Shown here piece by piece: positions 1 to 44,004 of a DNA stretch of 44,004 nt (its first letter is position 1; every line of letters starts with the position of its first letter). Source of the DNA: Phycisphaerae bacterium (lineage in GTDB: Bacteria > Planctomycetota > Phycisphaerae > Sedimentisphaerales > Anaerobacaceae). The stretch spans positions 1 to 44,004 of the forward strand of contig JAAYBV010000077.1 in NCBI GenBank assembly GCA_012744475.1, read 5' to 3'. A program made the translations under genes and the position numbers. Under the pieces are notes generated by a model. It had not been told where the DNA came from and ran no database searches. It saw nothing but the letters and a program-made list of their open reading frames with translations.

Positions 1-1929
1 GAGAATCTGCCCAGGCTCCGCGCGCTGGCCCAGGGCGAGATGAAGGCCGAATATGAGGCCCTCGTCCGGCAGTGCGACCGGATCCTGGCCGACCCACCGC
101 CCACCGCCGAGCCGCCGAAGTACCCGCTGGAGATGGAACGAAAGAGCGAGGAATGGCGCGTCATGTGGTGGGGAAATCGAACGTATACAATCAAGGCGCT
201 CGACAGCGCCGCGACGCTGGCCTTCACCCGCCTGCTCGGCGGACCGGAAGAATACGGACGCGAGGCCAAGCGCATCCTGCTCGAATGCGCCAAGTGGGAC
301 CCGAAGGGCAGCACCGGCTACCGCTACAACGACGAGGCGGGCATGCCGTACAACTACTACTTCGCTCGGACCTACAGCTTCGTCAACGATCTTTTGACGG
401 AGGACGAGAAGGGAATCTGCCGCAAGGTGATGAAGGTCCGCGGCGACGAGATGTACCGGCATCTGTGTCCGCGCCACCTCTGGCAGCCTTACGCCAGCCA
501 CTCCAACCGGGCCTGGCACTTTCTCGGCGAGGTGGGCATCGCCTTCCTCAACGAGATCGACGGCGCCGACGACTGGGTCTGGTTCGCGACGAACGTGTTC
601 TTCAACGTCTATCCCGTCTGGAGCGACGACGACGGCGGCTGGCACGAGGGCTCGTCGTACTGGTCGAGCTACATCGACCGCTTCACGTGGTGGGCCGACG
701 TCATGCGCGAGGCGATCGGCATCGACGCCTACGATAAACCGTACTTTTCGAAGCTCGGCTACTATGCGATGTACCTGCTGCCGCCGGACAAGCTCGACGG
801 CGGCTTCGGCGACCTGACCGCGAACAAGCGGGCCCGCAACTACATGCCTTTGATGAGCATCCTGGCGGCCCAGGCGCAGAATCCGCATTGGCAATGGTAC
901 GTCGAGCAGCTTGGCGGTCCGGCCCAGACCGAGGGGTACATCGGCTTCATTCGAGGCCAGTTGCCCGGGGTCGAGGCAAGAAAGCCGAACGATCTGCCCG
1001 CATCCCGTCTGTTCGCGGGCACCGGGCAGGCCTACCTCAACACCGACATCACCGACGCGAGCAACGATGTGCAGGTGGTCTTCAAGTCGAGCCCATTCGG
1101 CACGCAGTCGCACGGCTACGAGTCGAACAACTCGTTCCTGCTGTGGGCCTACGGACAGCGGCTGCTGATCCGCTCGGGCTACCGTGACATCTACGGCAGC
1201 GACCACCACGCCAACTGGATGTGGACCACCCGTTCGACCAACTGCATCACCGTGGGCGGCCAAGGCCAGCGAAAACACACAGCGGCGGCCCAAGGTAAGA
1301 TCACCGCGTTCGCGACCACGCCGGAGATTGACGTCGTCGTGGGCGACGCCGGCGAATCATACGAGGCGCCGGTCGAGCTGTTCAAACGCGCGATCCTCTT
1401 CGTCAAGCCCGACCTGATCGTCGTCTACGACCGCCTCAAAGCGAGCGAGCCGTCGACCTACGAATACTGGCTCCACGCGATCAACGAGTTCGATATCGGT
1501 GGCGGGAACACTGTCACCGTCAAGAACGGCGACGTCGGCTGCCATGTCGGCTTCCACTGCCGGGTGCCGCTGTCGTTCGAGCAGACCAACGAATACGATC
1601 CGAACCCGCGTCCGAGAATCACGCTGCGCGAGTGGCACCTGACCGCCACGACCGCGCAGAAGGAAAGGGAGATGGAGTTCATCACCGTCTACCGCCCCTA
1701 CAAGCTCAAGGACGGTTTCATGGGCGCATCCGGATTCGAGATGATCCCGGGCGGCTACCTTTTCACCGCCGGCTCTCCCGGCGGCCAGCTCACTGCCCTG
1801 CTGCCCACCGATGACGCCGCAACGCTGGAATACAAAGACCTCCAGACCACCGGCACGATCAAGCTCAAGCTCGACCGCCCCGGCCAGGAGCCCCAAATCC
1901 TCGAAATCCGCGAGAATGATTTGCCCTGA
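1..1929 (+). CDS. Heparinase II/III-like polysaccharide lyase (5' end outside window)
   Basis: The frame is open from the first base to the TGA at 1927-1929, so the N-terminus is probably cut by the window edge; 642 residues are visible. An internal ATG at 40 exists but has no clear ribosome site. The N-terminal two thirds are rich in Trp, Tyr and His, as in the alpha/alpha toroid (DUF4962-type) of heparinase II/alginate lyases, with the segment PYASHSNRAWHFLGE around residue 163. The C-terminal third looks like the beta-sandwich heparinase II/III domain, including a His/Trp-rich stretch (HANWMWTTRSTN, near residue 403). Family members cleave uronic-acid polysaccharides by beta-elimination, usually after export. 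Any signal peptide would lie outside the window. The substrate cannot be told from sequence. It fits with the carbohydrate-handling genes that follow at 3065-7396. Confidence 0.8.
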   Translation, partial: ENLPRLRALAQGEMKAEYEALVRQCDRILADPPPTAEPPKYPLEMERKSEEWRVMWWGNRTYTIKALDSAATLAFTRLLGGPEEYGREAKRILLECAKWDPKGSTGYRYNDEAGMPYNYYFARTYSFVNDLLTEDEKGICRKVMKVRGDEMYRHLCPRHLWQPYASHSNRAWHFLGEVGIAFLNEIDGADDWVWFATNVFFNVYPVWSDDDGGWHEGSSYWSSYIDRFTWWADVMREAIGIDAYDKPYFSKLGYYAMYLLPPDKLDGGFGDLTANKRARNYMPLMSILAAQAQNPHWQWYVEQLGGPAQTEGYIGFIRGQLPGVEARKPNDLPASRLFAGTGQAYLNTDITDASNDVQVVFKSSPFGTQSHGYESNNSFLLWAYGQRLLIRSGYRDIYGSDHHANWMWTTRSTNCITVGGQGQRKHTAAAQGKITAFATTPEIDVVVGDAGESYEAPVELFKRAILFVKPDLIVVYDRLKASEPSTYEYWLHAINEFDIGGGNTVTVKNGDVGCHVGFHCRVPLSFEQTNEYDPNPRPRITLREWHLTATTAQKEREMEFITVYRPYKLKDGFMGASGFEMIPGGYLFTAGSPGGQLTALLPTDDAATLEYKDLQTTGTIKLKLDRPGQEPQILEIRENDLP

Positions 1930-1934
1930 CGGCC

Positions 1935-2143
1935 GGCGTCAGACACTGGAAGATGAGAATCGCGAATACCAGCGGATACCCTATGTAGAAGAGCAACAGA
2001 GTCGCACCGTACTTCTAAAAATGCGCGAGCCGAGACCCGCCTGCCGTCCCGAAGTCGACCACTCCCCAAAGAAGAACGCCCAGGAGCAAGTACTGCCACG
2101 ATGCGGATAGTCGAGATTGCCTGCTCGTTGTAGCTTTTCGCAT
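1935..2143 (-). pseudogene. Possible remnant of a small membrane protein with an in-frame stop
   Basis: Reading leftwards from an ATG at 2143 gives 42 residues that begin MRKATTSRQ and contain a hydrophobic stretch (WQYLLLGVLLWGVVDFGTAG), ending at a TAG at 2017-2015. The same frame continues past the TAG with a second convincing transmembrane stretch (YGATLLLFYIGYPLVFAILI) to about 1940. Two membrane-like segments separated by one stop codon suggest a decayed gene or a sequencing error. The ATG lacks a clear ribosome site. It lies just downstream of the acetyltransferase gene on the same strand. I do not recognise the family by name. It could also be a chance hydrophobic reading of GC-rich spacer. 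Confidence 0.35.
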
Positions 2144-2196
2144 CTGGACGCCGATCGATCTTCCCGTGTACGCGGCATGCGAAACAGCCGAGCAGT

Positions 2197-2763
2197 CTAC
2201 GTCGAATGCGGTCGGGCAGATGACGGCGGGCGCGAGAGTTCGAAGCGAATGGTTTGCGATTCTTCGGTGCGGCCGGCGGGGTGGAAGCCGGACTTTTCGA
2301 GGACGCGGCAGGATGCGGCGTTCTGCGCCGTGGTGTGGGCGAGGATCCGGCGGACGCGGGGGTCGTCGAACGCCCAGGTCAGCAGGGCGCCGACGAGTTC
2401 GGTTGCGTAGCCCTGGCCTCGCCAGGCGGGCATGATGGAAAAACCGATCTCGGCGTCTCCTTCCTCACTCGGCGGGCCGAGAAACCCCGCGGCGCCCACC
2501 AGGACCCGCTGCGGACCGCCCCGCCTGATAGCGTACCACGTGTACCAGCCCACGGTCTCCGGCCCGCCTTCGCGCAGGCGGTCGCGAAAGAACTCCTGGG
2601 CGCCCCGGTCGTACTCGCCCGGCGGCCAGCCCGCTTCGATATCCGCCTGCAACAGAGCGGCCAGACGTTCCGGGCTTTCGAGTTCGGCGTGAATATGATC
2701 GAGCGTCGCGGCCACGACCGCCAGACGAGCGGCCGATAGCCTTCGAGGCCTTGGCAATTCCAT
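2197..2763 (-). CDS. GNAT-family N-acetyltransferase (RimJ/RimL type)
   Basis: This 188-residue protein has the GNAT layout. A beta-strand region reads VLVGAAGFLGPP, followed by EIGFSIMPAWRGQGYATEL, where the R-G-Q-G-Y-A loop is the acetyl-CoA pyrophosphate-binding motif A, and then NAASCRVLEKSGF, the motif typical of RimJ/RimL-like members. It probably transfers acetyl from acetyl-CoA to an amine on a protein or small molecule; the substrate is unknown. I chose the ATG at 2763 because a GGAAGGA stretch lies about 11 nt upstream. The frame is open further back to an ATG at 2841 (214 residues) without a comparable site. The gene stands alone on the minus strand, convergent with the lyase gene. 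Confidence 0.85.
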   Translation of the reverse strand: MELPRPRRLSAARLAVVAATLDHIHAELESPERLAALLQADIEAGWPPGEYDRGAQEFFRDRLREGGPETVGWYTWYAIRRGGPQRVLVGAAGFLGPPSEEGDAEIGFSIMPAWRGQGYATELVGALLTWAFDDPRVRRILAHTTAQNAASCRVLEKSGFHPAGRTEESQTIRFELSRPPSSARPHST

Positions 2764-3064
2764 TGGCTCGACAGTCCTTCCCAAAGGCGACGGGTTCCTT
2801 GCATTGCGTCCGAAGATCATAATGCGCCGCGTGAAGGACACAACTCATTTCTCATCACTCCTTCGGCCCCAGCGTCTCGTGCTCCGTGCCGGACCGGCTC
2901 ATGGAGACCGGATTCGGGTTGATCCGCCACACAGTTTCGGCTATGCTCTGGCCATGGCAGGCCGCCGGATCACAACAACAACGAACGGGGCAGCAAGCAG
3001 CGGAAGCGGCCTTATGACGTCGTCGCGTGACATATCGAAACGCTCATTACAGGGGAGATAGCAC
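2764..3064. other. Intergenic spacer with a possible promoter
   Basis: This stretch between the divergent acetyltransferase and UroD-like genes contains no convincing gene. The only signal I can point to is a weak sigma70-like pair on the plus strand, TTGATC at 2919-2924 and TATGCT at 2942-2947, 17 nt apart. It also holds the GGGGAGA ribosome site of the following gene at 3052-3058. Confidence 0.4.
2919..2947 (+). promoter_or_regulatory. Possible sigma70-type promoter for the UroD-like cluster
   Basis: TTGATC and TATGCT are separated by 17 nt and each matches four of six consensus positions. The site lies about 115 nt upstream of the start codon at 3065. It is a weak match in GC-rich DNA and could be chance. 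Confidence 0.3.
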
Positions 3065-4513
3065 ATGGCCAGGGATATGGAGACGCTCTACCAGCAGCGA
3101 CTGAACCGGTATGTGACGGCGATGCGGAACGAGAAGCCCGACATGATCCCGATCCGGCCGTTCGTGGCCGAGTTCACCGCCAAGTACGCCGGTATGACCT
3201 GCCAGGACGTCGCCCACGACTACACCAAGGCCTTTGAGGCCGCGGTCCAGTGCGCCAGGGACTTCGACTGGGACGCGGTCGTCGCGAACATGGTCTACGT
3301 CTGGACGGGCCTGGCCCAGGCGGCAGGTCTGCGCTACTACGGCATTCCAGGGATCGGCATCCCGGCCAATACGGGCTTCAACTACATCGAGCCGCCCGAA
3401 GAACAGGCGTTCATGCGCGAGGACGAATACGATGAGCTGATCGACGATCCGACGGCGTTTCTCTACAACACCTGGCTGCCGCGCGTCTCGACGGAGGTCA
3501 GCAAGATCGGCGAGGCCTCGACGTACCGCAACAACATTGCACTGACCAAGAGCGCGATGGCGATGATGCAGTACTTCTACGCGTTTGGGCCGCAGGTGGC
3601 GCGGCTTCGCAGCGAGTGCGGGACGGCGGGGGCCATCTCCGGCATCTTCAAATCGCCGTTCGACATCATCGCCGACAAGATGCGTGGCTACGTCGGCCTG
3701 ACGATGGACATGCACAAGCAGCCCAAGAAGGTGCTGAAAGCCGCCGAGGCGATCATCCCGCACATGGTCCACGTCGGTCTGAGCACGGCGGACCCCAACA
3801 AGCAACTGCCCATCGGGTACTGGATGCACCGGGGCTGCGTCCCGTTCGTTACGCCGCAGCAGTTCGACTCGCACTACTGGCCCACGCTGAAGCCCTGCAT
3901 CGAGGAGTTCTGGAAGCACGGACACCAGACGCTCTTCTACGCCGAGGGCAAGTGGCGGCACCACTTCGACACCTTCCGCAACCTGCCCGAACGCAGCATC
4001 GTCTTCCACTGCGACCAGGACGACATCTTCGAGGTCCACCGCAAGCTGCACGACCGGTTCGCCATCAGCGGCGGCGTCCCGAACATGCTGCTGAGCTGGG
4101 GCACGCCGGACGAGGTCAAGCAGTTCGTCCTGCGTGTGATCAAGGAGGTCGCCAGGGACGGCGGCTACATCCTGGACGCCGGCGCGATCATGCAGAACGA
4201 CACGAGCATCGAGAACATGAAGATGATGACCCGGGTTTGCCGCGAGCATGGCGTCTATTCCGCCGGCACGTACAAGACCCCGGTCGCGACGCCTCCGTGT
4301 GATCTGCCTTCGTCGGTCGAGTCCCGCAAGAAGGTGACGGGCCTGGCTGGGCGGCCGGCGCCGCGCGTCAAGCCCGGCGTGTGCTTCCCCTGGGAGCAGC
4401 GCGTCAAGGACCTGCCCGAGATCACCGGCGACAAGGCCTTCGTGCAGAAGGTCTGGGAAGACGTCGACGCGCTGGGCAACATGTACATCTGGCAACTGCT
4501 GCTGTCATTCTGA
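3065..4513 (+). CDS. Uroporphyrinogen-decarboxylase-like (URO-D) family protein
   Basis: This 482-residue soluble protein has the overall look of the URO-D superfamily: an N-terminal segment with R-N-E-K-P-D-M-I-P-I-R-P-F, a long helical middle, and a C-terminal half with HCDQDDIFEVHRKL and a GGYILDAGAIMQND stretch like the barrel end of UroD/MtaA-type enzymes. It is longer than true HemE (about 350 residues) and lies away from any haem genes. A role as a corrinoid-linked methyltransferase or an uncharacterised decarboxylase is therefore more likely than haem synthesis. The start follows a GGGGAGA ribosome site. It is probably co-transcribed with the oxidoreductase at 4530, whose ribosome site GAGGAGGAG begins inside this gene's stop codon. 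Such proteins often accompany sugar-catabolic genes in planctomycetes, but the role is unknown. Confidence 0.75.
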   Translation: MARDMETLYQQRLNRYVTAMRNEKPDMIPIRPFVAEFTAKYAGMTCQDVAHDYTKAFEAAVQCARDFDWDAVVANMVYVWTGLAQAAGLRYYGIPGIGIPANTGFNYIEPPEEQAFMREDEYDELIDDPTAFLYNTWLPRVSTEVSKIGEASTYRNNIALTKSAMAMMQYFYAFGPQVARLRSECGTAGAISGIFKSPFDIIADKMRGYVGLTMDMHKQPKKVLKAAEAIIPHMVHVGLSTADPNKQLPIGYWMHRGCVPFVTPQQFDSHYWPTLKPCIEEFWKHGHQTLFYAEGKWRHHFDTFRNLPERSIVFHCDQDDIFEVHRKLHDRFAISGGVPNMLLSWGTPDEVKQFVLRVIKEVARDGGYILDAGAIMQNDTSIENMKMMTRVCREHGVYSAGTYKTPVATPPCDLPSSVESRKKVTGLAGRPAPRVKPGVCFPWEQRVKDLPEITGDKAFVQKVWEDVDALGNMYIWQLLLSF

Positions 4514-4529
4514 GGAGGAGAAGCCATCC

Positions 4530-5816
4530 ATGAACCGTCGCCGCTTTCTGAAACAGACCGGCTGCGTCGCTGTCGGCGGACTCAGTCTTCCATATCTCGT
4601 CTCTTCTTCGGCGTTGGGCAAGGCGGGGGCTGTCGCCGCCAGCGAACGTATCACGGTGGGTTTCATCGGGACCGGCGGGCACGGCATCGACATGAACCTC
4701 AAGAGCTTCCTGGCCCAACTCGATGCGCAGGCGGTGGCCGTGTGCGACGTCGATCCGGTCAACCTCCACAAGGCGCGCGACCTGGTCAACGCCAGGTACG
4801 GCAACACCGACTGCATGACGACGCAGGATTTCCGCGAGATTCTGGCTCGTGCAGACATCGACGCGGTGATGATCTCGACGCCGGACCACTGGCACGTGCC
4901 GATCTCCATCGCCGCCGCCAGGGCGGGCAAAGATGTCGAGTGCGAAAAGCCGACGCTGACCGTCGAGGAGGGCCGCAGACTGGTCCAGACGATGCAGCGC
5001 TACGGCCGCGTCTTCCAGTGGTCGACCGAGGACCGCTCCGTCGACGTGTACCATCGCATGTGCGAACTGGTTCGCAACGGACGGATCGGCAAGGTGCACA
5101 CGATCCGCGTCGAGCTGCCGGTCGGGCCCGACACGCCGGGAAATCCCGAGCCGATGCCCGTGCCCGAAGGCTTCGACTACGACATGTGGCTCGGGCCGGC
5201 CCCTTGGGCCCCTTACACCAGGGACCGCTGCCACTGGAACTTCCGCTGGATCTTCGACTACTCCGGCGGCATGCTCACTGACTGGGGCGCTCACCTGCTC
5301 GACGGTGCTCAGTGGGGCAACGACACCGAGCACACCGGACCGGTTGAGGTCGAAGGCCGGGGCGTGTTCTGCCAGGGCGGGCTTTACGACACCGCCCGTG
5401 AGTATCACCTCCAGTACACCTATGCCGACGGCGTCAAGCTCTTCGTCGACTCGGGAGAGCCCAGCCTGCGATTCGAGGGCACGGAAGGCTGGGTCGGCAA
5501 TCGCGGCTGGCGCGGCAAACTCGAAGCGAGCCGGCCGGCGATCCTCGACTCGGCGATCGGCCCCAACGACGTCCATCTGTACACCTGTCCCGGCGGCGAG
5601 CAGCGCAACTTCCTGGACTGCATCAAGTCGCGCCAGGCGTGCTACTTCCCGCCCGAGATCGGCCAGCGATGCTTCACCATCGCCCACATCGGGAACATCG
5701 CGATGCGCCTGGGCCGCAAGCTCCGCTGGAACCCCGAAGAGGAACGCTTCGTCAACGATGACGAGGCCAACCGCATGCTCCGCCGCACCGCCCGCAGCCC
5801 GTGGGATCTTCTCTGA
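4530..5816 (+). CDS. Gfo/Idh/MocA-family oxidoreductase with a Tat signal
   Basis: The protein has 428 residues. It starts with a twin-arginine signal (MNRRRFLKQTG, then a hydrophobic stretch to about residue 29), so it is probably exported folded with its cofactor. A Rossmann nucleotide-binding motif (VGFIGTGGHG, residues 43-52) follows, then ECEKP near residue 137, whose E-K-P is the catalytic lysine motif of the family. The DWGAHLLDGAQWG segment near residue 251 is typical of the C-terminal substrate domain. The family oxidises or reduces sugars, often 3-keto-glucoside type chemistry, with bound NAD(P). The ribosome site GAGGAGGAG begins in the stop region of the UroD-like gene (16-nt gap). 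The 3' end is followed 26 nt later by the DUF1080 fusion gene. The substrate is not determinable. Confidence 0.9.
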   Translation: MNRRRFLKQTGCVAVGGLSLPYLVSSSALGKAGAVAASERITVGFIGTGGHGIDMNLKSFLAQLDAQAVAVCDVDPVNLHKARDLVNARYGNTDCMTTQDFREILARADIDAVMISTPDHWHVPISIAAARAGKDVECEKPTLTVEEGRRLVQTMQRYGRVFQWSTEDRSVDVYHRMCELVRNGRIGKVHTIRVELPVGPDTPGNPEPMPVPEGFDYDMWLGPAPWAPYTRDRCHWNFRWIFDYSGGMLTDWGAHLLDGAQWGNDTEHTGPVEVEGRGVFCQGGLYDTAREYHLQYTYADGVKLFVDSGEPSLRFEGTEGWVGNRGWRGKLEASRPAILDSAIGPNDVHLYTCPGGEQRNFLDCIKSRQACYFPPEIGQRCFTIAHIGNIAMRLGRKLRWNPEEERFVNDDEANRMLRRTARSPWDLL

Positions 5817-5842
5817 GCGGGCGCCGGGACGAGGAACTCGCC

Positions 5843-7396
5843 ATGAAAAGCCACACGCTGATCGTTATCCTGCTTCCAGCCATGGTCGCAGGCAATGTGC
5901 CGGCGGTCACTTGTAGCGACTGTCACGCGATCGAACTGACCGGGCCGAACCTGGCCGCCTGGGATGGCGACACCGGACAATGGGAGACTGTTCGGGACGC
6001 GAGCCTGAGCCCCGACGATCCGAAGCGTCTGACCGGTGAGCCGGGCGTCGGCGCGATCCTCAACGGCCCGGACGGACGGACGAAGCACCTGCTCAGCAAG
6101 CAGCAGTTCGGCGACGTCAGCGTGCATATCGAGTTCATGGTCGCCAAGGACTCCAATTCCGGCGTCTATTTCATGGGCCGCTACGAGGTGCAGGTCTTCG
6201 ACAGTTGGCAGAAACAGTCCGAGTACCCGGGTATGGAGTGCGGCGGAATCTACCAGCGATGGGACCAGGGCCGCACGCCGCCGGGATTCGAGGGGCATTC
6301 GCCACGCATCAACGCCTCGCGGGCGCCGGGGCAATGGCAGAGCTTCGACGTCGTGTTTCGCGCGCCGCGATTCGATGCCGGCGGCCGCAAGGTCGCCAAT
6401 GCCCGCTTCGAGAAGATCGTTCACAACGGCGTCGTCGTCCACGAGGACGTCGAGGTGACGGGGCCCACGCGAGCGGCGGCCTTCGACGAAGAGAAGCCGC
6501 TCGGTCCGCTGATGCTCCAGGGCGACCACGGTCCGGTCGCGTACCGCAACATCCGCCTGGCGCCGGCCGGCGCCAATCCGTTCTTCGTGCTGGACAACGG
6601 CGTCATCGATGACAAACATCAAACGCCGCAGGCGCAGGCCGAGCTGCTCGCGGAACTCGGCTACGCCGGCATCAGTGTGGGTCTCGACCAATGTCCATCT
6701 CTGACCGAGTTGCTGAGTGAACTGGACAAACGCAACCTGCGGCTGTTCACGGTCTACGCGGGCGTCAATATCGACTCCGGGCAGGAGCCCTACAGCCCCG
6801 CATTGACAAAGGCCATCGAGACGCTCGATGGACGCAATACGATCCTCTGGCTGTTCATGCAGAGCCGCCAGCACGCGCCCTCGTCGCCGGCCGGCGACGA
6901 GCGAGCCGTGGCAATCCTCCGCGAACTGGCGCTCCTGGCCGCGAAGCACAAGCTGCGCATCGCGCTCTATCCGCACCACGCGTTCTGGCTCGAACGCGTC
7001 GAGGACACGGTCCGCCTGGCGGGCAAGGTCGACCGGCCCAACGTCGGCGTCACGTTCAACCTGTGCCACTGGCTCAGAGTCGATCCAAACCAGAGCGCCG
7101 AGGGCCTCATCAAGGCGGCCATGCCCAGGCTCTTCGCCGTCTCCATCAACGGCGCCGATTCCGGCGGCCATGACTGGAAGACCCTGATTCAGACGCTCGA
7201 CCGGGGCACGTTTGACATGACCGCCTTCTTGCAGACGCTCGCCCAGGCCGGGTATACTGGCCCCATCGGGCTGCAAGCCTACGGCATTGGCGGCGATGCC
7301 CACGACAACCTGAAACGGTCGATGCAGGCCTGGCAGAAACACACGCGGGTCCTGTATGGGGATGTCTCACCGTTCGGGCCGCCGAAGAAGCAATAG
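5843..7396 (+). CDS. Secreted DUF1080 (3-keto-disaccharide hydrolase-like) / TIM-barrel fusion
   Basis: The protein has 517 residues from the ATG at 5843, chosen for the GAGGAA site just upstream and because it places a signal peptide (MKSHTLIVILLPAMVAG) at the very N-terminus; the frame itself opens at 5801. Residues about 35-240 are a DUF1080 domain (KDSNSGVYFMGRYEVQVFDS, GGIYQ, GQWQSFDVVFRAPRF, and a closing RNIRLAP strand). Residues about 245-500 look like a xylose-isomerase-like TIM barrel (GYAGISVGLDQ, LRIALYPHHAFWLE, GVTFNLCHWLRV, GYTGPIGLQAYG). DUF1080 proteins hydrolyse 3-keto-glycosides, and TIM-barrel partners are epimerase/isomerase-like. The fusion with the adjacent oxidoreductase suggests stepwise handling of a sugar outside the cytoplasm. 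The domain boundaries are by eye. Confidence 0.85.
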   Translation: MKSHTLIVILLPAMVAGNVPAVTCSDCHAIELTGPNLAAWDGDTGQWETVRDASLSPDDPKRLTGEPGVGAILNGPDGRTKHLLSKQQFGDVSVHIEFMVAKDSNSGVYFMGRYEVQVFDSWQKQSEYPGMECGGIYQRWDQGRTPPGFEGHSPRINASRAPGQWQSFDVVFRAPRFDAGGRKVANARFEKIVHNGVVVHEDVEVTGPTRAAAFDEEKPLGPLMLQGDHGPVAYRNIRLAPAGANPFFVLDNGVIDDKHQTPQAQAELLAELGYAGISVGLDQCPSLTELLSELDKRNLRLFTVYAGVNIDSGQEPYSPALTKAIETLDGRNTILWLFMQSRQHAPSSPAGDERAVAILRELALLAAKHKLRIALYPHHAFWLERVEDTVRLAGKVDRPNVGVTFNLCHWLRVDPNQSAEGLIKAAMPRLFAVSINGADSGGHDWKTLIQTLDRGTFDMTAFLQTLAQAGYTGPIGLQAYGIGGDAHDNLKRSMQAWQKHTRVLYGDVSPFGPPKKQ

Positions 7397-7426
7397 GTCC
7401 TATTGGACCGACAGGACCAATAGGAC
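7397..7426. repeat. Perfect 10-bp inverted repeat directly after a stop codon
   Basis: GTCCTATTGG at 7397-7406 and CCAATAGGAC at 7417-7426 are exact reverse complements around a 10-nt spacer, starting at the base after the TAG of the DUF1080 fusion gene. The left side also forms AATAGG-T-CCTATT with the stop codon. There is no T-run, so it is not a classical intrinsic terminator. It may act as a transcript-end hairpin or belong to a dispersed repeat. Confidence 0.6.
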
Positions 7427-7450
7427 GAATGAGAACCTATAGAGCCGATC

Positions 7451-7753
7451 ATGCAAACGCTTAGACTGCTGTGCGACTATTTCCCGACCGCCATCTTCAC
7501 GGGCCGTTGCCTGGTGTTCATCAGCGAGGACTGGCGGGTCGAACTGACCGAGCACAAGGACAGCGACTTCAGCCGGGGCTCGGCGCAGCCTTCGGTGATC
7601 CGCGTGCGCATCTTCAAGAAGGCCCTCAACGGCGAGTTCGTCCCGCACTTTTACGAGGACTTCCAACTGCCTGTGCTGGGCGAGCTGGCCGAGCAGATCG
7701 AGAAGTACGTGCAGTCGGCCATCGGCACGAACCTGCGGGAGAACGTCGAGTAG
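7451..7753 (+). CDS. Small conserved-looking protein of unknown function
   Basis: This 100-residue soluble protein begins MQTLRLLCDYFPT and has no signal peptide or transmembrane segment. The composition is protein-like and balanced (FEDFQLP-type aromatic patches, an amphipathic C-terminal helix LGELAEQIEKYVQSAIG). I do not recognise a family. There is no strong ribosome site before the ATG. It lies 54 nt after the inverted repeat that follows the DUF1080 fusion and 46 nt before the DUF167 gene on the same strand, so it may be transcribed with the latter. It is the best open frame in this interval and I consider it a real gene of unknown role. Confidence 0.65.
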   Translation: MQTLRLLCDYFPTAIFTGRCLVFISEDWRVELTEHKDSDFSRGSAQPSVIRVRIFKKALNGEFVPHFYEDFQLPVLGELAEQIEKYVQSAIGTNLRENVE

Positions 7754-7799
7754 CCGGCCGGAGCCTCCGGCTTGGCCTATTGCCGCACCGTGGACAGCT

Positions 7800-8096
7800 A
7801 TGCCTCAACCGGAAATCCAAGAAGACGAAGAGGGTGTGGTGCTGGTCGCCAAGATCGTGCCGGGCAGCAGCAAGACCGCTCTGGCGGGCCTGCTCGACCG
7901 GATGGTGAAGGTCAAGGTGGCGGCGCCGCCGGAGAAGGGCAAGGCCAATGAGTGCCTGATCGCCTTCCTCGCCAAACAACTCGGCGTCCGGAAGAACGCC
8001 GTACGCATCATCGCCGGACAGACCAACCCCGTCAAGCACGTGCGGATCGACGGGATCTCCGCGCAGAGCTGCCGGGAAAAACTGCACCTGGGCTGA
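7800..8096 (+). CDS. DUF167 (YggU) family protein
   Basis: The protein has 98 residues. The diagnostic DUF167 features are present: a strand with KIVPGSSKT, then VKVKVAAPPEKGKANECLIAFLAKQLGV, and a final strand VRIIAGQTNPVKHVRIDG. Members are small alpha/beta cytosolic proteins of unknown biochemical role, usually about 100 residues, so this one is full length. It ends 25 nt before the stop of the convergent lipoprotein gene. Confidence 0.85.
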   Translation: MPQPEIQEDEEGVVLVAKIVPGSSKTALAGLLDRMVKVKVAAPPEKGKANECLIAFLAKQLGVRKNAVRIIAGQTNPVKHVRIDGISAQSCREKLHLG

Positions 8097-8121
8097 TCGG
8101 CCGAAGCCGAGCGTCCGCCGC

Positions 8122-8982
8122 TCAGAAAACCGGATCGGGCAGCTTCGTCAAGAAGATGTTCCGAACTGCGCCTGTCGTGACCCAAGTCGCGATGCCCAGC
8201 GGCTGGCACAGGTCCATCTCGGCCCGGATGTCGATTTTGCGGTCGGTCGTGTCGATGTCCACGAGCTGTTCGCCGTCCAGCCAGGCGGTGATGCGGTTGG
8301 GCACAACGCGCAGACGCACGTGGTACCACGTCTGCTTCTTGAACGAGTAGAACGTCGTCGTCGGGTTCTCGGAGGCGTCGTAATAGTCGATGTTGGACAG
8401 GCCGCAGAGCGTGCCCCCCCACCCGCCGAGCACCAGGGTGCACGGCTTGTCCGCCACCGGGAACGTCAGGGCGCAGAAGAAGTCGTTTCCCTCGACGCGC
8501 ATCGCCTCAAGCGTGATCTCGTAGTTCATGCGGATGATCGGGCCGGTCCAGGTGATCCCGGTGGCGTAGCTGCCCATTTCGAGGTAGATGGCCCCGTCCT
8601 TGACGTAGACGTCGCCCTGCCCGCCGAAATCCGTCACCTTCCATTGCCCGAGGGTCTGCCCGTCGAAAAGGCGGACCTGTTCGCCGGGCCCCAGGTCTGC
8701 GATTCCTTTCGCAGGCTCTGCGGCTGGTTCCACGTCGGGGGCGGCAGGCGGTTCCACGGCTGGAGCCGCCGCTTGTTCCGGGGCCGCCTGCACCGGCGTT
8801 TCCGCCTGCTCGGCAACCGGTTCGGATGCGGGCTTCGAAACGCCACAGGTCCCCCGGCAGCCGGAAAGCAGCCACGCCACCATCAGCAGAATCAGAAGCC
8901 GGACGATCCCCGCCCGGCACCGATGGAACGGCTCGGTCTGAGAAGGTCTTGCGTGTGTGCGAGCCTGACGCCTGGCCATCAT
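8122..8982 (-). CDS. Lipoprotein with a DUF1080/LamG-like beta-sandwich domain
   Basis: The protein has 286 residues from the ATG at 8982, which has a perfect AGGAGG 5 nt upstream; an ATG at 9009 gives a longer, less likely form. A basic N-terminus leads into a hydrophobic stretch ending in the lipobox LLSGC, predicting a lipid anchor after signal peptidase II cleavage. An Ala/Pro/Glu-rich spacer of about 50 residues follows, then a jelly-roll domain (VRLFDGQTLGQWKVTDFGG, DGAIYLEMG, ITWTGPIIRMNYEITLEA, WYHVRLRVVPNRITAWLDGE) like DUF1080/concanavalin-type domains. This suggests a surface or periplasmic carbohydrate-binding or hydrolytic protein. It is transcribed away from the TPR gene at 9229. 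Confidence 0.8.
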   Translation of the reverse strand: MMARRQARTHARPSQTEPFHRCRAGIVRLLILLMVAWLLSGCRGTCGVSKPASEPVAEQAETPVQAAPEQAAAPAVEPPAAPDVEPAAEPAKGIADLGPGEQVRLFDGQTLGQWKVTDFGGQGDVYVKDGAIYLEMGSYATGITWTGPIIRMNYEITLEAMRVEGNDFFCALTFPVADKPCTLVLGGWGGTLCGLSNIDYYDASENPTTTFYSFKKQTWYHVRLRVVPNRITAWLDGEQLVDIDTTDRKIDIRAEMDLCQPLGIATWVTTGAVRNIFLTKLPDPVF

Positions 8983-9037
8983 ATTGTCCTCCTGACTGTG
9001 CAAATTCATCTTGGATCAGGGTAAACCAGCCGCTACA

Positions 9038-9066
9038 ATTATACAAGCGGCAATCGCCCGGCGGAA
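9038..9066 (-). promoter_or_regulatory. Probable promoter of the DUF1080-like lipoprotein gene
   Basis: A perfect TATAAT reads leftwards from 9043 to 9038, about 55 nt upstream of the start at 8982. The -35 region (TTCCGC about 17 nt before) is poor, so the assignment rests mainly on the -10 box. Confidence 0.5.
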
Positions 9067-9228
9067 CGATTTCTCCAGGGGCTGCGAAGCCCTTAAGACC
9101 GGAGAACTCCCGACCGATAGAAGACGTATGTGCAGACACTTGGAGAAGGCTGGACACGTTGTGTTGACTCCCGCTTCTCGCAGACAATGGGGTGTCGCGG
9201 TTTATCCACACGCAACCGAGAAGGGCCC

Positions 9229-11142
9229 ATGAAGAACATCCTACTGACGGCGGCAGTTTGGCTGATGGTCATCCAGGCCGGCGCGCTGGCGCAGGGCAGC
9301 CGGCTGGCCAACGCCGGCAAGGCCGGACTCTACGTACGCTCGCTCGACGAGGTCCTTCGTCTCCAGGACGACGAAATGGACCTGGGCACGGCTGCCCTGA
9401 TCGCCTCAGAGTACTGGAGCGACATCGTCCACGGGCGTCGCTACCTCGAACGGCTCGACGCAATGGCTCTGGAGGTCCGCAACCGGCTCCGCCAGCAGCG
9501 GCTCCAGACCAACTATCGCGCCATCCCGGTCCTCAACGACTATCTGTTCAACGAACTGGGCTTCAAGGCCATTCCCCACGCCGACGATCCGAACGACCTG
9601 TTTCTGCACTCGGTCATGGACCGACGCCAGGGCTACTGCCTGAGTCTGTCGGTGCTGTATCTGTCTGTGGCCGAGCGGATCGGACTGAAGGTCTACGGGG
9701 TGGTCGTTCCCGGCCACTTCTTCGTGCGGTTCGACGACGGACGGACGCGATTCAACATCGAGACAACCAGCGGCGGCGCCTCATCCACGGACGAGCACTA
9801 CACGCAGAAGTTCGGTGTCCCCGACAACGGACGCCGGACCATCTACATGAAGAACCTGACCAAGCAGCAGACGCTCGGCTGTTTTTTCAACAACCTGGGA
9901 ACCGTCTACAACGATATCGGCGACTATGACACCGCGATGCTGGCGCTGGAGCGCGCCGTGGCGATCAACCCGACGCTCTCCGAGTCGCGGGCCAACCTGG
10001 GCAACGTCTACTTGCAGAAGGGCCGAACCGAAGACGCGCTGCGCCAATACCAGGCGGCGCTCGACCTGAATCCCAACGACGCCAAGGCATACCACAACCT
10101 CGGCAACGGATACATGGAATACGACCGGCTCAACTACGCGGTCTCCTCCTATCGGCAGGCGCTGGCGCTGGACCCCAACCTCGTCGATGCCTACCGGGGC
10201 CTGGCCCTGGTCTACGCCAGGCTCGAGAAGTATCCTGAGGCGGCCCGCGAGCTGAAGCAGGCCCTCCAGATCGCGCCCCAGGACGCGACCGCCCACGGCC
10301 AGCTCGGTGACCTGTACTGCCGCGCGGGCAACTACAACGAAGCCCTTGTCGCGTATCAAAGAGCCGTCAGCCTCGACCCGAAGAGCGCCGAGAGTCACTA
10401 CGGACTGGCCCAGTGCTACCGGCAGCTCGGCCAGCGGCAGAACGAGATCCAGGCGTACAAAGCGGCGCTGGCGTTGAAACCGGACCTGCTGGCGGCGCTG
10501 GTGGACCTGGCCAACGCGTACGTCGATCTGAAGGATTTCGCGTCGGCGCTGCCCTACTGCCGGCAGGCGGCCGCTCTGGATCCAAACAATCCGACGTTCC
10601 AGGCGCAACTGGGCGATCTGTACGCTCGCCTGAACGACAGCGAGAAATCCATCGCGTCGTTTCAGAGGGCCCTGGCGATCAAGCCGGACTACGCCGAGGC
10701 GTACTGCGGACTGGCCCTGTGCTATCAACGAAACGGTCGGGCCGACGACGCGGTCCAGGCGTATGAGACGGCGCTGCAGATTCAGCCGGAGAACCTGATG
10801 GCCCTGGTGAACCTCGGCAACACATATTTCGGTCAGGGCGACTACGATACGGCCGTGGACTACTACCGCCGCGCCATCGCGGTCCGTCCCAAGGATGCTT
10901 CGATCCACCACAATCTCGGAGCCGCCTATTCCAACAAGAACGACTATGCGCAGGCGGCCGAGGCCTACCGGCAGGCGGTGACGATCGATCCGAACTTCGG
11001 TGACGCGCATTACGGCCTGGCGTGCAGTCTCTACATGCTCGAGCAATACGACCTGGCGTGGAGTCACGTCAACACCGCCAGGCGTCTCGGCACGAGTGTC
11101 CCGGATGAGCAGATTCGCGCCATGCAGAACAAGGTGAGGTGA
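9229..11142 (+). CDS. Secreted transglutaminase-like (SirB1-type) protein with about twelve TPR repeats
   Basis: The protein has 637 residues from the ATG at 9229, chosen for the GAGAAGGG site and the signal peptide it exposes (MKNILLTAAVWLMVIQAGALAQG). Residues about 45-205 resemble the SirB1/transglutaminase-like domain: FLHSVMDRRQGYCLSLSVLY, followed by VVVPGHFFVRF and a downstream D/E. The Cys in R-Q-G-Y-C and the His in P-G-H-F would be the catalytic pair. The rest, from about residue 220, is some twelve 34-residue TPR units (pattern NLGxxYxxxGxxxxAxxxYxxALxxxP), a scaffold for protein contacts. The protein probably acts in the periplasm, as a protease-like or adaptor protein. The partner is unknown. 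Confidence 0.85.
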   Translation: MKNILLTAAVWLMVIQAGALAQGSRLANAGKAGLYVRSLDEVLRLQDDEMDLGTAALIASEYWSDIVHGRRYLERLDAMALEVRNRLRQQRLQTNYRAIPVLNDYLFNELGFKAIPHADDPNDLFLHSVMDRRQGYCLSLSVLYLSVAERIGLKVYGVVVPGHFFVRFDDGRTRFNIETTSGGASSTDEHYTQKFGVPDNGRRTIYMKNLTKQQTLGCFFNNLGTVYNDIGDYDTAMLALERAVAINPTLSESRANLGNVYLQKGRTEDALRQYQAALDLNPNDAKAYHNLGNGYMEYDRLNYAVSSYRQALALDPNLVDAYRGLALVYARLEKYPEAARELKQALQIAPQDATAHGQLGDLYCRAGNYNEALVAYQRAVSLDPKSAESHYGLAQCYRQLGQRQNEIQAYKAALALKPDLLAALVDLANAYVDLKDFASALPYCRQAAALDPNNPTFQAQLGDLYARLNDSEKSIASFQRALAIKPDYAEAYCGLALCYQRNGRADDAVQAYETALQIQPENLMALVNLGNTYFGQGDYDTAVDYYRRAIAVRPKDASIHHNLGAAYSNKNDYAQAAEAYRQAVTIDPNFGDAHYGLACSLYMLEQYDLAWSHVNTARRLGTSVPDEQIRAMQNKVR

Positions 11143-11205
11143 CTGCCAACGGCCCCGGGCCAGCCAGGCCGGCGCCGATTCGTACCATACCACAGTGACT
11201 GAGGA

Positions 11206-11841
11206 GTGCGCATCCGCACGGCTGAGGTGGACCGCAATAGGCACAAGCCGGTGATCGGAATCGTCGGCGGGATCGCGTCGGGAAAGAGTCTCGTCGCCGC
11301 CCAGTTCGGCAAGCTGGGCTGCGCGGTCGTCGACGCCGACGCCCTGGCCCGCGAGGCGCTGGACAGTCCCCCGATCCGGCAGGCGGTGGTCGCGCGGTTC
11401 GGTGCCGCCATTCTTGACGATGCCGGCCGGATCGACCGCCGAGCCCTGGCGAACATCGTCTTCGCCGACGGGGCCAGCCTCGAAGCGCTGAATGGACTGG
11501 TCCATCCATACGTCCTGAAGCGGACCGAGGAGCTGATCGCCCGGCACCGCCAGAACCCGGCCGTCAAGGCCGTAGTCCTGGACATGCCCCTGCTGATCGA
11601 GGTGGGCTGGGCGGACCGGTGCGACCGGATTGTGTTCGTCCAGTGCGATCCGGCCCGGCGAATCAAGCGGGCCCGACGCGAGCGCGCCATGGACGAACGG
11701 GACTTCAAAAATCGTGAAAATTTTCAGATTTCTCTGGACACCAAAGCAGCCCTTGCCGATAATACCATAGACAACAATTCTGACTTCTCGACGTTAGTCA
11801 GGCAAATCGACTTAATCTTCTCTGAAATAACTAAGAAGTAG
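11206..11841 (+). CDS. coaE: Dephospho-CoA kinase
   Basis: CoaE phosphorylates dephospho-CoA at the ribose 3'-OH, the last step of coenzyme A synthesis, in the cytosol. The P-loop GIVGGIASGKS, the substrate segment VVDADALAREAL, the VVLDMPLLIEVGW strand and the DRIVFVQCDPARRIKRARRER lid region are all present. The C-terminal KAALADNTIDNNSDFSTL matches the usual K..AD.VI.N end. The start is uncertain: GTG at 11206 has GAGGA directly abutting it, and GTG at 11227 or 11251 would be closer to typical CoaE N-termini. The last 140 nt are strikingly AT-rich compared with the rest of the gene, and a promoter for rho appears to lie there. Confidence 0.9.
   Translation: MRIRTAEVDRNRHKPVIGIVGGIASGKSLVAAQFGKLGCAVVDADALAREALDSPPIRQAVVARFGAAILDDAGRIDRRALANIVFADGASLEALNGLVHPYVLKRTEELIARHRQNPAVKAVVLDMPLLIEVGWADRCDRIVFVQCDPARRIKRARRERAMDERDFKNRENFQISLDTKAALADNTIDNNSDFSTLVRQIDLIFSEITKK
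11735..11763 (+). promoter_or_regulatory. Probable rho promoter inside the 3' end of coaE
   Basis: TGGACA (11735-11740) and GATAAT (11758-11763) are 17 nt apart and each matches five of six sigma70 consensus positions. They sit in the AT-rich tail of coaE, preceded by the palindrome GAAAATTTTC. Initiation near 11770 would give rho a leader of about 290 nt. Confidence 0.55.
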
Positions 11842-12058
11842 CGTGGTTCGTTCAAGAAGTTCGCGTGGTCTTGTTGTCCTCTTGAGCGGCGGGCGCGAGA
11901 TCGCCTGAGTCCTGGCTCAACTCCCACAGAACCACGAAGAGAAGGTGGTCTACATTGAGACGAGGGGTGTAGCCCTTATCTGTGGCGGACAGGTTCCCAC
12001 CTGCGCAACCCGGCTCTGGGGTGCTTACAGAACTCGTGTACGTGCAAAAGGAGCACAC

Positions 12059-13528
12059 ATGGCCAAGGCCAAAATGACCAAGAGAAAGAAATCGAAGAAG
12101 AAATCGGCTCCCAACCAGGACGTGGCGGTGGACCAGGCCGAAGAGATGCCGCCAGGCACCCCGGACATGGCCGATGACGAGACGATGCTGGCGACCGAGC
12201 CAGCCGAGGGAGAGGAGTCCCTGGACGAGGAATCCACGCACGCCAAGTACGAGCGGATCAAGAAAGGCAATCTGTACTTGACGGACCTCCAGAAGCTCAC
12301 CGTCGCCGAGCTGCACGAGATCGCCAAGAACGACGGCATCACCGAGTACAGCGCCCTGAAGAAACAGGATCTGATCTTCCGCATCCTCAAGGAGCGCATC
12401 CGTCAGAATGGCTTGATGTACGGCGAAGGCGTCCTGGAAGTCCTGCCAGACGGCTACGGCTTCTTGCGCAACCCCAGTTACAACTACCTGTCCAGCTCCG
12501 ACGACATTTACGTGTCGCCGTCACAGATTCGGCGCTTTGGACTGCGGACCGGCAATATCGTTTCCGGACAAATACGACCTCCAAAAGACTCAGAGAAGTA
12601 TTTCGCCTTGCTGCGTGTCGAGGCGATCAACTTCGAGAACCCGGACCTGCTCGCCGACAAGATCGTGTTCAGCGACCTGACGCCGCTGCATCCGGAGGAG
12701 CGTCTGATCCTCGAGACGAAGGCGGACGAACTGAACATGCGGATCATCGACCTGGTGACGCCCGTGGGCAAGGGCCAGCGCGGCCTGATTGTGGCGCCGC
12801 CGCGGACCGGCAAAACGATTCTGCTCCAGAAGATGGCCAATGCCATCACCACAAATCATCCGGAGGTCAAGCTCATCATTCTGCTGATCGACGAGCGGCC
12901 CGAGGAAGTCACGGAAATGGAGCGCAAGACCGGCGAGGCCGTCGAGGTCATCAGTTCGACGTTCGACGAGCCGGCCGCGCGGCATTGCCAGGTGGCCGAG
13001 ATCGTGATCGAGAAGGCCAAGCGCATGGTCGAGTACGGTCAGGACGTGGTCATCCTGCTCGATTCGATCACGCGTCTGGCTCGTGCCTACAACAACGAGA
13101 CGCCGCACTCCGGCCGCATCCTCACCGGTGGTGTGGACGCCGGCGCCATGCAGATGCCGAAGAAGTTCTTCGGCGCCGCTCGAAAGATCGAGGAAGGCGG
13201 CTCGCTGAGCATCTTCGCCACCGCCCTGATCGACACCGGCTCCAAGATGGACGAAGTGATCTTCGAGGAGTTCAAGGCCACCGGCAACATGGAGCTTCAC
13301 CTGGACCGCAAGCTCGTGGACCGGCGCGTCTGGCCGGCCATCGAGATCAACCGCAGCGGGACGCGACGCGAAGAGCTGTTGCTCGATCCGAAGGAGCTCG
13401 AGCTGGTGTATCGCCTGCGCAGAGTCCTCAGTGACCTGAATCCGGTCGAGGCGGTCGAGCTGCTCAAGAATCGGCTCTCCAAAACCCGCAGCAATGCGGA
13501 ATTCCTGATGACGATGAGCCTGGATTAG
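12059..13528 (+). CDS. rho: Transcription termination factor Rho
   Basis: Rho is a hexameric RNA helicase that ends transcription and acts on untranslated RNA. The 489-residue protein starts at the ATG at 12059, with AAAGGAG a few nt upstream; the frame opens earlier at 11945. The first 60-70 residues are a charged extension, Lys-rich then Glu/Asp-rich. Next come the Rho N-terminal helix domain ([20 protein letters not shown]), the cold-shock-like RNA-binding domain ([38 protein letters not shown]) and the RecA-like ATPase. The ATPase has Walker A APPRTGKT, Walker [17 protein letters not shown] and the Q/R-loop region [27 protein letters not shown] (broken here at positions I can see only by eye). 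Walker A reads R-T where E. coli Rho has K-A. Confidence 0.97.
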
Positions 13529-13619
13529 CGGCGACGCCGTCGCCAGGCCGGTTCGGCGGTGACTCGCCGACCGGGCGAATCGGGCCCTTTACAGAGGGGC
13601 CTGTGAAAGGTAGCATGAG

Positions 13620-13651
13620 ATCCGGCAGGCGCGGGCCTGCCGGATTTTTTT
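13620..13651 (+). terminator. Intrinsic terminator after rho
   Basis: ATCCGGCAGGC (13620-13630) pairs perfectly over 11 bp with GCCTGCCGGAT (13635-13645) around a GCGG loop. Seven T residues follow (13645-13651). This is the clearest Rho-independent terminator in the window. It lies about 90 nt after the rho stop and just before valS. Confidence 0.92.
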
Positions 13652-13678
13652 GTGTAGCGCCTTTAAGTTGGGACCGTC

Positions 13679-16624
13679 ATGGCAGAGCAGTTGGACAAAG
13701 TCTACGATCCGCAGCGCGTGGAAAAGCAGGTCAATGCGCTCTGGGGTTCGCGACCCTATTTTCACCCCGATGCGTCGGGCGGCGGCGACGCGGGAACGTA
13801 TACGATCGTGATCCCGCCGCCAAACGTCACCGCCGCGCTGCACCTCGGCCATGCCCTGAACAACACTCTCCAGGACGTGCTGATCCGGTTCCGGCGGATG
13901 CAGCAGCGCAGGACGCTCTGGATGCCCGGCACGGACCACGCGGGCATCGCCACGCAAACCGTGGTCGAGAAACGCATCCTCGCGGAAGAAGGAAAACGGC
14001 GCACCGACTTCGATCGCGATGAGTTTGTCGCCAGGGTCCAGGCGTGGAAGGATGAATACGAAGCGACGATCATCGGCCAGCTCAAGGCGATGGGATGCTC
14101 CTGCGACTGGGCGCGCACACGGTTCACGATGGACGAGGTGTGCGCCAAGGCGGTGCGGGCCAACTTCTTCAACCTCTTCCGAGACGGCCTGATCTATCGC
14201 GGCAAGCGTCTGGTCAACTGGGACCCGGCCACGCAGACGGTGCTGGCCGACGACGAGGTCGAGCACGAGACGGTCCGTGGCCATTTCTGGTATCTGCGCT
14301 ATCCGCTCGTCGAGCCGGTCCAGATTGACGCCAAACGCGTGGAGCACGTCACGGTCGCGACGACGCGGCCGGAGACGATGCTCGGCGATACGGCGGTCGC
14401 GATGAACCCGGCTGACCCGCGGGCGAAGTACCTCGTCGGCAAACAGATTCGACTGCCCATCGTCGGGCGCATCATTCCCATCATCGCTGACGAGCACGTG
14501 GTCCTGCCCAATCCCGAAAGCGAGGACGAGAAGGCCCGATTCTCGACCGGCTTCCTGAAAGTCACGCCGGCCCACGACCCCGACGACTGGGCTATCGGCC
14601 AGCGGCACAACCTGCCGGTCATCAACATCATGGCGCCGGACGGCTCGATCAGCGACAAGCACGGCTGGACCGACGCCACCGAGCCCGAGGCGCGAGAGTT
14701 GCTCGGCATGGACCGCTTCGAGGCCCGCGAGGCGATCGTCGAGTGGTTCCGCCAGGAGAACCTGCTCGAAGAGGTTCGCGAGTACACGCATGAGGTCGGC
14801 CACAGCTACCGCAGTCACGTGCCCATCGAGCCCTATCTGTCGGACCAGTGGTACATCGCGGTCAAGAAACCGATCGATCATTTAGCAGCGAAGTTCGGCA
14901 GCGGCATGATCGAAGGAACCGATGTCCCGGTCAACTCGCTGGCGGGCCTGGCGCTGAAGCCCCTGCTCGACGGCCGCCTGCGATTCATCCCCGAGCGATA
15001 CGCCAGAACGTACCAGACGTGGCTGGAGAACCTGCGCGACTGGCCAATCAGCCGCCAGCTCTGGTGGGGCCACCGCATCCCCGTCTGGTCGAAGGCCGGC
15101 CGCGATGTGACTGTCCCCCAGGGCCTTTCGGACGCAGATGAGGCAATCCGTATCATCGCCGCCGAATCAGACGAAGGTCCTGTCCGTTTCGCCTGCGTCG
15201 CCCCCGGCCGCGAAGACACCGAGTCGAGGCTCGAAGCGGATGGGTGGCGGCGCGACGACGACGTTCTGGACACGTGGTTCAGCTCGGCGCTTTGGCCGTT
15301 CAGCACCCTGGGCTGGCCGGACGAGACGGCGGAGATGAAAACCTTCTATCCGGGCGACGTCCTGTGCACCGCGCGCGAGATCATCACGCTCTGGGTCTCG
15401 CGCATGGTAATGATGGGCCAGTATTGCGCCGGGGACATCCCCTTCCGCGACGTCTACATCCACGCGATGATCCAGGACGGCGAAGGCCGCAAGATGTCCA
15501 AGAGCCTGGGCAACGGGATCGATCCGCTGATCGCCATCGACAGCCACGGCGCCGACGCGATGCGCTTCACCCTGGCCAGCATGACCACCGACACGCAGGA
15601 CATCCGCATGCCGGTGGCGCCGATGACGCTGCCCGATGGGCGGCAGGTCAACACGTCGCCCAAGTTCGACATCGGCCGTAACTTCTGCAACAAGCTCTGG
15701 AATGCCTCGCGCTTCGCGATGATGAACCTCGAAGGGTTCGCGCCTGCGTCGTTCGGTGTCAGCGATCTCGACGTGATCAGCACGTGGATCCTGTCGCGAC
15801 TCGCTACCACGGAGGCCGAGGTCACCGCCTCACTCGAAGCCTTCAGGTTCAGCGAGCCGCTGGCGCAGCTCTATCGCTTCTTCTGGAACGACTTCTGCGA
15901 CTGGTACCTCGAATGGGTCAAGTTTAGCATGCGCGATGAAGCCCGGCGCCCGATGGCGCAGAACGTTCTGGCCTTCGTGCTCGACCGCGCGTTGCGTCTG
16001 CTGCACCCGTTCGTGCCGTTCATCACCGAGGGCATCTACCAGAAGCTCAACGAGGTCGCGCCCGCGCGAAGTCTCGGGAGCATCGCGACCAACGACGGCG
16101 CCGACGCCCTGACGATCAGCCGCTGGCCGGCGGGAATCGGCCACCTGGCCCATCGCGACGTGGAAGAGCAGATTCGCGTTGTCCAGGAGGCGATTCGGGC
16201 CATCCGCGACATCCGGAACAAGTACAACAAGTCGAGTGAAGTCCTGACGGCCTCGGCCAACGCCCCGAAGGCCACCGCCGACGTGCTCAACGCCAACGCC
16301 GATTTGATCTGCCAACTGGCCAACCTGGACTCGTTCGGGGCGGCCGAGGGGGCGGCCAAACCGAACAACGCCGCCACCACCATAGTAGAAGGAACGCAGC
16401 TCTACGTGCACAACGTGATCGACCCGGTTGCCGAACGGGCCCGTCTCGACAAGCAGAAACAGGAAATTCAGCAGGCCAAGAAAGCCGTGGAAAGCAAGCT
16501 CGCCAACGAGAATTTCGTGACGCGGGCCAAGCCGGAAGTCGTCGCCCAGGCTCGCGAGAGGCTCGCGCAGTTTCAGGAGCAATTGCAGGCCGTCGAAGCG
16601 CACCTGGCCGAGCTGAGCGGTTGA
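13679..16624 (+). CDS. valS: Valine-tRNA ligase
   Basis: ValRS charges tRNA-Val and edits mischarged threonine. The 981 residues match bacterial ValRS length. The class I signatures are HLGH at about residues 54-57 in PPPNVTAALHLGHALN, and KMSKS at about 604-608 in GRKMSKSLGNGIDP. The CP1 editing domain is seen around residues 200-420 (TTRPETMLGDTAVAMNP, KVTPAHDPDDWAIGQRHNLP). The C-terminus carries the anticodon-binding helices and a final coiled coil of about 65 residues (ARLDKQKQEIQQAKKAVES), as in ValRS. The ribosome site before ATG 13679 is weak. The gene follows the rho terminator, so it should have its own promoter, which I could not identify. Confidence 0.97.
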   Translation: MAEQLDKVYDPQRVEKQVNALWGSRPYFHPDASGGGDAGTYTIVIPPPNVTAALHLGHALNNTLQDVLIRFRRMQQRRTLWMPGTDHAGIATQTVVEKRILAEEGKRRTDFDRDEFVARVQAWKDEYEATIIGQLKAMGCSCDWARTRFTMDEVCAKAVRANFFNLFRDGLIYRGKRLVNWDPATQTVLADDEVEHETVRGHFWYLRYPLVEPVQIDAKRVEHVTVATTRPETMLGDTAVAMNPADPRAKYLVGKQIRLPIVGRIIPIIADEHVVLPNPESEDEKARFSTGFLKVTPAHDPDDWAIGQRHNLPVINIMAPDGSISDKHGWTDATEPEARELLGMDRFEAREAIVEWFRQENLLEEVREYTHEVGHSYRSHVPIEPYLSDQWYIAVKKPIDHLAAKFGSGMIEGTDVPVNSLAGLALKPLLDGRLRFIPERYARTYQTWLENLRDWPISRQLWWGHRIPVWSKAGRDVTVPQGLSDADEAIRIIAAESDEGPVRFACVAPGREDTESRLEADGWRRDDDVLDTWFSSALWPFSTLGWPDETAEMKTFYPGDVLCTAREIITLWVSRMVMMGQYCAGDIPFRDVYIHAMIQDGEGRKMSKSLGNGIDPLIAIDSHGADAMRFTLASMTTDTQDIRMPVAPMTLPDGRQVNTSPKFDIGRNFCNKLWNASRFAMMNLEGFAPASFGVSDLDVISTWILSRLATTEAEVTASLEAFRFSEPLAQLYRFFWNDFCDWYLEWVKFSMRDEARRPMAQNVLAFVLDRALRLLHPFVPFITEGIYQKLNEVAPARSLGSIATNDGADALTISRWPAGIGHLAHRDVEEQIRVVQEAIRAIRDIRNKYNKSSEVLTASANAPKATADVLNANADLICQLANLDSFGAAEGAAKPNNAATTIVEGTQLYVHNVIDPVAERARLDKQKQEIQQAKKAVESKLANENFVTRAKPEVVAQARERLAQFQEQLQAVEAHLAELSG

Positions 16625-16645
16625 TTCGGCGAAGGGAGACCGAAG

Positions 16646-17041
16646 ATGGACGTGGAAGTCGAGCTGTCACGAATCATCATCAATGAGACGTCCGACCAGC
16701 AGATCATCGTCCTGAAGGAGAGGCACGGGGATCGGGCGTTTCCGATCGTGATCGGCATCGTGGAGATTTTCGCCATCGATCGGCGGCTCAAGGGGATCGT
16801 GCCCCCGCGTCCGATGACGCACGATCTGCTCGCCAACGTCATTGACGGTCTCGGGGCCAAAGTTCAGCGGATCGTGATCGACGACCTGCGCGATCACACA
16901 TTCTACGCGAAGATCTACCTCCAGATGGACGGACGCACGGTGAAGATTGACTCGCGTCCATCCGACGCGATCGCGCTGTGTGCGGCGATCAGCGCGCCGA
17001 TTTTCGTGGCGGATCATGTTTTCGACAAGACGAGTCAGTGA
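16646..17041 (+). CDS. DUF151 bifunctional-nuclease family protein
   Basis: The protein has 131 residues. It shows the DUF151/BFN pattern: ELSRIIINETSDQQIIVLKE, FPIVIGIVEIFAIDR, RPMTHDLLANVIDGLGA, and KIDSRPSDAIALCAAISAPIFV, the last being the most conserved block. Characterised relatives have RNase/DNase activity, but most members are uncharacterised. It sits 21 nt after valS on the same strand, with GAAGGGAG upstream as ribosome site. Its last 53 nt overlap the 3' end of the convergent lspA gene. Confidence 0.88.
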   Translation: MDVEVELSRIIINETSDQQIIVLKERHGDRAFPIVIGIVEIFAIDRRLKGIVPPRPMTHDLLANVIDGLGAKVQRIVIDDLRDHTFYAKIYLQMDGRTVKIDSRPSDAIALCAAISAPIFVADHVFDKTSQ

Positions 17042-17594
17042 ACAGGACCGCCAGCATGAAGAGCCCGACGGCGATGCACAGCATGGCATCGGCCAGATTG
17101 AACGTGTGCCAGTGCCGTCCGGGCCAGTAGACCACATCGATGAAGTCGCGGACGCGACCGTCGTTGAAGGCACGGTCCCAGAGGTTGCCGCAGACGCCCG
17201 CCGCGAATAGCCCCATGGCCACCTGAACGAGCCGCTGTCGCGCGGCGCCGAACAGGAACAGTCCCAGGATGATCGCCAGGGCGACCGTCGATACGCCCAC
17301 AAGAAACAGCCGATTGCCGGCGGCGATGCCGAAGGCGGCCCCATCGTTGAGCGCCAGGCGGAACGAGAGGATGCCGTCGAGGATCGCCTGGCTCTGATCG
17401 GGCTTGTCGCGCAGGGCCGCGAACACCGCGTGCTTGGTCCACAGGTCCAGCAGAACCCCCACGATGGCCGTCGGCCAGAAAATCAGGTGAGCAACGCGGT
17501 CCGGCAGGGCCTCTCTGCAGCCGCTCAGCAGGCCCCGGCGCGGCGCCGCCACCTTGCCCGGCTGTTCCTCGGTTGTCGTCATCGGTTCAGTCAT
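16989..17594 (-). CDS. lspA: Lipoprotein signal peptidase (signal peptidase II)
   Basis: LspA removes the signal peptide from diacylglyceryl-modified prolipoproteins in the inner membrane. The 201 residues contain the four expected membrane helices. Family motifs are DLWTKHAVF (first conserved Asp), LNDGAAFGIAAG, GNLWDRAFNDGRVRDFIDV with the first catalytic Asp, and FNLADAMLCIAVG with the second. A cytosolic N-terminal extension of about 35 residues is unusual. The start ATG at 17594 overlaps the stop of the upstream TPR lipoprotein gene by eight bases (ATGACTGA); an ATG at 17582 is an alternative. Many lipoprotein genes in this window would use this enzyme. Confidence 0.93.
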   Translation of the reverse strand: MTEPMTTTEEQPGKVAAPRRGLLSGCREALPDRVAHLIFWPTAIVGVLLDLWTKHAVFAALRDKPDQSQAILDGILSFRLALNDGAAFGIAAGNRLFLVGVSTVALAIILGLFLFGAARQRLVQVAMGLFAAGVCGNLWDRAFNDGRVRDFIDVVYWPGRHWHTFNLADAMLCIAVGLFMLAVLFTDSSCRKHDPPRKSAR

Positions 17595-18639
17595 CCAGTC
17601 CTCGCATTGGATTCGTTGTGGGTGAGTTCTCCCGGATCAGCTTCTCCAGCCAGTCCCGTTTGGGCTGGTCGGGGTTGATCGCCAGGGCATGCCGCCAGTG
17701 ACGCAGCGCCGCCGACTGCCAGGCGTCGTCGCCGGTCTGCTGGGCCTTGACCATGCAGGCCACGCCCAGACCTCGATAGGCCTCCCAGTCGCCGCCGTCG
17801 AGAGCCACCGCCTTCTCATACATCGCCATCGCCTGATCCGCATCGCCGAGCTTTAGAAGGCAGTATCCAAGGTCGCGCAACGCCGCCGAATGGTCGGGGC
17901 GGACCTGAACCACCTCCAGCAACAGTCCCCTGGCCCGTTCGTACTGCCGGCTCCTCATCCAAGCCCGGGCCAGCGCCAGCGTCAGATCCAGATTCGCAGG
18001 GTCGCCCTTGAGCAATTCCTGGTATACCAGGGCCGCCTGCCCGTAATCCTTCTGCTGTTCATAGGTATCGACCAGCAGACGCAAAACCTCCTGCGATTGG
18101 GGATCGATCCGTCGAGCGGACTCGGCGTGGGCCGCCGCCCGAGCCGGCTGGCTGGCGTGCAGATAGCACTGGGCGGCCCCAAGCTGGGCCGCAAGGTTCT
18201 CCGTGTCCAGGTCCCCCGCCCGTGCGAAGGACTGGGCCGCCTCGGCGAACCGGCCCAGATCCCGGCAGGCCTGGGCCATATCCATGTGGTTCTGAAACGA
18301 CCACGGATCGAGCTCGGCGGCCTTGCGAAAGGCTTCGACCGCCGGCTCGGGCTGGCGCAGCGCCAGGTGGGCCTTGCCCAGTTCCGAATAGGCCAGCACG
18401 AAATCGGGGGTCTGCTCGACCACGGCCCGCAGCTTCCTGACGGCCGGTTCGTCCTGTCCTTGTTCGCGAAGCTTGACGGCATCGAGGTACATATCGACCG
18501 CCTGCTGCTGCTCGGAGCAGCCGAGAACAAGGCATATCCCCAAGGCCGCAACGCTCAGCCAGACCGAAATCCCCCTGTTGTATCCCTCGAACACGTGCCG
18601 GACGCCTTTCCCAATCCTGCGAGGCTCGCCACCGATCAT
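17587..18639 (-). CDS. TPR-repeat lipoprotein
   Basis: The protein has about 350 residues from the ATG at 18639; a GTG at 18651 is possible, and the open frame runs much further upstream without coding character. A hydrophobic stretch ends in the lipobox LVLGC, near residue 38, predicting a lipid anchor. The remainder is a run of 34-residue TPR units (for example LAYSELGKAHLALRQPEPAV, LRDLGYCLLKLGDADQAMAM, YRGLGVACMVKAQQ). It is likely a periplasmic or outer-membrane scaffold. It is translationally coupled to lspA through an 8-nt overlap, so a lipoprotein gene shares a transcript with its own maturation enzyme. Confidence 0.85.
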   Translation of the reverse strand: MIGGEPRRIGKGVRHVFEGYNRGISVWLSVAALGICLVLGCSEQQQAVDMYLDAVKLREQGQDEPAVRKLRAVVEQTPDFVLAYSELGKAHLALRQPEPAVEAFRKAAELDPWSFQNHMDMAQACRDLGRFAEAAQSFARAGDLDTENLAAQLGAAQCYLHASQPARAAAHAESARRIDPQSQEVLRLLVDTYEQQKDYGQAALVYQELLKGDPANLDLTLALARAWMRSRQYERARGLLLEVVQVRPDHSAALRDLGYCLLKLGDADQAMAMYEKAVALDGGDWEAYRGLGVACMVKAQQTGDDAWQSAALRHWRHALAINPDQPKRDWLEKLIRENSPTTNPMRGLDD

Positions 18640-18670
18640 CCTGACGGTCACATTTCCCGCCGAGGACAGG

Positions 18671-18698
18671 ATTATAGCAGACCCGGCGGCTCTGTCAA
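18671..18698 (-). promoter_or_regulatory. Consensus sigma70 promoter of the TPR lipoprotein-lspA operon
   Basis: Reading leftwards, TTGACA (18698-18693), a 16-nt spacer and TATAAT (18676-18671) are both perfect boxes. Initiation near 18664 gives a leader of about 25 nt before the ATG at 18639, which supports that start. Confidence 0.8.
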
Positions 18699-18743
18699 AG
18701 CCCCCCCGGCCCGGCGGAATCACCCCCGGCGTCCGCTTAATGT

Positions 18744-18772
18744 TTGACAGAGGGTCAGCGGGCCTATATATT
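18744..18772 (+). promoter_or_regulatory. Near-consensus sigma70 promoter of the gpmI-mutL-ABC operon
   Basis: TTGACA (18744-18749), a 17-nt spacer and TATATT (18767-18772) precede gpmI. Initiation near 18780 leaves a leader of about 76 nt. It diverges from the lipoprotein-lspA promoter 45 bp away. The two -35 boxes share the longer string TTTGACAGAG. Confidence 0.75.
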
Positions 18773-18855
18773 ACGTGGCTGCTCTGGTTTTGGGTATGCG
18801 CCGGGACGAGGCTGCGCCTCGTCTCTGTTGTTATGGATTGAAAGGTGTGTCGTAC

Positions 18856-20433
18856 ATGGCGAAAGAGAAAGCCGCGATTGCGAAAAGACCCTGTGTGCTG
18901 ATCATACGCGACGGATGGGGCTATAACCCCGACCCCGCCGAAGACGATTACAACGCCATCAAGCAGGCGCACACACCGACGGACGACATGCTGATGGCCG
19001 AGTACCCCCACTGCCTGATCCGCACGTACGGCGAGTACGTCGGGCTGCCCGACGGGACGATGGGCAATAGCGAGGTGGGCCATCAGAACATCGGGGCCGG
19101 ACGGACCGTGCCGCAGGAGTCCGTCCGCCTGACGCACGCGATTCGCGACGGCTCTTTCTTCGAGAACGAGCAGTTCCTCAAGCTCGTCCAGTTCGTCAAG
19201 GAGCACAACGGCAAGGTGCATCTGATGGGCCTGTGCAGCGACATTGGGGTCCATTCGCTGCTCGGCCATCTCTATGGCCTGCTCGAACTGGCCAGGCGAA
19301 ACGGCCTGACCGAGGTGTTCATCCACGCCTTCACGGATGGACGCGATTCGCCGCCCGACAGTGGCTTGGGTTACATCCGGGACATCGAGGCCAAAGCCGC
19401 CGAAATCGGCGTCGGCAAGATCGCCACGGTCATGGGACGATTCTACGCGATGGATCGCGACAGCCGTTGGGACCGCGTCCATAAGGCCTACGAATGCCTG
19501 CGGGTCGGCAAAGGGCTCAAAACCACGAGCGCGACCGAGGCGATCCAGAACAGCTACAACAGGGACGTGACCGACGAGTTCATCGAGCCGACGTGCATCG
19601 TCACCAAGGACGGCGCGCCCCTGGCGACCATAGACGATGGAGACGGCATCGTGTTCTTCAATTTCCGAGGCGACCGCCCGCGCGAGCTGACGCGCGCGTT
19701 CGTGGACCCGGACTTCAAGGAGTTCGTGCGTCCGACGATGCCGGAGGTCTACTTCGTATGCATGACCGAGTACGACGCCAGTATCCCGGCGCCGGTGGCC
19801 TTCCCCAAGCCGCCCAAGATGAAGAACATCCTGGCCGCCTACTGGAGCGAACTGGGTCTGAAGCAGTTCCGCTGCGCCGAGACGGAGAAGTACGCCCACG
19901 TGACCTTCTTTTTCAACGACTACACGGAAAAGCCGTTCAAGGGCGAGGACCGCCAGATCGTCCCATCGCCCAAGGTGCGGACGTACGATCTCAAGCCGGA
20001 GATGAGCGCCCGCGAGGTCGCCGGCGTCGTGCTGGAAAGACTCGACTCAGACAAGTACGACGTGATGGTCATCAATTTCGCCAATCCGGACATGGTTGGG
20101 CACACGGGCGACCTCGCCGCCGCGATTCAGGCCGCTGAGACGGTCGACGAGTGCGTCGGGAGAATCCTCGACAAGGTCAAGAGCATGGGGGGCGCTGTAA
20201 TCGTCACCGCTGACCACGGCAACTTCGAGAAGATGATCGACGGAAACCCGGACAGTCCGCACACCGCTCACACCGTCGGCGACGTGCCGCTGATCGTCTT
20301 CGACGACGGGTACAAAGGCAGGACGCTGCGCGAAGGCGGGACGCTGGCGGACATCGGGCCGACGATGCTCCAGATCATGGGTCTGCCTCAGCCGGCAGAG
20401 ATGACCGGCCGCAGTCTGCTCCAGGGGGCGTGA
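18856..20433 (+). CDS. gpmI: 2,3-bisphosphoglycerate-independent phosphoglycerate mutase
   Basis: This enzyme interconverts 3- and 2-phosphoglycerate in glycolysis, using two Mn ions and a phosphoserine intermediate. The protein has 525 residues from the ATG at 18856, with AAAGG 10 nt upstream; the frame opens earlier at 18775. The first metal Asp is in VLIIRDGWG. The catalytic Ser (about residue 72) is in MGNSEVGHQNIGAGR. The phosphotransferase region includes HAFTDGRDSPP, GRFYAMDRDSRWDR and NFRGDRPRELT. The C-terminal metal ligands lie in NFANPDMVGHTGD and VTADHGNFEKM. All catalytic parts are present. It is first in a probable operon with mutL. Confidence 0.96.
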   Translation: MAKEKAAIAKRPCVLIIRDGWGYNPDPAEDDYNAIKQAHTPTDDMLMAEYPHCLIRTYGEYVGLPDGTMGNSEVGHQNIGAGRTVPQESVRLTHAIRDGSFFENEQFLKLVQFVKEHNGKVHLMGLCSDIGVHSLLGHLYGLLELARRNGLTEVFIHAFTDGRDSPPDSGLGYIRDIEAKAAEIGVGKIATVMGRFYAMDRDSRWDRVHKAYECLRVGKGLKTTSATEAIQNSYNRDVTDEFIEPTCIVTKDGAPLATIDDGDGIVFFNFRGDRPRELTRAFVDPDFKEFVRPTMPEVYFVCMTEYDASIPAPVAFPKPPKMKNILAAYWSELGLKQFRCAETEKYAHVTFFFNDYTEKPFKGEDRQIVPSPKVRTYDLKPEMSAREVAGVVLERLDSDKYDVMVINFANPDMVGHTGDLAAAIQAAETVDECVGRILDKVKSMGGAVIVTADHGNFEKMIDGNPDSPHTAHTVGDVPLIVFDDGYKGRTLREGGTLADIGPTMLQIMGLPQPAEMTGRSLLQGA

Positions 20434-20491
20434 CGGCCGCCCAGGCTCCGAGTACGCATCCACTGGACGCCAAGGGAACCGGGTGGGAACC

Positions 20492-22297
20492 ATGGGTCGA
20501 ATCGTTCGCCTTGACCAGAACATGATCAACATGATCGCGGCGGGCGAGGTCATCGAACGTCCGGCCAGCGTGGTCAAGGAACTCATCGAGAACAGCATCG
20601 ACGCCGGCGCCACGCGGATCACCGTCGCGGTCGAAGACGGCGGCCGCAGGCTGATTTCTATCACCGACAACGGCGAGGGAATGGTCGCCGACGATCTGGC
20701 GGCCGCCTTCGAATCCCACGCGACGAGCAAAATCAAGGACACCACCGACCTGAACGGCATCGCCACGCTCGGCTTTCGCGGCGAGGCCCTGGCCAGCATC
20801 GCCTCGATCGCGCACATTCGGGCGGTCAGCCGGACGCCCAAGTCCGATCAGGCCAATTGCATCGAAATCGACTGCGGCGTGAGCAAGCCCGTCGGCCCGT
20901 GCAGCGGCGACGTCGGCACTACGATCCAGATCCGTGACATCTTCTACAAGACACCCGCCCGCCGCAAGTTCCTGCGGACCGCCAACACGGAGATGGGACA
21001 CGTCAGCGAGCAGTTTACGCGAATCGCCCTGCCCCACGGCCGACTCGACCTGACGCTCGTCCACAACGGCAAGGAACTGTATCATCTCGCGGGGAATCTC
21101 AGTCTGCGGCAGCGCATCGCGCAGCTCTTTCCGATGCTGCCGGCCGACGATCTGATCGAAACCCAGACGGAGGAGAAAGGCATCCGCATCCGCGCGTTGC
21201 TCGGCCATCCGAGCGCGTCCCGGACGAACAACCAGTTCCAGTACGCATTTCTCAACGGCCGTTTCATACGGGACAAGTTCATCTCGCACGCCATCAAGGA
21301 GGCCCACCGGGGCCTGCTCGAACCGAACCGCTTCCCCGTCGCCTTCCTGTTCATCGAGATGCCCCACGAAGAGTACGACGTCAACGTGCACCCGACCAAG
21401 ACGGAGGTCCGGTTCTACAACTCCAATCTGGTCCACTCGCAGATTCTCAGCACGATGCGCGAGAAGCTGCTCGGCACGGACCTGCACATGCCCGCCAAGC
21501 TGCCATCGGGCCCACCTTCGGCATCGGAGGACAGCCGCCAGGTGCAGCGGGCCAGGCGGCAGGAGATCGCCGACGCCATGGCGGACTTTTTCAAGCAGCA
21601 TCGGCCCGTCAACCGGCAGCAGCAGTTCGATTTGCAGCCGGACGAGCGACCCTCACGCGCCGGGACCCCGAGCGAGCTCAAACCAGCGATCCCCTGCGAG
21701 ACCGCGCCGCCGGAGCTGAGCTTCGAGGGACCGAAGTACCTCCAGATCCATGACAGCTACATCGTCGAACAGACCGAAGAAGGCTTCGTTATCATCGATC
21801 AGCATGCGTTGCACGAGGCGATGCTGTACGAGACGCTCCGGCAGCGGGCGGGCAGCGGCCCTCTCGAATCGCAGCGGCTCCTGCTGCCCGAAACCCTCGA
21901 CGTGACCGATGCGCAGGTCGACACCATCGAGAACAACGCCGACGTGATCGCCCGGCTTGGAATCGAATTGACGCCCTTCGGGCCGCGCACGTACGCGATC
22001 CAGGCCTTTCCGACGCTGCTGGCCAAGGTCTCGCCCGTCGGTTTCGTGCAGGACCTCGTGGACCTGCTCCTATCGCGAAAGGCGGCGCCAAATCCCGAAG
22101 ACCTGCTCGACGAAGTGCTGAACATGACGGCCTGCAAGGCCGCCATCAAGGCAGGCCAGAAGCTGACCGACAGCGAGATCGGACAACTGCTGGCCGACCG
22201 GCGGCGGTACGAGTCCATCAGTCGGTGCCCGCACGGACGCCCGACGACGATCACCTTCTCAATCGGCGAACTGGAGAAGCAATTCAAGAGGACCTGA
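20492..22297 (+). CDS. mutL: DNA mismatch repair protein MutL (endonuclease type)
   Basis: MutL couples mismatch recognition by MutS to strand removal. The protein has 601 residues. The start ATG at 20492 follows GGGTGGGAA; a GTG at 20483 is also in frame. The GHKL ATPase motifs are clear: IAAGEVIERPASVVKELIEN, DNGEGM, ATSKI and GFRGEALASI. After a Pro/Gln-rich linker at about residues 340-410, the C-terminal dimer domain carries DQHALHEAMLYE, which fits the metal-binding endonuclease motif DQHA(X)2E(X)4E. ACKAAIKAG and CPHGRPT follow. It is therefore the nicking type found in bacteria without MutH. It overlaps the downstream binding-protein gene by one base. Confidence 0.96.
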   Translation: MGRIVRLDQNMINMIAAGEVIERPASVVKELIENSIDAGATRITVAVEDGGRRLISITDNGEGMVADDLAAAFESHATSKIKDTTDLNGIATLGFRGEALASIASIAHIRAVSRTPKSDQANCIEIDCGVSKPVGPCSGDVGTTIQIRDIFYKTPARRKFLRTANTEMGHVSEQFTRIALPHGRLDLTLVHNGKELYHLAGNLSLRQRIAQLFPMLPADDLIETQTEEKGIRIRALLGHPSASRTNNQFQYAFLNGRFIRDKFISHAIKEAHRGLLEPNRFPVAFLFIEMPHEEYDVNVHPTKTEVRFYNSNLVHSQILSTMREKLLGTDLHMPAKLPSGPPSASEDSRQVQRARRQEIADAMADFFKQHRPVNRQQQFDLQPDERPSRAGTPSELKPAIPCETAPPELSFEGPKYLQIHDSYIVEQTEEGFVIIDQHALHEAMLYETLRQRAGSGPLESQRLLLPETLDVTDAQVDTIENNADVIARLGIELTPFGPRTYAIQAFPTLLAKVSPVGFVQDLVDLLLSRKAAPNPEDLLDEVLNMTACKAAIKAGQKLTDSEIGQLLADRRRYESISRCPHGRPTTITFSIGELEKQFKRT

Positions 22298-23193
22298 TGC
22301 GCAGGTGGAGCTTGCTATTGGCGTCGCTGGTAGTGTGGATCATCGTCGGCTACGCATTCCTTCGGCCGGGACATGTCGGTGCAGTCGTCCGCAAGCCGGG
22401 AGCGCCGCACGCAACGCGGATCGTCTCGATGGCGCCGAATCTGACCGAGATACTATACGCACTCGGACTGGGCGAAAACGTGGTAGCCACCACAAGCGAC
22501 AGCGATTACCCGCCACGGGCGGCCAGCAAGCCGAGCGTGGGCAGCTTCTGGCTTCCGGACATCGAGGCGGTCATCGGCGGCCGACCAGACCTGATTGTGA
22601 CTCTCGACATTCCCCAGCAGAGAAGCCTGACCAGCCGATTGAAGCGGATGGGCTGCCCGTGTCTTGCCGTGAGCATCTGGACGGTCGACGAACTCTTCCG
22701 TGCCGTCGAGACAATCGGACAGGCGACCGAGCGACAGGCCCAGGCCCAAACGCTGGTCTGCGGCATTCGGACAGACATCGAGCGTCTGGCCCGTGCCCTG
22801 ACCGAGCGAGACCGGCCGCGCGTCCTGTGGGTGGTGCAACGGGAGCCGCTTCGCGTGGCCGGCAGGAACACGTTCATCAACGAGCTGATCGAACTGGCCG
22901 GCGGGCAGAACGCAATCGGTCCGACGCTGCACAAGTATCCCCCTATCGGCGCCGAGCAGGTGATCGCAGCGAACGTCGAGGTCATCGTCGAGCCGGCCAT
23001 GTCCGGCGGGAACCTTGCCGAACAGCATCGCCAAGCACTGGCCTACTGGGACCGACTGCCCCACGTTCCTGCCGTTGCCAACGGACGGATCTATGTCATC
23101 GACCCCGACACCGTCTCGCGTCTGAGTCCGAGACTCTACCAGGGAATCGAGTCAATCGCGGCTTGCCTTTGGCCCGACGATGCGGGAGGATGA
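22297..23193 (+). CDS. BtuF-type ABC importer substrate-binding protein
   Basis: The protein has 298 residues. An N-terminal hydrophobic segment (LLLASLVVWIIVGYAFL) acts as signal or membrane anchor; there is no lipobox. The class III binding-protein fold is evident from RIVSMAPNLTEILYALGLGE, DYPPRAASKPSVGSFWLPD and GGRPDLIVTL. These resemble BtuF (cobalamin) more than siderophore binders, notably in the D-Y-P motif. The substrate is inferred as cobalamin or a related chelate and is not proven. Its ATG overlaps the mutL stop by one base (TGATG). The permease gene starts 4 nt after its stop. Confidence 0.85.
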   Translation: MRRWSLLLASLVVWIIVGYAFLRPGHVGAVVRKPGAPHATRIVSMAPNLTEILYALGLGENVVATTSDSDYPPRAASKPSVGSFWLPDIEAVIGGRPDLIVTLDIPQQRSLTSRLKRMGCPCLAVSIWTVDELFRAVETIGQATERQAQAQTLVCGIRTDIERLARALTERDRPRVLWVVQREPLRVAGRNTFINELIELAGGQNAIGPTLHKYPPIGAEQVIAANVEVIVEPAMSGGNLAEQHRQALAYWDRLPHVPAVANGRIYVIDPDTVSRLSPRLYQGIESIAACLWPDDAGG

Positions 23194-23197
23194 GCGC

Positions 23198-24229
23198 GTG
23201 CATTCGCTCCTGTCACCCAGAACGTTGCTGACCCGGACCGTGGCCGCGGTCGCACTGCTCGTGGCGATCATGATCTTGTGCTCCCTTGTGGGCACGCAGA
23301 ACGTCAGCCTCCGGGCAGCGCTGGCAGGTCCGGGCTCGCCGACGGCGCCCAATCCCGACTATGAGATCCTGCTGCACGTGCGCATTCCTCGCATCATCCT
23401 GGCAGCGATCGTCGGGGCCGCCCTGGCCGGCGCCGGCGCGGTGTTTCAGGCGGTACTGCGGAATCCCCTGGCCGACCCGTATATCCTGGGCGTCTCCAGC
23501 GGCGCCGGTCTGGGCGCCATGCTGGCGGTCGTCAGCGGAGTCCACTGGACCCTGTGGGGACGGTCCCCCATCGCCGTCTTCGCCTTCATCGGGGCGCTGG
23601 GCACCGTCTGGCTGGTGTGGACGATCGGGCGCATCACGGGCAGGTTCCACGTCACCGGCTTGCTCCTGGCCGGGGTCGTGGTCAATGCCTTCTTCTCGGC
23701 CATCATTATGTTCCTCACGTCGATTGCCCGGAGCCAGGATGTCTACGCGACCGTCTTCTGGCTGATGGGAAATATGGCAGAGGAAGACCCGTTTGTGCTC
23801 TGGGCCAGCGCCGGATGCGTGGCCGCCGGGCTGGTGGGGCTCTTCTTCATCAGTGCGCCGCTAAACGTCATCAGTTTTGGACAGACGGATGCGCAGAGTA
23901 TGGGCATTCACGTCGAGCGGGTCCAGTTCATCGCCCTGGCGGTCTCGTCGCTCATCACGGCGGTGGCGGTCAGCCTCAGCGGGCTGATCGGTTTTGTCGG
24001 ATTGATCGTTCCGCACGCGGTCCGGCTGGTCCTCGGCCCCGACCACCGCCAGTTGCTGCCGCTGAGCAGCGTCATGGGGGCGGTGTTCCTCGTCGTGGCC
24101 GACACCATCGCCCGTCGGGTGGTCGCGCCGGCCCAGTTGCCGGTCGGCGTCATCACGGCCATGATCGGAGGTCCATTCTTCCTGATCCTGCTGATGCGCT
24201 ACAATCGGAGGGTATACTGGCTGTCATGA
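23198..24229 (+). CDS. BtuC/FecCD-type ABC importer permease
   Basis: The protein has 343 residues from the GTG at 23198, chosen because GGGAGGA lies 8 nt upstream. An ATG at 23180 gives 349 residues but has no ribosome site and would overlap the previous gene. About ten membrane helices are visible, with the family motifs RIPRIILAAIVGAALAGAG, FQAVLRNPLADPYILGVSSG and GLIGFVGLIVPHAVRL. The last of these is close to the loop that contacts the ATPase. It forms the channel of the import system with the flanking binding protein and ATPase. Confidence 0.93.
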   Translation: MHSLLSPRTLLTRTVAAVALLVAIMILCSLVGTQNVSLRAALAGPGSPTAPNPDYEILLHVRIPRIILAAIVGAALAGAGAVFQAVLRNPLADPYILGVSSGAGLGAMLAVVSGVHWTLWGRSPIAVFAFIGALGTVWLVWTIGRITGRFHVTGLLLAGVVVNAFFSAIIMFLTSIARSQDVYATVFWLMGNMAEEDPFVLWASAGCVAAGLVGLFFISAPLNVISFGQTDAQSMGIHVERVQFIALAVSSLITAVAVSLSGLIGFVGLIVPHAVRLVLGPDHRQLLPLSSVMGAVFLVVADTIARRVVAPAQLPVGVITAMIGGPFFLILLMRYNRRVYWLS

Positions 24230-25086
24230 CGGCGTGCGTTCAATTGCATGAAGTGGCGTTCGCATATCGGCCGGACCTGCCGGTGCTGAAGGGCATCAGT
24301 CTGGCGGTGGAGACCGGGGTGTTTCTGGCGGTGATTGGACCGAACGGAGCCGGCAAGAGCACCTTGATCCGTCTGCTGGCGGGACTACTGCGGCCGCAGT
24401 CCGGCACGATCTGCATCGAAGGCGCAGACATCCGCTCGTACGGCCAGCGTCAACTGGCCACGAAGGTGGCGCTGGTGCAGCAGGAGTTTATCCCTGCGTT
24501 TGGGTTCTCCGTCAGCGAGACCGTCCTCATGGCCAGAACCCCCCACTTCAGCCAGTCAGGGTTCGAACGTCAGGAGGACCGCCGCATAGTGGCCGATGCG
24601 CTCGCCATGACCGACACGGCGGCATTCGCTTCGCGTCCACTGGCCGACCTGAGCGGCGGCGAGCGCCAACGGGTCTTCATCGCCCGCGCCCTGGCGCAAG
24701 ATACGCCGATCCTCCTGCTCGATGAACCCACCAGCTTCCTGGATTTGAAGCACCAGGTGGCGATGTACGACCTGCTGAAATCGGTCCAACGGGAAAGGGG
24801 CAGGACGATCATCGCGATCACGCACGACATCAACCTGGCGGCCCAGTACTGCGACCAGGCGCTCCTGCTGCAACCGTGCTCGGCCGCGCCCGGCACGGGC
24901 GGAACTGACCCATCTTGCGAGCCGGTGGGCCAGTACCGCACAGGCACGACGAGCGAGGTCCTGAGCCGTGAAGCGATCGAGAACGTCTTCGGGGTCCGCG
25001 TTTTCTTGACACGTGTCGGTATCGAGAACGTTCTACTGCCTCTTGGGAAAATGGCCAAGGATGCAGACCGCGCCGTTTCCCGGTAG
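24226..25086 (+). CDS. BtuD/FecE-type ABC importer ATPase
   Basis: The protein has 286 residues. It starts at the ATG at 24226, which overlaps the permease stop as ATGA. Walker A is GPNGAGKST (about residues 38-46), the Q-loop is VQQEF, the signature is LSGGERQR (about 142-149), and Walker B is ILLLDEPT with the H-loop ITHD downstream. It drives uptake of the cobalamin- or siderophore-class substrate. The last 75 residues, with a Cys/Gly/Pro-rich insert ([17 protein letters not shown]), extend past the core ATPase and then return to the usual [11 protein letters not shown] end of FecE/BtuD-like ATPases. Confidence 0.93.
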
Positions 25087-25206
25087 CCTCAGAGTCTTGC
25101 TTACCTCCGAGAACAACCATAAGCCATTACAGAGAAACCTTTTACGCGCACGCCACCCCGCTGGGGCCACCGGACTGGACAACCGATTCAGCCGCTGGCC
25201 GAAAAT

Positions 25207-25229
25207 GAGGCTTTGCCTGGCTAAGCCTC
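25207..25229. repeat. 7-bp inverted repeat over the -35 region of the DksA-like gene
   Basis: GAGGCTT (25207-25213) and AAGCCTC (25223-25229) are perfect reverse complements with a 9-nt spacer. They flank the presumed -35 element of the next promoter. It could be an operator or the 3' hairpin of the ABC operon; it has no T-run. Confidence 0.45.
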
Positions 25230-25240
25230 TGTGGTATAAT
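25213..25240 (+). promoter_or_regulatory. Probable promoter of the DksA-like gene
   Basis: A perfect TATAAT at 25235-25240 has TTGCCT (four of six matches) 16 nt upstream at 25213-25218. Initiation near 25247 leaves about 47 nt before the GTG at 25294. Confidence 0.6.
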
Positions 25241-25293
25241 TGACTTTTCTATAGGTACTGTGCCTTTACCCCAGATGAAAGGTAGACGCAGAA

Positions 25294-25749
25294 GTGGCCC
25301 AAGAACGCAAGAAAACGCCGAAAAAGAGAGTCGTGCGCAGCCGTAAGAAGGCCGGGCCTCTCAGCGCCACCGATCTCGAGTACTTCAAGGAACAGCTCCT
25401 CCGCAAGAGGAGAGAGATCTTTCGGAACGTTTTCGAGATCGAGGGAGAGACCCTGAAGAAATCGCGACTCGACGCCAGCGGCGACCTGTCGAGCATGCCT
25501 ATCCACATGGCCGATCTGGGCACCGACAACTACGAGCAGGAGTTTGCGCTCGGCCTGATGGACAGCGAGCGGAGAATCCTGCATGAGATCGATGCCGCCC
25601 TGGAACGGATCGCCCAGGGGACCTACGGCATCTGCGAGGGAACAGGCGAGCCTATTCCGCGGGCGCGTCTGGAGGCTCAACCCTGGGCCCGGTACTGCGT
25701 CGAGTATGCCAGGATGGTCGAAGAGGGTCGCATCGAAGGAGAGCTGTGA
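25294..25749 (+). CDS. DksA/TraR-family RNA polymerase-binding protein with a degenerate zinc finger
   Basis: The protein has 151 residues and starts at a GTG, with AAAGG about 10 nt upstream. A Lys/Arg-rich tail of about 20 residues precedes the DksA-like coiled coil (FKEQLLRKRREIFRNVFEIE, then LGLMDSERRILHEIDAALERI). The C-terminal zinc finger segment YGICEGTGEPIPRARLEAQP ending in YCVEYA aligns with the usual C-x2-C ... C-x2-C block, but the second and fourth Cys are replaced by Gly and Tyr, so classical Zn binding is unlikely. DksA proteins bind in the secondary channel of RNA polymerase and modulate rRNA and stress promoters. Conservation of the GxPIPxARLEAxPWA core suggests the fold is kept. 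Confidence 0.87.
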   Translation: MAQERKKTPKKRVVRSRKKAGPLSATDLEYFKEQLLRKRREIFRNVFEIEGETLKKSRLDASGDLSSMPIHMADLGTDNYEQEFALGLMDSERRILHEIDAALERIAQGTYGICEGTGEPIPRARLEAQPWARYCVEYARMVEEGRIEGEL

Positions 25750-25805
25750 GTCCGCCGTGTCGCACGGATGGACCGGCCTCGGGTGACCCGAAAGCGCGGG
25801 CGGAC
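25750..25805. repeat. Nested dyad between the DksA-like gene and yacG
   Basis: GTCCGCC (25750-25756) pairs perfectly with GGCGGAC (25799-25805). Inside lies TCGGG-TGA-CCCGA (25779-25791). The structure begins at the stop codon of the DksA-like gene and could form a transcript-end hairpin. No T-run follows. Confidence 0.4.
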
Positions 25806-25874
25806 GCGTCGGAAGACTTGGCGTCGCTCACCGACTGACTCCCCTCGACCGAGCGCACTTGGAAGTGCTTGCCC

Positions 25875-26123
25875 ATGGGACAGCAACAACACACCGATGT
25901 GGGACATCCCTTGACGGAAGCTCGCATTGCCTGCCCGACATGCAAACGCCTGTTGCGCGTCCGGACTGCGGGAGCCGCCGGCCGACCCAGGTTCTTTCCG
26001 TTTTGCTCTGAGCGGTGCAAGCTGGTTGACCTGAACGCCTGGCTGGACGCCGACTATCGCATCCCCGCCCGACCCGACGAGGAATCGGAAGATGCGATGT
26101 CAAGCGGCGAGGCATCGTCCTGA
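25875..26123 (+). CDS. yacG: DNA gyrase inhibitor YacG (zinc protein)
   Basis: The 82-residue protein has the complete YacG signature: CPTCKR at about residues 21-26, then FPFCSERCKLVDLNAWLDAD. The four Cys bind zinc, and the SERC..DL..W block is diagnostic. In E. coli YacG binds GyrB and inhibits gyrase. The ATG at 25875 has GGAAG about 11 nt upstream; a TTG at 25869 is also in frame. It lies 125 nt after the DksA-like gene on the same strand. It is not beside coaE, its usual neighbour in proteobacteria. Confidence 0.93.
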   Translation: MGQQQHTDVGHPLTEARIACPTCKRLLRVRTAGAAGRPRFFPFCSERCKLVDLNAWLDADYRIPARPDEESEDAMSSGEASS

Positions 26124-26150
26124 CGGCACCGTCCCCAGGCGAAATCGTAT

Positions 26151-26179
26151 GGACACTGCCGGTGCGAGCCGGTAAGATG
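26151..26179 (+). promoter_or_regulatory. Probable promoter of the polytopic membrane protein gene
   Basis: TGGACA (26151-26156) and TAAGAT (26174-26179) are 17 nt apart, with five and four matches to consensus. Initiation near 26186 would give a leader of about 59 nt before the ATG at 26245. Confidence 0.45.
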
Positions 26180-26244
26180 ATGGGGAAGCACCATATTCCG
26201 TCGTACAAAGGCGCTGTGAGACCGAGCTTTTGAAAGGAAGCAAG

Positions 26245-27549
26245 ATGCGCGAGGACAAAGAGCCGGTGCTGCCTCTGGGGAGCTTTCTGTTTCCGCGAAT
26301 TTTCCAGGCGTTTCGCATGGCCATTCAGCCGACGAAGCTGGCTCTGGCCTTTCTGGCCCTGGCGACCGTCTGCCTGACCGGCCGGGTGATGGACATCAGC
26401 AAACCGGTCGTCGTGGCCCCCAACGGCATGACGGAACTCGACGAGTACGTCTCCGGATCGCCCCAGGTGGACGAGCACATCCGCCTGTTCGGCGAAACGG
26501 GCGAACGGACCGGCGTGTTCATCACCCTGTGGCATTTCGGCGCCAAGCGGTTCCACTCGGCGGTGCTCGGCATCCCCCGTCGCGACAGCCTGGGCATCTT
26601 TGGAGACATCGTGGCGTGCTTCGCCGCCCTGTTGTGGGCGTTCACCTATCATCCCGTCTACAGCGTCATCCTGTTCGCGGTGACACTGGCCGTGATGGCG
26701 TTGGCCGGCGGGTCGATCTGTCGAATCGCCGCCCTCCAGTTCGCGCAGGGTGAGAAGCCTGGGCTGGTGGAGGCGGTGCGATTCGGACGTCGAAAATTCT
26801 ACAGCTTCCTCGCGGCGCCCGTCGCACCCGTCGCTCTGATGGCCCTGATCGGGCTCGTCATCGTTCTGCTGGGGGTGATCGGCAACATCGAATACGTCGG
26901 GCCGCTCTGCATCGGCTTGTTTCTTCCTTTGGCGCTTCTACCAGCGGCTTTCATCGCCATCATCGCCATCGGCGCCCTGGCGGGATTCAACCTGCTGTTT
27001 CCGACGATTGCCTACGAGGACTCCGACTGCTTCGATGCGATGAGCCGCTCGTTCAGCTACGTGTACGCCAGGCCCTGGCGAATGGGCTTCTACACGGTGA
27101 CTGCCGCCGTCTACGGGGCGATCTGCTATGAGTTTGTCCGCTTCTTCTCCTTCCTGCTGCTGTGGATCACGCACTTCTTCCTGCGGATCGGCGTCTGGAA
27201 CGGCAACAAGAACCTGACGGCCATCTGGGCGCAGCCCGATTTCACCGATCTGCTGGGCCGGACGGCCGCTCAGCCCCAGGGCTGGTGGGAATCGGCGGCG
27301 GCCTTTCTCATCTACATGTGGGTCCTGATCGTGGTCGGTCTGATGGTGTCGTATGTCATCAGCTTCTACTTCTCTGCCAATACCATCATCTACGCCCTGA
27401 TGCGAAACCGGGTGGACAAGACGGCGTTGGAAGAGATCTACCCCAGCTCGGACGACATGGCGGCCGAACCACTCTCGTTCGCCAAGAGCCGCCCGTCGCC
27501 GGCCCAGGAAGAAGAGGACTCCCGCCAAACGCCGGAAACGTCCGAATAA
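26245..27549 (+). CDS. Polytopic membrane protein of unknown function
   Basis: The 434-residue protein starts at the ATG at 26245, with a strong AAAGGAAG 4 nt upstream. There are roughly seven hydrophobic helices: residues about 32-50, 130-165 (two), 190-260 (two to three), 280-305, and 350-385. A non-membrane segment of about 75 residues lies between the first and second (PNGMTELDEYVSGSPQVDEH). The C-terminal 50 residues are charged and Pro/Glu-rich and probably cytosolic. The FPTIAYEDSDCFDAMSRSFSYV segment resembles inner-membrane proteins described only as hypothetical in planctomycetes. I do not recognise a characterised family. It is followed 172 nt later by the nucleotide-sugar dehydratase gene, so a role in envelope biology is possible but unsupported. 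Confidence 0.75.
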   Translation: MREDKEPVLPLGSFLFPRIFQAFRMAIQPTKLALAFLALATVCLTGRVMDISKPVVVAPNGMTELDEYVSGSPQVDEHIRLFGETGERTGVFITLWHFGAKRFHSAVLGIPRRDSLGIFGDIVACFAALLWAFTYHPVYSVILFAVTLAVMALAGGSICRIAALQFAQGEKPGLVEAVRFGRRKFYSFLAAPVAPVALMALIGLVIVLLGVIGNIEYVGPLCIGLFLPLALLPAAFIAIIAIGALAGFNLLFPTIAYEDSDCFDAMSRSFSYVYARPWRMGFYTVTAAVYGAICYEFVRFFSFLLLWITHFFLRIGVWNGNKNLTAIWAQPDFTDLLGRTAAQPQGWWESAAAFLIYMWVLIVVGLMVSYVISFYFSANTIIYALMRNRVDKTALEEIYPSSDDMAAEPLSFAKSRPSPAQEEEDSRQTPETSE

Positions 27550-27721
27550 CGGCAGGCGGTGTTTCTCCCGCGTCCCTCGTGGCAACCGTCGGGCCTGGCG
27601 AGGACTGAACCGCCCCCTCCATTGTGCCGATGATAAAGGCACGGTCGCTCGCGGACCGCCAATGGTCGGCCCAACGGGTCTCGCGGAGCCACAGAGAACG
27701 TCGGAACGGTGCTGGGGAAAT

Positions 27722-29686
27722 ATGCCTGAGCCAGGAACAGACAGACCCACAGAAGGCCGGAACGAGGCAAGGTCCGGCTCTCCGGCCCAAGCTCCGAGCC
27801 TGCTCCTGACGATCCGCAAACCGCTGATCATCCTGGCCCATATCGCCGCCTTCGCGATCTCGCTGATCTTCGCCTTCCTGGTCGCCAACAACATGCAGTT
27901 CAGCCGCCAGTGGCTTGTTGAGCAGTATCCCTTCTTTCTGCTGTTGTCCCTGGCGGTCAAACTGCCTGTCTTCGGCCTCTTCCAGCAGTATCGTGGCTGG
28001 TGGCGCTACGTCAGCATCGCAGACCTCCTCGGCATTCTCCGGGCCGCCCTGGTCAGCACACTGGTCATCGTCACCATCTGGTTTGCCGTACTGCTCCAGA
28101 TTCCTGTCATCCGCCAAGCATTACCCCTGGGCATCGCCGCGGTCAGCCAAGGCGTCTTCATGGCTGATCTGTTCGGGACCATTCTTCTGCCGGCCGGTCT
28201 GAGAATGCTCATCCGGCTCTACCATGAGGAATTCCGGACCACCGAAGGCCGCCTCCTGAAACGGTTTCTGATCGTCGGCGCGGGCAACGCCGGCGAAGGC
28301 CTGCTCCGAGAGATCCTCCGCATGCGCGTCGTGCAATACGACGTGATCGGATTCATCGATGACGACCCCCTCAAACAGGGAACCCGCATCCACGGAATCC
28401 CCGTACTCGGAACGGTGGACCAGTTGCCGCGCATCTGCCAGGAGCGAAACATCGAAGAGATCGCCATCGCGATGCCTTCGGCGACCCACCGCCAGCTCCG
28501 GCGGGTGATCCAGGTCTGCGAGGGCGCCAAGGTCCGGTTCCGCACGGTGCCTTCCATCACCGACATCGCCTCGGGCAAGCTGCGCGTCAGCCAGATTCGC
28601 GACGTGGACATCAACGACCTGCTCGGGCGTGAAGTGGTTCACCTCGATCTTGACATGATCGAGGCCTTCGCCCGGGACAAGACCATTCTCGTCACCGGCG
28701 CCGGCGGCTCCATCGGCTCGGAGATGTGCCGGCAGATCTGCCAGTTCCGACCCGCTCGCCTGCTGCTCGTCGAACAGGCGGAGAACCCGCTGTTCTACGT
28801 GGAACGCGATCTGCGCAAGGCGTTCCCGCACGTCGCGACCGAACCGATCGTCTGCAACATCACGGACCGCTGCCGGGTGGAGGAGATCTTCGAACAGTAT
28901 CAGCCGGCCGTGGTTATCCACGCGGCCGCGCACAAGCACGTCCCTCTGATGGAGCTCAATCCCGGCGAAGCCATCAAGAACAACGTGGTCGGCACGAAGG
29001 TCGTCGCGGACGCCTCCGACCGGCATGGAGCAACCCACTTCGTCATGATCAGCACGGACAAGGCGGTCAATCCAACGAGCATCATGGGCTCCTCGAAGCG
29101 TCTTGCGGAGATGTACGTCCAGGACCTGAGCCGTACGAGCAGGACGTACTTCATCACCGTGCGATTTGGCAACGTGCTGGCCTCGGAAGGTTCCGTCGTG
29201 CCGATCTTCCGCAAGCAGATCGCCGAAGGGGGACCCGTCACGGTGACGCACCCGGAGATGAAGCGTTACTTCATGACGATCCCCGAGGCCAGCCAACTGG
29301 TGCTCCAGGCGGCCAGCATGGGCCAGGGCGGCGAGATCTTCGTCCTCGACATGGGCGATCCGGTCAAGATCGTCGATCTGGCCAAGGAGCTGATTACCCT
29401 CAGCGGGTTCCGGCCGGGCCTGGACATCGACATCGTGTTCACCGGCCTGCGCCCCGGCGAGAAGCTCTTCGAGGAGCTGCGCATCGAGGGCGAAGACATG
29501 CAGCGGACGCGCCACCCCAAAATCAGCGTCTGGCGGAACATCCCCATGGACCGCGATCGCCTGCGAACGGGCATCGACCGTCTTGTCACGCTCGCCTCCC
29601 AGCCGCATCAGGATCACGACGCCATCGCCGCCGCAATCAAGAACCTCGTCCCCGAATACACCACCGGCGCCACTGTCCCGACATAG
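27722..29686 (+). CDS. FlaA1/CapD/PglF-type membrane nucleotide-sugar 4,6-dehydratase/epimerase
   Basis: The 654-residue protein starts at the ATG at 27722, with GGGGAA upstream; the frame opens at 27662. Four N-terminal membrane helices lie within about residues 35-165. A first Rossmann region (LIVGAGNAGEGLLREIL) follows, then the catalytic short-chain dehydrogenase domain with VTGAGGSIGSEMCRQI, IHAAAHKHVPLME and ISTDKAVNPTSIMGSSK. The YxxxK of classical enzymes is replaced by M-G-S-S-K and preceded by S-T-D-K, as in PglF-type UDP-GlcNAc 4,6-dehydratases. It likely makes a 4-keto-6-deoxy sugar nucleotide for surface glycans. It ends before a hairpin and the convergent recombinase gene. Confidence 0.93.
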   Translation: MPEPGTDRPTEGRNEARSGSPAQAPSLLLTIRKPLIILAHIAAFAISLIFAFLVANNMQFSRQWLVEQYPFFLLLSLAVKLPVFGLFQQYRGWWRYVSIADLLGILRAALVSTLVIVTIWFAVLLQIPVIRQALPLGIAAVSQGVFMADLFGTILLPAGLRMLIRLYHEEFRTTEGRLLKRFLIVGAGNAGEGLLREILRMRVVQYDVIGFIDDDPLKQGTRIHGIPVLGTVDQLPRICQERNIEEIAIAMPSATHRQLRRVIQVCEGAKVRFRTVPSITDIASGKLRVSQIRDVDINDLLGREVVHLDLDMIEAFARDKTILVTGAGGSIGSEMCRQICQFRPARLLLVEQAENPLFYVERDLRKAFPHVATEPIVCNITDRCRVEEIFEQYQPAVVIHAAAHKHVPLMELNPGEAIKNNVVGTKVVADASDRHGATHFVMISTDKAVNPTSIMGSSKRLAEMYVQDLSRTSRTYFITVRFGNVLASEGSVVPIFRKQIAEGGPVTVTHPEMKRYFMTIPEASQLVLQAASMGQGGEIFVLDMGDPVKIVDLAKELITLSGFRPGLDIDIVFTGLRPGEKLFEELRIEGEDMQRTRHPKISVWRNIPMDRDRLRTGIDRLVTLASQPHQDHDAIAAAIKNLVPEYTTGATVPT

Positions 29687-29696
29687 CGCAAGGAAA

Positions 29697-29717
29697 GGGC
29701 CGCCCGATGAGCGGCCC
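29697..29717. terminator. Hairpin between convergent dehydratase and recombinase genes
   Basis: GGGCCGC (29697-29703) and GCGGCCC (29711-29717) pair perfectly around a 7-nt loop, 10 nt after the dehydratase stop. The following bases are only moderately T-rich, so it is a plausible but imperfect intrinsic terminator. It could serve both converging genes. Confidence 0.5.
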
Positions 29718-29803
29718 TGCGTATTCTTCCGGATGACCGATAGCCGTGTCGAACGACGCGGCCTGAATCGCGTCCCTCGCCACGTTGGCTCGTCGCCCTG
29801 TGG

Positions 29804-30877
29804 CTATTCGTGCTGCTCCTCATAAGGGGCATACGCATCCTTGCCGAACTCGTCGCGCGGATGGGCGTGGTCGTAGACCTCTTTGAGCTTCCGCGTGGTC
29901 AGGTGCGTGTACACCTGCGTCGTCGAAAGCGACTGATGGCCCAGCAGTTCCTGGACGCTCCGCAGGTCCGCGCCGTTGTTGAGCATGTGCGTCGCAAAGC
30001 TGTGCCGCAGCGTGTGTGGACTGATGTTGGGATCCAGGCCCGCCATCTTCAGGTACTTGTCCATCTTACGCCGCACGCTGCGGGTGCTCAAACGCTGCCC
30101 GTGTTTGTTGACGAACAGAACCTTCGTGTCGAAGTGCGAATTGCTCTGGGCCCGCTTGTTGCGGAACTCCATGTAGTGCTGAATGGCCTGGAGCGCCGAT
30201 GAGCTGATCGGGGCAATCCGCTCCTTCTTGCCTTTCCCGCGAATGTGGATGATCTCGCCGAGGAAATCGACGTCCTCCATGTTCAGCGCGACCAGCTCAC
30301 TGACGCGGATGCCCGTGCTGTACAGCGTCTCAAGGATCGCCCGGTCCCGCGCGCCCAGCCATGTCTCCGTCGGCGGAGTCTCCAGCAGGCGCTTGATCTC
30401 TTCGTACTCGAGGAAGCGAGGGAGCTTCTTGTCCTGCTTCGGGGTGCGGACCGCCGTCAGCGGATTCGAGCTGCGCCGGTTCGTCTTGACGAGATACTTG
30501 TAGAAGCTTCGCAGCGTCGCCAGCTTCCGGGCAATCGTCGCCTTCGAGTACGCCTTGTCGTTGAGGTGGGCCAGATAGGATCGCGCCTCGTTGACATCGG
30601 CGGCCAGCAGGAGTTGGTCGACGCTCTGCTCCGTCTGCACGGCGACCGCCGTAGCGGCGCCCCCTTGATGCTGCTCCAACGAGCCGGTCTCCTCGTGGGA
30701 GGCGTCCCCGTCGCAGGTCTGCAACAGAAAATCCCCGAACTGCGCGAGGTCGGCACCATAGCACTTCGCAGTGTGTTCCGAGAACCGCTTTTCGAACTTG
30801 AGATAGTTCAGAAACTGCTCGACTATCGCGTTGCCATCTTGCATAGTCCACCTGCCCACTTCATCTATCGGCATCAT
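29804..30877 (-). CDS. Tyrosine recombinase, XerC/XerD-like
   Basis: The 357-residue protein has the full catalytic set of tyrosine recombinases: Arg in STGIRVSELVAL, Lys in IRGKGKKERI, HTLRHSFATHML (His and Arg), and LLGHQSLSTTQVYTHLT with the second His and the nucleophilic Tyr. The N-terminal SAM-like DNA-binding domain (SEHTAKCYGADLAQFGDFL) is interrupted by an insertion of about 40 residues rich in Gly, Glu and Gln (near residues 55-95) that XerC/D normally lack. The ATG at 30877 and an ATG at 30844 both have GGTG-type ribosome sites. A chromosome-dimer-resolution role is likely, but integrase use cannot be excluded. No dif-like site or element ends were found nearby. Confidence 0.9.
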   Translation of the reverse strand: MMPIDEVGRWTMQDGNAIVEQFLNYLKFEKRFSEHTAKCYGADLAQFGDFLLQTCDGDASHEETGSLEQHQGGAATAVAVQTEQSVDQLLLAADVNEARSYLAHLNDKAYSKATIARKLATLRSFYKYLVKTNRRSSNPLTAVRTPKQDKKLPRFLEYEEIKRLLETPPTETWLGARDRAILETLYSTGIRVSELVALNMEDVDFLGEIIHIRGKGKKERIAPISSSALQAIQHYMEFRNKRAQSNSHFDTKVLFVNKHGQRLSTRSVRRKMDKYLKMAGLDPNISPHTLRHSFATHMLNNGADLRSVQELLGHQSLSTTQVYTHLTTRKLKEVYDHAHPRDEFGKDAYAPYEEQHE

Positions 30878-30945
30878 CGATCACCTACTTGTTTCCGTCC
30901 TAATTCCTGCGAACACGTTCTCTACACAAGAGCGTGCCGTTCGAT

Positions 30946-31185
30946 TCAATGCACTCTGGTGACATCGGAGTCATCCGCGGCGAGGAGCCCCTCGGCCCTG
31001 CCGATCAGCATCTGGCTCAATTTGAAACTGAGGACCGCCGCATCGAACCAGTCGAAACCGGTCCGATGGTCTTTCACCTGGTCGATCAAGGCGTCGAGGA
31101 GTTCGTCCTCCCGTCCCTGCTCGTACCGAAAGATGAACTTCTCGGACCCTTTGTTCAGCACCAGTTGCCGCTGCAAACGCTTCAT
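30946..31185 (-). CDS. Small soluble protein of unknown function
   Basis: This 79-residue protein begins MKRLQRQLVLNKGSEKF, and its start at 31185 has GAGGTGC 8 nt upstream. The frame is open back to 31302, but the extra 39 residues are of low-complexity, shadow-like composition. The sequence has protein-like features: an aromatic FIFRYEQGREDELLDALIDQ helix, a GFDWFDAAVLSFKLSQMLI segment, and an acidic tail. There is no signal peptide. It ends 68 nt before the recombinase start and may be transcribed with it. I do not recognise a family. Confidence 0.55.
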   Translation of the reverse strand: MKRLQRQLVLNKGSEKFIFRYEQGREDELLDALIDQVKDHRTGFDWFDAAVLSFKLSQMLIGRAEGLLAADDSDVTRVH

Positions 31186-31397
31186 ACCGAGCACCTCGTT
31201 CCGCTGCGTCTCAGCCGGATCGGACCTGACGCCGCCCGACCGCCCCTCCAAGGCCCCGACCGTTACGTCCGGTTCATCGGACCTTTCTGAGACGCCACAC
31301 ACATTTATCGGCCAATTGCCTGTCGCTCTTTACAAAAACTGCGCGTGAATATCGGGCATTCCGTATCCCGTGCCGCAGGATGAGCATTCCGACATGA

Positions 31398-31411
31398 GCG
31401 CCGAAGGGCGC
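31398..31411 (-). terminator. Weak hairpin downstream of the radical SAM gene
   Basis: GCGCC and GGCGC arms flank a 4-nt GAAG loop (31398-31411), 18 nt after the radical SAM stop. It is a stable short stem with no T-run. It is the only candidate end signal for the leuS operon. Confidence 0.35.
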
Positions 31412-31429
31412 CGGCAGGGAGCGTTTCCG

Positions 31430-32380
31430 TCAGTCCGGCCGCGTGCAGTAGTAGGTGACGCCGCCTTGGCGTTCCGAGAGGATCGCGTTCTCTGACAGCA
31501 GTTGGGTGATGTGCTTGACCGCCTCGTTACGAGTGACCCCAATCCCCGCACAGATGTCTTCGAGAGAACAAGGCCGTCGTTTCAGCATTGATAAGACGTC
31601 CGCGCATGTGCGCAACATGTGCCGGTCGGTACGGGCCTCCGGGGCGGCCCCCACCACCTCGCAGTGGCCCCCGATCTGTCGGGCGATGGCCTCCAGACGT
31701 TCGCGGGCAATCGCCTCGATTCCAGGCTCGGCAGCGGGGCGCACAGCACTGTTGAGCTGGACCCGATCCGGCCGGATGCACTCCACATGTTGCCTGATCT
31801 TCTCCACTTCATCCGGGCTGGTATTGACCCCGTCCACGAGAAAAACCTCCAGCCAGATCTGCCCATGAAATTCCTGGCGAAACTGGACCAGGCCGGAAAC
31901 CAGCTTTTCAATGCTGATATCAGGGGCCGGGCGGTTCACCCGGCGGAAGGTCTCGGCATCCGCCGCATCCAGCGACGGGATAACGAGGTCGGCCTTGGTG
32001 CATTCGGCCCGAACGTCCGGGCGGTAAAGCAAGGTGCCGTTGGTGATGATCGCCACGGGGATGCTCGTTATGTCGCGAATGCAGTCGATCAGGGAGCCCA
32101 GTTGCGAGTTCAGGGTGGGTTCGCCCGACCCCCCGATCGTGATGTAGTCTGCCTCGATGCCAGCGGCGAGCTTACTCTTAAGCTCGTCGAGCACCGCCTG
32201 CACGTCGAAAAACTTCCGGCGGACCGTGCTCTTTTCCGTGGTTCTTCCGATCTGGCAGTAGACGCAATCCAGCGTGCAGATCTTGGCAGGCACGATATCG
32301 ATGCCCAGACTGCGCCCGAGGCGGCGGGAGGGGACGGGGCCATAGATGTAGCCGACCGGATTGGAGCCTGGTTCAGTCAT
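31430..32380 (-). CDS. Radical SAM protein with a C-terminal winged-helix-like domain
   Basis: The 316-residue protein has the radical SAM [4Fe-4S] motif CTLDCVYC (Cys 35, 39, 42), preceded by YGPVPSRRLGRSLGID, the hallmark of the COG0731 Fe-S oxidoreductase family. GGSGEPTLNSQLG follows and is the SAM-binding glycine motif. The last 70 residues (CSLEDICAGIGVTRNEAVKHITQLL) form a winged-helix-type DNA- or RNA-binding domain. Family members are linked to tRNA or cofactor modification, but this subtype is not characterised. The start overlaps the kdsA stop by eight bases (ATGACTGA), so it is co-translated with kdsA, the last gene of a run starting at leuS. Confidence 0.88.
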   Translation of the reverse strand: MTEPGSNPVGYIYGPVPSRRLGRSLGIDIVPAKICTLDCVYCQIGRTTEKSTVRRKFFDVQAVLDELKSKLAAGIEADYITIGGSGEPTLNSQLGSLIDCIRDITSIPVAIITNGTLLYRPDVRAECTKADLVIPSLDAADAETFRRVNRPAPDISIEKLVSGLVQFRQEFHGQIWLEVFLVDGVNTSPDEVEKIRQHVECIRPDRVQLNSAVRPAAEPGIEAIARERLEAIARQIGGHCEVVGAAPEARTDRHMLRTCADVLSMLKRRPCSLEDICAGIGVTRNEAVKHITQLLSENAILSERQGGVTYYCTRPD

Positions 32381-33188
32381 GGAGAATCCTGTGGATGCCC
32401 GAACAGACGCGGATCAGCCCCTCCAGCCAGTCCAAAGGCAGGATGGAGGCGGCATCCGACTTGGCCTTGTCCGGCGTGGGGTGGACTTCGAGAAACAGGC
32501 CGTTGGCGCCGGCCGCCACGGCCGCTCGCGCCAGAATCGGCGCCATCTCGCGCCGGCCTCCGCTGGCGCTGCCCAATCCGCCGGGCTGCTGGGTGCTGTG
32601 TGTGGCGTCGAAGACGACGGGACAACCCAAGCGCTTCATACCCTCGATGGCGGTCATATCGTTGACCAGGCGGTTGTACCCGAAAAACGTCCCCCGCTCG
32701 GTCAGCAGGATGCGATCGTTCTTGCAGGCGCGAATCTTCTCGACCACATTGGCCATCTCATCGGGCGAGAGAAACTGGCCTTTCTTGACGTTGACGGGCT
32801 TGCCCGTCTCGGCACAGGCGCAGAGCAAATCGGTCTGGCGACACAGAAACGCCGGAACCTGCACGCAGTCCACCGCAGCGCCTACCGCCGCCGCCTGCCC
32901 GGGCTCGTGCACGTCGGTCATAACCGGCAGACCGCTCGCCGCGCGCACCTGCTCCAGAATCCGCAGGCCCTCTTCCAGTCCCGGCCCGCGAAAGCTCGAA
33001 ATGCTGCTGCGGTTGGCCTTGTCAAAGCTCGCCTTGAAGACAATCCCCACGCCGGTACGGTGCGAGATCTGCACGAGCCGCTCGGCGATTTCGAGACACC
33101 CTTCCAGACTCTCGATCACACACGGCCCGGCCATCACGAACAACGGCGCATCCAGACCGACCCGGATATTTCCAATGTCAAATTTCAT
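32373..33188 (-). CDS. kdsA: 3-deoxy-8-phosphooctulonate synthase (KDO-8-phosphate synthase)
   Basis: KdsA condenses phosphoenolpyruvate with arabinose-5-phosphate to make KDO-8-phosphate for lipopolysaccharide. The 271-residue protein starts at the ATG at 33188, with GGTGGAAG upstream; the open frame extends to 33431 without coding character. Signature segments are GPCVIES, FKASFDKANRSS, RGPGLEEGLRILEQV, TDVHE, QVPAFLCRQTDLL, VNVKKGQFLSP and DATHS. The Cys in the GPCVIES segment is consistent with a metal-dependent type, but sub-typing by eye is uncertain. Its presence argues for a lipopolysaccharide-bearing outer membrane. Confidence 0.93.
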   Translation of the reverse strand: MKFDIGNIRVGLDAPLFVMAGPCVIESLEGCLEIAERLVQISHRTGVGIVFKASFDKANRSSISSFRGPGLEEGLRILEQVRAASGLPVMTDVHEPGQAAAVGAAVDCVQVPAFLCRQTDLLCACAETGKPVNVKKGQFLSPDEMANVVEKIRACKNDRILLTERGTFFGYNRLVNDMTAIEGMKRLGCPVVFDATHSTQQPGGLGSASGGRREMAPILARAAVAAGANGLFLEVHPTPDKAKSDAASILPLDWLEGLIRVCSGIHRILHD

Positions 33189-33264
33189 CTGAGACTTCCA
33201 CCCATAGAGCTTTGCGTTCGGCCGCATGATATCCGTCGGCGCGGGGCCTGGCAAGATCATGTCC

Positions 33265-34209
33265 TCAGCGGAACGGTCTGGCAATGCGGCTGCGAATGCC
33301 CGCCGGCTTGGCGCCCGGCGGAACCATGCACTGCACCGCTCCCGGCACCACCTCGATGTGTACGGGCAGCGAGGGGCCAGGGTCGCCGTCCATCTCCGTC
33401 TTGAATCCGCCGGCCGGTGAGCTGATCGCAATGTGCCTGCCCTGCCGATAGATCACGTCGCGGCAGCTTGCGTGGCGTTTCAGCACCGTCAGCACGGAAT
33501 GCTTGACCAGATGAACGCGACCGGCGCAGCGGTAGATGCAGACGTCCAACAGGCCGTCGCCGAAATCCGCATGGCGCAGGATCTGAAGCCCAATCGCATA
33601 TCGTGAGATGTTGCCCACGAACACCATGCCCGGCCCGTCGAAGACCTCCTGCCCATCCACCACCACCGTCACCGGCTCGAACCGGTGGTTCCAGAAGGTC
33701 CGCCAAAGAGGATACACATAGTCGAATTGATTGATGTGGCCGGTGCGGTGCCGGCTGACCAGATCGACGACGTCCCCGTCGAACCCGAAACCGACGATGG
33801 AAGCGAAGCACCTGCCGTTGGCGGTGCCCACGTCGAGCGGACGCGTGACGCCGCCCTCAAACGCGCGGACGAGGGTCCCCAGACGTCCGTCGAAACCGAG
33901 TTCGTTGGCCAGGAGGTTTTCCGTGCCGCACGGAACGATCAGCAGCGGTTTGACGCTGCCCTCCAGGCCATGGGCCACCTCCCGGACCGTCCCATCGCCG
34001 CCGGCGACCACCACCAGAGCGCAGTCCGGATCGACCGCGGCGTCCGTCGCCAGTTCGCAGGCGTGCTCGAGTGACGTGGTCGTGCCCGCGCGCACCTCGT
34101 ACCGGCGGTCCGTCAGATAGCGATGGAAGCGTCGACAGGTGAACTTGCCGCTGCTGGCGCCCGACTTGGGATTGACGATGTACTGAATGTAGCCTTCGGA
34201 TGGCTTCAT
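33265..34209 (-). CDS. Diacylglycerol-kinase-like (YegS/LCB5) lipid kinase
   Basis: The 314-residue protein has the DAGK catalytic signature VVVAGGDGTVREVAHGL and the N-terminal YIVNPKSGASSGK block. The usual G-T-x-N-D-x-A segment reads PCGTENLLANELG, with Glu-Asn in place of the typical x-N-D order. The C-terminal beta-sandwich (DVGTANGRCFASIVGFGFDG, VFVGNISRYAIGLQI, DGLLDVCIYR) completes the family fold. These kinases phosphorylate diacylglycerol, sphingosine-like or undecaprenol-type lipids with ATP at the membrane face; the lipid is unknown. It starts 19 nt after the CYTH gene and precedes kdsA by 76 nt. Confidence 0.88.
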   Translation of the reverse strand: MKPSEGYIQYIVNPKSGASSGKFTCRRFHRYLTDRRYEVRAGTTTSLEHACELATDAAVDPDCALVVVAGGDGTVREVAHGLEGSVKPLLIVPCGTENLLANELGFDGRLGTLVRAFEGGVTRPLDVGTANGRCFASIVGFGFDGDVVDLVSRHRTGHINQFDYVYPLWRTFWNHRFEPVTVVVDGQEVFDGPGMVFVGNISRYAIGLQILRHADFGDGLLDVCIYRCAGRVHLVKHSVLTVLKRHASCRDVIYRQGRHIAISSPAGGFKTEMDGDPGPSLPVHIEVVPGAVQCMVPPGAKPAGIRSRIARPFR

Positions 34210-34228
34210 ACCGACCCGGACCGCTGCC

Positions 34229-34786
34229 TCACAGAAACACCTCCCTCCGCGTCGATTTCAGTCGAGACAACGCCGCGTCGATCAGAGACGCGTAGCTGTC
34301 CGTGACGTGAGGAGCATCCGTCAACCCCAGCGTCTTCTGCACACTCTGAATGACCTTCGAATCGGGACCTTCGATCTCGACGAACGTGCCGATCAGCGGC
34401 AGCGTGTCCAGAGCGATCCGACACTCCTCCCACTTCCACTCGCGGCGCCTCTTGTTGAACGCCAGGGTCCGCCGGTATCCCAGCGCCTCCAGCAGGGCCT
34501 CGGCCGCCTCGGCATCGGCGACGTCGAGGTTCACTTCTTGGCGCTTCTTGAAGTCGTCGACCTGTTTGGGACCCTTGTACGTCAGAACCAGACGTTCGGC
34601 TGTCCCCGTCGTTTCGACCCGCAGGCGAAGACACTGATCCGTCCGGGTCAGGTCCGCATCGGGAGTGTCGAAGTAGGAATCGGTCTGGACCGTCTCCGAG
34701 ACGAACGAGGCGCTCTGCGATCGCAGGCATTCCTCGACGCATTCGAACGAAGGCACCCTCAGTTTCGCTTCGATCTCCAGGTACAT
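34229..34786 (-). CDS. CYTH-domain protein (triphosphate tunnel metalloenzyme)
   Basis: The 185-residue protein has the CYTH hallmark ExExK at the N-terminus (MYLEIEAKLRVP). DSYFDTPDADL, CLRLRVET, RLVLTYKGP, RQEVNLDV, RREWKW, and the late GTFVEIEG strand follow, all lining the predicted eight-stranded tunnel. Members bind and hydrolyse triphosphates (class IV adenylate cyclase, thiamine triphosphatase, inorganic tripolyphosphatase). Which activity applies is not determinable, but with no N-terminal or C-terminal extra domain, inorganic tripolyphosphatase or cyclase activity are the main options. Gaps to leuS (18 nt) and to the lipid kinase (19 nt) make it part of one operon. Confidence 0.9.
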   Translation of the reverse strand: MYLEIEAKLRVPSFECVEECLRSQSASFVSETVQTDSYFDTPDADLTRTDQCLRLRVETTGTAERLVLTYKGPKQVDDFKKRQEVNLDVADAEAAEALLEALGYRRTLAFNKRRREWKWEECRIALDTLPLIGTFVEIEGPDSKVIQSVQKTLGLTDAPHVTDSYASLIDAALSRLKSTRREVFL

Positions 34787-34804
34787 CGCGCTCCTCGAAG
34801 GCGC

Positions 34805-37360
34805 TCAGACCACGATATTGACCAGGCGCGACTTGATGACGATGACCTTCTTCGGGGTCTTGCCCGCCAGGGCTTCGACGACGCGGTCGCAGCCGAGGGC
34901 CTGGGCCTTGATGTCCTCGTCCCCGGCCTCCGCTGGGACAACGATGCGGTCTCTGATCTTGCCGTTGACCTGAACCGCCAACTCGATCTGACTGTCTTTG
35001 ATGAGGTCCTTCTCGTACGTCGGCCAGGGTTCGTAGGCCAGGCTCTGGGCATGTCCCAGCCGCTGCCAGAGTTCCTCGGCAATGTGCGGCGCAAAGGGCG
35101 CCAGCACCAGCAGCAGCGATTCCAGCACCGACTTCGGACGTACCTCCAGTCGCCCCAGATGATTGACAAGGATCATCATCGCGCTGATGGCGGTGTTGAA
35201 GCCAAAGGACTCGATGTCGTCGCCGACCTTCTTGATGGTCTGGTGCAAGAGGCGAAGCGTCTCCTCCTCGGGCGGAACCGGGCGAACGTTCACCGAAAAC
35301 CGGCCCGTCTCTTCGTCGACGACCAGCCGCCAGGTCTTCTGGAGAAACCGGTGGACGCCCTGCACACCCTGCATGCTCCACGGCTTCATCGCCTCCAGCG
35401 GCCCCATGAACATCTCGTACAGCCGCATCGAATCGGCGCCGTAGTCCGTCACGACCTGGTCAGGGTTCACCACGTTGCCGCGCGACTTGCTCATCTTCTG
35501 CCCGTCTTCGCCCAGGATCATCCCCTGGTTGACCAGCTTCTTGAACGGCTCCTTCGTGGTGACGTAACCAAGGTCGTAGAGGAATTTGTGCCAGAAGCGC
35601 GAGTAGAGCAGGTGCAGCACCGCGTGCTCAGCGCCGCCGATATACAGATCGACCGGCATCCAGTACCTCTCTTTTGCCGGGTCCCAGCCGCGTTCGGAGT
35701 TGCGCGGATCGAGGTAGCGCAGATAATACCAGCAGCTTCCCGCCCACTGGGGCATCGTGTTCGTCTCCCGCCGGGCGGTGCTGCCGTCGGGCATGGTGAC
35801 ATCGATCCAGTCCGTCGCCTTGGCCAGAGGCGGCTCGCCCGTCCCCAGCGGCTTGTAGTCGTCCAGCTCGGGCAGGCGCAACGGCAGATCGCTCTCCGCA
35901 AGGCCCATGATTTGCCCGTCCGGCAGGTGCAGGATCGGAAACGGCTCGCCCCAGTACCGCTGCCGGCTGAACAGCCAGTCGCGCAGCTTGTAGTTGACCG
36001 CCCGTTTGCCCAGACCTCGTTCGGCCAGCCAGGCGGTGATTCTCTCTTTGAATTCCGGCGTCGGCAGTCCGTCGAACGGTCCGCTGTTGATGGCCGTGCC
36101 ATCTCCGGTGAAGCACAGCTCGCCCCGCGCGACCCGCTCGGCGTCTTCGCAGCTCGGCGGCTGCACCACCTGGATGATCGGCAGTTCGAACTTCGTAGCG
36201 AACTCGAAGTCCCGGTCGTCGTGCGCTGGCACCGCCATAATCGCGCCGGTCCCGTAGCTGATCAACACATAGTCGCTGATCCAGATCGGAATCCTCGTCT
36301 CATTCACTGGATTGACTGCATACGCCCCGGTGAAGACGCCCGTCTTGTCCTTGGCCAGATCGGTGCGGTCCAGGTCACTCTTTCGAGCGGCCGCTTCGCA
36401 GTAGGCCTTGACCGCCGCTCTTTGCCCGTCAGCGACAATCGCATCCACCAGCGGATGCTCCGGCGCCACCACCATGTAGGTCGCCCCGAAGAGCGTATCC
36501 GGCCGGGTCGTGAAGACCCAGAGGTTGTCGTCGCGTCCGTCGATGCGGAAGCAGACTTCGGCGCCGACGCTGCGCCCGATCCAGTCCACCTGGAGCTTCT
36601 TGATCGACTCGGACCAATCGACCTCCTTCAGATCGTCGAGCAGTCGCTCGGCGTATCTGGTGATGCGCAGCATCCACTGCCGCATCGGCCTGCGAATCAC
36701 AGGATGCCCCCCCCGCTCGCTGACGCCGCCGACAACTTCCTCGTTGGCCAGAACCGTCCCCAGCGCCGGACACCAGTTCACCGGCACGTCCGCCTGGTAC
36801 GCCAGCCGGCGGTCGTCGATATACCGGCGTCTCTGGTCGTCGCTGAGCCCCTCGGGAATCGGCAGTTCCTCGATCGGCCGGGCCTTCTGCTGGCCCTCAT
36901 CGAAGAAGCAGTTGAACAACTTCAGGAAGATCCACTGCGTCCAGTGGTAATACTCCGGGTCCGTCGTGGCGATTTCCCGGTCCCAGTCGTAGCTGAACCC
37001 GAGCGCCTTGGTCTGCCGCTTCATATTGGCGATGTTCTGGTTGGTGGTCTCCTCGGGGTGGGTCCCGGTCTTGATCGCGTGCTGCTCGGCGGGCAGACCG
37101 AAGGCATCCCACCCAAACGGGTGCAGGACGTTGAAGCCCTTCATCCGCTTGTAGCGAGCCACGATGTCCGTTGCGGTGTACCCCTCCGGATGGCCCACGT
37201 GCAGCCCCTGCCCGCTCGGATAGGGGAACATGTCCAAGACGTAGTATTTCGGCTTCGAGGCGTCACAGTCGACCGCCCTGAAGCTCTTGTGCTCATCCCA
37301 GTACGCCTGCCACTTGCGTTCAATCCGTCCAAAATCGTACGTGCCTTCTGTCGTACCCAT
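34805..37360 (-). CDS. leuS: Leucine-tRNA ligase
   Basis: LeuRS charges tRNA-Leu and edits errors. The 851-residue protein starts at the ATG at 37360, with AAAGG about 14 nt upstream; a TTG immediately before it is also in frame. The class I signatures are HVGH (residues 54-57, in [14 protein letters not shown]) and KMSKS (622-626, in [15 protein letters not shown]). The editing domain contains [21 protein letters not shown] and [13 protein letters not shown] long antisense open frame of 1167 codons runs opposite and is a composition shadow. leuS is the first gene of a run that continues with CYTH, lipid kinase, kdsA and radical SAM genes. Confidence 0.97.
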
Positions 37361-37472
37361 CAATCCAGCAACCTTTCTGAGACTCCAGCTCTGCCGCGTT
37401 TCGGCTTAGCCGCACACATCGCGGCCCGCCGCAGGCGCAGCCGTCCGCCCCCCCCTGCCAGCCGAACGAGGT

Positions 37473-37501
37473 ACTATACCGCATTTGGCCGGCCGTTTGT
37501 A
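37473..37501 (-). promoter_or_regulatory. Possible leuS promoter
   Basis: TATAGT reads leftwards from 37478 to 37473, about 113 nt upstream of the leuS start. The -35 region (TACAAA, 17 nt before) is weak. No T-box or other leucine-responsive leader is recognisable in the roughly 105 nt that follow. Confidence 0.35.
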
Positions 37502-37576
37502 GCGAAACTTGCGAAGCGCAAAGGCGTGTCTGTGCGAATTTCGCGGCAAGGCCCGTTTTCCACCACGGAGCGCCAT

Positions 37577-37683
37577 GTGTGGCAGCGGTCCCGATGGCCA
37601 TCGGGAGAGCAAGGTGGAGTTTGCCGATGGCTTCGACGGCATGCGTATCACCATCGGCAAGCCTGCGCTTGCCGCTGCCACAC
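37577..37683. repeat. Three-way-junction-like inverted-repeat element
   Basis: Outer arms GTGTGGCAGCGG (37577-37588) and CCGCTGCCACAC (37672-37683) pair perfectly over 12 bp. Inside are an 18-nt perfect palindrome TCCCGATGGCCATCGGGA (37589-37606) and a 10-bp hairpin TTGCCGATGG/CCATCGGCAA (37621-37630, 37651-37660) with a 20-nt loop. An alternative 7-bp hairpin CGGCAAG/CTTGCCG (37655-37661, 37668-37674) competes with the last two. Such nesting is unlikely by chance and suggests a mobile intergenic repeat or a structured RNA. Confidence 0.75.
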
Positions 37684-37867
37684 GGCTGCCAGGATATTTT
37701 CACAGACACCGGAAGGCAGGGCAAAAGCCGGCGGCGCAGGAACAGTCCGCGACGCCGCCACCGACGCGACTGATACGCGCCGCGTGGCAGCCAAACGCTG
37801 CATGCCATGAAGGCTACGAGCCTGCGAGCGTAAGGCACGCCCAGCAGAAAGGTAACAGGACACGCTG

Positions 37868-37885
37868 CCGAGCCCTACTGCTCGG
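37868..37885. repeat. Hairpin straddling the lamin-tail gene stop codon
   Basis: CCGAGC (37868-37873) pairs with GCTCGG (37880-37885) around a 6-nt loop that contains the stop codon (37875-37877). It may mark the transcript end, but no T-run follows. Confidence 0.4.
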
Positions 37886-38897
37886 GCGCCTCCGCAGGGA
37901 TGATCGCAAACGCCTCGTCGCTGGTGTCGTAGACCGAGAACTGCGTCGCGCTGGACACGCGGACCAGGCATTGCTCCGAATCCACCGGCGGAACCGTCCA
38001 CTCGTAGAGACCGCTGTTGCCGAGGTTGGGCGGGAAGACCGCCATCCAACTGGCGCCTCCATCGAACGAGAACTCGATCAGGACTTGCTCGATGGCCTCG
38101 TCGCTTTCCCACTGAATCGGCGTCACGCTGCCCGCCATCAGAGACTCGCCACCGTTGGGATCGATCAGCGCAATCGATGCCGCGACCGGCTCGACCACGC
38201 GCAGGTCCGCGAGGTCCTGGGAACCCCATCGATTCGGAGAGCCGAACGTGCTGAAATCGGAGCCGTCGTCATAGTCGTTGGAGTACGGCGTAATGGTGCC
38301 ATCCGGGTCCTCTTCCAGACGGAAGATTTCGGTGTCGCCGACACCGCTGGTCGGACTGATGCCTTCCCCAGCCGGACCGAACACGATCGCCCCGGCCGCA
38401 TTGCGGATCCGCAACTGCCAGTTGCTGCTGCTGACCGGAAACGACGAGGCCTCCATGTACAAACCGTCGGCGCCGTCCTTGGCCTGTACGTTGATCCACC
38501 AGTCGCCGGCCTCGGGGTTGTAGCTGATATCACTCGGCACATCCTCGGCCACCGTGATGATCGTTCCGCTGCGAAGGTCCGACCAGATCGCGTTCTGGGT
38601 CAGGTCGAGCGTCTCATCCAGCATGCCGCCTTCGAGCAGGTCGAGGTGCCAGCCCCGCATGTCGAGATGATCCTTGATCACGACGAGTTCGAACCAGTCT
38701 CCTCCGTTGCCTTGGACACGTCCGAAGTAGCTGTCGGAGGCCCTGCCGCCGTCGAGATCGGACGCGGAGTCGCCGCCGTTGAGGAACTCAAGGCTGTCCA
38801 CCGCGTTGTACTCGTTCAGGATCACGTCCGCCCCCCAGGCGGTTGCCGACATCAGGACCAGCCCGACCACGGCTGCCGTCACTCTGCTGTAACTCAT
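37875..38897 (-). CDS. Secreted lamin-tail-like protein with a C-terminal Ig-like domain
   Basis: The 340-residue protein has a signal peptide (MSYSRVTAAVVGLVLMSATAWGA). Residues about 24-220 contain LNEYNAVDS, WFELVVIKDHLDMRGWHLDL, SGTIITVAEDVPSDIS and a GDTEIFRLEED segment, resembling lamin-tail domains (beta-sandwich) found on secreted bacterial proteins, often beside CotH kinase-like domains in planctomycetes. Residues about 240-335 look like an Ig-like domain (DPNGGESLMAGSVTPIQW, LIEFSFDGGASWMAVFP). There is no lipobox, PEP-CTERM or other anchor at the C-terminus. A GGTGG-containing ribosome site precedes the ATG at 38897. It lies 110 nt after the outer-membrane channel gene on the same strand, so it probably belongs to the same transcription unit. 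Confidence 0.8.
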   Translation of the reverse strand: MSYSRVTAAVVGLVLMSATAWGADVILNEYNAVDSLEFLNGGDSASDLDGGRASDSYFGRVQGNGGDWFELVVIKDHLDMRGWHLDLLEGGMLDETLDLTQNAIWSDLRSGTIITVAEDVPSDISYNPEAGDWWINVQAKDGADGLYMEASSFPVSSSNWQLRIRNAAGAIVFGPAGEGISPTSGVGDTEIFRLEEDPDGTITPYSNDYDDGSDFSTFGSPNRWGSQDLADLRVVEPVAASIALIDPNGGESLMAGSVTPIQWESDEAIEQVLIEFSFDGGASWMAVFPPNLGNSGLYEWTVPPVDSEQCLVRVSSATQFSVYDTSDEAFAIIPAEAPEQ

Positions 38898-39007
38898 GAT
38901 TCCACCCTTTCCTTGTCCTCAATTCGTAAATCAACACGGGGCGTGTCGCCCTGTGCGACCGCCGTTGCGATATCCCTTTTGTCTGGTCGCGCGTTCCGGC
39001 CGCGCGG

Positions 39008-40618
39008 TCACTCGTTCACAGGTAGTCCGGCTTGCGTCAGGGCAACCGCTCCCGGCCGCAGTTCCCACATCCCATCCGGCCGCACCTCCAGGACTTCCGT
39101 ATCCCGGTAGAAGTTCAGCGTGGCGTTTGCATAATCCGTCAGCGCGTCGGCCGCCTCGTTCCTGGCGTCGTACAGGTGCTCCAGCGCCGTGAGCACCCGC
39201 CGGCTGCTCACCCGCGCGTACGAAAGTAATTCAAACGTGCTCTCCACGCGCTGCTCCGCCAGACGCACCCCTTCGGACAGGACCTGATACCGCTGCGCCG
39301 TCTCCAGCAGCTTGCGATGGGCCTCTCGGACCTCCATGCGGATGGTGTCGGCCGTCTGGTCATATTCCCGCAACCGCTGATTCAGCGTGACCAGGGCCCT
39401 GGCGTATGAATCCTGCTCGGCCACGCGGTCCAGGGGCAGATCGAGCGTCGCGCCTGCCGCCACATTCCGCTCACCGTCCGTGCGCGTCTCGGCGCTGGCG
39501 AAGATGTTCAGGCCGGGACGCAGAGCGTCCTTGGCGACAAAGACCGCCCGCTGGGCGTCGATCACCGCATCGGCGCTGTTGGTCAAATCGAGACGTTGGA
39601 TCAGCGCCGTCTCGACGGCTTCATCCAACGGGATGTCGGGATAGGGAATCCCCTGGGTCTTCCAGCTCTCGAAGACCTGGACGTCCAGATCGAACTCCAT
39701 GGTGGGGGGCACCCCCATCGTGATCTTCAGGAGGTCGAGCCACCGCTCATATTCCTTTTGCGCCAGAATCTGGGCATCGCGCGCCCGCAGAATCTCCTGA
39801 CGAACCTGGGCCAGTTCCTCATCCGACAGGCGTCCGGCGGCGACCAACGGCTCCACGCGCGTTGCCAACACCTGGAGGGCCTCGACGTGGCGGGCCGCGT
39901 TCTGCGCCATGTCCCGCAGTTCCAGGGCCTCGTGATACAGGGTGACGACGGAGACGATGGTCAGCTTTCGGAAACGGCACACGGTGCGGATCTGGTACAG
40001 GGCGTTTCGCTCCGCCTGGGTCAACGGCTCTCGGACGACGCGCGGATCGCTGCCCCGCAGCAGAGGCTGAACCACACTGGCGCCAAACGTGCCCGTCCAG
40101 CCATGCTGGCCCAGCCCGATGAGGATATCCGCCCATCGCGCGCCGACCGTGGTCCCGACCGCCGCCCCGGTGGCCAGAAGGCGGTTGAAGCCGAGATTCG
40201 GCTCCACAACCACACGCTCGTTCGTCCCGTCATTCGAGTACAACGCCGTCCCGCCCCCGAACAACTGCGTCTCGTAGGAATGACGGATCAAACGCATGTC
40301 GAGCGTCATCGTGTACAGCAGCTCTTTCTGGAGGTGATAGTCACGATTGCGTGCCAGGGCGATGGTCGCCGCCTGGGGAATCGTGAGAATTCCCGTCTCC
40401 GAGACGCTCTTCTCGATCCGCTCGACCTGGTCGATGTCGATATCGTCGGGCGAGGGCGTCGCGCCCGTGATGCGGTAGTTCGCCTGCGGCCCGAATTCGG
40501 GCTCCCATCGGCTGTCCACAAAGCCGTAGACTTTCTCGTCGGCATCGTGTTTGTAGGTCTTCGGACCGCAACCGACCAGGAAAACAAGACATGCGGCGCA
40601 CAAGATGCTTCGTGCCAT
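39008..40618 (-). CDS. TolC-like outer membrane efflux lipoprotein
   Basis: The protein has 536 residues from the ATG at 40618. A GTG at 40648 with GGA 6 nt upstream is an equally good start, giving 10 more residues. A short hydrophobic stretch ends in LVFLVGC, a lipobox, so it is predicted to be a lipid-anchored outer-membrane factor. The body shows the long periodic helices of the TolC family (VSVVTLYHEALELRDMAQNA, LVTLNQRLREYDQTADTIRM, LYDARNEAADALTDYANATL) and beta-strand stretches (LGFNRLLATGAAVGTTVGAR). Homologues form trimeric outer-membrane tunnels for efflux or secretion. It follows the membrane fusion gene by 94 nt, with no ATPase or pump gene between. Confidence 0.87.
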   Translation of the reverse strand: MARSILCAACLVFLVGCGPKTYKHDADEKVYGFVDSRWEPEFGPQANYRITGATPSPDDIDIDQVERIEKSVSETGILTIPQAATIALARNRDYHLQKELLYTMTLDMRLIRHSYETQLFGGGTALYSNDGTNERVVVEPNLGFNRLLATGAAVGTTVGARWADILIGLGQHGWTGTFGASVVQPLLRGSDPRVVREPLTQAERNALYQIRTVCRFRKLTIVSVVTLYHEALELRDMAQNAARHVEALQVLATRVEPLVAAGRLSDEELAQVRQEILRARDAQILAQKEYERWLDLLKITMGVPPTMEFDLDVQVFESWKTQGIPYPDIPLDEAVETALIQRLDLTNSADAVIDAQRAVFVAKDALRPGLNIFASAETRTDGERNVAAGATLDLPLDRVAEQDSYARALVTLNQRLREYDQTADTIRMEVREAHRKLLETAQRYQVLSEGVRLAEQRVESTFELLSYARVSSRRVLTALEHLYDARNEAADALTDYANATLNFYRDTEVLEVRPDGMWELRPGAVALTQAGLPVNE

Positions 40619-40712
40619 CCAGTATCGGTTGTGCGATGCGATTGTCACTGTTCCATCCGCCTTTACCCTGTCGACGGCGCCCGCCGGCGCCGACAAGAGG
40701 ACTGCACGGGCG

Positions 40713-41942
40713 TTACAGCCCGCTGATGCCGACGACCTCGCCCGAAACCACAGACAGGCCCGCAGGAACGCCGATCAGCACGGGCCGTCCCCACTGGGGG
40801 ACGTTCGGATTGACCCACAGACGCTGCGGCATCAACTCAATGACCGGGCCGATGCGCAGGACTTGTGACTCTGCGATCTGCGCGGGCTCTCTGGCCTTGA
40901 CCAATTTGACCGTCATCTGGTCTTTCAGAAGCCGCAGTTGGGCCTCATTGACATAGGCAACGATCTCGGTCGGTTCCAACTCTGCCACGGCCAGAATGGG
41001 ATCGCCGGCCGGAATCACCTCTCCGGCACGCCGCACCGTCTGCTCGCCGGGCCTCTGCAGGAGAGCATCGTTGGCCTGGCCGTGAACGGCGATCACCACG
41101 CCGTCAATCGGAGACGTGAGCTCCACATTGCGGCGCGTTCCCAGAGCCGTCAATTGGGCCAGCAAGCCTTTCATCAGTTCCTCTTGAACCGTGATTTCCT
41201 TGCGAATCGCCTCCAGGGCGTGATCGACGCTCGGCTCCGGCAGACCCTGCTGGCTGAACAGGTCACGCCGTTCTTCGGCCTTTCGCAGGTCTTCCCGCGC
41301 CTGCTCCAGTAGCTGCTCGTTTTCCCGTACCTTGCTCTCGAGGGCCTTAAACTGAATCCTCGCCTTTTCCACCTCGTAGGGGGCAATCGCCTCCTTGCTC
41401 AGCAGATCCTCCAGGATCTTCACCTCTACGCCCAGGTCCTCCAGGGTTCCTCGGTCGAATGCGGTGGTCGCCTGCAACTCGAGAATGCGCACTCGTGTGT
41501 TCTCGACGTCAGCCGCGAATCTCCGTTCGTTGTCGGCTCGGTCGATCTTCAGGCCCGCCATGTCGGTTTCCAACTGATCCTGTGTGGGAATCAGCAGCGA
41601 TGCCAGGCGCTCCGCTTCGGCAGCCGCAACGGCCAACTGCGCTCTCAAGTCCGCTTCGAGCGTCTGCTCGTTGTCCAGAAGCGTATCGACGATCGCCACC
41701 GTCTGGCCCGCCTGGACCGGCTCGAACAGATCGACGGAGATGTTGCGGATGCGCCCCGTGCAGTTCATGGCGATCTGGCGGATTTGGCCCTGGGCGATCC
41801 CGACGACTTGGAAGCGTTCGGCCCGCTGATAGAACAGCCAGACCACCGCGCCGACCGCCGTCAGCCACACGGTGGCCGGCAGAACGTGCCGCAGCAGATA
41901 GCGTTTGCGGAGATGATCGTTTCCAGAGCGTTTCGTCTTCAT
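40713..41942 (-). CDS. HlyD-type membrane fusion (periplasmic adaptor) protein
   Basis: The 409-residue protein has a short basic cytosolic N-terminus, one membrane helix (residues about 20-38), then a barrel-sandwich half-motif (GQIRQIAMNCTGRIRNISVDLFEPVQAGQTVAIV). A long coiled coil of about residues 90-275 (DNEQTLEADLRAQLAVAAAE, VRENEQLLEQAREDLRKAEE) and the second half-motif (RNVELTSPIDGVVIAVHG) follow. Such proteins bridge an inner-membrane transporter to a TolC-type channel. It starts 7 nt after the DUF4956 stop. No ABC, RND or MFS partner lies in the window, which is unusual for HlyD-type adaptors. Confidence 0.9.
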   Translation of the reverse strand: MKTKRSGNDHLRKRYLLRHVLPATVWLTAVGAVVWLFYQRAERFQVVGIAQGQIRQIAMNCTGRIRNISVDLFEPVQAGQTVAIVDTLLDNEQTLEADLRAQLAVAAAEAERLASLLIPTQDQLETDMAGLKIDRADNERRFAADVENTRVRILELQATTAFDRGTLEDLGVEVKILEDLLSKEAIAPYEVEKARIQFKALESKVRENEQLLEQAREDLRKAEERRDLFSQQGLPEPSVDHALEAIRKEITVQEELMKGLLAQLTALGTRRNVELTSPIDGVVIAVHGQANDALLQRPGEQTVRRAGEVIPAGDPILAVAELEPTEIVAYVNEAQLRLLKDQMTVKLVKAREPAQIAESQVLRIGPVIELMPQRLWVNPNVPQWGRPVLIGVPAGLSVVSGEVVGISGL

Positions 41943-41949
41943 GTCGCGG

Positions 41950-42642
41950 CTAAACCTCGAGCAGTTGCTCCTGCATGGTCAGACTGATGTTTTCGATTCC
42001 CTCGACGCGCTCGAGTTCCGAGATCAATTCCTCATTCCGGGCGGCATTGCGAATCATCAATTGATACGCGTAGTCGGCCGGTCCACCAAAGCCGGAGTCC
42101 TGTACAGAGATCAGCGTATAGTTCCCACAGAAGCGCCGCAGGACCGTCGTGATCGGATGGTCCGGCCCGATCGATCCGCGCAGGCTGAACCGCAGGAATC
42201 CGTTGTGCGGCTCATGGGCGCCAAAGTCCGCGAAGTACAGATAGAGGATGATCAGGCACAGCACAACCGTCCCGATGATGGCCGTCGCGTACCGGTGCGA
42301 GCCGGCCGCCATGCCGACCACCAGCGAACAGAAGATGAACGAGATGTCGCGCGTGTCCTTCAGGACGTTGCGAAAACGGATGATCGCCAGCGCGCCCATC
42401 AGGCCGACCGCCGTGATGATGTTGTTGCCGATCACCGCCATGACCATGGCGACCACGACCGTGATCACGATCAGCGATTGCACGTACGAACGGGAGTACG
42501 ACAATCCGCTGTGTGTGGCATAGTAGACCCACGCGATCACCTGCCCGAGCACAAACGCCAGCAGCAGGCTCAGCAGGACGCTCTGCGGGTTGAACGGACC
42601 ACCCATCGGCGTCTCTTCCATCAGTTGCCACAGTCTATCCAT
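41950..42642 (-). CDS. DUF4956 membrane protein
   Basis: The 230-residue protein has about four membrane helices in residues 20-135 (VLLSLLLAFVLGQVIAWVYY, LIVITVVVAMVMAVIGNNII, then SFIFCSLVVGMAAG and AIIGTVVLCLIILYLYF). The conserved DUF4956 block NIITAVGLMGALAIIRFRN-VLKDTRDI lies between the second and third. The C-terminal 90 residues form a soluble ACT-like alpha/beta region. DUF4956 genes are commonly found next to VTC-type polyphosphate polymerase genes, as here, where the start overlaps the VTC stop by eight bases (ATGGATAG). Its biochemical role is unknown; a channel or anchor for the polymerase is a reasonable inference. Confidence 0.9.
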   Translation of the reverse strand: MDRLWQLMEETPMGGPFNPQSVLLSLLLAFVLGQVIAWVYYATHSGLSYSRSYVQSLIVITVVVAMVMAVIGNNIITAVGLMGALAIIRFRNVLKDTRDISFIFCSLVVGMAAGSHRYATAIIGTVVLCLIILYLYFADFGAHEPHNGFLRFSLRGSIGPDHPITTVLRRFCGNYTLISVQDSGFGGPADYAYQLMIRNAARNEELISELERVEGIENISLTMQEQLLEV

Positions 42643-43492
42643 GCCACCCGTTCCTCACCACAGGCGCGCAAAATCCCAGCGTGCAGGCCTGTTCGATCGA
42701 CGTCGCATACTTCGACACCGATCGGGCGTCGAGCTCGAACAGCTCCGCCAGGCGGATCAGCCACGCGGGAAACGTTCCCGTGAACTTGATTTCTAGTATT
42801 GCATGCCCTTCGGTCAAGGCGTTCCGCTGCCAGCCGGAACCCCCGAGGCGGACCAGCGGCGCGTCCGTAACCTTGAAGCACAGCTCCCGGTCAAACGTCA
42901 CTCGCACCCGATTCTCGGAGGTGCTCTCAAAGGCCTGCCTCATGTAGCGGATCAGCACGCGAGGCCCGGCGTTGATGGTCATGGTGTAGAGCTGAAACTG
43001 GTTCAACGCCGTTTCGTCCGTCGTATACCCGCGGGGCGGCAGCCGCCGTCCCACCAACAGAGGCTTGACGTCCTCATCCATGACCCGGGCCCGGCTCTTC
43101 ATGATGACCCGGTTGATCCGCCTCTTGATCTCGAAGAAGCGGGGATACTCCGGCTCATCCGTATAGCTTCGAATCCGAAGCTTGAAACGGTTCTTCTGGC
43201 CGGTCAGCGTTTCCCGGCACAACTTCATATCCGGCGAATCACAATACAGGCTGACAATCGGGTACATGCCGCCGCGTTGAAGCTTGGAGTACCGGTCGTA
43301 CTCCAGAAACTGCCGCACATAGCGTTCGATGGCCGCCGCTTTCGCGTCACTGATGTGATATTTCAACTCGTAGCGGCACGCCAGCATGCGATCGCCGCTC
43401 TTCTTGGCTGTCGGCGCCGGACCGGCTCCGCTTTTGCCCGTCGACGGAAGAACGCAGTCACCCGTCTTTCCCGCTGTCTGGCCTGTCGTCAT
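42635..43492 (-). CDS. VTC-domain polyphosphate polymerase
   Basis: The 285-residue protein starts at the ATG at 43492; the frame opens at 43606, and an ATG at 43384 would give the bare domain. The VTC catalytic tunnel motifs are RYELKYHISDAKAAAIERYV, IVSLYCDSPDM, RFKLRIRSY, FFEIKRRINRVIMKSRARV, RVTFDRELCF and ILEIKFTGTFPAWL. The basic residues on alternating strands (K-R-I-R, E-I-K, E-I-K) line the polyphosphate tunnel of the yeast VTC4 fold. VTC4-type enzymes polymerise the gamma-phosphate of ATP into polyphosphate. The enzyme has no membrane segment and would act at the cytosolic face with DUF4956, whose gene it overlaps. The N-terminal 35 residues are low-complexity. Confidence 0.9.
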   Translation of the reverse strand: MTTGQTAGKTGDCVLPSTGKSGAGPAPTAKKSGDRMLACRYELKYHISDAKAAAIERYVRQFLEYDRYSKLQRGGMYPIVSLYCDSPDMKLCRETLTGQKNRFKLRIRSYTDEPEYPRFFEIKRRINRVIMKSRARVMDEDVKPLLVGRRLPPRGYTTDETALNQFQLYTMTINAGPRVLIRYMRQAFESTSENRVRVTFDRELCFKVTDAPLVRLGGSGWQRNALTEGHAILEIKFTGTFPAWLIRLAELFELDARSVSKYATSIEQACTLGFCAPVVRNGWHG

Positions 43493-43716
43493 GCTAATGT
43501 TTCTTACCAATCCAATGGGCGTTGCTGCGCTCGGGAGTCCCCACTCCGGCTGCCTGTATTCCAAGCCGGCGCAGTTTCTCCTACCACAAGTAACGAGAAA
43601 CCCCACGTACCCCCGGCAAGATATCCTCCACTAACACCGCCATTTCGAGGGCTGGATACACTAAGCCCAGCCCAGGTTCTTTTCCTATTTTACCAAAAGT
43701 CGGCCCTCTGAGTCAA
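43493..43716 (-). promoter_or_regulatory. Promoter and roughly 188-nt leader of the VTC operon
   Basis: Reading leftwards, TTGACT (43716-43711), an 18-nt spacer and TAAAAT (43692-43687) form a good sigma70-type promoter. The leader to the ATG at 43492 contains three short hairpins: GTTTCTC/GAGAAAC (43574-43580, 43595-43601), CCGGCT/AGCCGG (43546-43551, 43564-43569) and GGAGT/ACTCC (43534-43538, 43543-43547). The last two share two bases and so exclude each other. I do not recognise a riboswitch class. Confidence 0.6.
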
Positions 43717-44004
43717 GGGACTATTAGAGTGGCGTTAGCGGACCTCCCAAACGCCGAAACCGCAGTGGTGCCGGTACCGAACAGACCCTTTTCGGCCCCA
43801 GCGGCGGCACTATGTCAGGGGCAGCAGCCTGGACGATGGTTGCACGTCTGCTATTCGCCTGCGCCTCCGGGAGATGGGGTTGCGGCGTGCCAGTGGGCGG
43901 GGTCGTTGCCGTACGAGGCCGGAACGGTCCGGTGCAGCGATGGGCCTCGCCCGTCCGCCTCGACCGGCCAGGGATCGATCCCCTCGCCAAAAGCCTCTGG
44001 ATGC
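43717..44004. other. Window end with no supportable gene
   Basis: No frame in this 288-nt stretch has coding character beyond short GC-rich open frames; an 88-codon minus-strand frame is Arg/Pro-rich and lacks a ribosome site. A 6-bp inverted repeat GGCGTT/AACGCC lies at 43731-43736 and 43750-43755. The sequence after 43860 could belong to a gene beyond the window edge. Confidence 0.5.

Follow-up and report, generated by a model that had tools for sequence, protein, structure and literature searches.

In a planctomycete contig we identified three genes, encoding a VTC-domain protein, a DUF4956 membrane protein and an HlyD-type adaptor, whose arrangement is conserved among relatives, confirming that the neighbourhood is real and not a product of chance. 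On balance, we lean slightly towards reading it as a polymerase-driven polyphosphate export line across the envelope, wherein VTC would make the polymer and DUF4956, the adaptor and an outer-membrane channel would carry it out, a cargo and a complex that we infer. To our knowledge, no explanation has been given for how bacteria place polyphosphate at or beyond their surface, and we know of no function for DUF4956; for both questions the operon suggests an answer that can be tested, namely a pump-less line that would be powered by polymerisation.

The window, that is, the whole 44,004-nt stretch of DNA analysed, is one entire contig from a planctomycete of a type known mostly from environmental DNA, and the upstream side of the VTC operon stops at the contig end. 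Genes were called by a custom script rather than a published caller, and the features are as follows.

43851 to 44003, minus strand: giant CotH/lamin-tail protein, C-terminal 50 codons plus stop; the gene leaves the contig.
42635 to 43492, minus strand: VTC-domain protein, putative polyphosphate polymerase (PF09359, E 2.9e-35); the frame is open to a GTG at 43606.
41950 to 42642, minus strand: DUF4956 membrane protein, proposed inner-membrane passage (PF16316, E 1.2e-13).
40713 to 41942, minus strand: HlyD/EmrA-type periplasmic adaptor with a membrane helix at its N-terminus and an extended hairpin of helices (HlyD_3, PF13437, E 2.4e-08).
39008 to 40618, minus strand: TolC-type outer-membrane channel (OMF) with a lipoprotein-like signal (OEP, PF02321, E 2.5e-23, two stretches).
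37875 to 38897, minus strand: secreted 340-aa protein, lamin-tail-like by eye; an optional fifth gene; in the window's taxonomic order (Sedimentisphaerales), 14 of 40 loci, window counted, have it behind the channel gene.

The first-pass annotation had described five genes running in a common direction, and the open reading frames and Pfam bear out both this arrangement and its spacings: all five lie at their assigned positions on the minus strand, with VTC and DUF4956 overlapping by 8 nt (42635-42642), DUF4956 and HlyD separated by 7 nt (41943-41949), HlyD and the channel-gene ATG (40618) by 94 nt, and the channel gene and the gene for the 340-aa protein by 110 nt. The signal encoded by the channel gene ends in LVGC and was judged lipoprotein-like by eye. 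For the secreted protein, the gene is present as annotated, but its lamin-tail label, given by eye, is without Pfam support, there being no match at E <= 0.1. The contig's last 153 nt code for the C-terminus of the giant CotH/lamin-tail protein, which is 58-71% identical (best six matches) to the C-termini of large proteins encoded up- or downstream of VTC in relatives; a 1500-aa relative of the giant protein (locus L062) matches CotH at E 2.2e-23 and contains four LTD stretches.

Among 148 genomes of Sedimentisphaerales, VTC, DUF4956 and HlyD stood on one strand and in the same order at 84 of 95 HlyD matches, in 82 of the 88 genomes with such a match. Ten of the other 11 matches were partial, several of them at contig ends, and only one genome (G090) carried a full-length HlyD without VTC. 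The same arrangement was observed in 78 of 80 named Planctomycetota loci, both misses stopping at a contig end; these loci, from a scan with DUF4956 patterns of the HlyD-linked type, are the 80 best among 138 relatives, and every one has a title such as Planctomycetota, Phycisphaerae or Sedimentisphaerales. The order also occurred in ten further Planctomycetota families, and a phylum sample of 25 loci contained VTC in 22 and DUF4956 in 23. Moreover, DUF4956 lies just upstream of 108 of 111 distinct HlyDs, two of the remaining three being at a contig end. The first-pass annotation had proposed a survey for the order VTC-DUF4956-HlyD-OMF; the first three of these genes recur together, and the refuting condition set there does not hold, the adaptor of relatives sitting behind VTC-DUF4956 rather than usually beside a pump of its own. 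No natural VTC/DUF4956/HlyD fusions were seen among the loci examined, the large open frames being stop-to-stop frames.

Loci sharing any identical 25-residue VTC-domain stretch were merged, by chain linkage, into 157 clusters, such that near relatives count once. In 65 of 72 clustered loci, the start of HlyD lay 697-763 nt beyond the VTC domain. In a tree of VTC and DUF4956 covering 125 of the 157 clusters (a short match to VTC or DUF4956, a missing DUF4956 or insufficient flank led to removal), 70 HlyD-linked rows and one HlyD-less row formed a single clade (SH-aLRT 99), and HlyD linkage required 2 changes versus 41 in shuffles. Both this tree and the HlyD tree described below were built quickly and have long branches. 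The pattern indicates that the HlyD link to VTC-DUF4956 had a single origin, or close to one, and was then retained. The HlyD-less row within the clade (L275) has the gene order DUF4956-VTC-CotH; its branch is long, and its placement may be wrong. Many VTC-DUF4956 pairs occur without any HlyD, and VTC-DUF4956 therefore has a function without it.

The outer-membrane slot beside the adaptor is interchangeable, being filled by either a TolC-type channel or a secretin, a feature new here. The 111 distinct HlyDs comprised 62 adjoining a TolC-type channel, 9 adjoining a secretin (PF00263), 22 adjoining neither, and 18 with too little flank, which were dropped from the HlyD tree (93 of 111). On that tree, the secretin label changes five times, with at least four changes forced by starred branches. 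The channel gene directly follows HlyD in 33 of 40 Sedimentisphaerales loci; five of the nine secretins lie outside the same-strand downstream slot, four convergent and one upstream. Two kinds of outer-membrane pore next to HlyD are as expected of an export line, and one adaptor family served by a TolC-type channel or a secretin, depending on lineage, would surprise workers on both. The export unit VTC-DUF4956-HlyD-OMF of the first-pass annotation stands in part: its first three genes are conserved and a pore lies beside many of them, but a strict four-gene unit is disfavoured, as for none of the 14 judgeable HlyDs from beyond Sedimentisphaerales was a TolC-type channel or a secretin found in the slot beside the operon.

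Within the operon, the VTC start is probably ATG 43492 rather than GTG 43606, because the frame of a same-genus relative (L063) begins at the homologous ATG and, in the longer frame, the domain does not begin before residue 78. A Pfam scan of the 323-aa frame returned the VTC domain only, with no SPX and no Vtc-type membrane domain. A VTC profile built from 35 relatives matched yeast Vtc4 (3g3q) at E 2e-10, and Vtc4 K200, R264, R266, K281, K294, R361 and R373 correspond to K82, R144, R146, K161, K170, R223 and R235 in the 323-aa frame. These seven mapped catalytic-tunnel residues are invariant in 35/35 VTC relatives, a statement that covers mapped residues, Vtc4 E426 lying outside the HMMER alignment. 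R264 and R266 are among three residues reportedly changed to impair yeast Vtc4 (PMC9911596). The enzyme thus probably makes polyphosphate, as judged from its residues. PPK1 is also encoded in the window's genome, and VTC therefore need not serve storage.

The DUF4956 model combines a helical membrane part with a C-terminal ACT-like domain (AlphaFold2, pLDDT 76.9, pTM 0.54); a DUF4956 profile found no match among PDB sequences up to E 1, and Foldseek matched the ACT-like part only, with none at E <= 0.001. Against its proposed role as a passage, DUF4956 shows no known transporter fold. HlyD-linked DUF4956 carries the signature RFRN and the HlyD-less type RFRT, which may help to separate both types in other genomes. 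The HlyD model (pLDDT 85.8) contains a helix at 9-41 and hairpin helices at 90-182, 188-231 and 239-271, and its best Foldseek match is EmrA (4tko, E 2.1e-17). R-L-S is the hairpin-tip motif by which adaptors dock to TolC; at the tip of this hairpin, the L is present in 31 of 36 adaptors, with the R and S positions variable.

In the export line that we favour, cytosolic VTC would make polyphosphate from ATP, as its conserved catalytic residues suggest, and DUF4956 would receive the chain directly from VTC as an inner-membrane passage, like the membrane channel of yeast Vtc1/3/4. The EmrA-like adaptor, with a fold known by prediction, would be anchored in the inner membrane and span the periplasm, and the outer-membrane pore, TolC-type or in some lineages a secretin as the gene swap shows, would release the chain. 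No ABC, RND or MFS pump would be needed, because ATP-driven polymerisation would push the chain. Once exported, the polymer would form a surface coat or be used by the CotH/lamin-tail surface proteins whose genes lie next to the operon and elsewhere in the genomes. That a probable polyphosphate polymerase is encoded with parts that would span both membranes, and with no known pump, suggests that the chain may leave the cell directly as it is made. Going further, and with rather more doubt than confidence, we propose a kind of secretion machinery not described before, dedicated to an inorganic polymer, with a VTC engine, a DUF4956 pore, an adaptor bridge and, as exit, either of two unrelated outer-membrane pores (TolC-type or secretin), which would put polyphosphate on the planctomycete surface and could feed or organise many CotH kinases.

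The first-pass annotation, supported by conservation as to the VTC-DUF4956-HlyD link, omitted a link to CotH and the gene group of cotH, poly-phosphate polymerase and DUF4956 reported beside Gram-positive pel clusters (PMC7112168). CotH lies near 36 of 38 HlyD-less VTC-DUF4956 loci with enough flank, versus 20 of 49 HlyD-linked loci; it lies within 9 kb in 18 of 39 Sedimentisphaerales loci, in the window itself, the contig end cuts a CotH/LTD-type protein down to its 50 C-terminal codons. The window's genome has 25 CotH matches in 23 frames and one VTC; in a separate count, CotH copy numbers were capped at about 13. Both VTC and CotH occur in 86 genomes of the order, VTC only in 4, CotH only in 15 and neither in 43; below 3.2 Mb, the corresponding numbers are 29, 3, 11 and 35. 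These counts, together with the Gram-positive group, favour a reading in which VTC-DUF4956 delivers polyphosphate or its phosphate energy across the inner membrane to secreted CotH kinases and lamin-tail proteins, the adaptor and pore extending delivery to the surface in one lineage. It overlaps with export, the polymer being a reagent rather than a product. We nevertheless regard it as unlikely: 15 of 101 CotH genomes are without VTC, and the association, stratified by size only (sizes read by hand), may mirror genome size and shared ancestry. Moreover, Bacillus CotH uses ATP and is not known to use polyphosphate. It has been described as a Ser/Thr kinase (PMC7821199). The operon is also a way into the widespread and unexplained grouping of VTC, DUF4956 and CotH.

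It is less probable still that the VTC-like enzyme makes another product, such as a phosphate-linked polymer, exported by the same line. The bacterial VTC is distant from Vtc4, as its profile match indicates, has no SPX in the Pfam scan and is known here by homology only, and the related Gram-positive gene group adjoins Pel exopolysaccharide genes (PMC7112168); yet none of the seven catalytic-tunnel positions that were mapped varies, and the 25 families most frequent among 121 neighbour genes included no glycosyltransferase or sugar-phosphate gene.

Adaptor and channel families of this kind normally serve ABC, RND or MFS pumps (PMC8277102), and the nearest match to the adaptor is EmrA, which serves an MFS pump, such that both could serve a conventional pump encoded elsewhere, with VTC-DUF4956 only regulating it or sharing the operon. 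This we consider very unlikely, given the single clade, the fixed spacing, the placement of nearly all adaptors right behind DUF4956, and an outer-membrane partner that changes while VTC-DUF4956 stays. The first-pass annotation had noted that no ABC, RND or MFS pump gene is present; Pfam identified none among the window genes scanned, which holds for the visible side, the contig ending upstream. Of 213 listed neighbours, 121 were scanned; they represent 116 families, the 25 commonest of which include no pump family. A motif search within five genes at 40 loci yielded one ABC-like gene, and Pfam gave no identification for five large non-CotH neighbours. We rejected a pump hidden in the operon, with no pump family conserved nearby among those 25 and a single ABC-like gene in 40 loci. 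Chance neighbourhood was also rejected and can be practically dismissed, the order being conserved across the taxonomic order and ten further families, with no point found in its favour.

We found no description of a VTC-DUF4956-HlyD-pore system in the literature searched; DUF4956 and HlyD appear in PMC10434189 as unrelated list entries, the portion of PMC8277102 consulted mentions neither R-L-S nor polyphosphate, and nothing relevant turned up on surface polyphosphate in Neisseria. Gram-positive pel-cluster accessory genes share a VTC-type polymerase adjoining DUF4956, with CotH near, but the passages of PMC7112168 consulted mention no adaptor or outer-membrane pore, and no pel gene occurs here among the 25 commonest neighbour families. 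The HlyD-less VTC-DUF4956-CotH loci of Planctomycetota are closer to this Gram-positive group than the HlyD-linked loci are. Tripartite efflux and type 1 secretion systems (AcrAB-TolC, EmrAB-TolC, MacAB-TolC, HlyBD-TolC) share the EmrA-like adaptor and TolC-type channel, whereas here their defining ABC, RND or MFS transporter is absent and a secretin can take the outer-membrane position. The alginate synthase-secretion complex (Alg8, Alg44, AlgK, AlgE) differs in that its polymerase is a glycosyltransferase rather than VTC, its adaptor has a PilZ domain, and its exit is the AlgE porin rather than an OMF or secretin. The eukaryotic VTC complex shares the polymerase domain with its mapped catalytic residues and an adjoining membrane partner, and synthesis coupled to translocation, as reported for yeast VTC (PMC9911596), is the principle proposed here; in contrast, no SPX or Vtc1-type membrane part was found in our VTC frame, DUF4956 is a separate protein, and the target would be the cell exterior, reached via two membranes.

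Checking the window bore out the five minus-strand genes and the spacings reported by the first-pass annotation: VTC (probable start, 43492), DUF4956, an HlyD adaptor, a TolC-type channel (OMF) and a 340-aa secreted protein, for which no Pfam match was found. Among 148 genomes of the order Sedimentisphaerales, VTC gave 108 matches in 90 genomes, DUF4956 107 in 90, and HlyD of the window kind 95 in 88; 84 of these HlyD matches, in 82 genomes, follow VTC and DUF4956 on one strand in that order. Ten of the remaining 11 are partial, and one, in genome G090, is full-length without VTC. A scan of named genomes, from which the best 80 of 138 relatives were kept as loci, returned Planctomycetota throughout, mostly titled Phycisphaerae, Phycisphaerales or Sedimentisphaerales; 78 of the 80 have the three-gene order, and the other two reach the contig end just past DUF4956. 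Across 294 genomes of the phylum, VTC matched 78 and the HlyD profile (E 1e-20) 22, of which 16 lie outside the order in ten families; 1.5-kb flanks of the phylum HlyD loci held DUF4956 in 23/25 and VTC in 22/25. Furthermore, the distance from VTC domain to HlyD start was 697-763 nt in 65 of 72 clusters (loci chain-linked by any identical 25-residue VTC-domain stretch). In G127, which also has the full operon, a second DUF4956 gene was observed (locus L101, G127:C1:6020598-6020870), with no adjoining VTC match on record.

The link of HlyD to VTC-DUF4956 had a near-single origin. On a VTC+DUF4956 tree placing 125 of 157 VTC clusters (70 with HlyD, 55 without), all 70 HlyD-linked rows fell into one clade (71 rows, SH-aLRT 99) whose sole HlyD-less member is locus L275, and HlyD presence required 2 changes versus 41 in shuffles. 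Both types share the DUF4956 motif L81, G83, L85, R89, F90 and R91; at residue 92, the HlyD type carries N, and 91% of the HlyD-less type carry T. Gene order is fixed in the HlyD type and mixed in HlyD-less loci such as L106, L111, L115 and L275 (for example, DUF4956-CotH-VTC or DUF4956-VTC-CotH).

The outer-membrane pore, TolC-type or secretin, is interchangeable. Of 40 loci retrieved from the order, 33 have a TolC-type channel directly after HlyD, and several of the exceptions carry a secretin (PF00263).

Secretin genes beside HlyD, by locus
L160, L162, L166, L169: same strand, 110-456 nt behind HlyD
L079, L095, L147, L172: convergent, adjoining HlyD
L097: same strand, upstream of HlyD

On a tree of 93 of the 111 distinct HlyDs, the secretin label required five changes, four of them forced by starred branches. 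At L097 (G090:C304, 8318-11693), the full-length HlyD of the clade lies 23 nt behind the secretin without VTC or DUF4956, which reflects either a split operon or independent movement of the secretin-HlyD pair. Altogether, 62 of the 111 HlyDs have an OMF, 9 a secretin, 22 neither and 18 too little flank. The 22 lie mostly outside the order, often with large unrelated or CotH proteins downstream; those loci must either use an exit pore from another part of the genome or do without one, which disfavours a universal four-gene unit.

The absence of a pump gene, noted initially for the window, was largely upheld in relatives: across 40 loci, a motif search reaching up to five genes from HlyD gave one ABC-like gene, along with five large non-CotH proteins for which Pfam gave no identification, and the 25 most frequent Pfam families, out of 116, contain no transporter (121 neighbour genes scanned of 213 listed).

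VTC of this conserved operon retains mapped catalytic residues. Its profile matched yeast Vtc4 (3g3q) at E 2e-10, and Vtc4 K200, R264, R266, K281, K294, R361 and R373 correspond to window K82, R144, R146, K161, K170, R223 and R235, all invariant in 35 sequences; E426 fell outside the mapping. R264 and R266, together with E426, are the residues that were altered to impair yeast Vtc4 (PMC9911596). The DUF4956 model, of moderate quality, predicts a helical membrane part followed by an ACT-like C-terminal domain, and the conserved RFR loop would lie on the cytosolic side, to be fed by VTC. The HlyD model displays an adaptor fold, with a predicted membrane helix, a hairpin arm of ~90 residues, and lipoyl and barrel parts, and EmrA as the nearest structure. 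At the hairpin tip, the L of the R-L-S docking motif is kept; R and S are not.

CotH lies nearby in 36 of 38 HlyD-less loci with enough flank, versus 20 of 49 HlyD-linked ones. In the order, VTC and CotH co-occur: 86 genomes have both, 4 VTC only, 15 CotH only and 43 neither (148 genomes; Fisher p 7e-20, a value that ignores shared ancestry); below 3.2 Mb, with sizes partly hand-read, the counts are 29, 3, 11 and 35. The window's own genome, G000 (5.75 Mb, 99.62% complete), has one VTC match, one PPK1 match and 25 CotH kinase-domain matches in 23 frames, which together form a sizeable family of kinase-like surface proteins; most exceed 1000 aa, and they lie on contigs C116, C46, C44, C103, C60 and others.

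The window is one entire contig (G000:C57, 44,004 nt), and its last 153 nt encode the tail end of a giant CotH/lamin-tail protein that, in two same-genus relatives, is 1500 aa long and immediately upstream of VTC; that of L062 has CotH and four LTD stretches. G000:C5:1-3161 carries a counterpart 66% identical to that of L063, up to residue 1043, where the contig ends. This CotH/LTD giant and that of G000:C86:1-3092 are broken at the same homologous residue (1043), both at contig ends, suggesting that repeats of such giants broke the assembly; C5 would be the upstream piece, more likely than C86. Downstream of the operon, leuS, CYTH, diacylglycerol-kinase-like, DAHP/KDO8P-synthase-like and radical SAM genes occupy 29804-37363, a block that keeps the operon's orientation in many relatives (L062, L067, L068, L076 and L080 among them) and is reversed in L085.

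The best reading of the VTC-DUF4956-HlyD operon is a polymerisation-driven polyphosphate export line, in which VTC-made polyphosphate would be the cargo, DUF4956 the pore fed by VTC, and polymerisation the energy source; VTC, DUF4956, adaptor and outer-membrane pore would form one complex. A search of the open-licence literature found no paper on a VTC-DUF4956-HlyD/outer-membrane export system, and the nearest published case is the cotH/PPP/DUF4956 gene group (PMC7112168). The operon is not a tripartite pump, because the defining transporter was looked for near it and not found. Polymerase-coupled export is itself an established principle. The operon would resemble the yeast VTC complex in coupling synthesis to translocation (PMC9911596) and the alginate system in its Alg44-type bridge (PMC3815931), but is a member of neither; if the proposed cargo and mechanism are true, it would merit a class of its own.
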